This document shows, in pieces, positions 1 through 43,881 of a stretch of 43,881 nucleotides of DNA. Positions within the stretch are counted from its first letter, which is position 1. Each line of letters starts with the position of its first letter. Both the position numbers and the translations under genes were made by a program. This stretch comes from Eubacterium sp. (lineage in GTDB: Bacteria; Bacillota; Clostridia; Lachnospirales; Lachnospiraceae), in contig JAFRWY010000098.1 of the NCBI GenBank assembly GCA_017437905.1, positions 1 through 43,881 on the forward strand, given 5' to 3'. The notes beneath the pieces were generated by a model that ran no database searches, was not told the DNA's origin, and saw only the letters and a program-made list of their open reading frames with translations.

Positions 1-906
1 CAGTTCCTCCGCGGTTAAGCACCCCGACTGATACAACCTCAGATACTCCTTCGAAACATCCGAATCAAAAATCAAAACGTCATCTGAATTAATGGTTACA
101 TCCACACCCCTTCGATAGAGCTTTGCGATCGGATGGTGAGCCATATCCGGCACCCTTCCCAACAGAACATTACTTGTCGGAGTGATATTCAGCCGGAGCT
201 TCTTTTCGATCAGATAATCCATGACGCTTTCATCCTGTACTGCTGCTATGCCATGCTGCACTTCGTCAAGATGAAGCGCTTCCACGGCGGTAACTATATC
301 CTGGGCCGTGCCCCACTCTCCTACATGCACTTTCAGCACCAGACCATTTTCGGCAGCTTTCTCATAGATCGGAATGAATTTTTCTATCGGCTGCGCCAGC
401 TCGTCACCATATAGGTCAATCGAATAAAACTCCTTATGCCCCCAAAAGTTCGTGAGACAACCCATCAGATAATCGATCGGACAATGCCTTGATAAACCGA
501 TCTGTAATCGCAGTTCTATATCGGGAGCTTGTCTTTCTTTTGCTTCCTGAAATGCATCGATCATTTCCTCGATATCACCATGAAAAAACTCGCCAAGCCC
601 CCATACATCCTCACCGATTTCCAGCACGGTTACACCATCCTGTTTCGCCTGTGCAAATGCGGCTTCGATCAACAGTTTTCTGCCTTCCGGACTGTGAAAA
701 CGATTTCCGATATATCTTCCGCTCCAGGCATCCATTTCGCTCATGGACTTTAAAGGCCCGGAAATGGGCGTGATCACATATCCCGTTTCACGCCGAATAA
801 ACTCCCTGTTACCGCCAAGCACAAAATGGTTGTGCAGATCAGCTTTCGGAAAGCTTCGGATAGCGTCCAAATCTTCACTTTGGAGTGCGTCAGTAAAAGT
901 CATCAT
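1..906 (-). CDS. Adenosine deaminase family protein (3' end outside window)
   Basis: About 302 codons are present; the C-terminus lies beyond the left edge. Family members are metal-dependent TIM-barrel enzymes that deaminate adenosine or related purines. Visible motifs are KADLHNH (metal His25 and His27), KVHVGEWG (equivalent of the HAGE motif), EALHLDEVQHG and TINSDD (equivalent of the catalytic Asp-Asp pair), all in the family order. Two ATG codons stand in tandem at 906 and 901-903; either could be the start, with a weak AGGATT-type ribosome site upstream. It lies 78 bp downstream of the S8 protease gene. A bacterial adenosine deaminase is usually about 330-340 residues, so little is missing. 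Substrate could be adenosine, adenine or another purine; the family is clear, the exact substrate is not. Confidence 0.85.
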   Translation of the reverse strand, partial: MMTFTDALQSEDLDAIRSFPKADLHNHFVLGGNREFIRRETGYVITPISGPLKSMSEMDAWSGRYIGNRFHSPEGRKLLIEAAFAQAKQDGVTVLEIGEDVWGLGEFFHGDIEEMIDAFQEAKERQAPDIELRLQIGLSRHCPIDYLMGCLTNFWGHKEFYSIDLYGDELAQPIEKFIPIYEKAAENGLVLKVHVGEWGTAQDIVTAVEALHLDEVQHGIAAVQDESVMDYLIEKKLRLNITPTSNVLLGRVPDMAHHPIAKLYRRGVDVTINSDDVLIFDSDVSKEYLRLYQSGCLTAEEL

Positions 907-984
907 AATTCCAAATCCTAAATATGAAACAGATCTTTCGATCCATACATTCTCACAAAATGCCTCACCTATCTTTTCCCGTCT

Positions 985-3900
985 TTACGGATTCGTGCAG
1001 TAACCGGCGCTGTTAAACGTGTAGGTCTTTCCGTTGATGACATAGGACTTGTTCTTCGCATACCAACCGGAGGTATCACCGAACCACCAGCCCTTCTTAT
1101 CCTTATGCCAGGAGCCCTTCGGCTGATAGGTCCAGACGCCTCCCCGGTTCAGCCAGTAGTATCCTCTGACCCATTCTTCCTCAGCCATATATCCGTCCGC
1201 CTTGAAATAGTACCATTTGCCGTCGATCTTCTTCCAGGTCTCCTTCAGATAAGAACCATCCGGGAGCTGATACCACCAGCCCTTGCTGTTATGCTTCCAC
1301 CCGGCCTGTGCCTTACCGTCATAGGAACCGTCCTTGCCCAGATACCATCCGCTCCGGTATGCATCCGTCTCAAGATATCCGTCCTTTCCGAAGAAGTACC
1401 ACTCTCCGTCGATCTTCTGCCAGCAGTTCTTCGGGTACCAGCCGGACTCGTCCTGATACCAGCGTCCCTTCTTGTTGGATTTCCACTCCGCCTTATACGG
1501 ACGGCTCTTCGTCCGGAATCCGTCCTTTCCGTACCGGATCCCGTCCGCCCACTCATTTGCGTATGCCTTCTCACCATAGGGTTCAATCACATCCCCATTT
1601 ATTCCGGCGAAGAGATAATCCTTCGTCTCGGAAATGTTCATGCCCATCACGTAACATACGCCCTGATATGCCGTGGTTACGATCATCGATGTGGGACGAT
1701 AGGACAGGATCCGCGACTGCTTTACAAGCTTCTCTCCATCCGCGGATACAAGGTAACTGTCTGTAATAACCCCGCCCGTCTCATCCGTAAAGGTAGGTCC
1801 GAACACAAGCAAACCGTCCTTCGTCATAACTCCGTCAAAATAAGCTTCCGCCCTCTTGGAGATTCCTTCGAAAAGCGATGTTAAATCCATATCCGTTCCT
1901 TCTGACGGAACCTTCCCGTCAAAGGTGATCCTGATACCATTCAGATCGTCTTCGGAAATGATCTTGTTGCCGGGGAAAGCATAAATCGTCCCATCCTCAT
2001 CAGCGCATATACACGGGAAGCATCCTTTTATCTGGATACCGGGATCATTATAATTTGTGATCTGCATTGTCTCCGGATCCACACGTCGAATATACAGGAA
2101 ATGGTTAACCATCTTCGCATTTCCGTAGATTCCCTCCTTTCCGCCGATCAGGTAGATTCCGTATCCGTTGTTGACCAGACCCAGCTGATCTTCCCACTCA
2201 TTTTCATTTGTTATGGTCCAGTTCAGTTTCTTCGTCTCCGGATCAAATACGCCGATCACAGCCTTATTTCCTCTCGGGTTCAGGCCCGTGATCAGAATCT
2301 TTCCGTTCCATGCCGCCACGCCGGAGGAAGGAGAATACTCCGTATCCCTGCATACCTTTTCCCAGGTCTCATTTTCAATCTGATACCGGAACACCGCTGT
2401 TCCGCCATTCAGCATTTCCACAAATGCGTAAATGTATCCGTCCAGTCCGATGATGCCGCGGACATTTCCCTGATAGAAATCCGCATATTCTTCCAATGCC
2501 GCGTCACTGATCTCATACTCTCCGGATCCGGAAATGGTGCTTCCCGGAAGCACAAGTCTCGGCCAGAGTTCCTTGATCTCGCCCAGACGGAAATATCCGT
2601 GACCGGAGCCCTTGTCCGAAGTCACCGTAACAACCTTCTCGCCCGGTTCATAATCCTCCGGAAGTTCCGCCGTGATCTTCTCATCCGTCCAGGACTTCAC
2701 CTGACAGGCTGTTCCGTCCAGGGTAATGGTTCCCTTCTTAGTTCCGAAGAAAAAGCCTTCTGCAGTAAGGGTCTTTCCTTCCAGCTTCACATGCTGCGGA
2801 ACCGGAACCGTTTCCTCAGCGATTGCCTTATCCAGACGGAAGATTCCTCCGGAGAGACATTTGTCGCTGAGATCCTCCACCGGCAGCGTACTTCCGGTCA
2901 CTCTTGCCGCACGCTTTGCCGGGGAATCATCAGGAAATACTGCAGCAAGAACCGCAACTCCCCCCGTGACCAGTGGGGTTGCCATAGAGGTTCCGTCCCA
3001 GCCCTCATAGTTTTCCGTGGCATCATTCAGCCGGAACTGCCGCACATCCAGCGAAGGTACCCATTGTCTGTCCAGCCCTCTTATGGCAGTACTCACAACA
3101 ATCTGCACATCCTTCTTCGAATAGATCAGCGTGCTCGACGGGTAGACAAATGCCATCCTGTTAAGTCCCTTTTTTATGACCACACTATCAGAATCAATCG
3201 TTATGTCCACGCCCTCGGAATCCCGTTCGGAAACGGTATAGGAAAAGCGTCCCTCCGTATCGGAATAAAACTCCAGATATCCCCCTTTACATCCTGTCAG
3301 GTCACTGAATTGCTTTGTAACCAGATTCAGTTCCATGCTTTCCAAATCCTGTGCCTCGGCATGAAGAACCTTCTTTCCGTCTCCGGCTTCCTGTATGGAT
3401 AGTTCCGCGTTTTCTACCGTAAGCCCTAATACCGGATCCGAAACGGTATCCTTTATGGAGTAATCCACGCTGCACTGCTGTCCTTCAAGAGAAAGAATAC
3501 TCGTATACTCCGTAGGTACGCCTGTTCCCATGGGAATCGTGGACCAGATATCCACCCCCGGTGCAAAGACATCCACATCCCGTCTTCCGTAATTGCTGAA
3601 CTCAGCCAGCTTCCCATCGATATCATTTGCACCTACAACAATCGAACTGTCGGGACGTCCGGTAAAGACCGCGGAAATGCAGGTTGTATCCAGATCTGAA
3701 GATTCATTTCCGGACGAGTAAACGGTCACTATCCCCCATCGTTCAGCCTCTTTTGCCATGATGGCACCTGAAAGACTTTCCATCTCGCCACCGAAGGAAT
3801 TATTCGTAACAACTACATTTACGCCCGCCTTCTTTGCAGTGATAACATACTGATATCCCCGAACGACGGCATCCGAAGCGATATATCCCTTTGAATTACC

Positions 3901-4824
3901 GACCTTTATGGCCATGATCTTTGCACCGGACGTAACTCCGCTGACGCCCTGTCCGTTCCATTCTCCTGCCACGATCCCGGCACAATGTGTCCCGTGTCCG
4001 GCATCATCCATGGGATCCGCCGTATCATAGGGTTTCCCCTCCATGGTGATCCCGACGCTGTTGTAGCCATAGGTTCCTCCCCCCAGCTGCGTCAGTTCCG
4101 GATAGGCAAGTCCCTGGTTCCACATCACATTTCTGAGGTCCTCATGGGTATAGTCCACGCCGGTATCAACAATGGCAACCACCTGTTCGTCGGTGGGCAC
4201 CGGCGGAGTGGGCGTATCCCCGCTGTAAGTATTCCAGCCGTCCGCACCGATTCCGTACGTAGTCGTTTCGCCCCATTGCCGGTCGGAGTAATCTGCGGAC
4301 TGAACCGAATGGATATAGTTCGGCTCTGCATAAAGCACATCCTCCCGCGCCTCCAGTTCAGCGATCAGTTCTGCCGTCGTAAGATTCTCCGAACGTACCA
4401 GCGTGATCACCCCGGGAAGCGGATCCTCCGCCTCAGATTCCTCTGTCACAAGATCCGATGCCGCATTCCCGGAAGTCTCCGCTTCCGCCACGAAGCCGGC
4501 ATTCTCCACCAGAAGAATTGCATCCGCCTGATCCACATAGCGTTCTTCTTCCAGTACAGTCTCCGTCTCCTGTTTAACTTCCTCTTCCTCATCTGTTGTA
4601 AGGACTGTGTCCGCAGCCTGATCAAAAGACTCCGTTTCCGCCGCCTTGTAGCAGACGATGGCTTCCCCCTCCACATAGTTTGCGGATTCGGGAATTTCCA
4701 CCGCCTTCACGGTTTCTTCTCCCGCCACTTCTTTTGCATCCGCCGGCATATAGCCTGTCAACACTCCTGCGGTCATCATTGCCGCAAGAAACAGCGCCGT
4801 CATTCTTCTCTTCTTCATTTTCAT
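985..4824 (-). CDS. Secreted subtilisin-like (S8) serine protease with cell-wall-binding repeats
   Basis: A 1279-residue exported protease. Order: signal peptide (1-30, ending ADAKE), acidic propeptide-like region (about 40-180), S8 catalytic domain with D220 in VAIVDTGVD, H277 in GHGTHCAG, oxyanion N373 in SSGNES and S613 in GTSMATP, then an IPT/TIG-like segment (about 690-770), a long region resembling a Kelch-type propeller, and a Trp/Tyr/Gly-rich C-terminus with several GW-type (CW_binding_1) repeats of the W-Y/F-F-KxDGY type. It is probably anchored to the cell wall and degrades extracellular protein. About 150 residues (445-600), rich in beta-strand-like sequence, are inserted between the APGVDIW segment and the catalytic Ser, much longer than in subtilisin. 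The GCGGGG ribosome site is closer to the right distance for the Met at 4818, so the true start may be two codons in. Confidence 0.9.
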   Translation of the reverse strand: MKMKKRRMTALFLAAMMTAGVLTGYMPADAKEVAGEETVKAVEIPESANYVEGEAIVCYKAAETESFDQAADTVLTTDEEEEVKQETETVLEEERYVDQADAILLVENAGFVAEAETSGNAASDLVTEESEAEDPLPGVITLVRSENLTTAELIAELEAREDVLYAEPNYIHSVQSADYSDRQWGETTTYGIGADGWNTYSGDTPTPPVPTDEQVVAIVDTGVDYTHEDLRNVMWNQGLAYPELTQLGGGTYGYNSVGITMEGKPYDTADPMDDAGHGTHCAGIVAGEWNGQGVSGVTSGAKIMAIKVGNSKGYIASDAVVRGYQYVITAKKAGVNVVVTNNSFGGEMESLSGAIMAKEAERWGIVTVYSSGNESSDLDTTCISAVFTGRPDSSIVVGANDIDGKLAEFSNYGRRDVDVFAPGVDIWSTIPMGTGVPTEYTSILSLEGQQCSVDYSIKDTVSDPVLGLTVENAELSIQEAGDGKKVLHAEAQDLESMELNLVTKQFSDLTGCKGGYLEFYSDTEGRFSYTVSERDSEGVDITIDSDSVVIKKGLNRMAFVYPSSTLIYSKKDVQIVVSTAIRGLDRQWVPSLDVRQFRLNDATENYEGWDGTSMATPLVTGGVAVLAAVFPDDSPAKRAARVTGSTLPVEDLSDKCLSGGIFRLDKAIAEETVPVPQHVKLEGKTLTAEGFFFGTKKGTITLDGTACQVKSWTDEKITAELPEDYEPGEKVVTVTSDKGSGHGYFRLGEIKELWPRLVLPGSTISGSGEYEISDAALEEYADFYQGNVRGIIGLDGYIYAFVEMLNGGTAVFRYQIENETWEKVCRDTEYSPSSGVAAWNGKILITGLNPRGNKAVIGVFDPETKKLNWTITNENEWEDQLGLVNNGYGIYLIGGKEGIYGNAKMVNHFLYIRRVDPETMQITNYNDPGIQIKGCFPCICADEDGTIYAFPGNKIISEDDLNGIRITFDGKVPSEGTDMDLTSLFEGISKRAEAYFDGVMTKDGLLVFGPTFTDETGGVITDSYLVSADGEKLVKQSRILSYRPTSMIVTTAYQGVCYVMGMNISETKDYLFAGINGDVIEPYGEKAYANEWADGIRYGKDGFRTKSRPYKAEWKSNKKGRWYQDESGWYPKNCWQKIDGEWYFFGKDGYLETDAYRSGWYLGKDGSYDGKAQAGWKHNSKGWWYQLPDGSYLKETWKKIDGKWYYFKADGYMAEEEWVRGYYWLNRGGVWTYQPKGSWHKDKKGWWFGDTSGWYAKNKSYVINGKTYTFNSAGYCTNP

Positions 4825-4912
4825 ACCCCGCTTTTCTTACACATCAAAGGTTTCCGTATTTAAATCACAATAATGCCTTCCTTTTGATGCCCCCTGCCGG
4901 CCTCTTTTCAGA

Positions 4913-5170
4913 CTATTTATGAATATACAACCGTGTCATTTCCGGCTCGTCATCTCCCTGGGCCATACAGTAAAACTCCCATCCGTAACGTTCATAGAAG
5001 TTCGTATGATCCGTCACAAGATAGATCGGAGAGATTCCCTTCGCCCTCTGGTCCTCTACCGCAAGGTCCAGCAACTTTCCCGCGATCCCCCGGCATCGGT
5101 ACGCTTCTTCCGTATATACGGCACACACATTCGGTGCCAGATCCTTCCGGACCCAGTTTCCTTTCTTTGA
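4913..5170 (-). pseudogene. GNAT acetyltransferase remnant (C-terminal half only)
   Basis: The reading frame encodes the C-terminal half of a GNAT N-acetyltransferase. WVRKDLAPNVCAVYT is followed by a YRCRGIAGKLL acetyl-CoA-binding loop (equivalent of R/Q-x-x-G-x-G/A) and by TDHTNFYERYGWEFY. The usual first 70-80 residues are missing. Upstream the frame stays open only to a TAA at 5198-5200, inside the terminator hairpin of the preceding gene, and there is no ATG and no ribosome site. A GTG at 5128 could start a 71-residue peptide, but it would lack half of the fold. A deletion that joined the terminator to the middle of the gene is the simplest explanation. It is probably not functional. Confidence 0.65.
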
Positions 5171-5175
5171 CGTTG

Positions 5176-5199
5176 AAAAGCCGGAGAAATCCGGCTTTT
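5176..5199 (-). terminator. Rho-independent terminator after the histidine phosphatase
   Basis: AAAAGCCGG and CCGGCTTTT form perfect 9-bp arms around a 6-base loop, and the stem end supplies the T run. It lies 30 bp after the stop of the phosphatase gene and abuts the GNAT remnant. Confidence 0.8.
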
Positions 5200-5229
5200 A
5201 TCATTTATGTATTGTCCTGTTGCCTTTGC

Positions 5230-5778
5230 TTATGAAAATGTGTACTCTTTCAGTTCACAGTTTTTGATCCCGAAATCCCCATACGCTTCATTTGTCATAT
5301 CATAAAAATACGAATTGACCACCCGGACTATGCCGTTATGGGCTACGATCAGGTAGATCCTGTCATCCTTCGAAAGGTCATCCAGAAGATTATAGATCCT
5401 CTGTGCCAGCCGGAGCATGGATTCCCCGCCTTCATAGGATGTTACGAAATTCCTCTTATCTGCGCGGAACACCTCTCCGTTCCTCGGTGTTCCTTCGTAC
5501 TTGCCGAAATTCTGCTCCCGAAGCCGCTCCTCCGGCCGGAGGGGAAGTCCGGTGATCTCAGCCACATGCTTTGCTGTATCATATGCTCTGGAAAGCGGAG
5601 ATGCGAGGATCTGATCGATGCGGATCTCTCCCGCCTCCAGCTTCTCCCGGATCATTTGTCCGAGAAGTACGGCCTGCTCATGCCCCTTTGGTGTGAGCCC
5701 GATGTCCGTAGCACCGCAGATCTTGTTCTCCACATTCCAGAATGTCTCTCCGTGTCTTGTGAAATAAAGCGATTTCAT
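5230..5778 (-). CDS. Histidine phosphatase family protein (phosphoglycerate mutase-like)
   Basis: A 182-residue protein of the histidine phosphatase superfamily. The N-terminal FTRHGETFWN carries the RHG motif (Arg8, phospho-acceptor His9); ASPLSRAYDTA holds the second conserved Arg; LIVAHNGIVRVV holds the second catalytic His. The size fits the small cobC/GpmB-like branch, which are phosphatases of small phosphorylated metabolites rather than true glycolytic mutases; the substrate cannot be read from sequence. It overlaps the upstream membrane-protein gene by 4 bp (ATGA), so the two are translationally coupled. A strong hairpin terminator follows. Confidence 0.88.
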   Translation of the reverse strand: MKSLYFTRHGETFWNVENKICGATDIGLTPKGHEQAVLLGQMIREKLEAGEIRIDQILASPLSRAYDTAKHVAEITGLPLRPEERLREQNFGKYEGTPRNGEVFRADKRNFVTSYEGGESMLRLAQRIYNLLDDLSKDDRIYLIVAHNGIVRVVNSYFYDMTNEAYGDFGIKNCELKEYTFS

Positions 5779-6119
5779 GCCTCTTTGCCTCTCTGTTCCT
5801 TCTTCTTTTCCCTGTCGATCATAATCGATGAAACCACCGCATATATGACCACAAGGCTGAGGATGACGAACTCTGCGATCAGAAAGAGTTTCATCTTCGT
5901 AAGCGTAAAAAATCCCAGCATCAGAAACTGGATCCCGATCATTACGAACACGATCCCCGACTGGATGTAATACGGCTTCTTGTTCATCGTCCGCCGCTCT
6001 TCCTCATTTGCATACAGCCATGCATTATTGAGTAGCTTCCCCTTCTGCAGCAACTGGGTGATCCCCAGCAGGACAAGCCCCGCAGTGATCACAAAGAAAA
6101 TGATACCGGCTGCAACCAT
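5775..6119 (-). CDS. Small membrane protein, DUF3784-like
   Basis: A 114-residue protein with three hydrophobic segments (about 4-24, 53-72 and 79-97) and a conserved-looking polar loop KLLNNAWLYANEEERR between the first two. That spacing resembles the DUF3784 family of small Firmicutes membrane proteins; the assignment is tentative and no function is known for the family. The ATG at 6119 is preceded by GGAAG close by and by a stronger AAGGAGG farther away. It is the first gene of a two-gene operon with the histidine phosphatase. Confidence 0.65.
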   Translation of the reverse strand: MVAAGIIFFVITAGLVLLGITQLLQKGKLLNNAWLYANEEERRTMNKKPYYIQSGIVFVMIGIQFLMLGFFTLTKMKLFLIAEFVILSLVVIYAVVSSIMIDREKKKEQRGKEA

Positions 6120-6148
6120 ATTTCTTCCGTAACCTCCTTCCGGATTCA

Positions 6149-6166
6149 GGTCTCGCTCGCGAGACC
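6149..6166. repeat. Perfect short hairpin in the intergenic region
   Basis: GGTCTCG and CGAGACC form 7-bp arms around CTCG, in the gap between the end of the LysR gene and the DUF3784-like gene. No T run follows on either strand, so it is not a classical terminator. The rest of this 190-bp gap is rich in variants of GATTC(T)CG/CGGATC but shows no clear promoter. Confidence 0.5.
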
Positions 6167-6309
6167 CGGCACGAGATTCGGGTCGGCTTTTGCTGACAGA
6201 ATTCCGATCCGAGATTTTATAACAGTATGATTGTATCAGAGTTTCTTCCGTGTTTCCACAAGAATCCGATCTGATTCTCGATTTTCATAGACTACCGGGA
6301 TCCGGGATT

Positions 6310-7188
6310 CTATATCAGTATGTTCACCAGTTCCTCCAGTGCAGCGCCCCTGTGTTTATTTTTATGGATAAAAACCTGCGAGAAGATGGGGAACTCACTT
6401 CCGGCCCAGTCGATCCGGCAAAGGCTTCCTTCCTTCGCCTCCCGGATAGCCACCATGTCCGGTATAAAGGCCACCCCCAGCCCGTTGGCCGCGAACTGCT
6501 TCAGGATCTCCTTGCTTCCGGTCTCGATGGCGATATTCGGTACGACCCGGTGCTTCGCCAGCGCTTCCAGCAGCATCTGCCGGAAGTTACAGATATGGGA
6601 CGTAAGAAGAAGCGGTACGCCCTCCAGGTCCTTCTCGGTCACCTTCCGCTTCTTTGCCAGCGGATGTTCCGGTTTCGCGTAGAACCCCATCGTCTCCGGC
6701 TTCTTTCCCAGCATACTGAGATCCGGAAGCGTGATAAAAGGATTCAGCGTATAAACGATATCCAGTTTCCCGTTTCGGAGCATCCCCGGAAATGTATCAT
6801 GATCCACAAATTCCAGCCTAAGATCCACCTTGGGACAACGTTTCCGGTATTCCGACAGAATGTCCGGAAGTACGGTATAGCAAAGCGACTCGGATACTCC
6901 CAGTTTCAGGACACCGGCGGGTTCCTTTTCCGTCGGAACCTCCATCAGGATCTCTCTCTCCAGCTGCTGCATCCTCTGTGCATACGCCAGCAGCTTCTCC
7001 CCCTCCGGAGTCAGCACCACGCTCTTCCCCAATCGCTCAAAGAGAAGGCAGCCCAGTTCCTCCTCCAGCTGCTTGATCTGCGTTGTCACCGTGGACTGGG
7101 CGTATCCCAGGGTATTTGCCGCAGCCGTAAAGCTCATTGCCTCGGAAACCTTTATAAATGTTTCCAGTTGTATGATCGTCATAGGCAT
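6310..7188 (-). CDS. LysR family transcriptional regulator
   Basis: A 292-residue LTTR. The N-terminal winged helix-turn-helix is typical: LETFIKVSEAMSFTAAANTL, then AQSTVTTQIKQLEEELG and LFERLGKSVVLTPEGE. The remainder (about 90-292) is a periplasmic-binding-protein-like effector domain, with a LKLGVSESL segment at its start. It is divergently oriented from the DinB-like gene with a 123-bp gap, the usual layout for a LysR protein and its target. The effector is unknown. Confidence 0.92.
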   Translation of the reverse strand: MPMTIIQLETFIKVSEAMSFTAAANTLGYAQSTVTTQIKQLEEELGCLLFERLGKSVVLTPEGEKLLAYAQRMQQLEREILMEVPTEKEPAGVLKLGVSESLCYTVLPDILSEYRKRCPKVDLRLEFVDHDTFPGMLRNGKLDIVYTLNPFITLPDLSMLGKKPETMGFYAKPEHPLAKKRKVTEKDLEGVPLLLTSHICNFRQMLLEALAKHRVVPNIAIETGSKEILKQFAANGLGVAFIPDMVAIREAKEGSLCRIDWAGSEFPIFSQVFIHKNKHRGAALEELVNILI

Positions 7189-7230
7189 CTCCCATCATAT
7201 ATTTTGAACGTTGCAATCATTTATTTCAAT

Positions 7231-7259
7231 TTTACTGATGCATTATTCAGTGTTATTAT
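7231..7259 (+). promoter_or_regulatory. Candidate promoter and LysR-type dyad for the DinB-like gene
   Basis: A -10 box TATTAT at 7254-7259 lies 17 bp from a -35-like TTTACT at 7231-7236. A short dyad (ACTGA at 7234-7238, TCAGT at 7247-7251) fills the spacer, where an LTTR could bind. The -35 match is modest, so the call is tentative. Confidence 0.4.
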
Positions 7260-7311
7260 ACAGTCACAGCAAAGAAAAAACAATCACATTTTCAAAACCG
7301 GGAGGTGCATT

Positions 7312-7839
7312 ATGAACATACTTGTTAATGTCATCAAAGATACCGTGGTCCCGAATTTTCTGAATATCCGGACCTCCATCCGGGCCTATGACCGGGACGC
7401 TCTCTGCTGCGGAGCCCCCTGCTGGCGCTGGGCTTATCACGCGCTGCATTCGGCCGACAAATGGTTCATCAATCCCTATGATTATGAAGAGCCGGAATTC
7501 CACGAAGAAGGAATGGATAATCCCGACAATCCCACAGGCGTGGTTCTCTCCGATGAACAGCTTCTCGCCTATCTCGATCAGATTGAGGCGAAAACCCTTG
7601 CCTATCTGGATTCCCTGACGGATGATATGCTTTCGGAAAAACCGGAAAACTGCCCGTACACAAGGATGGAGCTTGCGCTCAGGCAGTATCGGCACCTGTC
7701 CTTCCACACCGGCATGCTGAACGGCCAGACTGCATTGGCAACCGGACAGTTCCCCATGTGGGTGTCACAGACAGACAAATATGTTGATGACGGAATCCTC
7801 TTCGGACGCTACCGGAAGGGACAGGTTACCGCAAAATGA
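7312..7839 (+). CDS. DinB-like (YfiT-fold) protein
   Basis: A 175-residue protein starting at the ATG behind a strong GGGAGGTG ribosome site; reading upstream of that ATG only runs back antisense through the LysR gene. The His-containing helices fit the DinB/YfiT metal-binding four-helix fold: YHALHSADKWF near residue 43 and RHLSFHTGMLNG near residue 127, with a YLDSLTDDML stretch between. DinB-superfamily proteins include thiol S-transferases, but the substrate here is unknown. It is one of only two genes on the plus strand, divergent from the LysR regulator that probably controls it. Confidence 0.7.
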   Translation: MNILVNVIKDTVVPNFLNIRTSIRAYDRDALCCGAPCWRWAYHALHSADKWFINPYDYEEPEFHEEGMDNPDNPTGVVLSDEQLLAYLDQIEAKTLAYLDSLTDDMLSEKPENCPYTRMELALRQYRHLSFHTGMLNGQTALATGQFPMWVSQTDKYVDDGILFGRYRKGQVTAK

Positions 7840-7844
7840 AAAAT

Positions 7845-7886
7845 GATCCCGGGGATGACTGTTATCCGGCCCCGGGATCTCTTTTG
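7845..7886. terminator. Bidirectional terminator between the DinB-like gene and surE
   Basis: GATCCCGGGG (7845-7854) and CCCCGGGATC (7870-7879) form perfect 10-bp arms. TCTTTTG follows on the plus strand, and the minus strand reads ATTTTTCATTTT after the stem, so it can serve both convergent genes. Confidence 0.8.
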
Positions 7887-7913
7887 ATCTATACATTACA
7901 AATGACGTTCGGA

Positions 7914-8639
7914 TCACTCAGTGATCCCGACATTGTTCACCACGCTTACAGACACATATTTATGGATCAGCGCGTACATGTCGCTTCCCTCTTCCGCCTG
8001 TTCACTGTACTGTCCGTCTACCGCAACGCGGACGCCGCCGTTCGGAAGCTTCTCCACTTCCTTGTATGCATCGGTGTAGAATTCGCTTCGGGAAACCGTC
8101 AGGTTCCGGAGAACGCCGTTGCATTCGGACAGCAGACACCCTGGAAAGTTCACATTATGGATCCGTCCGTATTCAAGCGGTGTATCTATCAGTTCCCTGA
8201 GCAGTTCCGGGAGATACCGGTCTGTCACCTCATGACATTCCACTGCCTGTTCCGACAGCGCTATGGCATGCCATCCCTGGAAGGCTGCTTCAAATGCAGC
8301 GCCGCAGGTTCCCGAATACTGGATATCTGTAGCGGAATTGTATCCGAAATTGATTCCCGAAAGAACAAGGGCCGGCTTCTCCGGCATCACAAAAAGGCCG
8401 CCGACACGGACACAGTCCCCGGGGGTACCGCTGCAGGTAAAAGCTTTTACGCCTTCCTCCGGATAAGCATGCGGATAGATATCCATGGAGTTACGGATGT
8501 TGATGCTGTGCGAGGATGCACTCCGCTGGCCGTCGGGTGCCACGACCCATACCTCTCCGAACTCTTTGGCAGCACGGACCAGGCGAAGAAGACCGTCGGA
8601 ATCGATGCCGTCATCATTTGTCACCAGGATCAGACTCAT
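7914..8639 (-). CDS. surE: 5'/3'-nucleotidase SurE
   Basis: A 241-residue SurE, a metal-dependent acid phosphatase acting on nucleoside monophosphates. The signature is clear: ILVTNDDGIDSDG at the N-terminus (Asp8, Asp9 metal ligands), SASSHSI, CSGTPGDCVRVG and VLSGINFGYN. The ATG at 8639 is chosen because GGAGGAAAG precedes it and because the family begins at this point; the frame is open for another 49 codons upstream but that stretch covers the promoter. It is monocistronic, with its own strong promoter and a terminator shared with the convergent DinB-like gene. Confidence 0.93.
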   Translation of the reverse strand: MSLILVTNDDGIDSDGLLRLVRAAKEFGEVWVVAPDGQRSASSHSINIRNSMDIYPHAYPEEGVKAFTCSGTPGDCVRVGGLFVMPEKPALVLSGINFGYNSATDIQYSGTCGAAFEAAFQGWHAIALSEQAVECHEVTDRYLPELLRELIDTPLEYGRIHNVNFPGCLLSECNGVLRNLTVSRSEFYTDAYKEVEKLPNGGVRVAVDGQYSEQAEEGSDMYALIHKYVSVSVVNNVGITE

Positions 8640-8676
8640 TTTTTCTTTCCTCCGTTTCACATACAAGTCTCGTATT

Positions 8677-8699
8677 ACCCGCCACCTGAGAGGCGGGGT
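8677..8699 (-). other. Hairpin in the surE 5' untranslated region
   Basis: CCCGCC (8678-8683) and GGCGGG (8692-8697) pair around an 8-base loop between the promoter and the ribosome site. No known riboswitch consensus is recognised; it may only stabilise the mRNA. Confidence 0.4.
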
Positions 8700-8721
8700 C
8701 TTCTCCCACTGAGATGAAGAT

Positions 8722-8750
8722 ATTATACCCGTACAGAAGGAATAGTGCAA
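8722..8750 (-). promoter_or_regulatory. Strong sigma-A promoter of surE
   Basis: TTGCAC (8745-8750) and TATAAT (8722-8727), read on the minus strand, are separated by exactly 17 bp. The start codon is about 83 bp downstream of the -10. Confidence 0.8.
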
Positions 8751-8786
8751 GGTTACTGCACAGGACCGCCGGAAAGGATACATCAA

Positions 8787-8816
8787 AAAGGGGATGGCAC
8801 GTTCGCCATCCCCTTT
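8787..8816 (-). terminator. Terminator of the metY-cysK unit
   Basis: AAAGGGGATGGC and GCCATCCCCTTT form 12-bp arms around a 6-base loop. The T run continues beyond the stem on the minus strand. It lies 47 bp after the cysK stop. Confidence 0.9.
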
Positions 8817-8863
8817 CAGTACATTTTACAGGAGGGTATCTGTAACGGGTTGTTACAGTAAGC

Positions 8864-9796
8864 TTACTCTGTGAAGAGTGCGGTTGAATAGTAGCGGTCA
8901 CCGCTGTCGGGAAGAAGAGCTACGATCACCTTGCCTTCGTTCTCGGGACGCTTTGCCAGCTGGATTGCTCCGAAGAGGGCTGCACCGGAGGAAATACCTA
9001 CGGAGATACCTTCTTTCTTTGCCAGCAGCTTTGCGGTTGCAAATGCGTCATCGTTGGAAGCCTTGAATACTTCGTCGAAGATCTTGGTGTTCAGCACGTC
9101 GGGCACGAAGCCTGCGCCGATTCCCTGGATCTTGTGTGCACCGGCTCTTCCTTCGGAAAGTACCGGAGAGTCTTCGGGTTCCAGTGCTACTACCTTGATG
9201 TTCGGATTCTGCTCCTTCAGGTATTCGCCGGTTCCGGTTACGGTTCCGCCGGTACCAACACCTGCGATGAAGAGGTCAACCTTTCCGTCCGTATCTTTCC
9301 AGATCTCCGGACCTGTGGTTGCCTTATGGATAGCCGGGTTTGCCGGGTTTACGAACTGACCAGGAATGAAGCTGTCGGGGATCTCTTTAGAGAGCTCCTC
9401 TGCCTTTGCGATGGCACCCTTCATGCCCTTTGCGCCTTCGGTCAGAACCAGTTCCGCACCATATGCCTTCAGGATGTTACGACGCTCCACGCTCATGGTC
9501 TCGGGCATGGTCAGGATGATCCGATAGCCCTTTGCTGCAGCAATGGCAGCAAGTCCGATACCGGTATTTCCGGAGGTGGGCTCGATGATAACGGAACCTT
9601 CCTTCAGGAGTCCCTTCGCTTCTGCATCCTCGATCATGGCCTTTGCGATACGGTCCTTAACACTTCCTGCCGGATTGAAATACTCCAGCTTCACCAGGAT
9701 GGTTGCTTTAAGGCCCAGTTCCTTCTCAATATTCACTACCTCAACGAGAGGTGTATTTCCGATCAGTCCGAGTGTTCCTTTATAGATATTTGACAT
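8864..9796 (-). CDS. cysK: Cysteine synthase A (O-acetylserine sulfhydrylase)
   Basis: A 310-residue PLP enzyme that makes cysteine from O-acetylserine and sulfide. Motifs: [11 protein letters not shown] at the start, NPAGSVKDR with PLP Lys47, [12 protein letters not shown] substrate loop, [15 protein letters not shown] phosphate-binding loop, and PDSGDRY near the end. The ATG at 9796 has GGAAGG upstream and matches the family start. It lies 117 bp downstream of metY with only a palindromic repeat between, no promoter seen, and a terminator after it, so it is probably cotranscribed with metY and shares its regulation. Confidence 0.95.
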
Positions 9797-9823
9797 AGTT
9801 TGCCTTCCTTTCTTTTGTCTGAC

Positions 9824-9888
9824 AGATTCTTTGCTTCGCTCAGGATGAAAATGGAATGTCATTCTGAGGTCGATTGCCCTGAGAATCT
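9824..9888. repeat. REP-like imperfect palindrome between metY and cysK
   Basis: A roughly 65-bp imperfect inverted repeat runs from AGATTCTTTGCTTCG to GAGAATCT, with an inner pair CAGGATGA / TCATTCTGAG. It resembles repetitive extragenic palindromes, which are common between cotranscribed genes and can protect mRNA or reduce downstream expression. A related sequence occurs at 15655-15702. Confidence 0.6.
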
Positions 9889-9913
9889 TATCAATCCGCT
9901 CAATTATACCACG

Positions 9914-11197
9914 TTACTGTACAGCGTCAAATCCCTTCTTCAGATCCGCGAGGATATCGTCGATATGCTCTGTTCCGATGGAAAGACGGATAGTTCCCTG
10001 ATTGATTCCCTGATCCTTCAGTTCCTCATCGGTCAGCTGGGAATGGGTCGTGGATGCCGGATGGATCACCAGACTCTTCACGTCTGCAACATTTGCGAGC
10101 AGAGAGAAGATGGACAGGTTGTCGATAAACTTCCAAGCCGCGTCCTTACCGCCTTTGATATCGAAGGTGAAGATAGAGCCACCGCCGTTCGGAAAGTACT
10201 TCCGGTACAGCGCATGATCCGGATGGTCCGGAAGGGACGGATGATTTACCTTCTCAACCAGCGGGTGATTCGACAGGAACTCAACCACCTTCTTTGCATT
10301 CTCTGCGTGACGCTCCAGACGGAGGGACAGAGTCTCAACACCCTGAAGAAGCAGGAACGCATTGAACGGAGAGATCGTTGCTCCGGTATCACGAAGCAGG
10401 ATCGCACGGATATAGGTTACAAATGCTGCGGGTCCTACTACCTCGTAAAAGGATACGCCGTGGTAACTGGGGTTCGGAGCTGCGATGTTCGGATATTTGC
10501 CGCTTGCGCTCCAGTCAAACTTACCGGACTCAACGATGATACCGCCGAGGGTGGTTCCGTGTCCGCCGATGAACTTGGTTGCGGAGTGAACTACGATGTC
10601 TGCACCATGCTCGATGGGGCGGATCAGGTACGGTGTACCGAAGGTGTTGTCAACAACAACCGGAAGTCCGTGCTTATGAGCAAGCTCTGCAATGGCATCG
10701 ATATCCGGGATATCACTGTTGGGATTGCCGAGGGTCTCCAGATAGATGGCTCTTGTATTTTCCTTGATGGCACCTTCAACCTCAGCCAGATTATGTGCAT
10801 CCACAAATGTGGTCTCGATGCCGTACTGGGGAAGTGTATGTGCCAGCAGGTTGTAGCTGCCGCCGTAAATGGTCTTCTGTGCTACGATGTGGCCGCCGTT
10901 TGCTGCCAGTGCTTCGATGGTGTAGGTGATGGCTGCTGCACCGGATGCAAGTGCCAGCGCGGCAGAACCGCCCTCCAGGGCTGCCAGTCTCTTCTCCAGC
11001 ACGTCCTGTGTGGAGTTGGTCAGTCTTCCGTAGATGTTACCTGCATCTGCAAGACCGAAGCGGTCTGCCGCATGCTGGCTGTTACGGAATACATAAGAGG
11101 TTGTCTGGTAGATGGGTACTGCTCTGGAATCTGTAGCCGGATCCGGCTGCTCCTGTCCTACGTGTAACTGAAGTGTTTCAAATCTGTAATCGCTCAT
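9914..11197 (-). CDS. metY: O-acetylhomoserine sulfhydrylase (Cys/Met metabolism PLP enzyme)
   Basis: A 427-residue member of the Cys/Met gamma-lyase family that converts O-acetylhomoserine plus sulfide (or methanethiol) to homocysteine (or methionine). It opens with FETLQLHVGQEQPDP, typical of the MetY branch, carries IYQTTSYVF, YGRLTNSTQDVLEKR, GSAALALASG, ETLGNPN and the PLP site HSATKFIGGHG with Lys208. The length, over 420, also favours MetY over MetB/MetC (about 380-400). The ATG at 11197 is chosen for the AAAGGAG just upstream; 13 extra in-frame codons farther upstream lack a ribosome site. Transcription enters through a leader with a Cys-rich ORF and a hairpin, so expression is probably attenuated. 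Confidence 0.93.
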   Translation of the reverse strand: MSDYRFETLQLHVGQEQPDPATDSRAVPIYQTTSYVFRNSQHAADRFGLADAGNIYGRLTNSTQDVLEKRLAALEGGSAALALASGAAAITYTIEALAANGGHIVAQKTIYGGSYNLLAHTLPQYGIETTFVDAHNLAEVEGAIKENTRAIYLETLGNPNSDIPDIDAIAELAHKHGLPVVVDNTFGTPYLIRPIEHGADIVVHSATKFIGGHGTTLGGIIVESGKFDWSASGKYPNIAAPNPSYHGVSFYEVVGPAAFVTYIRAILLRDTGATISPFNAFLLLQGVETLSLRLERHAENAKKVVEFLSNHPLVEKVNHPSLPDHPDHALYRKYFPNGGGSIFTFDIKGGKDAAWKFIDNLSIFSLLANVADVKSLVIHPASTTHSQLTDEELKDQGINQGTIRLSIGTEHIDDILADLKKGFDAVQ

Positions 11198-11233
11198 TTT
11201 ATTATTCTCCTTTATATGATTTAAGATGATTTT

Positions 11234-11273
11234 CAAAACTAAATTGCCCGGGTGACTTATTACTCCCGGGCAA
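11234..11273 (-). terminator. Candidate attenuator terminator in the metY leader
   Basis: In the RNA, TTGCCCGGG and CCCGGGCAA form 9-bp arms around a 12-base loop, followed by TTTAGTTTTG. It lies between the leader ORF and the metY ribosome site. The 5' arm (TGCCCGGGAG at 11263-11272) is a perfect 10-base complement of CTCCCGGGCA inside the leader ORF (11360-11369), so the two hairpins exclude each other. Caution: CCCGGG is self-complementary, so six of the ten pairs come free, and the T run is interrupted. Confidence 0.65.
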
Positions 11274-11305
11274 ATGGCTTCTTTATACAGGCTGACGCTC
11301 TTGGA

Positions 11306-11422
11306 TCAGCTGTTCATGAGGCGGCAACATCGGCAGTCGAACGCCCCAGCCATACTACATGCCCGGGAGATGAACATTCGACAACACATCATGGTTTCAA
11401 AGTTCTTATCTGTTCTAAACAT
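11306..11422 (-). CDS. Cys/Met-rich leader peptide of metY-cysK (38 aa)
   Basis: A short ORF found by reading the leader. An AAAGGAGGCGG ribosome site stands 6-9 bases before the ATG at 11422, and the stop is TGA at 11306-11308. Of 38 residues, six are Cys (13, 14, 22, 30, 32, 33) and six are Met (1, 11, 12, 16, 24, 36), far above average. Codons 18-21 (ATC TCC CGG GCA) contain the ten bases that pair with the 5' arm of the downstream terminator. A ribosome held at Cys13-Cys14 would just leave those bases free, favouring antitermination when cysteine is short. The peptide itself is probably not a product; translation is the sensor. It matches the leader at 21424-21534 in design. Confidence 0.7.
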   Translation of the reverse strand: MFRTDKNFETMMCCRMFISRACSMAGAFDCRCCRLMNS

Positions 11423-11482
11423 ATCGTTCCGCCTCCTTTCTTCATTCTGCGTGTCCCATCCGTTTTTCCTGAGGACACTCGT

Positions 11483-11516
11483 ATAATACCACTATTTACC
11501 TACTGTGTCAATAGGT
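11483..11516 (-). promoter_or_regulatory. Promoter of metY-cysK with overlapping CymR-like operator
   Basis: TTGACA (11506-11511) and TATTAT (11483-11488) are 17 bp apart on the minus strand. A 19-bp dyad, ACCTATTGACACAGTAGGT (11498-11516), covers the -35 box. Near-identical dyads occur in the promoter of the transporter operon and of the rrf2 gene, so an Rrf2/CymR-type repressor is the likely ligand. Transcription should start near 11476, about 54 bases before the leader ORF. Confidence 0.75.
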
Positions 11517-11576
11517 TTATAAAAGTTTTTTATTCACAGACCCTAAAGAGTATTCTGCGGCTGCGTGCCTGCACGC

Positions 11577-11607
11577 AAAAACCCGGAAGGTATTCAAACC
11601 TCCCGGG
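11577..11607 (-). terminator. Terminator after the Rpn-like remnant
   Basis: In RNA sense, CCCGGGAGGT and ACCTTCCGGG pair (one G-U) around TTGAAT, followed by TTTTT. A second small palindrome (GCGTGC/GCACGC, 11563-11576) follows directly. It shields the metY promoter from upstream reading. Confidence 0.8.
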
Positions 11608-11618
11608 CTTCACGCGCA

Positions 11619-11930
11619 CTATCCTATCGACCTTGCCATCTTTAAGGTCTCGGAATCATATTTCTTTTTCAGATCACTGTCTGTTAGGCCGCCCCTTATA
11701 TCCATGATTGCATCCTTCAGGCGTTCCATCCCGTTCTTCTTCCCAATCTCTTTTCCAATTTCTTTCCCACGTTCTTCCCGTTCATCCAGCACGTCCTTCA
11801 TCAGCCATTCCATAGCTTCACACATACCCAGTTCCTCCCTTCTCAGCTTTGTATAGAGAGCTTTATTCGACTGAATGCTCAACTGCAGGATCGCATCCAC
11901 ATTATTCTTAATCTCAATATACACGGTATG
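11619..11930 (-). pseudogene. C-terminal remnant of an Rpn-family nuclease/putative transposase
   Basis: About 103 codons with only a GTG (11922-11924) near the open end and a TAA directly upstream; no ribosome site. ELGMCEAMEWLMKDVLDEREERG followed by the repetitive basic/acidic helix GKEIGKEIGKK resembles the charged C-terminal tail of Rpn (PD-(D/E)XK, recombination-promoting nuclease) proteins, which are abundant in Lachnospiraceae. The nuclease domain, normally about 200 residues, is absent. The similarity is from memory of the tail composition, so the family call is moderate; that it is a fragment is more secure. Confidence 0.5.
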
Positions 11931-12001
11931 TTATGGATTTACAATGCCAATATACCAACTACGGGAGTGACAGCGTTATCCGTGATGCATAGTTCAAGAG
12001 A

Positions 12002-13417
12002 TTACCTCCGGTCCGCGAATTCGAGGATCACTTCCCTGAGAGCCCTCCCGGCCTTCTGCTTCTCAAGCAGTCGAAGTGCAGGATTCGTCCGTTGCTCCGC
12101 CCGGCGGAACAGCGGTTCCAGGAACTGCTCCTCTCCGTGTCCGCGGCCTGCCAGACCGTCCTCCGCAAGTCGGAGGACCTCCTCCAGAAGCGAATATGCA
12201 GCATCATCAAAGCGGTGGGTATGATCCTGACGTACAAAGATCTCACGAAGCTCTCCCACGCTGTATCCCTGCTGATAAAGACCCACATTTTCATCCAGAA
12301 GCCGAGTCAGCTCCGGAAGTTTTGCCACAAGTCCCGCGTGAAATGCCGCAACCGACATTACATCCTGCACAGGCTGCTCACAGACGGATCTGCACTCCAC
12401 GGTTCCCCGGAAGGTAAGATCATTAAACTTGAAGGACCTAAGGAATTGCAGATCATCGATTCCGGGTTCGAAGGTGGCGTACTTGTACCGTCCTTCTTCG
12501 TTGTCAAAATACTCCCCCCGCACCATCCGGCTCCGAAAATAGTCCTCCACCATCACCGGCGGAAAATTGATGTACTTCCCATCCCGTTCCAGACAATACA
12601 GACTCTCCGATGCAATATAACGAACGATCTCATCCACACTGTGCAGCCGTTTGTCATACTCATCCACGTTGTGGGGATTCAGGCCGTGGAGGCTGTGCTT
12701 CCAAAGGTAGTCACGGCTGGCCAGAAACCGGTGATCCGCATCCGCCTCAAACACCGAATTGGCAAAGAGAAGCGCTTTCAGCGGCTCCAGACGGTTGAGG
12801 GTGTTCAGCATCTCCACCACATGTTCCTTCTCCGCATCCACCTGTACCTGGGACGCACAGCTGAAGAGTCCGAAATTCGGATAGTGGTGGAACTGGATCT
12901 GATTTCCGTATCCTGTATAGGATTCCAGATGATGAAGCAGCATCCGGTACCTTCCGTTCTGGATCGGCTCCACCCGGTTCACATGAAGCCCCGGATTGAT
13001 CCCCATGCCGGTCAGCGTATGCCGCTCCTCCAGTAGTTTCTCCTCGATAAAGGAATAGTACCGGTCAAAACGGTTCTTCAGAATGCAGATATTCTCTTCG
13101 ATCCCGAAGGAAAGCTCCAGTGTATTGAAGCTGCAGTCAAAGGAAATGGTGTCCCCGGTACGGGAATCCTCTGCAAGATAGATCTCTCCGTCATCATCCC
13201 GGGTTATCTTCTCAAACCCGAAACGAACCACAAAGCCCTCCGCAAGACGGTGAACAACATCAAAATCAACCGGCTCCGTCACCTCGGACAGGCCGATATT
13301 CTTCAGGTTCACGATGGGATATTCCAGTTCCACACCCACCACCGGTTTCGCAGGGCGCTCCGTGGGACGGATGTATTTCTGATCAATGGCACTAAATAGT
13401 TCCGCGTCCTGTATCAT
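12002..13417 (-). CDS. GCS2-family glutamate-cysteine ligase-like enzyme (divergent, EgtA/GshA-like)
   Basis: A 471-residue carboxylate-amine ligase of the GCS2 family, last gene of the sulfur operon. Members join the gamma-carboxyl of Glu to an amine such as cysteine, using ATP. Support: VVGVELEYPIVN near the start (metal/ATP Glu residues), GMGINPGLHVNR, FGLFSCASQVQVD, and FRGTVECRSVCEQPVQD, a typical GCS2 strand. Unlike its partner at 14393-15634 it lacks the RTQIWxxxDPxR stretch, so it belongs to another subfamily and may use another acceptor. The ATG at 13417 follows GAAAGGA; an in-frame TTG at 13432 is less likely. It lies 103 bp after the EgtC-like gene. No terminator was seen after its stop. 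Confidence 0.8.
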   Translation of the reverse strand: MIQDAELFSAIDQKYIRPTERPAKPVVGVELEYPIVNLKNIGLSEVTEPVDFDVVHRLAEGFVVRFGFEKITRDDDGEIYLAEDSRTGDTISFDCSFNTLELSFGIEENICILKNRFDRYYSFIEEKLLEERHTLTGMGINPGLHVNRVEPIQNGRYRMLLHHLESYTGYGNQIQFHHYPNFGLFSCASQVQVDAEKEHVVEMLNTLNRLEPLKALLFANSVFEADADHRFLASRDYLWKHSLHGLNPHNVDEYDKRLHSVDEIVRYIASESLYCLERDGKYINFPPVMVEDYFRSRMVRGEYFDNEEGRYKYATFEPGIDDLQFLRSFKFNDLTFRGTVECRSVCEQPVQDVMSVAAFHAGLVAKLPELTRLLDENVGLYQQGYSVGELREIFVRQDHTHRFDDAAYSLLEEVLRLAEDGLAGRGHGEEQFLEPLFRRAEQRTNPALRLLEKQKAGRALREVILEFADRR

Positions 13418-13520
13418 ATGATATCCTTTCAAATACCTTTGCTCCGTCAGGCTGTAACGTATGACAGTGAAGTATCATTCGACACAGTATGAAGAATCTG
13501 ACGGCGCAGCATGATGATTT

Positions 13521-14294
13521 TTACAGTCCCGAGAATCCGACATACAGCAGCTTCACCTGCTCCGGATCCTCCACATAAGTGAACCCATGCTTCTCTCCCG
13601 TGTAGATCCTCGTTCCGTCCTTATAGATCAGCAGTTGATTGAGAGGTATCTCGTTCCAGTTTCCCGCATCCAGGGGCCGGGTAGAGATCACAGCCTCCCC
13701 TTCCTTCTCACGGATATAGAGAGTTCCGGGTGCGTTCTTGTGGATGTAGAGATACTCTCCGTCATCGAAGATCAGATTCAGTTTATTCCCCTGGGCCAGC
13801 GTGCGGGTCACCTGCTCCGCCACATGGAAACGCTCATTTACATCAAATGAGTTCCAGTCATTCTCCAGATTCTCGTCGATCCGGTCCACCAGATAGAGAA
13901 GGATCCGTTCGCTGTCCGTGCTTCCCGCCTGGGAATACTGGTAGGGGCTGAGAACACTTGCCTCGAAGATTGTCCCGTTGTGGATCAGTGTCCATGTCCG
14001 CCCCGATACATCGCGTTTCACAAAGGGGTGTGTGTTCCGAAAATCCACATCTCCCACGGTTGCGCGGCGGATATGCGCCAGCATATGATTCGACTGTATC
14101 CCCGCGGACAGGCGGTTCTTCAGATACAGACTGTTGGATGCACGGACGGGTTCCCTCTCCACGTTCTGATGATTTCCGTCAAAGACCGCAAGTCCCCAGC
14201 CGTTCGGGTGCTCCTTACTGTGAGAGAAGAATTCCTTCAGAAGTCCGGTCACCGGAAGTTTCTCCTTCGCACTGACCGCAAAAAGCTCGCACAT
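13521..14294 (-). CDS. Class II glutamine amidotransferase-fold protein (EgtC-like amidohydrolase)
   Basis: A 257-residue Ntn-hydrolase. MCELFAV places the nucleophile Cys2 directly after the initiator Met, as in EgtC and other class II amidotransferases; NGWGLAVF, AHIRRATVG, THPFVKR, LIHNGTI and STDSERILLYL are the other conserved segments. In ergothioneine synthesis EgtC removes a gamma-glutamyl group that EgtA added. Being flanked by two GCS2 ligases suggests an analogous add-and-remove role here, but no EgtB, EgtD or EgtE is present. The start at 14294 is set by AGGAGGAGGTGAG; an alternative ATG at 14396, overlapping the upstream stop by 4 bp, would add 34 residues and bury the nucleophile. 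Confidence 0.85.
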   Translation of the reverse strand: MCELFAVSAKEKLPVTGLLKEFFSHSKEHPNGWGLAVFDGNHQNVEREPVRASNSLYLKNRLSAGIQSNHMLAHIRRATVGDVDFRNTHPFVKRDVSGRTWTLIHNGTIFEASVLSPYQYSQAGSTDSERILLYLVDRIDENLENDWNSFDVNERFHVAEQVTRTLAQGNKLNLIFDDGEYLYIHKNAPGTLYIREKEGEAVISTRPLDAGNWNEIPLNQLLIYKDGTRIYTGEKHGFTYVEDPEQVKLLYVGFSGL

Positions 14295-14392
14295 ACTCTC
14301 ACCTCCTCCTCTTTTGCATCGTCTCCACTGTCGATACCGTGTCAGTTCCTGACAGACGACCTCGTCATGTTTTGAAATGATCCGTTCCCGGC

Positions 14393-15634
14393 TCATCCGG
14401 CGGAACGCACCTTCTTCGGACCACCTGTCTTCAGTTCCGAAAGATATACCTTTTCCTCCTCCGGAAGGCTCTGCTCAGCAAGACGGAGCATGTCCCTGGC
14501 CCAGGCATAGACTCTTTTCCCTGAATAAATGATGGCATTTTCACCCTGGATTTCCGTCCGGTAGACAGCCTCCTCCACATCGATCAGATGTCCCGACAGC
14601 AGTTTCTCCAGACGTTTCAGATTGTCCTCACTGTAGAAAAGTCCCTTCAGCAGCGCTGCGTATCCCAGCGCCTTCCGGATCGGAACGCTGTCCGCCACAC
14701 GCACCTCCAGATACCGTTTCAGCCGGATATGGTGGAAAAACATGGACATCAGATGTTCCACCAAAGCCTTCTGTCTTCCGGGGTCCCCGGAGAAGGAAGA
14801 AAGGTCTATCAGTTCCGTCAGCTTTTTTTCTCCGGCATAAGTAGTCTTTCCCTGGTCTGTCAGCACCACCAGCGGACGACTGAGCAGCAGGTCCGCATAT
14901 TGGCCATATCCGAACTGCCCATGGAAGGCCCCCGGGAAGAAGCCGGTCCGTTCCGGATCCAGATCATCCCAGATCTGCGTCCTTAGCAGATGTCTGCCCG
15001 CCTGCTGCGCCAGCCGGCTGTCCGGAAATGATTTGTTCTCCATCATCTGCATCAGCACCGGGGAAAGGATGGTCAGCAGGCGAAGTTTCCGCACCATATC
15101 CTCCTCCGACGAATAATCCAGAGATATCTGCGCCGACGCGGATGCCCGCATCATGTGCGCACCGTACTTCCCCGTCTCCCGGAAATACCGGTCCATAAAA
15201 TAATACCGGTTCTTCGGTATCAGCGGTAACTCCGTGGGGTGGATCCGACCGGACTCCACTGCCGGATGCACGCCCCGCATCACCAGAGAAAACCCGAGTC
15301 CGCCGAGGACCGGATCCCACAGGGCGCGAAACGCCTCGTATACGGATTCGATCTTCGCAACGGAAGAAAACGGTGCTACGCTGATTTCAAACTGGCACGC
15401 CGGCTCCACACTGACCGTGTAGTCTCCCGCGTCATACCCGACCACATGTCCGTCGGTCACGGTAAGAACGGCTCCGATCTTCTCCCCGGTTCTTCGGATC
15501 AGTTCGGACAGAACCTCAAACTCGATCCCCTCTTCCATCTCATTTAAGATAAAGTGCTCCAGTTCGAGTCCGAGTCTTTGCTCCTTCGTCTCCCCTTTCC
15601 GTATGAAGTTTGCGATGATCTCCCTGTCTGTCAT
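14393..15634 (-). CDS. GCS2-family glutamate-cysteine ligase
   Basis: A 413-residue GCS2-family ligase, probably making gamma-glutamylcysteine from Glu, Cys and ATP. Motifs in order: RLGLELEHFIL (catalytic Glu residues), GYDAGDYTVSVEPACQFEIS, MMRASASAQISLDYSSEEDMV, RTQIWDDLDPERTGFFPG and RYLEVRVADSVP. These match the plant/actinobacterial-type GshA/EgtA enzymes better than the E. coli type. The ATG at 15634 has GGGGGA upstream. It follows the ABC ATPase gene after a 75-bp gap containing a REP-like hairpin, and its TGA overlaps an in-frame ATG of the next frame. No GshB-type ATP-grasp gene is nearby, so gamma-glutamylcysteine itself, or another gamma-glutamyl product, may be the end point. Confidence 0.85.
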   Translation of the reverse strand: MTDREIIANFIRKGETKEQRLGLELEHFILNEMEEGIEFEVLSELIRRTGEKIGAVLTVTDGHVVGYDAGDYTVSVEPACQFEISVAPFSSVAKIESVYEAFRALWDPVLGGLGFSLVMRGVHPAVESGRIHPTELPLIPKNRYYFMDRYFRETGKYGAHMMRASASAQISLDYSSEEDMVRKLRLLTILSPVLMQMMENKSFPDSRLAQQAGRHLLRTQIWDDLDPERTGFFPGAFHGQFGYGQYADLLLSRPLVVLTDQGKTTYAGEKKLTELIDLSSFSGDPGRQKALVEHLMSMFFHHIRLKRYLEVRVADSVPIRKALGYAALLKGLFYSEDNLKRLEKLLSGHLIDVEEAVYRTEIQGENAIIYSGKRVYAWARDMLRLAEQSLPEEEKVYLSELKTGGPKKVRSAG

Positions 15635-15654
15635 ATTTCCCCCTTCTGAAGATC

Positions 15655-15702
15655 CTTCGCCTTCGACCCGGCATGACTCCGGCATTGCCGGACATGGCGA
15701 AG
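15655..15702. repeat. REP-like nested hairpin inside the sulfur operon
   Basis: CTTCGCC (15655-15661) pairs with GGCGAAG (15696-15702), enclosing an inner CCGGCATTGCCGG palindrome. The outer part, AGATCCTTCGCCTTCG, resembles the repeat at 9824-9888. There is no T run, so an mRNA-stability role is more likely than termination. Confidence 0.5.
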
Positions 15703-15709
15703 AAGGAGT

Positions 15710-16507
15710 TTAACCGATCTTCCGTTCCTTCGTGATCTTTCCATAGGTAAAGGTTTCCAGGAAACGCTTTGCCCGCTCGGTCTTCGGTTTCCGGAAGAAA
15801 CCGCTGCCGGTGCCCTCCTCCACGATCCCTCCCTGATCCAGGAAGATCACACGATCGGCGATGGCTTCCGCAAAGGCCATTTCATGGGTCACGATCACCA
15901 TGGTATGACCCTGCTCCGCCAGCCGGAGCAGCACCTCCAGAACCTCGCGGATCATTTCCGGATCCAGCGCCGCGGTTACCTCATCAAAGAGCATAACCTC
16001 CGGGTGCATGGCCAGCGCCCGGACGATGGCGACCCTTTGCCGCTGTCCGCCGGAAAGCTGTCTCGGATAGGCATCCGCCTTCTCCTCCAGTCCCACCCTG
16101 GAAAGAAGCGACAGCGCTTCCGCCCGCACCTCCTGCTTCTCGCGCTTCTGTACCTTCACGGGTGCCAGCATCACATTCTGCAGGATCGTCTTATGGGGGA
16201 AGAGTTCGTAACTCTGGAAGACCATGCCCACCTTTCGGCGGATTTCGGAAAGCTTCTCCGACGCTTTACGGTCCCTCCGTCCCACTGCACCGTTCACATG
16301 GGAACCGCGGTAGGTGACTGTCCCCTCCTGTATCTCCTCCAGTCCGTTCAGGCAGCGAAGCAGGGTACTCTTGCCGCAGCCGGAGGGCCCGACGATCACC
16401 ACGACTTCCCCTTCACAGATCGTGAGGGAAAGATCCTTCAGGATCACATTTTCTCCATATGCTTTTGTCAGGTGCTCCACCCGGAGAATCTCACTTGCCT
16501 TACTCAT
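15710..16507 (-). CDS. Polar amino acid ABC transporter ATP-binding protein (GlnQ/HisP type)
   Basis: A 265-residue ATPase. Walker A is GPSGCGKST (about residues 40-48), the signature is [15 protein letters not shown], and Walker B reads [14 protein letters not shown], with Val in place of the usual Pro in DEPTSALD; the switch His is in VTHEM. It pairs with the two permeases directly upstream, and probably with the family-3 half of the fused binding protein. The ATG at 16507 is preferred over the TTG at 16513 because of its distance from GGGAAG. Confidence 0.9.
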
Positions 16508-16552
16508 ATCCAAACTCTTCCCTTTCCGTTTTCACGGCTCAGCCGAAAATGT

Positions 16553-17233
16553 TCACGCGACCGCCCAGCGTTTCTCCAGATGCTTCGCCACCAGACTGAT
16601 GGGCCAGCAAGCCAGGAAATACAGCAGAAAGACCACTGCATATACGCCGAAAGCCGCATTTGGCGAAGAATTCCTGTTCGCTTCTATGATCTGCTGTCCC
16701 ACTTTTAACACCTCCACCACGCCGATCATCATGACAAGACTTGTAGTCTTGATCATTCTGGTGATCAGGTTGATGGAGAGCGGGATCAGACGCCGCAGGG
16801 TCTGCGGGATTATGATCAGAAGGTACGTCTGTCTTCCGTTTAATCCCAAAGCCGCCGCACTTTCATACTGATGCTTCGGGATGCTGATCAGTGCCCCCCT
16901 GGTCAGGTCCGCCATTTCCGCAACTCCCCAGAAGGAAAATACGATCACTGCGGAAAGCTCTGCGTCCACGTCCCATCCGAAGACATGGGTCGACCCGAAG
17001 AATACGATAAAAAGCAGCACCATTTGCGGCATGAACCGCACGATTTCCAGATAGCCTCTGGTCAGGATCCGGATCACCGGATGCTTCTTCGTCATAAGGA
17101 TTCCCACCAGGACACCCAGTGTCAGACTGATCGCTACCGAGATCAGGCTGATCCGGAGAGACACCCAGAGCCCCTCCAGAAGGCGCTGCCCGTTTGTTCC
17201 TTTAAACAGTACATCAATACCCAAAGCCTGCAC
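16553..17233 (-). CDS. Polar amino acid ABC transporter permease
   Basis: A 226-residue inner-membrane permease of the His/Glu/Gln/Arg family with about five hydrophobic segments. The EAA-like loop ESAAALGLNGRQTYLLIIIPQTLR contacts the ATPase. The start is GTG at 17233, behind AGGAGG; it overlaps the upstream permease by 20 bp, showing tight coupling. With its partner at 17214-17873 it should form a heterodimeric channel. Confidence 0.9.
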   Translation of the reverse strand: MQALGIDVLFKGTNGQRLLEGLWVSLRISLISVAISLTLGVLVGILMTKKHPVIRILTRGYLEIVRFMPQMVLLFIVFFGSTHVFGWDVDAELSAVIVFSFWGVAEMADLTRGALISIPKHQYESAAALGLNGRQTYLLIIIPQTLRRLIPLSINLITRMIKTTSLVMMIGVVEVLKVGQQIIEANRNSSPNAAFGVYAVVFLLYFLACWPISLVAKHLEKRWAVA

Positions 17234-17873
17234 GCCGCATCCTCCTTTCCAGCCAGCTTCCCAGGAAGGAAACCGGAAGAAGCATGATCAGATAAAAGAT
17301 CACCAGCAGCACAAGACACTCCGTGGTCTTGTAATAAAGCCCGATCAGATCCTTCGCCGTGAACATCAGATCCATCAGACTGATGGCCGAGAATACGCTG
17401 GTCTCCTTAAGGAGAAAGATCACATTTGCGGTGAAGCCGGGTATGCTGACAGAGACGGCCTCCGGAAGCACCACCAGCCGAAGCACCTGTCCCCGGGTCA
17501 TGCCGAGGGAAAGTGCGCTTTCGACCTGGGTTTTCTCCACCGTCTCCAGTCCGCTGCGGAAGGTCTCCGCCATATAAGCACCGCCCAGCAGCCCCAGTCC
17601 CAGGATTCCGCAGAACTCCGCGCCGATCCTGATCCCCAGCTTCGGAAGTCCGAAATAGAGAAAGAAGAGCTGTACCAGGAGCGGTGTATTCCGGAAGAGC
17701 TCGATATAGATGCCCGCCAGCTGACGGAGCACCGGAACCCGGTAATGCCGCACTACGGCAGTCACAAGTCCGATCACGAAGGAAAGCAGGATTCCCAGCC
17801 AGCCGATCCGGAAGGTCAGCCAGAGTGCTTTCCCGAACAGGGGCAGATACGACCCCATTACCTCCAGATTCAT
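17214..17873 (-). CDS. Polar amino acid ABC transporter permease
   Basis: A 219-residue permease of the same family. It contains the family hallmark YIELFRNTPLLVQLFFLYFG, then AYMAETFRSGLETVEKTQVESALSLGMTRGQ, an EAA loop, and ALSLGMT. Its ATG overlaps the metI stop by 4 bp, and its end overlaps the next permease by 20 bp, so the metI-type and polar amino-acid modules are physically one operon. Confidence 0.92.
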   Translation of the reverse strand: MNLEVMGSYLPLFGKALWLTFRIGWLGILLSFVIGLVTAVVRHYRVPVLRQLAGIYIELFRNTPLLVQLFFLYFGLPKLGIRIGAEFCGILGLGLLGGAYMAETFRSGLETVEKTQVESALSLGMTRGQVLRLVVLPEAVSVSIPGFTANVIFLLKETSVFSAISLMDLMFTAKDLIGLYYKTTECLVLLVIFYLIMLLPVSFLGSWLERRMRRAGFGY

Positions 17874-18532
17874 ACTCTCCGCCTGTCAACCTTTCCGGAG
17901 AGAAGCATTCCCAGCCACTGCAGGATCTGCATGAGGAGTACCAGTACCACCACGGTAATGATCATGACCTCCGTTTCATAACGGTAGTATCCGTACCGAA
18001 TGGCGATATCACCGAGTCCTCCGCCACCGATCACGCCCGCCATTGCGGAATATCCCAGGATCGTACCAAGTGCAATCGTTATACCCACAAGGAGAGATGT
18101 CCTGGCCTCCGGGATCAGTACCTTCCGGACTATGGTAAACTCACTGGCTCCGAGGCTTACAGCCGCCTCGATCACGCCCCGATCCACTTCCTTCAGGGAA
18201 TTCTCAACCATCCGGGCGATGAGCGGTGCTGCAGCGATCGTCAGGGGAACGATAGTCGCCGTCGTTCCGTAACTCTTGCCCACCACCAGCTTCGTCAGCG
18301 GCTGGATCAGAATAAGAAGGATCAGAAAGGGAACGCTTCTCGTCACATTTATGATCAGATCCAACACCCGGTAAAGGACCGGATGCGGAGTGATTCCGTC
18401 TTTATTTGTTATGGTAAGAAGGACGCCGAGGGGCAATCCGATCAGATACCCGAGGGCTGTGGAAATGAGGACCATCCGAAGAGTGTCCAGGGTTCCTTCC
18501 AACAGCATGGGCCATATATCAGCCAACTGCAT
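17870..18532 (-). CDS. metI: Methionine-type ABC transporter permease MetI
   Basis: A 220-residue permease of the MetI family. Matches include TLRMVLISTALGYLIGLPLGVLL, NVTRSVPFLILLILIQPLT, the EAA loop EAAVSLGASEFTIVRKVLIPEA and GYSAMAGVIGGGGLGDIAIRYGY, a strong MetI hallmark. The ATG at 18532 is preferred over a GTG at 18538, which would leave no room for the AGGAGG. It overlaps metN by 14 bp. It should carry Met or Cys-type substrates with MetN and the NlpA half of the fused binding protein. Confidence 0.93.
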   Translation of the reverse strand: MQLADIWPMLLEGTLDTLRMVLISTALGYLIGLPLGVLLTITNKDGITPHPVLYRVLDLIINVTRSVPFLILLILIQPLTKLVVGKSYGTTATIVPLTIAAAPLIARMVENSLKEVDRGVIEAAVSLGASEFTIVRKVLIPEARTSLLVGITIALGTILGYSAMAGVIGGGGLGDIAIRYGYYRYETEVMIITVVVLVLLMQILQWLGMLLSGKVDRRRV

Positions 18533-19400
18533 GCGCACCTCCTTTGATCACGCGCAGATTCTTCGATTCCTGTTCAGGCTCCTGCGCTGCCTCAGTTTTT
18601 GCTGTTTCGTCTGCCGTCTCCGGCTCCTCCTTCGCCAGCTCTTCTTCCAGCTGCTCGCTCTCACGCAGGAGCAGAAGCTGCCGGGCCGCCCTGGATCTCG
18701 GATTCCGGAAGACCTCCTGTACCGGCCCGGTCTCTGCCACGGTTCCGTGGTACAGGACGGCAACCCGGTCACAGATCTCCGTGATCACCCGCATTTCATG
18801 GGTAATGATCACTATGGAAATGTTGTACTCCCGGTTCACCTTCCGGAGAAGTTCCAGAATGGTCCGGGTGGTCTGCGGATCGAGAGCACTGGTCGCCTCA
18901 TCGCAGAGGATGATATGCGGATGAGACGCCAGGGCCCGTGCGATCGCAACACGCTGCTGCTGGCCTCCGGAGAGCTGGACCGGATAGGCCCTTGCCTTAT
19001 CCTCCAGTCCCACAATCCGAAGATACTCCAGTGCTTCCTTCCTTGCCTCCTTCTTCCGAAGGCCTGCGATCTCAAGCGGGAAGCAGACATTGTCCAGCAC
19101 CGTTCTTTGCATTAACAGATTGAACTGCTGAAAGATCATCGCTATGTTCTGCCGCTCCAGCCGGAGCTCATGTTTGGAGAGAGCGGAAATATCCTTTCCC
19201 CCCACCCGGATCCATCCGGATTCCGGACGCTCCAACAGATTGATGCAGCGAACCAGCGTGCTCTTTCCTGCTCCGGAAAGACCGATCACTCCGAAGATCT
19301 CGCCTTCCTCCACGGATAGACTGACCTCCTTCAACGCCTGTACGGCTCCGTTCTTTCCGGAATATGTCTTATTCACCTGTTCCAGTTCAATGACTGCCAT
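18519..19400 (-). CDS. metN: Methionine-type ABC transporter ATP-binding protein MetN
   Basis: A 293-residue ATPase. Walker A is GLSGAGKST, the signature LSGGQQQRVAIARAL, Walker B IILCDEATSALDPQT, as in MetN. The C-terminal NIL/ACT-like regulatory domain that gives E. coli MetN its methionine trans-inhibition is replaced by a short Glu/Ala/Thr-rich tail (about 240-293). Transport may therefore not be shut by internal methionine. AAGGAGG stands before the ATG. A hairpin separates it from the binding-protein gene. Confidence 0.92.
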   Translation of the reverse strand: MAVIELEQVNKTYSGKNGAVQALKEVSLSVEEGEIFGVIGLSGAGKSTLVRCINLLERPESGWIRVGGKDISALSKHELRLERQNIAMIFQQFNLLMQRTVLDNVCFPLEIAGLRKKEARKEALEYLRIVGLEDKARAYPVQLSGGQQQRVAIARALASHPHIILCDEATSALDPQTTRTILELLRKVNREYNISIVIITHEMRVITEICDRVAVLYHGTVAETGPVQEVFRNPRSRAARQLLLLRESEQLEEELAKEEPETADETAKTEAAQEPEQESKNLRVIKGGAHAVG

Positions 19401-19412
19401 AGTGCCTCCTTA

Positions 19413-19443
19413 TCATTTGAAACAGATTGCTTTGCTCAAATGA
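19413..19443 (-). other. Intercistronic hairpin after the binding-protein gene
   Basis: TCATTTGA and TCAAATGA form perfect 8-bp arms around 15 bases in the 54-bp gap between the binding-protein gene and metN. Such hairpins often protect the upstream message, letting the binding protein exceed the membrane components. No T run follows. Confidence 0.5.
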
Positions 19444-19454
19444 ACAGTTTCATT

Positions 19455-21155
19455 TTAGTTGAACGGGATCACTGCTCCGTCATAGGTATCGATGATATAC
19501 TGACGGATCTCCTCGGACTCCAGAGCCTTTACCAATGCCCGGATCTTTTCGCTGTTCTCATTCCCGGCCTTTACGCCGATGATGTTTACGTAGGTCCTGG
19601 CTGCCTCGGAATCGGACTTCTCATATGCGATGGCATCCTTTCCGACGGAAAGACCTGCCTCCAGTGCATAATTTCCGTTCAGGACTACAAATGCAACTTC
19701 ATCTCTTACGCGGGATACCTGTGCTGCTTCCAGCTCCTGGATCTTCACGTTCTTCGGGTTCTCTTCGATATCCAGTACGGTTGCGGTAAGGCCTGCGCCC
19801 TCCTTCAGTTTGATCACACCATTTGCCTGCAGAAGCAGAAGTGCACGTGCTTCGTTTGTGGTATCGTTCGGTACGGCGATGGTATCACCATCCTCCAGCT
19901 GATCCAGAGAAGCCTTGGTGCCCGGATAGATTCCGAAGGGCTCATAGTGGATGCCTGCCGCATTTACAATGCTTGTACCGTTTTCCTTGTTGAAATCATC
20001 CAGATAAGGTACATGCTGGAAATAATTTGCATCGATCTCGCCGCTCTCTACTACCAGATTCGGCTGAACATAATCTTCAAATTCTGTTACCTGCAGATCC
20101 CATCCCTCTGTTGCCAGGATGTCCTTTGCCTTTGCAAGGATCTCGGCGTGGGGTGTGGGAGATGCTGCTACGGTGATGGTACCCTTTGCTTCCGGAGCAG
20201 GAGCCGCGGTGGTTGCTTCTTCCTTCTTCTCCGGAACTACGCCGCCCTCGATGACCAGTGTATCTTCAAACTCTGTTCCGTATGTGCCAACCAGTGTTGC
20301 TTCATAATCTGCATGGAAGAACTTCTCGATGCCAAGTGCCTTGATCTCGTCATTCAGCCAGTTGAGAAGGGTTGAATTTCCCTTGGTCACGGCCGGTGCG
20401 ATGGTGTCAGCGCTGCCGAGGGAATCAATGCCTACGGTATAGCCCTTGTTCTCCTTGGCAAATGCGATCACCTCCGTGTTATCATTTGCCCACGCCACGC
20501 CGGTGCCGTTCTCAAATGCACTCTTGGCTGCTGCATAAGTGTCGAACTTCTGAAGCTTGATGTCGGAATTATTCTTCTCCAGGTAGGTCTCGGCAGTTGT
20601 TCCGGAAATGACGATAATCTGCTCATCAGCCGTTACCTGACCGAGGTCCGTGATCACATGATCATCATGGGATACAACTCCCAGTGCCACATTCATGTAC
20701 GGAAGTGCGAAATCAACCTCTTCCGCCCGTTCCGGGGTTACCGTGAAGTTTGCAAGGACAATGTCCACCTTTCCTGTCTTCAGATACTCGATACGGCTGG
20801 CTGCCTCTGTGGATACGTAATTGATCTTAACGCCCAGATCCTTGCCGAGACGCTCTGCCAGATATACATCATAGCCCTGATAGGTTCCGTTCTCATCCAC
20901 ATATCCGAAGGGGGATTTGTCTGAGAAAACTCCGATATTCACGGTACCGGACTCCTTGATCTCATCCAGTGTCCGGTAGATCGCCTTGTCCTCTCCGGTA
21001 CTCGTTGCATCGGTGCCCTTCGCTGCTGCGGAGGAACCGCTGTTGTCACCGCATGCGGTAAGCAGTCCCAGGGATGCGACTGCCGTCAGCCCGAAGGCTG
21101 CGATCTTCTTCAGTAAGCTCTTTTTCTTTGCACTTTTTTCTATGTTCTTCTTCAT
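19455..21155 (-). CDS. Two-domain ABC substrate-binding lipoprotein: family-3 (cysteine-type) fused to MetQ/NlpA
   Basis: A 566-residue lipoprotein. A signal peptide ends in the lipobox LLTAC (lipid Cys35). Residues about 60-300 form a family-3 solute-binding domain; AASRIEYLKTGKVDIVLANF, TPERAEEVDFALPY and MNVALGV are close to cysteine/aspartate binders such as CjaA/PEB1. After a Glu/Ala/Pro linker (about 304-324), residues 325-566 form a complete NlpA/MetQ domain (VAASPTPHAEIL, DANYFQHVPYLDDFN, GIYPGTKASLDQL, IAVPNDTTNEARALLLLQ). These are normally separate proteins. The genes downstream encode matching permeases and ATPases for both types, so one lipoprotein may feed two transporters. No stop or frameshift interrupts the fusion. 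First large gene of the operon, controlled through the leader upstream. Confidence 0.92.
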   Translation of the reverse strand: MKKNIEKSAKKKSLLKKIAAFGLTAVASLGLLTACGDNSGSSAAAKGTDATSTGEDKAIYRTLDEIKESGTVNIGVFSDKSPFGYVDENGTYQGYDVYLAERLGKDLGVKINYVSTEAASRIEYLKTGKVDIVLANFTVTPERAEEVDFALPYMNVALGVVSHDDHVITDLGQVTADEQIIVISGTTAETYLEKNNSDIKLQKFDTYAAAKSAFENGTGVAWANDNTEVIAFAKENKGYTVGIDSLGSADTIAPAVTKGNSTLLNWLNDEIKALGIEKFFHADYEATLVGTYGTEFEDTLVIEGGVVPEKKEEATTAAPAPEAKGTITVAASPTPHAEILAKAKDILATEGWDLQVTEFEDYVQPNLVVESGEIDANYFQHVPYLDDFNKENGTSIVNAAGIHYEPFGIYPGTKASLDQLEDGDTIAVPNDTTNEARALLLLQANGVIKLKEGAGLTATVLDIEENPKNVKIQELEAAQVSRVRDEVAFVVLNGNYALEAGLSVGKDAIAYEKSDSEAARTYVNIIGVKAGNENSEKIRALVKALESEEIRQYIIDTYDGAVIPFN

Positions 21156-21171
21156 TTTATTTTCCTTCTTT

Positions 21172-21285
21172 CTATTTTAGACGTTTTCGTCTGTGTTTAT
21201 GTCTTTTATTCCACTCTTCTCTTTTATCCGTTAATCTGTAACATCGCCGCCCCTGCGGCATTCGCTTTCCATTCGAATACATCAT
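21172..21285 (-). CDS. Possible small basic protein (37 aa) between attenuator and binding-protein gene
   Basis: A short ORF with AAGGATGG about 8 bases before tandem ATG codons at 21285 and 21282, ending at TAG 21172-21174, 16 bp before the lipoprotein start. It is very basic: many Arg and Lys, with a KRHKHRRKRLK end. I recognise no family. It may be a real small protein, a translation-coupling device, or chance; the basic composition of AT/GA-rich leader sequence could produce it without selection. Confidence 0.3.
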   Translation of the reverse strand: MMYSNGKRMPQGRRCYRLTDKREEWNKRHKHRRKRLK

Positions 21286-21362
21286 GGTCTTTACCATCCT
21301 TTCATTTTTTTCATTTCAGATAACCGCATTTACTCACGCCAAGCATTTTAGGTCAATGGCAC

Positions 21363-21396
21363 AAAAAAAACCGGAATCCTTATACAGATCCCGGTT
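21363..21396 (-). terminator. Attenuator terminator in the leader of the transporter operon
   Basis: In RNA sense AACCGGGATC and GATTCCGGTT form a 10-bp stem (one G-U) around an 8-base loop, followed by eight T. It is a strong intrinsic terminator, yet it lies inside the leader, 207 bp before the lipoprotein start and 27 bp after the leader ORF stop. Leader-ORF bases 21461-21477 are complementary, with two bulges and one mismatch, to its 5' arm and flank (21385-21400), giving an alternative antiterminator. Confidence 0.8.
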
Positions 21397-21423
21397 CAAA
21401 TCGCAGATATCCGACAGCGTCAT

Positions 21424-21534
21424 TCAGGCACGGCAAACCGCCGCATCACCGCTGTCTCGACCGAATCGGGAATCCTGCAGCATGCAACCGCACATCATAC
21501 ACATACATGTAGTTGTGAAATACGATGTTCTCAT
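21424..21534 (-). CDS. Cys/Met-rich leader peptide of the transporter operon (36 aa)
   Basis: A short ORF with GGAAAGGAAAG about 8 bases before the ATG at 21534 and TGA at 21424-21426. Five of 36 residues are Cys (10, 12, 15, 17, 34) and five are Met (1, 11, 13, 14, 18); residues 10-18 are nearly all Cys or Met. Codons 20-25, directly after this cluster, contain the bases that can pair with the 5' arm of the terminator at 21363-21396. As in the metY leader, the pairing bases encode Ser-Arg a few codons after the Cys run. It is most simply read as a translated sensor of Cys-tRNA and perhaps Met-tRNA supply. Confidence 0.7.
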   Translation of the reverse strand: MRTSYFTTTCMCMMCGCMLQDSRFGRDSGDAAVCRA

Positions 21535-21613
21535 TACCGTTCTTTCCTTTCCCTGCCCCGGATCCCGGAGATGACATCCGTCGTTCAGAGCATGTTTTTG
21601 AATGACAAGGTGA

Positions 21614-21647
21614 AGTATATACCTTTTCGCCTACTATGTCAATAGGT
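21614..21647 (-). promoter_or_regulatory. Promoter of the transporter operon with CymR-like operator
   Basis: TTGACA (21637-21642) and TATACT (21614-21619) are 17 bp apart on the minus strand. The dyad ACCTATTGACATAGTAGGC (21629-21647) overlaps the -35, and 17 of its 19 bases match the metY operator. Transcription should start near 21607, about 73 bases before the leader ORF. Confidence 0.78.
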
Positions 21648-21691
21648 TTTGAATTTTTTTTTCTGTCCCCGTCACAGTGATAAAATAAGTA

Positions 21692-21724
21692 TTGAACCTC
21701 CCATTACCCTATGATATAGTAGGT
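21692..21724 (+). promoter_or_regulatory. rrf2 promoter with putative autoregulatory operator
   Basis: TTGAAC (21692-21697) and TATAGT (21715-21720) are 17 bp apart. The dyad ACCCTATGATATAGTAGGT (21706-21724) covers the -10, one base shorter in its centre than the other two sites. It suggests that the Rrf2 protein represses its own gene and the divergent operon. Confidence 0.7.
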
Positions 21725-21751
21725 AAAAGGGTTAAAGAGGGGGAATTTACT

Positions 21752-22150
21752 ATGATATCAACCAGAGGCCGCTATGCCCTCCGCGTTATGATCGATCTCG
21801 CGGAGCAGAAAAGTGACAGATTCGTCCCATTGAAGGATATCGCCGAGCGTCAGGGAATCTCCAAAAAATATCTGGAGATCATCGTGAAGGACCTGGTGAC
21901 CGGCGGACTGCTCGTGGGAGCCAGCGGAAAAGGCGGCGGTTACCGGCTTTGTCGCGAACCGGAGGAATATATTGTCGGTGAGATTCTGGAACTTATGGAG
22001 GGCTCACTCTCTTCCGTTGCTTGTCTGAAGGAGCCGGACTATGACTGCCCGAGGAAAAACGCCTGCCAGACACTTCCCATGTGGAAAGAATACGATCAGC
22101 TGGTACATAACTTCTTCTATTCGAAGAAGCTTTCCGATTTTTTATCCTGA
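21752..22150 (+). CDS. Rrf2 family transcriptional regulator (CymR-like)
   Basis: A 132-residue winged-helix regulator. MISTRGRYALRVMIDLAEQ, VPLKDIAERQGISKKYLEIIVKDL and GKGGGYRLCREPEEY are the Rrf2 DNA-binding hallmarks. Cys residues occur in VACLKEPDYDCPRKNACQT, at the place where IscR and RsrR hold their Fe-S ligands; many CymR-type proteins lack such a cluster, so a metal or Fe-S ligand is possible. In Bacillus, CymR works with CysK to repress cysteine genes; here cysK and metY carry the same operator, which supports that role. The ATG at 21752 follows AGAGGGGG. Divergent from the transporter operon. Confidence 0.88.
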   Translation: MISTRGRYALRVMIDLAEQKSDRFVPLKDIAERQGISKKYLEIIVKDLVTGGLLVGASGKGGGYRLCREPEEYIVGEILELMEGSLSSVACLKEPDYDCPRKNACQTLPMWKEYDQLVHNFFYSKKLSDFLS

Positions 22151-22176
22151 TGATCCGGCCCGCATTTCCGTGATTT

Positions 22177-22196
22177 AAGTCCCTCCGGAGGGACTT
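22177..22196 (+). terminator. Palindrome after rrf2
   Basis: AAGTCCCTCC/GGAGGGACTT is a perfect 20-bp palindrome 27 bp after the rrf2 stop, with only a short T run. It may be a weak terminator ahead of the strong one at 22225-22269. Confidence 0.45.
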
Positions 22197-22224
22197 TGTG
22201 CGATGCGAGGGATTTTTCCCGCTG

Positions 22225-22269
22225 AAATCAAAAACGACGAAGGCACATGTCCTTCGTCGTTTTTGATTT
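22225..22269. terminator. Strong bidirectional terminator between convergent genes
   Basis: Perfect 19-bp arms (22225-22243 and 22251-22269) around CACATGT contain A5 and T5 tracts at the outer end, giving a T run on both strands. The right arm overlaps the stop codon of the gene at 22268-23062. Confidence 0.92.
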
Positions 22270-23062
22270 ACCAGTTTGTGTAGATATCGATGGTTCCGTA
22301 GGAGCATCCGGTATCATAAACCTTTGCGGGTCCCACACTGGTCATCAGTGTGGTGTACAGCTTCTTATATCTGGTAGATGCTGCCACACAGATGTAACCG
22401 TCCTTATCACGGATGGTTCCGTCCTTGGCAATATGCTTGCCCGGGATGGATACAGCCGTTACGGTCTGGCCCGGCTCATGAATGGAGTACCATGTCTCAC
22501 GGTTTCCGTTGTAGTGAACCACACCGTTGGATCTTGTGATGTGACCGCTTATGCCTTCGTACGGCTCGGAATACATTAACCGTACTCCGCAGTAGTACGA
22601 ACCGGTTGCATCCTGGATCTTCTCAGCTGCCTTCTTCGCTTTCTGTGCACGAACCGCTGCAACCTTGGCAAGCTGTCCTTTGCGGATGGATTCTTTCTTT
22701 GCAGCTTCCTTCTCGGCTCTTTCCCTTTCGGCTTTTGCCTTAGCCAGCTGCGCTTCCTTCTCATCCGCGGCTTTCTGAGCTTCCTGAATACTCTTTTCCA
22801 CAACAGCCTCATCTTCTTCCTCAACTGTTGTCTGTTCAGTCTGCTCGGTCTGCAGATCTGCTTTCTGCTCCTCCATCAGTTTGGAAACCAGCGCCTCCGA
22901 GTTACCGGAGTTTGCAGACCAGACGATGGATACCTGCTCCATCTCTGCGCTGATCTCTGTCTCCTGCTGCAGATTGTCCGGCTGGGCTTCAACGCCTGAA
23001 TCGAACGGAACGGCGATCACCATCAGCCCGAGTGCCAGAGCAGTCAGATTTTTAATTCTCAT
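22268..23062 (-). CDS. Secreted coiled-coil protein with 3D/RlpA-like double-psi beta-barrel domain
   Basis: A 264-residue exported protein: signal peptide (1-26), acidic region, an Ala/Lys/Glu-rich coiled coil (about 85-150), then a C-terminal domain from about 155. The end, DGYICVAAS followed by VGPAKVYDTGCSYGTIDIYTNW, resembles the 3D (YuiC/RpfB-type) and RlpA barrels of cell-wall lytic enzymes, in which the Asp-x-Gly...Asp-Ile-Tyr strand is conserved. It probably acts on or binds peptidoglycan; the catalytic residues cannot be confirmed by eye. It has its own strong promoter and terminator, so it stands alone. Confidence 0.75.
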   Translation of the reverse strand: MRIKNLTALALGLMVIAVPFDSGVEAQPDNLQQETEISAEMEQVSIVWSANSGNSEALVSKLMEEQKADLQTEQTEQTTVEEEDEAVVEKSIQEAQKAADEKEAQLAKAKAERERAEKEAAKKESIRKGQLAKVAAVRAQKAKKAAEKIQDATGSYYCGVRLMYSEPYEGISGHITRSNGVVHYNGNRETWYSIHEPGQTVTAVSIPGKHIAKDGTIRDKDGYICVAASTRYKKLYTTLMTSVGPAKVYDTGCSYGTIDIYTNW

Positions 23063-23114
23063 AATTGTTTGATTTCTCCTTTGTATTTTTGTACAAATTT
23101 AGAACACGGTGGGA

Positions 23115-23143
23115 ATTATAACAATTACGTAACATTTTTGCAA
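23115..23143 (-). promoter_or_regulatory. Sigma-A promoter of the coiled-coil/3D protein gene
   Basis: TTGCAA (23138-23143) and TATAAT (23115-23120) are 17 bp apart. The surrounding 260 bp (23063-23321) is much more AT-rich than the rest of the window and holds nothing else but the terminator at 23227-23261. Confidence 0.8.
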
Positions 23144-23226
23144 CACTTTTTTCGAACTTTTATAATATTCGTACATAAATCATAACAATTTCGACCATGT
23201 TTTTAGAGAATACAACCAAAATACAC

Positions 23227-23261
23227 AAAAAAAAAATGCACAAGCCATATCGGTTTGTACA
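23227..23261 (-). terminator. Terminator after the Dabb gene
   Basis: In RNA sense TGTACAAACC and GGCTTGTGCA pair (one mismatch, one G-U) around GATAT, followed by a run of ten T. Confidence 0.85.
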
Positions 23262-23321
23262 TTTCTTCTAAGAATTGTAGCAATTTCAAGACAAATTATG
23301 TCCACTGTATTATGTTAACCG

Positions 23322-23627
23322 TTATTCTGCTTCAAAATCCAGGCAGCTGCGCAGCTTTGTAAAGGGCCGGACCTTCCCGTCCGCCACAGCCACATGTGCC
23401 GGATGTACGGCATAATTCTTCAGCGCCGCCTCATCCTCGAAGGTGGAATCCAGCATAAGATCCGCGTTGGAGCTCTCCAGCCCGTGAATATTTACGCAGA
23501 TATCCACGATTCCGGGAACCACGCCCTTCAGCCCCTCAAGTCCTTCCTTGATGTCCTGCTTCACCTGTTCCTTCTCTTCTTCGGACAGTTCATCCTTCAG
23601 CGTCCATAAAATGATGTGCTTAACCAT
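23322..23627 (-). CDS. Dabb (stress-responsive A/B barrel) domain protein
   Basis: A 101-residue Dabb protein, a dimeric ferredoxin-like barrel. The opening VKHIILWTLKDELSEEEK, the central LMLDSTFEDEAALKNYAVHPAHV and the His residues are typical. Family members range from stress proteins to polyketide cyclases, so no reaction is assigned. It lies 24 bp after the HAD gene and is the last gene before a strong terminator, so it is probably at the end of the lacZ unit. Confidence 0.88.
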   Translation of the reverse strand: MVKHIILWTLKDELSEEEKEQVKQDIKEGLEGLKGVVPGIVDICVNIHGLESSNADLMLDSTFEDEAALKNYAVHPAHVAVADGKVRPFTKLRSCLDFEAE

Positions 23628-23651
23628 AGCCTCCTCCTTTTCTTCCTTATA

Positions 23652-24263
23652 TTAATACTCCGGCAGAGTGATCCCCCTGCTCCCGAGTTCCCTGATCAGT
23701 TCCTGATACCCTGTAAAAAGGATTCCCTGCATACCCAGCGCTTCTGCCCCGTCGATATTCACCTGACGGTCATCGATAAAAAGGCATTCCCCGAGGTTTA
23801 CACCGAACCGGGACTCCAGCAACCGGTACATCCGCGGATCCGGCTTCGCAACCTTCTCAAAGCCGGAAATGATATACCCGTCCGCATGGGGCAGAAACCG
23901 GAATGTGGGCCAGTGCCGCTTCGCTGTCTCCACCGGATAGTTGGACAGCACATAAACGCTATGTCCCGCATCCTTCAGCCCCTTCACCAGCGGTTCCGCA
24001 TACGGATATTCCGCCACCAGCCCGTCGGTGTTGGCCCAAAAGGTCCGTATCTCCTGCTCATACTCCGGCATTTCCGCCGTAAACTTCTCGATGGCATCCT
24101 TCTCCATCCGGATCCCCAGATCCATCTCATGCCAGAATTCCGTCAGGACCATCCGCTCCGACAGTTCCTCCACGGCCTGCTCCGAAAACCCGAGATCCCG
24201 CATATGGTCACGGAACCTGAAATTGATCAGTACATCTCCCACATCAAATACGATTGTCATCAC
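23652..24263 (-). CDS. HAD-superfamily hydrolase (YihX-like sugar phosphatase)
   Basis: A 203-residue HAD phosphatase. VFDVGDVL holds the nucleophile Asp and the DxGxV form seen in YihX-type glucose-1-phosphate phosphatases; VLSNYPVE holds the motif II Ser, AKPDPRMY the motif III Lys, and LFIDDRQVNIDGA the motif IV Asp pair. Its ATG overlaps the beta-galactosidase stop by 4 bp, consistent with a role in sugar-phosphate handling after lactose-type hydrolysis; the substrate is inferred only. Confidence 0.88.
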   Translation of the reverse strand: MMTIVFDVGDVLINFRFRDHMRDLGFSEQAVEELSERMVLTEFWHEMDLGIRMEKDAIEKFTAEMPEYEQEIRTFWANTDGLVAEYPYAEPLVKGLKDAGHSVYVLSNYPVETAKRHWPTFRFLPHADGYIISGFEKVAKPDPRMYRLLESRFGVNLGECLFIDDRQVNIDGAEALGMQGILFTGYQELIRELGSRGITLPEY

Positions 24264-27200
24264 CGCACCTCCACGGGCGTTATCCAGAATGCCAGATGCT
24301 GCGGCTTCCCGGAATCGATCCGGTATTCCTCATGCACCGGTGCACCCCAGGAGTCATCGCCTCCGACGCCCATTTCTTCGGAAGCAATGCGGATCCAGGT
24401 ATGCCTTACCTTCGGCAGTTCAAAGATCCGGTTTGCTTCCTCCAGTTCGTAAGCACTGTAGGGAAGGACGCTCATTTCAAATGGATCGCCCTCTGCTGTA
24501 AACCGGATTCCCCGGCCGTCCGCTCCCGTCACTGTCACCTCCCGCACACCGGTACGGTTTCCGCACTCCTGGGGGCGAAGATAGCCGGACAGATTTTCAG
24601 CAGCTGTAAACCGGAACCTGCCCAGACGGGCACCGGCAGTCCGGTCGATATAATTCTCCTCCGGTCCGAGGCCCAGATACTCCACCCGGTCCACGTCCGG
24701 CTTCGTACAGAAGTCCATGGCAAAGACCGGAAGCTCCGGATAGCCCCCGATTCCCGGGAAATCCGCTTCCACCAGGATCCGTCCGTCCGGATATACGGTA
24801 TAGCTTACCGTCACCTCAACCTCTCCGGCCGGTCCCCCGGTGAACACGGTGGTCATCCGGAGTCCGCCCTCCACCGGTTCGATCCGGAACCGGGAATAGT
24901 CCTTCTTCATAAAATGTCCCGCTGCATACCAGACACCCATTTCCGCCGGATATCCGGCACCGCAGTCATTGTCCGTCATGGCACGCCAGAAGCTGATCCG
25001 CGGAACACGGTCGATATATTCCCGTCCGCCGAAGGTATAGGAGGTGATCCCTCCCTCCGGCATGGAGAACTGGATCTGCCAGTCATCCCCCAGGATCCCC
25101 AGATGTCCGTCTCCCTGCACGAAGCCACCCGGCACCGGGAATCCGGAAACCGCCCTTTTTCCCTGCTCCCGGATGCACTGTGCAAATGCCACCGCTCTTC
25201 CCGTGTCCTGCCGTACATCCTGTCCGGCTGCTTCCATACACGAGGAAGCTTTCTGCTCCCGGGCATAGGCAAAAGCCTCGATCACCCCGAGCCCATCCTC
25301 CGGCATCCGGATTCCATGCGGCACCGTCACCGTCTCACCGGCCGATGCCGAAACCTCGATAGTCCTTTCCTCCAGAACCTGTCCGTCCAAAAGACCGCGT
25401 ACGACGAAAAGATACTCCGACGTATCGGTGAAAAGATTCCGGTTCTCCACCGTCAGCTTCTCCGGCGACACATCCAGCCGGACCGGACTGTAGAGCTGCC
25501 GTACCTCCGGCATTTTCGGAGACGGTGTCCGGTCTCCGTACACGATCCCGTTCGTGCAGAAGCCGTAATCCGTGGGCCGGTCATCGAAATCACCGCCCAC
25601 AGCCATCACTTCCCTGCCCTCCGGAAGCTGCAGGGGAAGCACCTGGTCGATAAAATCCCAGATAAAACCGCCCTGGTAGCCCTCGTAACGATCCTCCAGT
25701 TCCGTATATAGCTGCATGCCTCCCAGGGAATTCCCCATGGCATGCATATATTCACAGCTGATATATGGCTTTGTAACATAGGAGGGATCCGCCGCCTTCT
25801 TCGCCAGCTCCTCCTCCAGATACGCCGCCACCTCCGCGGGTTTTGCATACATCCGGCTCTCCATATCGGATATATAACGGTAAGCCGGATTCCAGAAGCA
25901 GCCTTCATAATGTACCAGCCGACGGGGATCCACAGCATGGAAATACTCCGACATCCGGGCGATATCCTCCCCCGCATAGGACTCATTTCCGCAGGACCAG
26001 ATCAGCACCGACGGATGATTCTTATCACGTTCGTACATGGATTTTGCCCGGTCAAGCACCACAGCCTCCCACTCCGGAAGGGATCCGGGCACATTCCAGG
26101 AGGGCTCACATTTCCCGAGCTTCTGCCAGGTGCCGTGGGTCTCCAGATTGGTCTCGTCGATGAGATACAGTCCCGCCTCGTCGCATAGCCGGTACCACCC
26201 GCTCCGGTTCGGATAATGACAGGTCCGGACCGCATTCATATTATTGTTTTTGATCAGTGCCACGTCACACTGCATGTCCGGATCGGAAATGCAGCGCCCG
26301 CCGCGATAGCAGAATTCATGCCGGTTCACCCCGCGGAAAATGATCCGCTTTCCGTTCAGGCACATCACCCCGTTCTTCATCTCGAAGGTCCGGAATCCCA
26401 AAGACTGCCGGATGGTTTCCGCCGGTTCTTCCCCTTCTCCCTTTACGGTAAGTGTGACTATATAAAGATCCGGTTGTTCCGCGCTCCAGGGCCGCACCGT
26501 TCCCACGTTGCATCTCCAGGTCAGCCGGTACAGTTTCCTGCGTCGTTCCCTCATTTGGAACGGACAGGCCGCCTCCGCGGGCGGAACCGTGAGTCCCAGT
26601 TCTCCCGCATCCTCCGAAGAAAGAAGCTGTACCCGGATACCGGATGCCTTTGAACCGTTCAAACTCTCCCCGTCCGCTTTCCGAAGAACTGCTCCTTCGG
26701 GCTGAAATTCACCGAACTGCAGCGTGATATCCTCATCCTCCGGCATGGCATCCGCAAGAACCAGAGCCGTTACCGTAAGCAGGCCGTCCCCCTTCTTCGC
26801 CGGTTCCCAACCATTTCCGTCTGCCGGAAGAAAGTCGTCCTGATATGCATAATCCGCCGTAACCTTCAGATCATAGATATGCACAGCCGGAACCCGGATC
26901 ACGGAAACCGAACGGAAGATTCCGAAGAACCGCCAGAAATCCTGATCCTCCAACCAGGAAGCACTGCTTCTCTGATACACCTCAACCGCCAGCAGATTCC
27001 CCTTCGGACGAACCAACTCCGTGATGCAGAACTCCGAAGGAGTGAAGGAATCCTCGCTGTACCCGAGATATACACCGTTCAGCCAGACGGAAAAAGCATT
27101 TTCCACGCCTTCAAAGGAGAGAAATACCTCTCCGCCTTCCGTACATCCTTCCTCCAGGTCAAAGCTTCTGCGGTAGGATCCCACCGCACAGTTACGCTCC

Positions 27201-27568
27201 GGCATCTTCGGCGGACGGAGATGCTCCACACCGTCCCACGGGAAAAGCGTATTGATATACTGGGGTTTCCCATAGCCCTGCAGCTCGATGTGTCCCGGAA
27301 CCCGTATGGTTCCGAATCCGGACAGGGATGCATCCTCCCGGAAGAAATCCTCAGGCCGTTCCTCCAGACATCTGCTGTATTTAAACTCCCATTCTCCGTC
27401 CAGCTTCTGACAGGAAACACCGGTACCGTTCACCCGGTCCGCCTTTTCCTCCTCCGGCGTATCATCCGCTTCCCCGGCAACACAGTTCATAAGTAAATGA
27501 TCCGAATGTGCCTGCATCCGGTTAATCTGAAACAGTTCCGGATTCTCCAATTGTTCTCTCAGTGTCAT
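24260..27568 (-). CDS. lacZ: Beta-galactosidase, GH2 family, LacZ type
   Basis: An 1102-residue GH2 enzyme without a signal peptide, so cytoplasmic. It opens with a jelly-roll sugar-binding domain (VPGHIELQGYGKPQYIN, NAFSVWLNGVYLGYSEDSF), then the barrel with ETNLETHGTW, acid/base Glu529 in IWSCGNES and nucleophile Glu606 in SCEYMHAMGNS, 77 apart compared with 76 in E. coli LacZ. GGFIWDFIDQ follows. The C-terminal part has the features of the small-chain domain (GLGPEENYIDR). It is longer than LacZ mostly in the second domain, around residues 245-345. It hydrolyses terminal beta-galactose, probably from lactose or host or plant oligosaccharides. Confidence 0.93.
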   Translation of the reverse strand: MTLREQLENPELFQINRMQAHSDHLLMNCVAGEADDTPEEEKADRVNGTGVSCQKLDGEWEFKYSRCLEERPEDFFREDASLSGFGTIRVPGHIELQGYGKPQYINTLFPWDGVEHLRPPKMPERNCAVGSYRRSFDLEEGCTEGGEVFLSFEGVENAFSVWLNGVYLGYSEDSFTPSEFCITELVRPKGNLLAVEVYQRSSASWLEDQDFWRFFGIFRSVSVIRVPAVHIYDLKVTADYAYQDDFLPADGNGWEPAKKGDGLLTVTALVLADAMPEDEDITLQFGEFQPEGAVLRKADGESLNGSKASGIRVQLLSSEDAGELGLTVPPAEAACPFQMRERRRKLYRLTWRCNVGTVRPWSAEQPDLYIVTLTVKGEGEEPAETIRQSLGFRTFEMKNGVMCLNGKRIIFRGVNRHEFCYRGGRCISDPDMQCDVALIKNNNMNAVRTCHYPNRSGWYRLCDEAGLYLIDETNLETHGTWQKLGKCEPSWNVPGSLPEWEAVVLDRAKSMYERDKNHPSVLIWSCGNESYAGEDIARMSEYFHAVDPRRLVHYEGCFWNPAYRYISDMESRMYAKPAEVAAYLEEELAKKAADPSYVTKPYISCEYMHAMGNSLGGMQLYTELEDRYEGYQGGFIWDFIDQVLPLQLPEGREVMAVGGDFDDRPTDYGFCTNGIVYGDRTPSPKMPEVRQLYSPVRLDVSPEKLTVENRNLFTDTSEYLFVVRGLLDGQVLEERTIEVSASAGETVTVPHGIRMPEDGLGVIEAFAYAREQKASSCMEAAGQDVRQDTGRAVAFAQCIREQGKRAVSGFPVPGGFVQGDGHLGILGDDWQIQFSMPEGGITSYTFGGREYIDRVPRISFWRAMTDNDCGAGYPAEMGVWYAAGHFMKKDYSRFRIEPVEGGLRMTTVFTGGPAGEVEVTVSYTVYPDGRILVEADFPGIGGYPELPVFAMDFCTKPDVDRVEYLGLGPEENYIDRTAGARLGRFRFTAAENLSGYLRPQECGNRTGVREVTVTGADGRGIRFTAEGDPFEMSVLPYSAYELEEANRIFELPKVRHTWIRIASEEMGVGGDDSWGAPVHEEYRIDSGKPQHLAFWITPVEVR

Positions 27569-27657
27569 ATCATGTCCCTCATTTGTGATGTGTCATCGTC
27601 CGCTTTGCACTCCGCCCGCCGGATCCACGGCATACGACCCGGGATTCAATCGAACGG

Positions 27658-29115
27658 TCATTTCTTCTTTTTGATCACCACTGCCTGTTTTTTCATCTGC
27701 TCATAACGCTTCTTCGTCGTTGTCAGATTATAGGTCACATTTCCGCGAAGCGGATCCGACACATAGACCAGATTCTTCTCCAGATCATAGCCGGTAAGCA
27801 CAAGGCAGTGGAGATTATAATGCTTCGCATATCTTGTTCCGCCGATCACCCAGTCGGAACCGTAGCTGGGACTTCCCATGGACAGGGTTCCCCAGAAGAT
27901 CACGGGACGACCCTCATCCAGTTCCACCAGAAGCCGCTCGAAATCCTGTCCCGTCAGATCCACCGCCTGATATTCCGATCCCTGTCCCGAAAGATAGGAA
28001 TTCCCACACCGGACGATCACCGGACTGTAGCAGTACCAGGACGCGTTCTTGATCCGCGGGTTTCCGATATATGCATCATAGGGTGATGTACTCCCGATCC
28101 TTCCCCGGGGCAGATACAGGTCTGCCAGCACTCCCTTCGATACGTTGAAACCATGATAATTCAGTGCGATCGCGAGGGATGTCACCTCGCAGCCGTTGGG
28201 AAGTTCCGGATTCTGATAGATGCATTTCACATTCAGACGGGCCTTGCCGGAAGGCTGACGCACCGCATCCTTCTGCCATACACCGTCCTTTCCCACATAC
28301 TCCTCACCGATCCAGGTATCCTTCATCATCTGCCCGATTCCGTTGAAGCAGTACCATTTCCCGTTGATCTTCTTCCAGCCGGTGGTAAGACGCCCTGCAC
28401 TGTCCAAATAATACCAATAGCCGGAGAACTTTACCCATCCGGTGGCCATGCGTCCGGAATCCCGGAAGAAATACCACATTCCGGAGATCCTCTTCCAGCC
28501 GGTGGTCATCCTCCCGTCCTTGCCGAGAAAAAACCACCCTCCGTTCCAGGTCTGCCACCCGGTCAGCATCACTCCGTCCGCATTGAAACGGTACCAGGAA
28601 CCGTTCAGCAGGATCCAGCCGGAACACCTGGCGCCGTCCCTTCCGAGATAATACCGGTTTCCGTCGATCTCTGCCCAACCGGTCACCAAAGCGCCCTCCG
28701 CATCCAGGTAGTACCATTTCCCGTCCACCTTCACCCATGCGGCGCAGGTCATCCGGTCATTAAAATAATAATGCCATTTTCCGTCTTCCTTCTTCCAGCC
28801 GAACTTTTTATCCGATGCTTTTTCTTCCTTAGACAGACCCGGTTGTTCCGCCGCCTCCATGGCAGGCATGTGCATCACCGGGGAACCCGCCGGATCCTCT
28901 GCATTCGTTCCCTCCGGCTGCCCGGTGCCCTCTGCACTGTCCGTTACCTCATCAGCTGCAGCCACTGCGGCCGGTTCCGCACCCTCCGCATGGTTCACTG
29001 CCCCGGTAGCCGTATCCGATTCCTCCCATGCCGCCTCAGCGGATAGCGGAATCGTCAGGGAGAGCATCCCCGCAGCCGCTGCCACAAGGATGCTCTTCTT
29101 CCAACTTTGTCTCAT
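27658..29115 (-). CDS. Secreted C39-like cysteine peptidase with GW cell-wall-binding repeats
   Basis: A 485-residue exported protein: signal peptide (about 1-28, ending SAEAAWEE), an Ala/Glu/Pro-rich spacer, about eight 20-residue GW repeats (WxxxxGKWYYLDxxGxxxTGW type), then a C39_2 peptidase domain. PELPNGCEVTSLAIALNY carries nucleophile Cys309, YNLHCLVLTGYD carries His436 and VYVSDPLRG the supporting Asp. This architecture is frequent in gut Clostridia and probably cleaves wall peptides or extracellular protein; the target is unknown. The ATG at 29115 follows AGAGGAT and the signal peptide begins there; an earlier in-frame start would overlap the CoA-transferase end. Confidence 0.9.
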   Translation of the reverse strand: MRQSWKKSILVAAAAGMLSLTIPLSAEAAWEESDTATGAVNHAEGAEPAAVAAADEVTDSAEGTGQPEGTNAEDPAGSPVMHMPAMEAAEQPGLSKEEKASDKKFGWKKEDGKWHYYFNDRMTCAAWVKVDGKWYYLDAEGALVTGWAEIDGNRYYLGRDGARCSGWILLNGSWYRFNADGVMLTGWQTWNGGWFFLGKDGRMTTGWKRISGMWYFFRDSGRMATGWVKFSGYWYYLDSAGRLTTGWKKINGKWYCFNGIGQMMKDTWIGEEYVGKDGVWQKDAVRQPSGKARLNVKCIYQNPELPNGCEVTSLAIALNYHGFNVSKGVLADLYLPRGRIGSTSPYDAYIGNPRIKNASWYCYSPVIVRCGNSYLSGQGSEYQAVDLTGQDFERLLVELDEGRPVIFWGTLSMGSPSYGSDWVIGGTRYAKHYNLHCLVLTGYDLEKNLVYVSDPLRGNVTYNLTTTKKRYEQMKKQAVVIKKKK

Positions 29116-29128
29116 ATATGATCCTCTG

Positions 29129-30469
29129 TCATCTTCGATTTGATCTTCTCCAGATCTTCCGTTCCTCCGCCTCACGGATCAGTTCATCCCGGAAATCCGG
29201 ATGTGCCACACTGATCAGAAGCTCTGCCCTCTCCCAGGTGGACATGCCCTCCATGTTCACCACTCCATACTCCGTCACGATAAAATACACCTGGCTCCGG
29301 GGGGATGTGATGATATCCCCGTCGAACTGGGGCCGGATCCGGGAATGAACCGCTCCGTCCTTATCGTGATAAGTGGATTTCATACAGATAAATGCCTTGC
29401 CGCCCCTGGAAGCGGACGCCCCCGCCAGGAAATCCAGCTGCCCGCCGGTTCCGCTGATCTGCCGGGAACCCGCCGACTCCGCTGCCACCTGTCCGTAAAG
29501 ATCCACTGCCACACAGGCATTGATGGAGACCATGTTGTCCAGCTGCGCTATGATACTCGGCCGGTTCACGTATTCCAGCGGATAGGCCGCGATCCCGTGA
29601 TTGTCATCCAGGAATTCGTAAAGCTCATTGGAACCCACGGCACACCCGAACACGCCCTTGCCTTTATCAAGATTTTTCATTTTATTCGTGATCCTGCCGG
29701 AACGATACAGCTCCAGATATGCATCGGTACAAAGCTCCGTGTGCATTCCCAGATCCGAAATATCCGATCTGGCGATCAGTTCTCCGACTGCGTTCGGTAC
29801 GCTGCCGATACCAAGCTGCAGCGTCGCTCCGTTCACAATGTACGGAAGGATATGTTCGGCGATCTTCCGGTCCGTATCCCTGATCTTTATGGGCATCATA
29901 TCCGGGAAAGGATCATGATGTCCTTCCACGATATAATCCACCTCGGAGATATGGATGCATTCATCATATCCGCCGTGGATCTTCGGCATGTTCTCGTTGA
30001 CCTCAACGATCACGATATCCGCCTTCCGGCAAATGGGGCCGGCCACCCCCGTATTTACGGAGAAGTTGAAATAACCATGCTTATCCATGGGAGACACGCT
30101 GACCATCACGATATTCACTTCGATAAAGAATTCGTAGTAAGCCGCATTATTATGGAAAACCATGGGGATATAATAGCAGAGCCCGCGGTCACAGAGTTTC
30201 CGTTCATAGGGGGAGCAGTGCCAGCTATGATAGACAAAATGTTCCTGTGACTCATCACACTCCGCCACATGGATCGGTCCCTCGATCAGATTTCCGCGGA
30301 TCTTAACGTCCGTCAGCTCGTCTCTCCTCCGGCTCAGTGCCTCATCCAGAAGCACCGGCTTCCCCAGCGAGCTGGTGTAATCCACCCAGTCCCCGCTCTT
30401 TACCACCGACACAGCCTCCTCCGGCGTGCGTAGCTTCTTCCCGTATTCAACTGAATAATCCTTCAACAT
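29129..30469 (-). CDS. Acetyl-CoA hydrolase/transferase family CoA-transferase (butyryl-CoA:acetate type)
   Basis: A 446-residue class I CoA-transferase. The N-terminal EEAVSVVKSGDWVDYTSS, EHFVYHSWHCSPYERK and the end HPDFRDELIREAEERKIWRRSNR are close to butyryl-CoA:acetate CoA-transferase of butyrate producers. GMHTE (Glu245) aligns with the catalytic Glu238 of 4-hydroxybutyrate CoA-transferase, and SGTGGQLDFLAG is the oxyanion loop. Butyryl, propionyl and 4-hydroxybutyryl enzymes are hard to separate by eye, so the symbol is withheld. It sits alone among unrelated genes, 13 bp before the C39 gene. Confidence 0.87.
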   Translation of the reverse strand: MLKDYSVEYGKKLRTPEEAVSVVKSGDWVDYTSSLGKPVLLDEALSRRRDELTDVKIRGNLIEGPIHVAECDESQEHFVYHSWHCSPYERKLCDRGLCYYIPMVFHNNAAYYEFFIEVNIVMVSVSPMDKHGYFNFSVNTGVAGPICRKADIVIVEVNENMPKIHGGYDECIHISEVDYIVEGHHDPFPDMMPIKIRDTDRKIAEHILPYIVNGATLQLGIGSVPNAVGELIARSDISDLGMHTELCTDAYLELYRSGRITNKMKNLDKGKGVFGCAVGSNELYEFLDDNHGIAAYPLEYVNRPSIIAQLDNMVSINACVAVDLYGQVAAESAGSRQISGTGGQLDFLAGASASRGGKAFICMKSTYHDKDGAVHSRIRPQFDGDIITSPRSQVYFIVTEYGVVNMEGMSTWERAELLISVAHPDFRDELIREAEERKIWRRSNRR

Positions 30470-30555
30470 ACTGCCACCCCGTTTATGCTTACGCCTGTTC
30501 CCCTTATCCTCTGCCCGTCCCTGCTCCCGAAGGCACGGCCCCGGGATGCTTACGC

Positions 30556-31146
30556 TTATAAAATATTAGAAAGCAGGATCTCCACTCCGATTCCGATCAG
30601 GATGATGCCTCCCAGGATGGATGCATGCCGGTTCAACTTCGTTCCCACCTTCACCCCGAGAACCAGCCCTCCCCGACAGATCAAATAGGTCACCACTCCG
30701 ATGATCACCGATGCAAGGATTGCCGTCAGCACCTTGTAATCGGCGATGGTGAATCCCACCGAAAGTGCATCGATGGAGGTTGCGATCCCCTGGACCATCA
30801 GTACCCCCGGTGTCAGCCGGTGGGCTGTCAGCTCCGACCGGTCACTTCCCGAGTTCGTGATTCCCTCCAGAACCATTTTGCCGCCGATCAGCAGGAGCAG
30901 AACAAATGCGATCCAGGGGATCCATCCCTCCGCCTGCTGAATAAAATGCAGCAGTGTATGTACCAATACCCAGCCCAGCATGGGCATCAGGGTCTGAAAT
31001 CCCGCAAAGACTCCAGCAATCTTACGTTTCTTCCCGGCCGACATCCCCGGTTCATTGATCCCGTTCACCACGGACACCGAAAATGCGTCCATGGCCAGTC
31101 CTGTGCCGAGTAATAAACTGTTAACAATAAATCTGAAGATTTCCAA
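30556..31146 (-). CDS. mntP: Manganese efflux pump MntP
   Basis: A 196-residue protein with six hydrophobic segments. The two internal repeat halves carry GLAMDAFSVSV and GIATSIDALSVG, the Asp-containing metal motifs of MntP (formerly YebN, DUF204), and the C-terminus ends GGIILIGIGVEILL. It exports Mn2+ and relieves manganese stress. The TTG at 31146 is chosen because AAGGAGAG stands eight bases upstream and the length then fits the 188-residue E. coli protein; an ATG at 31197 would add a hydrophilic stretch without a ribosome site. No manganese riboswitch was found upstream. It follows the CobW-like gene after 73 bp. Confidence 0.9.
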   Translation of the reverse strand: MEIFRFIVNSLLLGTGLAMDAFSVSVVNGINEPGMSAGKKRKIAGVFAGFQTLMPMLGWVLVHTLLHFIQQAEGWIPWIAFVLLLLIGGKMVLEGITNSGSDRSELTAHRLTPGVLMVQGIATSIDALSVGFTIADYKVLTAILASVIIGVVTYLICRGGLVLGVKVGTKLNRHASILGGIILIGIGVEILLSNIL

Positions 31147-31219
31147 GGGTTTCTCTCCTTCCGACAGTTTGCCCTGCCCATCCCTGTAACAGGACATGGA
31201 TCAAATGACAAACCGTAAT

Positions 31220-32452
31220 CTATTCTTTATATTCATTTTCGTAGGAGGCCAGATAACTCCCGATCAGCCCGGCATCCGGGTTCTCTCCGATCGCAATGAT
31301 CACCGGCTGTCCCACGGTACAGGGTCGAACCGATGCCTTCTCCCGGGTGGCATTGATCTCCAGCCAACGGGCGGGCGTCTCCCCCTGCGTCCCGGAACCG
31401 TCCTCCGGAGCCGTTTCTTCCTTCACCGGAACAAATCCCTTGATCCTTGCGAGCCTTCCGCAGGCCGGATCCGCAAAAATCCTCTGCAGCAGCTCCTCCG
31501 GAGATCCGGGCGGCAGCTCCGCATGAAAAAAGAATACCGAACGGAACGCCCCTTCGGTCAGCACCGTCCGTTTCACATATGAATAATCCCTGCTGCCTGC
31601 CGAAAGCAGACGGTCATAGTCCGTAGTCGAAAGACCGCCCTCCGGCTTCCGCAATATTTCCTCCACCGTAAGTCTCCGGCTGCACCCGGCCTCCGTAAGG
31701 CAGGCATTCAGATATTCCGTCACCCGTTCCAGATCCGCATCCGTCATCTGCTCCGCCTTGCTGTAGATCACGCAGCCGGCCTTCGTCAGTTCCTCCGCCA
31801 GAAGATAACGCGTATCCGCAGAATTCTTCCGGAGCGAATCCTCCGTATCACCGGTAATTTCACCGGCACCTCCATCGGCATATTCACCGGCAGTCCCGTC
31901 GGCGCTCTCTCCGGCAGTCCCGCCACTGCCCTTTCCGACATTCCCAACGGCACTCTCTCCGACTGCGCCGTCGGTGCTCTCTCCGGCATCCCCGACAGCA
32001 CCTTCTCCGGCACTTGCTTCGGCACCCTCTCCGGCCTCTCCCGAAAGTTCCGCCTGCACCAGCAGTGCCTCCGCATCAACCACCGTGATCACATTCCCCG
32101 GACACAGCAAATGATCCAGCGGCTCCTCATACAGAAGATCCAGGAACTCATCCACGTCAAAGACCCCGGAGGGCTCCACCAGAACTCTGTCATACCGGTC
32201 GATACCCATGGCGATCAGCTTCGTCTTCAGCCGCCGCCTGTGGCAGTCCGGATCTCCGCCGATGACCATTTCCATCCGGCACTTGTCCTTCAGCTCCTCA
32301 TGCAGGAGCAAAAGGTCCACATTGATCGCACCGTAGTCATTTTCAATGATCCCGATCCTCTCATTGCGTCGCACCAGTTCCTTCGCATAATCCAGAAGAA
32401 ATGTGGTCTTGCCTGCGCCGAGAAAGCCGGTTACCAGATCAACCTTTGTCAT
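31220..32452 (-). CDS. CobW-like G3E GTPase with repeat insertion
   Basis: A 410-residue G3E P-loop GTPase, a family that loads metals into enzymes. Walker A is GFLGAGKTT (9-17), IIENDYGAINVD is the family second motif, VLVEPSGVFD and ITVVDAE follow. The metal-site CxCC motif usual in CobW is missing: the expected place reads IGGDPDCHRR, with one Cys. Residues 137-206 are a Gly/Ala/Glu/Ser repeat inserted after VVDAEALLVQ. The NKxD-like site would follow as YSKAEQMTDAD. A CobW_C-like domain ends the protein. The ATG at 32452 is behind GAGGTGG; an ATG at 32479 has a poor site. Its neighbour is mntP, which suggests metal handling, though the metal is unknown. Confidence 0.8.
   Translation of the reverse strand: MTKVDLVTGFLGAGKTTFLLDYAKELVRRNERIGIIENDYGAINVDLLLLHEELKDKCRMEMVIGGDPDCHRRRLKTKLIAMGIDRYDRVLVEPSGVFDVDEFLDLLYEEPLDHLLCPGNVITVVDAEALLVQAELSGEAGEGAEASAGEGAVGDAGESTDGAVGESAVGNVGKGSGGTAGESADGTAGEYADGGAGEITGDTEDSLRKNSADTRYLLAEELTKAGCVIYSKAEQMTDADLERVTEYLNACLTEAGCSRRLTVEEILRKPEGGLSTTDYDRLLSAGSRDYSYVKRTVLTEGAFRSVFFFHAELPPGSPEELLQRIFADPACGRLARIKGFVPVKEETAPEDGSGTQGETPARWLEINATREKASVRPCTVGQPVIIAIGENPDAGLIGSYLASYENEYKE
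31835..32044 (-). repeat. Degenerate 24-bp coding repeat in the CobW-like gene
   Basis: About nine degenerate units of 8 codons (GTAGESAD-type) encode residues 137-206. Unit-to-unit similarity in both DNA and protein points to slippage or recombination growth. Confidence 0.75.
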
Positions 32453-32545
32453 CCCCGCCACCTCATGTCTGTCAAACATTTCCCGAATATCCCGTAACCC
32501 CGGCTCCCGATGCCGGCCGTATCCGGGGATTATTCATTTGCTTTA

Positions 32546-35218
32546 TTACCGGGTCATAAAGATCAGGCCGAAGGTTCCTTCACCGCAGATACATGCTCCG
32601 GCCACTGAAGCCTGCTGGAAGAGCACCTGATTGAAATGGATCCGTCCCGCAAGCTCTCCCCGGATATAATCCCGGTCTGCCATGGATACACCCGAATAGA
32701 TCACGATCACCATGCTCTTGTCGATCTCATCCGGAACATCCAGCGCTTCCTCGATATAGGAACGCCATGCCCGTTCAAGTGAACCGTAGCAGGCCTTCCC
32801 GGCTGAGATCTTCCCCTTCTTCATCCTGAGGATCGGATGCGCCATCAGCGCACGTGTGGTATAGGCGATACGCTTGCTTACCTGGTTGGAACGTGCCAGA
32901 TATTTCAGGTCGCGTATGATAAAGCTGGTGTTGATCTTCTCCTTCAGCTTCTCCAGCAGCATCGTGATCTCCAGTGCACTCTTTCCTTCTTCCGCCAGAC
33001 GGCAGGCCTGGATCGTCAGCATCCCCTGTCCGCCGGACATCTGTCCGGAATCCACCACTGTTACGTTATCAAAAGCTCTCGCTGCCTCAGCCGCCACAAA
33101 ATAAGCACTTCCCTCGATCTCCGAGGAGGCTGAGATATGGATCACGTGGTTTGCCCGCTCCAGCTGTTTTGCATAGAATAACTCATAGGTCTCCGCCGAC
33201 GGCGACACGATAGCCGCCTTCTTGGATTCATCCCGCATATAGACGAGGAACCCCTTGCTCTCGATCTCCACTCCGTCCCGGAATATACCGTCGCTGGTCT
33301 TTACAAGGTGCGGAAGGATCACGATATGATGCTGTTCGATCAGACTCTTGGGGATATCCGCGATACTTTCCGTGGTGATCACAACAGCCGCCTTCTTCCG
33401 GCGATTGTTGATCCACTGCATACTCTCCTCCAGCACATCCTTCTTTGCCTTCGTGAACTGAACCAGTTCCTTCGGAAGCAGCCGTCCCAGTTCCCGCTCC
33501 AGGGCTTCTCCTGAAATGGGTTTTGTGAGATATCCGTCAAAGCCTTCCTTCTGATAAAGCTCCTTATTCTCACTGCCTGCATTTGCGGTAAATGCAACGA
33601 CCTTCGCATCCTTGCAGAGGCCGCCCGTCTGGCTCCTGAGCTTATGCAGACATTCGATGCCGTCCATTTCCGGCATCATATGATCCATGAAGATCACCTG
33701 ATACTCCGTAGCCAGTGTCTTCATCAGAGCATCTGCACCACTGGTTGATGTGTCCAGCTGAACCTTCGTATCCCGAAGCAGCTTCGTAACCACCAGCAGA
33801 TTGGACGCATTGTCATCCACCACCAGAACACGGGCTTCCGGCGCGGTAAAGCTCTGGAGATAGACCTCCCGTTCCTTCTGTTTCTGTCGCTTGTCCATGT
33901 CCAGATTACCGATGGCTTCTGCATTTACCACCTTCTGCGGAATCTCCACCACGAAGGTGGAACCGCGAGTATAGATACTGTTCACGGTGATGGTTCCGCC
34001 CATCAGATCCACCAGTCGTTTCACGATGGAAAGACCGAGACCCGTTCCCTCGATATAACGGTTTTTCTCTTCATCCACCCGCTTGAAGGCCGAGAAGAGG
34101 TAGGGAATGCTCTCCTTCCGGATTCCCATGCCCGTATCCTCAACGGAATAGATCATCCGTACATTGTCCTTGTCGATCTTCTCGCACTGGATCGACAGGG
34201 AGACAGAACCGTTTGCCGTGTATTTGATGGCATTCGTAAGAAGATTGATCAGGATCTGTTTGATCCGGATCTCATCACCGTACAGCTCGGAGGGTACATC
34301 CGGCGCAACGCTTGTATGGAAGATCAGTCCCTTCTCCTTTGCCTTCAGCCAGTGCATTCCTACGATTCCGGACAGCATGTCACCGGTCCGGTAGGTGACC
34401 GGATTCACATCCAGTTGACCCGCCTGGATCTTGGACATATCCAGGATATCATTGATCGTGTGAAGGAGCAGCTTGCTGGCATCCTGGATGTTTGCAGCAT
34501 CCTCCGCCACTTCATCGGAGATATTCTCCCGGAGGATCATTTCGTTCAGACCGATGATGGTATTGATGGGTGTCCGGATCTCATGGCTCATGCTGGAGAA
34601 GAAGCGGTTCTGCGCTTCGCTCATTTCCTCGATGGCCTTCTTCTGTTCCTCCGTCTGCCGGATCAGATCCGCATGCACCTTTCCCACAAACCGAAGCATC
34701 AGGACGATCAGGATCGTTACCATGAGAAGAGCGGTTCCCATATCCACATATTCGGTCGCTCTGGTATGTATCCCTTCCATGCCCGGACGTGCATAGACAG
34801 TGATGAAACAGGTCAGGGCCACCGCCGCATCCGAAACAAGAAGGAACCACATATAAACGCCCGAGATCGTCAGTGTGATAAAAAGCGTACAGAAAACAAA
34901 CCAGAGCGGTGTTCCGCTGTAAATGCCTCCGAACGTAAAGAACAGGAGCGGGAGCATGATAAATACCATCAGCGTCCCGGTGATCCTTGCTCCGATATAA
35001 ACCTTATCATGCCGCAGGGAAAGGATCACGATCATACCGAAGATAACCAGAGTACCTGTCAGGATCAGAAGCTCCAGCTTCGACGCTCCGATCACCAGCC
35101 GGATTCCGAGCGCCATCACAACCGCCAGAAGGGCAACGGATGCGATCAGGATAAACATCCGCTCCTCAATCGGGTATTTCGGATCATTCAGCATATCTTT
35201 CCACTTTTTAAATGTCAT
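32546..35218 (-). CDS. Hybrid sensor histidine kinase fused to a receiver and a DegV lipid-binding domain
   Basis: An 890-residue membrane protein. About six hydrophobic helices (21-180), a short coiled coil, HisKA with His212 in SMSHEIRTPIN, HATPase with N-box LLTNAIKY, G-boxes EDTGMGI and GTGLGLSIV, then a receiver with Asp512 in FMDHMMPEMDG and Lys567. From about 605 a DegV/EDD fold follows: TTESIADIP (in place of TDSxxDLP), SASSEIEGSAY and VDSGQMSGGQG, the fatty-acid pocket motifs. DegV proteins (FakB) bind single fatty acids. Fusion to a phosphorelay suggests that a lipid modulates signalling, or the reverse. It follows the Hpt kinase gene after 11 bp. Confidence 0.88.
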   Translation of the reverse strand: MTFKKWKDMLNDPKYPIEERMFILIASVALLAVVMALGIRLVIGASKLELLILTGTLVIFGMIVILSLRHDKVYIGARITGTLMVFIMLPLLFFTFGGIYSGTPLWFVFCTLFITLTISGVYMWFLLVSDAAVALTCFITVYARPGMEGIHTRATEYVDMGTALLMVTILIVLMLRFVGKVHADLIRQTEEQKKAIEEMSEAQNRFFSSMSHEIRTPINTIIGLNEMILRENISDEVAEDAANIQDASKLLLHTINDILDMSKIQAGQLDVNPVTYRTGDMLSGIVGMHWLKAKEKGLIFHTSVAPDVPSELYGDEIRIKQILINLLTNAIKYTANGSVSLSIQCEKIDKDNVRMIYSVEDTGMGIRKESIPYLFSAFKRVDEEKNRYIEGTGLGLSIVKRLVDLMGGTITVNSIYTRGSTFVVEIPQKVVNAEAIGNLDMDKRQKQKEREVYLQSFTAPEARVLVVDDNASNLLVVTKLLRDTKVQLDTSTSGADALMKTLATEYQVIFMDHMMPEMDGIECLHKLRSQTGGLCKDAKVVAFTANAGSENKELYQKEGFDGYLTKPISGEALERELGRLLPKELVQFTKAKKDVLEESMQWINNRRKKAAVVITTESIADIPKSLIEQHHIVILPHLVKTSDGIFRDGVEIESKGFLVYMRDESKKAAIVSPSAETYELFYAKQLERANHVIHISASSEIEGSAYFVAAEAARAFDNVTVVDSGQMSGGQGMLTIQACRLAEEGKSALEITMLLEKLKEKINTSFIIRDLKYLARSNQVSKRIAYTTRALMAHPILRMKKGKISAGKACYGSLERAWRSYIEEALDVPDEIDKSMVIVIYSGVSMADRDYIRGELAGRIHFNQVLFQQASVAGACICGEGTFGLIFMTR

Positions 35219-35229
35219 GAATGTCCCCC

Positions 35230-37911
35230 CTAAAACTCGATCACGTCATCTTCCGCCGCTTCCGCTGCCGGGCCGAACTCGATCACATCGTCATCCGCCG
35301 CTTCCGCTGCCGGGCCGAACTCGATCACATCGTCATCCGCCGCTTCCGCCTTCTCCTTCCCGGAATCAAGCCCGAGAATGATGCGGAACTGCTTTGCCAG
35401 CGATGCATACATATCAAACATATCTTTGTCATTCTTCCGGAGATATTCCAGATCCTCACGTTTTCCGGCTTCCTCCAGCGCCCTGGCCATCTCCGACAGC
35501 TCCATGGCACCGATGGTCTTAGCATTACTCTTCACCGCATGTACCAGGATCGTATAGTTCGGACAGTCTCCCGCTTCCAGGAACTCTGCGGTCTTATCAC
35601 GCTTTGGCTTCTCCTCTTCCACAAACTGGAGCAGAAGTGTCCGGTAGAGTTCTTCATCCTCCTGGCAGTAGAACATTCCCTGTTTGGCATCCAGTCCGAG
35701 ATCCGTCAGTGCAGCAACCAGACTCTTCTTTCCGGACATGCCGGATCCTTCCTGTGCCGGTGCATTTTCCTTTGTATCGTTGCCTGCCCCGCCGGTTCCT
35801 TTTGTCCCCGTCTTTCCGTCATCGGCGGATACCCCGGAAGCGCCTCCCCGGTTCTCCTGTTCTTCAAAAAGATACTCAGGCAGAACGCGTCTTAAGACAC
35901 GTTCCAGTTCCAGCCGGTCGATGGGTTTTGAGACAAATGCATCGAAGCCCTCGGCCAGGAACATTTCCCGGGCAGAGCTGATGGCATTTGCGGTCAGTGC
36001 TACGATGGGAAAACTCTGTCCGCGACGGTCCGCTTCCCTGCGGATCCGCTTCATGGCTTCCACACCGTCCATACCGGGCATCATATGATCCATAAATACG
36101 ATATCAAAGGCTTCATTCCGGCAGCGGTCGATACCTTCCCGACCGGAATCGGCCGTGATCACTGTCATGCCGTACCGGCTGAACATACTTGTTGCAACCG
36201 TCAGATTCATGGGTTCATCATCCACAACCAGGGCACGTACGGAGGGAAGATATACCGTATCCAGATGGGTGCCGGGCATGCCGTCGGTGGAATTCAGAAT
36301 ACCCACCACCGGGAAGCAGAAAAACGGCTTCTGCAGAAGATGGATCCCCGGCTCCTCCGAAAGCTGCGTCTCCTGTCCTACCACAACGAACACCGGGATC
36401 CGCTTCGCCATATCCTGCAGATACTCCCGTTCCGCCATATACTCCGCCTCTCCGACAAAAAGGTGGGTCAGCTGAATGGTTTTCGAGAGTTCCTTCAGGT
36501 TCTTTCCGCTATCCACACGGTGAATGGCCGTATGCAGGCCCTGAACCATGTGCCGCATCATGGAATCATAGAAGACACGGACCTCCGGATTCGGCAGCTT
36601 GTCAAAACGAAGGAACGCACCCAGACAGAGATCCTCCTTGTTTCGAACGGACATGCACTCCGTTTCATCCACAACCTCCTGGGGCAGGCTGACACGTGCC
36701 TTGGTTCCCTTGCCCTTTTCACTTTCCACGGAACAGAATCCGTTCATGGCACTGACGAACCCCGACACGATGGCAAGTCCGAGGCCCAGGCCGTTGGAGG
36801 ATCTGGTCCGGCTGGAATCCGACTGATAGAACCGGTCAAAAACACGGTCCATCTCCTGTTCCGTCATGCCTGTGCCGGTATCCTCCACTTCAATACAGAG
36901 GTTCACACCGTAGTTCTGGCGGACAGCCGTCACACGGAGCAGCACACCGCCTTCCTTCGTATATTTGATCCCGTTCAGCACCAGGTGCCAAATGATCTTT
37001 TTCAATTTGGACACATCCGTACGCATGACCGCCGGAACCGATGCGTCCACATCGATGACGAATTCAAGCTCGGGAGGCAGATACTGCTTGATCCCTGCAG
37101 ACAGATCGTTCAGAACGGAGGAGATCATGTAATTCTCCTTGTTGATGGCGATCTTCCCCATATCGATCTCGGAATAGTCCAGGATATCGCTGACCTGTTC
37201 CGCCACCCGCTTGCCGGCCGCCTCGATGGACCGGAGTGTCTTCTGCATCTCCGGATCCGATGCCCGCTCGATACATACATCGGTAAGGCCGATGACCGCA
37301 TTGATGGGTGTACGGATCTCGTGGGATACATTTGCAAGGAAATCACTGGTACTCCGGTTCTCTGCTTCCATCATTGCCAGCTGCTTACGGAAGAGCTTCT
37401 GTCCCCGGGTGAGTCCGGAGACAAGCCGTTCCGCGATCAGTCCCGCGATCAGCACCATGATAAAATGCCAGACCGTACGGACGATGTTCGAGGTCTGCAG
37501 TTCCAGCTCCGCAGCACCCTTTACAACCAGAATATGATAGACCATGCCGAAGATACCGGCCGCCATACAGATCCGGGTCAGTTTCTTCTCCTGCGTCATA
37601 CAGAAAATCGTGATGCCAATGATCACGATGGGCGTGGAGTCATAGATCGTGTCGATATTCACACTGTAATAAAACATTTCCACGATCAGGATTGTTCCGA
37701 AAATATGGATCCGTCCGTTCTCCCCCGGCTGCTCCAGGACATGCATCACGATCACGGCAAGAAAGGCCGCCACCAGGATCGGCAGAGGCCATTTTTCCCA
37801 TTCCAGAAGTACATTCATCAGGATCAGGATCAGCGTAAAGGTCAGTAGTGTGATCAGGAGCATGACATACGCCAGTGATCGCATTTGTTTATCGTATCGT
37901 TCATCTGTCAT
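35230..37911 (-). CDS. Hybrid sensor histidine kinase with receiver and Hpt domains
   Basis: An 893-residue membrane kinase: about six hydrophobic helices (13-165), HisKA with His197 in NVSHEIRTPIN, HATPase (VLNGIKY, EDTGTGM, GLGLGLAIV), a degenerate receiver-like domain without clear phospho-Asp (about 425-545), a full receiver with Asp608 in FMDHMMPGMDG and Lys662, a low-complexity linker (685-730), and an Hpt domain with His791 in LVHAVKSNAKTIG. The Hpt could hand phosphate to the partner proteins. The C-terminus is a 14-residue tandem repeat, DDDVIEFGPA-type. The ATG at 37911 follows AAGGAG; in-frame codons upstream overlap the GGDEF gene. Confidence 0.92.
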   Translation of the reverse strand: MTDERYDKQMRSLAYVMLLITLLTFTLILILMNVLLEWEKWPLPILVAAFLAVIVMHVLEQPGENGRIHIFGTILIVEMFYYSVNIDTIYDSTPIVIIGITIFCMTQEKKLTRICMAAGIFGMVYHILVVKGAAELELQTSNIVRTVWHFIMVLIAGLIAERLVSGLTRGQKLFRKQLAMMEAENRSTSDFLANVSHEIRTPINAVIGLTDVCIERASDPEMQKTLRSIEAAGKRVAEQVSDILDYSEIDMGKIAINKENYMISSVLNDLSAGIKQYLPPELEFVIDVDASVPAVMRTDVSKLKKIIWHLVLNGIKYTKEGGVLLRVTAVRQNYGVNLCIEVEDTGTGMTEQEMDRVFDRFYQSDSSRTRSSNGLGLGLAIVSGFVSAMNGFCSVESEKGKGTKARVSLPQEVVDETECMSVRNKEDLCLGAFLRFDKLPNPEVRVFYDSMMRHMVQGLHTAIHRVDSGKNLKELSKTIQLTHLFVGEAEYMAEREYLQDMAKRIPVFVVVGQETQLSEEPGIHLLQKPFFCFPVVGILNSTDGMPGTHLDTVYLPSVRALVVDDEPMNLTVATSMFSRYGMTVITADSGREGIDRCRNEAFDIVFMDHMMPGMDGVEAMKRIRREADRRGQSFPIVALTANAISSAREMFLAEGFDAFVSKPIDRLELERVLRRVLPEYLFEEQENRGGASGVSADDGKTGTKGTGGAGNDTKENAPAQEGSGMSGKKSLVAALTDLGLDAKQGMFYCQEDEELYRTLLLQFVEEEKPKRDKTAEFLEAGDCPNYTILVHAVKSNAKTIGAMELSEMARALEEAGKREDLEYLRKNDKDMFDMYASLAKQFRIILGLDSGKEKAEAADDDVIEFGPAAEAADDDVIEFGPAAEAAEDDVIEF
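35233..35351 (-). repeat. 42-bp tandem repeat at the 3' end of the Hpt kinase gene
   Basis: About 2.8 nearly identical 42-bp copies begin AACTCGATCACATCG on the plus strand at 35234, 35276 and 35318. They encode 14-residue units EAADDDVIEFGPAA in frame up to the stop. Near-identity indicates recent duplication. Confidence 0.95.
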
Positions 37912-37930
37912 TCCGGATACTCCTTTTACA

Positions 37931-39280
37931 CTATCGCGCTGTTTCCTTGTCCGGGATTTCGGAGAAGGAACACTCAAAGCCCACCTCAAGTCCGGAGGGG
38001 TGCTGTTCCTTCCATGTACGGATCACATTTCCGATCACGGAATCGAAGGATTCCTTCTGCATGTCCATCAGGACAACGAAATACTGATTCGTCTTATACC
38101 GCATGAAGATATCCGACTTTCGGAGTGTCTCACGGATATGGACCGCAAATGAATCGCAGAGTTCATGGAAGTCCCCGTCAGCGGTTCCCTCCTCCTTCGT
38201 AAGTGTGAAGAGAACATTTCCCACCGCCCGGTGATTCCGGACGATATAACGCATGATATACCGGTAAACATACGGGAAGGACTCCTTATCCACCTGCAGT
38301 GCGGTATTCGGGATGAACCGCTCCGAAAGCACCGTCATGATGGACTCGATGTCCTGATCCGCTCCGGTCTCTTCTTCCTCCGGTTCTTCACCGTTATAGA
38401 CCCGGAAGCCGTGCTTTCCGTTCTGCTTTACGATATAAAGCATCTTGTCCGTCTTGCGGAGCAGTTCCTCGTAATCCGTCCCCTGCTCCGGAACCATGAT
38501 CGCACCGACGGAGGCTCCCAGGGGTATGGGCATATCGTCTCCCATCAGACGTTTTGCTTCCGCAACAAGCTCTTCATTCAGATGACGTGCGAAACTCTCC
38601 ACCTGCACTTCATCCGTCATATCCTTTGCAAATGCAGAGAACTCATCTCCTCCGACCCGGGCAGAGCGGCTGCCGGCCGGTGCATATTTCCGGATGATGT
38701 CCGCAAATGCCACCAGGACCTTATCTCCCATTTCATGTCCGTAAAGGTCATTTACCAGCTTGAAGGAATCCAGATCGATCATCATGAGACAGCCGGTCAG
38801 GCTTTTGCAGCATTCCGTGAACTCCGCGCCTGCGGCTCCCTTGTTCAGAAGTCCCGTAAGACGGTCGATATTCGCTTCCGTCTTCAGGTTCTGCAGTGTC
38901 TCCTCCTTGGAAACGATATTATCCACACGCCGGAGCAGAACCTCGGGATTGAAGGGTTTCCGGATATAATCCGACACACCCTCCTCAAAGCCGCGCTTCT
39001 CCGTATTGCTGTCCTCATCCGCAGTAAGGAAGATCACCGGAACCGGATCCCTGCCCATGTCCTTCTCCTGCTCCCGAAGAAGACGGAGCGTCTCGAATCC
39101 GTCCATTTCCGGCATCATAATATCCAGAAGGATCAGATCCGGCTCATTTTCTTTCATAAATGTGAGGAGTCTCTGTCCCGATTTCATGGCCGACACCTTC
39201 TTGTTGGCCTTGCTGAGCACCGTACCCGCCATCTGCAGATTTGCCATATTATCATCTACAACAACAATCCAGTCTGCCAT
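37931..39280 (-). CDS. Response regulator with GGDEF diguanylate cyclase domain
   Basis: A 449-residue PleD-like protein: a receiver (VVVDDNMAN, phospho-Asp53 in LLDIMMPEMDG, Lys108) and a GGDEF domain with TGLLNK and an intact RVGGDEF (210-214), so c-di-GMP synthesis is likely. No RxxD inhibitory site stands at the usual place before GGDEF. A third domain (about 325-449) has a GGDEF-like pattern but no active-site motif; MRYKTNQYFVVLMDM occupies that place. The ATG at 39280 follows AGGAGAAGG. First of three signalling genes spaced 11-19 bp, so it is a likely phosphate acceptor from the kinases. Confidence 0.9.
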   Translation of the reverse strand: MADWIVVVDDNMANLQMAGTVLSKANKKVSAMKSGQRLLTFMKENEPDLILLDIMMPEMDGFETLRLLREQEKDMGRDPVPVIFLTADEDSNTEKRGFEEGVSDYIRKPFNPEVLLRRVDNIVSKEETLQNLKTEANIDRLTGLLNKGAAGAEFTECCKSLTGCLMMIDLDSFKLVNDLYGHEMGDKVLVAFADIIRKYAPAGSRSARVGGDEFSAFAKDMTDEVQVESFARHLNEELVAEAKRLMGDDMPIPLGASVGAIMVPEQGTDYEELLRKTDKMLYIVKQNGKHGFRVYNGEEPEEEETGADQDIESIMTVLSERFIPNTALQVDKESFPYVYRYIMRYIVRNHRAVGNVLFTLTKEEGTADGDFHELCDSFAVHIRETLRKSDIFMRYKTNQYFVVLMDMQKESFDSVIGNVIRTWKEQHPSGLEVGFECSFSEIPDKETAR

Positions 39281-39343
39281 ACCTTCTCCTTCCGTCATCC
39301 GGCCGTTTTGCACCGGAACATCCACATATATCATGTATTCTGA

Positions 39344-40501
39344 TCAGCGCCACGGTTCTCCCGTATCTCCTCCGGGATTCCCGGGCCCCGGGTTCCCTGC
39401 ATAGGGATTGCCCTGCCCATAAGGATTCGTCGGACTTCCGCCCTGAGGTGCATAGGGGTTCCCGTTTCCTCCTGCCGGACGCCCATAGGGATCCGCAGGA
39501 TTTCCGCCCTGCTGTGCGTAAGGGTTCCCGTTTCTGCCCCGGGGTGCATAGGGACTGCCCTGTCCTCCGCCCTGCGGCCCATAGGGGCTTCTCTGTCCTC
39601 CGCCCTGCGGCCCATAGGGGCTGCCCTGTCCTCCGCCCGAAGATCCGTAGGCGCCTCCCGGCGGAGTACCGTACTGCTGCTGCAGATAAACCGGCGCCCG
39701 GTATGTTCCCTGCATCTGCTGTGCATAGTACGGATTCTGATAAACCTGCTGGAACTGCATCCGGTAAGGCGGCTGCCGATATGCCCGGTAGATGGGTGTA
39801 TCGTTCTTCGCCGAACGGAACACCTGAACGATCACGATCACATCCATGGCAATGATAAATGCCATGAAGAAGACCATGGACGCCTGTGTCCCCCGAAGGG
39901 CAAAGAAATCATAAAAGCCATGCAGAAGCATCGCCGACAGCCAGCCGTACCAGAGGTTCTGTGTCTTCTTACTGCGGTTGCCTGCCACTTCGTAGAATTT
40001 TGCGTACCCATAGAAAAAACCCATGTAGACGCCGAAGGAGGCATGACCCGGGATCGCGGTGATGGCCCGGAGCAAGCCGGTCTGCATCCCGTGTCCGATC
40101 ACGTAAATGATGTTCTCCACAAGCGCAAACCCCAGCGATACATACACGGAATATACGATTCCGTCAAAGGTGTAGTTGAAATGCCGGTTTTTCCAGGTGG
40201 TCAGCCGGAGGGCCAGGAATTTTCCCGTCTCCTCCACCGCCGCGATCCCCAAAAAGGCAAGCACCGCATACTGTACATTCGGATGTGCCGAATACAGGGT
40301 TTTCGAGATGATCGTCATGGAGAGTTCTTCCAGCAGAAGGCTGAAGAGTACGGAAAGAGCACCGGACAGGGCGCAGAGAAGCAGAAGCCCGATGGGCTCC
40401 CTTTCGTGCCTGTCCTTCGCATAGATCAGCAGCATGATCACGATCGGCGGCACCACCGCCACCACGATCATGAGCCAGGATACATGTTCACCTCCGTACA
40501 T
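39344..40501 (-). CDS. PrsW-type intramembrane metalloprotease with Pro/Gly/Gln/Tyr-rich tail
   Basis: A 385-residue membrane protein with about seven hydrophobic helices up to 230. It has the PrsW/CPBP-like catalytic motifs AAVEETGKF (Glu90, Glu91), FALVENIIY (Glu129, Asn130), GHASFGVYMGF (His153) and LLHGFYDFF (His194). PrsW cleaves anti-sigma factors at membrane sites in Bacillus; the substrate here is unknown. Residues about 245-385 are a disordered tail of GGGQGSPYGPQ-type repeats, absent from the usual family member, probably cytoplasmic. It follows rubrerythrin after 16 bp. Confidence 0.85.
   Translation of the reverse strand: MYGGEHVSWLMIVVAVVPPIVIMLLIYAKDRHEREPIGLLLLCALSGALSVLFSLLLEELSMTIISKTLYSAHPNVQYAVLAFLGIAAVEETGKFLALRLTTWKNRHFNYTFDGIVYSVYVSLGFALVENIIYVIGHGMQTGLLRAITAIPGHASFGVYMGFFYGYAKFYEVAGNRSKKTQNLWYGWLSAMLLHGFYDFFALRGTQASMVFFMAFIIAMDVIVIVQVFRSAKNDTPIYRAYRQPPYRMQFQQVYQNPYYAQQMQGTYRAPVYLQQQYGTPPGGAYGSSGGGQGSPYGPQGGGQRSPYGPQGGGQGSPYAPRGRNGNPYAQQGGNPADPYGRPAGGNGNPYAPQGGSPTNPYGQGNPYAGNPGPGNPGGDTGEPWR
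39544..39639 (-). repeat. 33-bp tandem repeat in the tail of the PrsW-type gene
   Basis: About three copies of an 11-codon unit (GGGQGSPYGPQ, GGGQRSPYGPQ, GGGQGSPYAPR) lie within a longer Pro/Gly/Tyr-rich stretch. Confidence 0.85.
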
Positions 40502-40517
40502 AACCGATCACCTTTCA

Positions 40518-41060
40518 TCAATAGTTTTCTTCATGAATCTCAAAGAAACTCTGGGGATGATTGCAGACCGGACATACCTCCGGCGCCTTTGTACCCACCA
40601 CGATGTGGCCGCAGTTCCGGCACTCCCAGATCCGGATCTCACCCTTCTCGAATACCTGTCCTTCTTTCACATTGGCAAGAAGTGCCCGGTACCGCTCCTC
40701 ATGCTTCTTCTCGATGGCCGCTACTCCGCGGAACTTCTCCGCCAGTTCGGGAAAGCCTTCCTCCTCTGCGGTCTTCGCAAAACCTTCGTACATATCGGTC
40801 CACTCATAGTTCTCTCCGTCGGCTGCAGCCTCCAGATTCTCCTCCGTGGTACCGATCCCGTTCAGCTCCTTGAACCAGAGCTTTGCATGCTCCTTCTCGT
40901 TGTCTGCCGTCTTCAAAAAAAGAGCAGCAATCTGTTCGAAGCCATCCTTCTTCGCCCGGGATGCAAAATAAGTATACTTATTCCGCGCCTCGGATTCTCC
41001 GGCAAAGGCTGTCAGCAGATTCTGCTCTGTTTTGGTTCCCTTGTAACGATTTTCTCCCAT
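40518..41060 (-). CDS. Rubrerythrin
   Basis: A 180-residue rubrerythrin, a cytoplasmic di-iron peroxidase that protects anaerobes. The four-helix part carries the metal ligands in [32 protein letters not shown] and [10 protein letters not shown]; the C-terminal rubredoxin-like part carries ECRNCGH and CPVCNHPQ, the four Cys for one iron. The ATG at 41060 is behind AAAGGAGG. It has its own promoter and probably leads into the PrsW gene, 16 bp downstream. Confidence 0.95.
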
Positions 41061-41121
41061 AGTGCATCCTCCTTTTTCTCCCCCCGGGGAGTCGCACAAA
41101 AAATGAAAAGATTACACTATG

Positions 41122-41150
41122 ATGTTACCATTTATGCCTTTTTTTTACAA
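41122..41150 (-). promoter_or_regulatory. Candidate promoter of the rubrerythrin gene
   Basis: TTGTAA (41145-41150) and TAACAT (41122-41127) are 17 bp apart on the minus strand. A small CTCCCC/GGGGAG hairpin lies between it and the start. The -10 match is partial. Confidence 0.5.
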
Positions 41151-41164
41151 TGCTTTTTTGCCCT

Positions 41165-43881
41165 CTACACAAGGCCGCAGTAGGTAAAATCCTTTGCTTC
41201 CACAGCCGCTTTTACAGCCGCCTCATCCACCTCGCCGGACAGGGTAATTACTGCGGTTCCCGCATCATGGCTGACCTCCGCCGATGCTACAAAAGGCAGT
41301 GCTTCCAGCGCCTTTTTCACGCTCATTTCGCAGTGTCCGCACATCATTCCTTCGATCTTCACTGTTTTGGTCATTTTCTCTTTCCTCTCTTTCTCCTGCT
41401 TATGCTTTTCTTCCTTGTATTGTTCCAGGATCCGGGCCACGGCTGCTCCCTTTTCCTGTCCCTTTCTTCGTACCGCTTCCGGGGCTTCCCGTACCGCATT
41501 TTTCTTCTTCCCTTCCGGTCGCAGCCGGTTCAGCCGGAGTGCGTTCATGCAGACCGTGAAGCTGGACAGGCTCATGGCAGCCGCACCGATCATGGGATTT
41601 AACTTCCAGGGGAAGAGTCCCGCCGCCAGGGGAATGCAGATCACATTGTAGAAAAATGCCCAGAACAGGTTCTCATGAATATTCCGGAGCGTGGCCCTGC
41701 TGATCCGTATGGCGGCCGCCACGTCCGAAAGACGGCTGTTCATCAGTACCACATCCGCGCTGTCGATGGCAACATCCGTTCCCGCTCCGATGGCAAATCC
41801 GGCGTCCGCCCTTGTGAGTGCGGGCGCATCGTTGATCCCGTCACCCACCATTGCCACGCGTCCTGCGGAGCGAAGCAGACGGACCACCTCTTCCTTTCCC
41901 TCCGGCAGCACACCTGCCACCACATGGGAGATGCCCGCTTCCTTTGCAATGGCCGCTGCCGTCCGTTCATTATCCCCCGTCAGCATGACCACTTCCGTTC
42001 CCAGCTCCCGCAGCTGCCGTACCGCATCCGCGGAATCCGCCCGGAGTCCGTCCGCCACGGCAATGATCCCCAGCAGTCTTCCGTCCTCTGCGAAGAAGAG
42101 GGGCGTCTTTCCCTCATCCGCCAGACGTTCCTCCGATTGCAGCATCCGGTCCGGAAGAGCCGTAACCGTGCGGATATACTTCCCGCTGCCTCCGGTCAGC
42201 CGGTGTCCCTCCAGGATCCCGGACAGGCCGTGTCCCGGCAGCGCCCGGAATTCCCGGATCCCGCCGGACCTGCCGGAGCCGCCCGGAGCAGAGTCCCCTC
42301 CGGCGCATTCCTCCGACGCGGCATGCTCCGTACCGGCATTCTCCGCACCGGCATTCTCCGTACCGCGCCCGTCCGTGATCCCGGAACCACCTTCCGTATC
42401 CGTCTTTCTCCTCTCACCCGCTGCATCCGGCACCAGACCCGTTTCTTCCAGGTATGCCACCACTGCTCTTGCCAGCGGATGCTCGCTCCTTTCTTCCAGA
42501 AGGGCTGCTTTCCGGAGCAGTTCTTCCTCCGTCACCCCATCTGCCGGAATCACCTCCGTCACCTTCGGTGTTCCCTCCGTGACCGTTCCCGTTTTATCCA
42601 GAACGATGATCTCCGTCTTCCCGGCGGTTTCCAGCGCTTCTCCTGTCTTAAAAAGGATCCCGTGCTTTGCTCCCACACCGTTTCCGACCATGACGGCTAC
42701 CGGTGTAGCCAGTCCCAGGGCACAGGGACAGGAGATCACCAGTACGGAGATTCCCCTGGCCAGTGCAAATGCGGCCGTCTTTCCTGCGATCAGCCAGCCG
42801 GCCGTCACAAGGATGGCAATACCGATCACCACCGGCACAAAGACACCCGACACCCGGTCGGCGATCCGGGCGATGGGCGCTTTCGTCGCCGCCGCGTCCG
42901 ATACCATGCGGATGATCCGTCCGAGAGCCGTATCCTCCCCGATCCGGACCGCCCTGCAGAGAAGGTATCCTGACTGATTGATGGTTGCGGTATGAACCGT
43001 ATCATTTACGTCCTTATCCACCGGCACCGATTCCCCGGTCAGGGCCGACTCATCCACCGCGCTCTGTCCCTCCAGCACCACGCCGTCCACCGGAACCGCT
43101 TCGCCGGGCCGGACCGCAAAGAGATCTCCCACCTTTACTTCCCTGACCGGCACCGTAACCTCCTGTCCCTCCCGGACCAGAGTTGCCGTCTCCGGCGCAA
43201 GGCGCATCAGACTTTTCAGGGCATCCGTGGTACGTCCCTTCGAAACCGCCTCCAGCAGTTTTCCGACGGTGATCAGCGCCGGGATCATGGCTGCCGATTC
43301 AAAATAAAGCTCATCGTGATAGAGCATCATCAGATCCGCTGCCTGGGCACCGTCCGCAGCCATCCGGCCCATCCGGAGCAGCACGGTCACACTCCATAGA
43401 AAGGAGACCGCCGACCCCAGCGCCACCAGCGTATCCATATTCGGAGCCAGATGGCAGAGGCTCCGGAAACCGCCGGTAAAGAACTTCTGATTGATGATCA
43501 TGACGGTCCCTGCCAGCAGCAGCTGCAGGATCCCCAGTCCGAAAAGATTCCCTTCCAACCACGAAGGCAGCGGCCAGTTCCACATATTATGCCCCATGGA
43601 AATGTACATCAGCAGGAGAAGGAAGCCTACGGACAGGAAGAGCCGTTTCTTCAGGGCCGGTATCTCCCGATCAACCAGCGGATCCGCTTCCTTCGCAGTT
43701 TCGGACCCTTCTCCCTTCTTCATTGCACCGTAGCCCGCTTTCTCCACCGCCTGAAGGATTTCCTCGGGCGAAGCGGTTCCCTCCACGCCCATGGATTTTG
43801 TAAGCAGGCTGACGGAACAGGCGGTCACCCCCGGTACACCGGTGACCGCCTGTTCCACACGGCGCTGACAGGCCGCACAAC
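41165..43881 (-). CDS. copA: Copper-translocating P-type ATPase (CopA) with C-terminal HMA domain (5' end outside window)
   Basis: About 905 codons are present. A partial N-terminal HMA domain (CAAC at the edge) is followed by eight hydrophobic helices, [19 protein letters not shown] (metal channel), [11 protein letters not shown] (phosphorylated Asp), SEHPLARAV (P1B His-Pro motif) and [10 protein letters not shown]. After the final helices the frame continues through a Lys/Glu linker into a CopZ-like HMA domain with [14 protein letters not shown]. An internal ATG at 41374 with AGAGG upstream could also yield this domain as a free 69-residue chaperone. A low-complexity Gly/Glu/Ala insert (nt about 42258-42432) lies in the nucleotide-binding domain. 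It exports Cu+; silver or other metals are possible. Confidence 0.93.

Follow-up and report, generated by a model that had tools for sequence, protein, structure and literature searches.

What controls the transporter operon on the minus strand of this Eubacterium sp. contig? The window, by which we mean the whole stretch of 43,881 nucleotides that was analysed, encodes a fused binding protein (SBP) and a series of transporter genes, and from 21650 to 21155 the minus strand holds, in this order, an operator-like repeat and promoter, a ribosome-binding site, a leader ORF, a terminator, a second small ORF and the fused SBP gene. The leader looks like a copy of a switch that many clostridia share and that would turn sulfur genes on when cysteine is short.

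A cysteine- and methionine-rich leader ORF precedes the transporter operon

Positions 21630..21646, minus strand: operator-like inverted repeat CCTATTGACATAGTAGG overlapping the -35 box (sequence)
Positions 21614..21642, minus strand: predicted promoter TTGACA-17-TATACT, 11/12 consensus match (consensus scan)
Positions 21542..21552, minus strand: purine-rich ribosome-binding site GGAAAGGAAAG, upstream of the leader ORF (sequence)
Positions 21424..21534, minus strand: leader ORF of 36 codons, MRTSYFTTTCMCMMCGCMLQDSRFGRDSGDAAVCRA (sequence; Cys/Met leader at 13/13 full-length fused-SBP loci)
Positions 21481..21507, minus strand: sensor codons, residues 10-18, CMCMMCGCM (sequence; density in 0/5000 shuffles)
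Positions 21172..21297, minus strand: second small ORF, 41 codons, ..RMPQGRRCY.. (ends 16 nt ahead of the SBP start)
Positions 19455..21155, minus strand: fused binding protein of 566 aa, SBP_bac_3 plus NlpA/MetQ-like (both halves above Pfam cut-off; NCBIfam cystine and MetQ models below cut-offs)
Positions 15710..19400, minus strand: MetN-like ATPase, MetI-like permease, two polar/cystine-type permeases and TcyN-like ATPase (best NCBIfam matches, below equivalog cut-offs)
Positions 12002..15685, minus strand: two glutamate-cysteine-ligase-like genes, one on either side of a class-II glutamine amidotransferase gene, at the operon end (Pfam GCS2 twice, GATase_4)
Positions 21708..21723, minus strand: similar site CCTACTATATCATAGG ahead of the Rrf2 gene (sequence)
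Positions 21692..22150, plus strand: divergent Rrf2-family regulator gene (exceeds the Pfam Rrf2 cut-off; falls short of those of the IscR and CymR models)

Cysteine occupies residues 10, 12, 15 and 17 of the leader ORF and methionine residues 11, 13, 14 and 18, so the 36-codon ORF with four Cys and four Met in residues 10-18 that the original prediction described is there to be read. When the 536-base intergenic stretch was used as the template for 5000 dinucleotide shuffles, the best nine-residue window contained six Cys plus Met (once), against eight in the real ORF. Among ATG ORFs no longer than 80 codons, this leader is also the only one in the window with eight Cys plus Met in nine residues. 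Leader peptides match no known protein family (0/4 in NCBIfam and 0/3 in Pfam).

The genes behind the leader fit the amino acid that would be sensed, as judged by family matches of the transporter genes, of metY and of the genes at other loci. Most NCBIfam matches of the transporter genes lie below equivalog cut-offs and their substrates are therefore putative. The GCS2 pair and amidotransferase at the operon end (12002-15685, minus strand) perhaps make gamma-glutamylcysteine or a related thiol.

At the promoter, an Rrf2-type repressor bound to the CCTATTGACATAGTAGG site probably contributes control. The strict motif CCTATTGAC(n3-5)TAGG occurs within 300 nt upstream in 67 of the 99 members of the leader family that have at least 250 nt of upstream DNA. 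The divergent Rrf2 gene is listed from a TTG, and the in-frame ATG at 21752 is the likelier start. One own-genome match to the ribosome-binding-site stretch (G000:C114) falls inside a protein-kinase-like ORF and is due to chance.

The leader has a terminator and a predicted antiterminator pairing

Positions 21363..21397, minus strand: intrinsic terminator, 12-pair stem (21397-21368) plus eight T ending at 21363 (scan, sequence, fold)
Positions 21467..21478, minus strand: antiterminator P1 5' strand, core TCCCG 21471-21467 (Ser22-Arg23 codons), extension GCAGG 21478-21474 (fold without the terminator 3' arm)
Positions 21384..21393, minus strand: P1 3' strand, CGGGA core 21393-21389 and TCTGT 21388-21384, sharing bases with the terminator 5' arm and loop (fold)
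Positions 21458..21465, minus strand: P1' 5' strand, antiterminator extension TTCGGTCG (fold; within-species pairing test)
Positions 21395..21403, minus strand: P1' 3' strand CGATTTGAA, one bulged base (fold)
Positions 21450..21456, minus strand: hairpin P2 5' strand, GACAGCG (fold)
Positions 21413..21419, minus strand: hairpin P2 3' strand, CGCTGTC, directly after the leader stop codon (fold)

The terminator stem (21397-21368) has a predicted stability of -17.3 kcal/mol, and 207 bp separate the end of its T run (21363) from the SBP start at 21155; sequence and scan thus agree with the predicted eight-T terminator 207 bp ahead of the first large gene. When the transporter leader is folded minus the terminator 3' arm, GCAGG pairs with TCTGT, TCCCG with CGGGA and TTCGGTCG with CGATTTGAA, all around the GACAGCG:CGCTGTC hairpin. 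The earlier claim that the bases after the Cys/Met cluster can pair with the terminator 5' arm therefore holds for the pairing itself, whose core TCCCG:CGGGA is present in the fold. In this single copy the pairing is no better than the peptide would lead one to expect: 336 of 1000 synonymous recodings of the pairing stretch pair as well or better. A wider version of this test with 12 leaders gave 117 of 300 recodings as good for the window copy.

Equilibrium folding assigns the terminator of the window transporter leader a probability of 0.96-0.98 with the ribosome absent, stalled or at the stop codon, and no equilibrium switching was seen in any of the ribosome states folded. Since the terminator is favoured in every state, a switch must rest on co-transcriptional kinetics. 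Among 11 transporter-type leaders, the P1 core has no pair changed on both sides; their extended pairing is predicted at -22.8 kcal/mol within species versus -18.5 kcal/mol between species, and 0 of 5000 permutations were as low, kinship not being removed from this comparison of own with cross-species pairing. Taken alone, the window copy does not make much of a case for a switch. Given its results in the recoding and equilibrium-folding analyses, confidence in this copy rests on the leader family.

Orthologous operons carry the same kind of leader

Positions 11306..11422, minus strand: sister leader ORF ahead of metY, MFRTDKNFETMMCCRMFISRACSMAGAFDCRCCRLMNS (sequence)
Positions 11239..11386, minus strand: metY leader, match to family model R1 from the Cys codons to the terminator (127.3 bits, E = 5.4e-28)

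Model R1 was built from 31 aligned metY-type leaders of the genus (set A1) with the antiterminator as structure; the window metY leader is one of the 31. We searched the fused protein against 61 genomes (its own and relatives) and recovered 13 full-length fused orthologues with upstream DNA, the window's own included. A Cys/Met-rich leader lies upstream of all 13. At nine of these loci (L033-L041), where the fused orthologue is nearer to the window, the leader is of the CMCMM..CMLQxSR type (CMCMMCGCMLQxSR) or an intermediate, and at the other four (G031, G059, G016 and G003) it is a CCRM/CCCRM..SRA leader of the metY type. A metY-type leader also stands ahead of an unfused SBP homologue in G010, and a DNA search added transporter-type leaders in two more genomes (G046 and G033).

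The original prediction regarded the transporter leader as a second, independently built attenuator, with a base sequence unlike that of the metY leader and an agreement in spacing and in the Ser-Arg pairing site. The agreement is real: the distance from the last Cys codon to the Ser codon is 15 nt in both leader types, and the TCCCG/CGGGA core is common to them. The base sequences do differ, yet this is no proof of separate origin, and independent construction is unsupported, given that four species have a metY-type leader at the orthologous operon. With that type at the same operon in the same genus, in no simple sense is the transporter leader a separate invention.

Two leader types that arose independently and converged, with the attenuation mechanism unchanged, would explain why their bases differ outside the pairing site and why the metY-type model matches the transporter leader at just E = 0.021. 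With filters off, R1 matches this leader weakly, in second place among window sites and in the same register, an unrelated site following at E = 0.033; at E 0.01 it is not among the three own-genome matches. Against separate origins stand the same-genus species with the metY type at the orthologous operon, the shared 15-nt spacing and core, and the way leader type follows the SBP tree, which is weakly resolved. That tree, of 28 rows, needs two changes of leader type, and 0 of 500 label shuffles are as low; one leader-type change is seen in 68% of 200 bootstraps, and three of 25 inner branches are well supported. Orthologous position and spacing shared with the metY leader are both found, as indirect evidence and with a tree of limited resolution. 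We consider independent origin unlikely. Divergence of both types from one ancestral leader would be the simpler account of these sequences, replacement or convergence being less likely.

The antiterminator covaries across a family of leaders

Leaders of the metY type have TCCCGGGCA at the Ser-Arg-Ala codons; its pairing partner TGCCCGGGA is the terminator 5' arm, and ATGGCT:AGCCAT extends the pairing. On the 31 genus sequences of A1, 92.3% of the antiterminator cells are paired and six of 16 pairs have changed on both sides (0/500 shuffles). We find the same in A4, an alignment of 104 rows from 100 sources that was fitted to the antiterminator structure: 93.0% of its cells are paired, compared with 20.7-50.8% for slid versions, and 13 of 16 pairs have changed on both sides, in 65 cells (0/500 shuffles, uncorrected for relatedness). 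A pattern was used to choose 44 of the 100 sources, and that choice fixes the 5' strand in their rows. At the level of the family, covariation in A1 and A4 therefore points to an antiterminator that excludes the terminator. The folding and covariation analysis that had been suggested as a check is favourable to the family, whose antiterminator covaries, and gives little for the window copy, in which the terminator is always favoured at equilibrium and whose P1 core has no pair changed on both sides in 11 leaders.

Coding and geometry are conserved as well. An ATG with a Shine-Dalgarno sequence is open through the cluster in the Cys frame of 98 of 104 rows, versus 3 and 3 for the other two frames, and in the seven residues up to the last Cys 32% are Cys and 16% Met (728 residues, pattern-chosen rows included). 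A terminator lies behind all 43 leaders listed, 41 by automatic pick and two (L075 and L094) by manual placement. In 40 of 42 leaders the start of the last Cys codon lies 15 nt ahead of the Ser (or Thr) codon; in the other two the distance is 12 nt. A ribosome with the last Cys codon in its A site would, from its footprint, end about at the Ser codon.

Synonymous recoding of 42 leaders gave a mean z of -1.76, and in 28 of them at most 50 of 1000 recodings were as good. Equilibrium folding of the window metY leader puts the terminator at 0.00 with a stalled ribosome, 0.97 with the ribosome at the stop and 0.37 free; across all 42 leaders, a stalled ribosome gives a lower predicted terminator probability than one at the stop in 16 cases, a higher one in four and a similar one in the rest. 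Both sets leave out L024, a six-Cys leader without the Ser-Arg site. That leader (L024 1583-1687) has six consecutive Cys codons (MFNQMMSNRICCCCCCNKNNSILRMFCESTSGLT), the same operator and a different terminator.

Two further pairings were scored and have partial support. An alternative '1:2-like' pairing of the Cys-Arg-Met codons GTCGAATG with CGTTCGAC is formed in no more than 69.8% of cells, though above the level of shuffles (1, 13, 3, 0 and 0 of 500 as good on five measures). Among 15 leaders with a changed first strand, the own partner is best or nearly so for L054 and L117 (1/103 others as low); it ranks among the top 18 of 103 for L057, L150, L158 and L018 and is unremarkable in the other nine. 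It is plausible that this pairing is real; our main claim does not need it. For the metY-type hairpin P2, the shuffle counts are 0/500 on three measures and 118 and 10 of 500 on two, and a version slid by -2 pairs nearly as well (76.9% versus 79.1%).

The leader family is found ahead of sulfur genes in many Bacillota

At E 0.01, R1 finds matches in 38 of 61 genus genomes (training sequences and own genome included) and, with the own genome counted, in 25 of 392 order genomes and 15 of 174 genera; at E 0.001 it finds them in 16 of 391 class genomes and five of 398 phylum genomes (own genome again counted). A pattern scan of named genomes returned at least 119 stretches. Among the 80 matches listed, record titles include Lachnospiraceae, Oscillospiraceae, Ruminococcaceae, Saccharofermentans, Christensenella and Anaerovibrio; a CCGGGA strand lies downstream in 75 of these 80, followed by a T-run in 73. 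The five listed without the strand, including a Pseudomonas and a cyanobacterium, are evidently chance matches. Leaders of both types are present in the genome of Lachnospiraceae bacterium AC2029, a cultured relative. At 78 loci among the matches listed, the ORF behind the leader is metY in 47, a cystine-type SBP in 12, MetQ in seven, a Tcy permease in six, a Tcy ATPase in one and none of these in five. The transporter-type model R2 matches 49 of 392 order genomes at E 0.01, with only the own genome and G088 (E = 7.7e-21) standing out; the remaining matches (E of 1.9e-5 or higher) resemble generic terminators.

In the own genome R1 finds three leaders, that of metY and two on contig C44, and the transporter leader makes four. 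The C44 leaders lie near 2053 and 13515 of L093 (G000:C44:14500-31500). Behind one come genes for an SsuA-family sulfonate transporter and a (2S)-3-sulfopropanediol dehydratase (above cut-off), together with a sulfite-reductase-like gene; behind the other are an O-acetylhomoserine-sulfhydrylase-like gene (below cut-off) and one for a ThiS-ThiF-rhodanese fusion. In four further cases (L117, L118, L120 and L128), the gene behind the family leader encodes a product of about 300 aa that includes ERESITAKLCAFARAWHSY. In many leaders (for example, L134, L136 and L160) Arg(CGA)-Cys(TGT) stands at or close to the end, before the stop (CGATGTTGA), which sets a second Cys codon beside a CGA just before termination.

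Proposed mechanism and alternatives

Based on these comparisons, we propose that the transporter leader is a ribosome-mediated transcription attenuator that reads charged cysteine tRNA (probably methionine tRNA too) and is a member of a Lachnospiraceae/Bacillota RNA family, and we put the probability of this reading at roughly 0.8. When cysteine is plentiful, the ribosome would pass the Cys/Met codons and run on to the leader stop, disrupting the antiterminator (P1, P1' and P2), so that the terminator would form and the transporter operon would be off. Under a shortage of cysteine (or methionine), the ribosome would stall within the cluster so that its leading edge lies immediately upstream of the Ser-Arg codons. 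The bases of these codons could then pair with the terminator 5' arm as it emerges from RNA polymerase, and transcription would continue into the fused SBP and transporter genes. The transporter leader extends about 30 nt beyond the pairing strands and the metY leader about 50 nt; because leaders run past these strands, a ribosome at the stop codon does not itself cover them. We infer the stalling, the direction of the response, the amino acid that counts, the exact ribosome footprint and the repressor. The original prediction of a Cys/Met leader attenuator ahead of the transporter operon is supported by the conserved ORF, its frame and spacing, the terminator and the family-wide antiterminator pairing, which, like the sulfur-gene context, emerge from comparing sequences.

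The same region could instead hold a constitutive terminator that releases a short RNA or a Cys-rich peptide as its product, with the Rrf2 repressor at the promoter as the operon's sole control. The divergent Rrf2 gene and the shared operator-like site overlapping the promoter would suit such an arrangement, as would the terminator of the window copy, predicted stable in every state. However, switching alone needs an antiterminator, and the antiterminator covaries across the family. The fixed Cys-to-Ser distance and the presence of the leader before several different sulfur genes also speak against it, and the peptides vary widely in sequence and length outside the cluster and the pairing codons, so we hold this explanation to be improbable. 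More remote still is a riboswitch or T-box that senses cysteine, SAM or tRNA directly and makes the ORF incidental. Such control has precedent in Clostridium perfringens, where cysteine T-boxes control cysK and cysP genes (PMC2940859). Yet the conserved part of the leader is open in one frame, and neither a T-box nor a SAM or other riboswitch has an Rfam match at gathering score anywhere in the window (0 matches); relaxed-threshold scans of both leaders gave matches at chance level, none of them to a T-box.

The attenuator that we favour may have a second stage. The small ORF between the terminator and the SBP gene carries the motif RMPxGRRC[CWY], with CGA codons directly before its Met and Cys codons. 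The sequence CGAATGCCGCnnGGGCGGCGATGTT (up to three mismatches) occurs once in each of 10 of the 61 genus genomes, the own-genome site being this ORF. A small ORF with RMPxxxRC is encoded at nine of nine transporter-type loci read, and the motif was not found at the five metY-type transporter loci read or in G088. In the leaders, the Arg codon after Cys is CGA in 27 of 27 cases (31-row set A1; four more rows have no Arg there); across 13 genes of the window, CGA accounts for 12 of 383 Arg codons. One could imagine a two-amino-acid, two-stage sensor in which the alternating Cys/Met codons act as an OR gate for either shortage, the second small ORF as a translational checkpoint and CGA as a means to sharpen the stall. 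An OR gate for Cys or Met shortage would match an operon with cystine-type and methionine-type parts behind a fused SBP. Against it, the second small ORF was not seen to sequester the SBP ribosome-binding site, which is predicted open and accessible, and CGA may instead serve RNA pairing. We regard this extension as speculative and doubtful.

Comparison with known attenuation systems

The leader family has no match in Rfam, Pfam or NCBIfam, and we found no description of it in the open-access library that was searched. The word 'cysteine' occurs 0 times in the main texts of the motif surveys PMC11109978 and PMC6429828. Apparently the RNA family and its host group are undescribed and the mechanism is of a known kind. 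For bacteria that are difficult to culture, the family amounts to a list of genes that are candidates for a cysteine response (metY, cystine and methionine importers, sulfonate use). Its 15-nt spacing in 40 of 42 leaders would offer a clean system for the distance from stalled ribosome to antiterminator.

The trp, his and leu leaders are the classical ribosome-mediated attenuators of amino-acid operons. Like these, the leaders described here combine a short ORF with codons for the regulated amino acid, alternative pairings and an intrinsic terminator before the operon; unlike these, they use Cys (and Met) codons, precede uptake and sulfur-assimilation genes of Bacillota and run well past the pairing strand. 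Polycysteine leaderless ORFs have reportedly been found in mycobacteria (work attributed to Canestrari in 2020). Runs of Cys codons ahead of cysteine genes are common to those ORFs, to our leaders and, as far as the available part of the report goes, to the Cys leader peptides of Actinobacteria (PMC1262725). That part describes no conserved terminator hairpin for the Mycobacterium leaders and suggests Rho (PMC1262725), whereas the clostridial leaders have an intrinsic terminator and a covarying antiterminator. The uORFC-8-2 motif ahead of cysS in Rhodobacterales, with 145 examples, is similar in its tandem Cys codons within a uORF, its intrinsic terminator and the proposed stalling at low charged tRNA-Cys; it is set apart from the clostridial leaders as a motif of Alphaproteobacteria and of cysS only (PMC8632094).

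In the literature consulted, cysteine control within the clostridia is attributed mainly to T-boxes and CymR-type repressors; one source remarks that other mechanisms may exist (PMC2940859). If our proposal is true, a translated cysteine sensor across Lachnospiraceae, Oscillospiraceae and other Bacillota would be one of these. Our leaders share with the clostridial cysteine T-boxes, as presented there, premature termination relieved by cysteine shortage and overlapping kinds of genes, and differ in that T-box RNAs carry a specifier codon and a T-box motif (PMC2940859) and the leader here gives no T-box match. Leader-peptide attenuation has also been predicted in Firmicutes for histidine leader peptides ahead of hisS and hisZ in bacilli, which differ from the present family in the amino acid, histidine, and in the genes controlled (PMC2965389).
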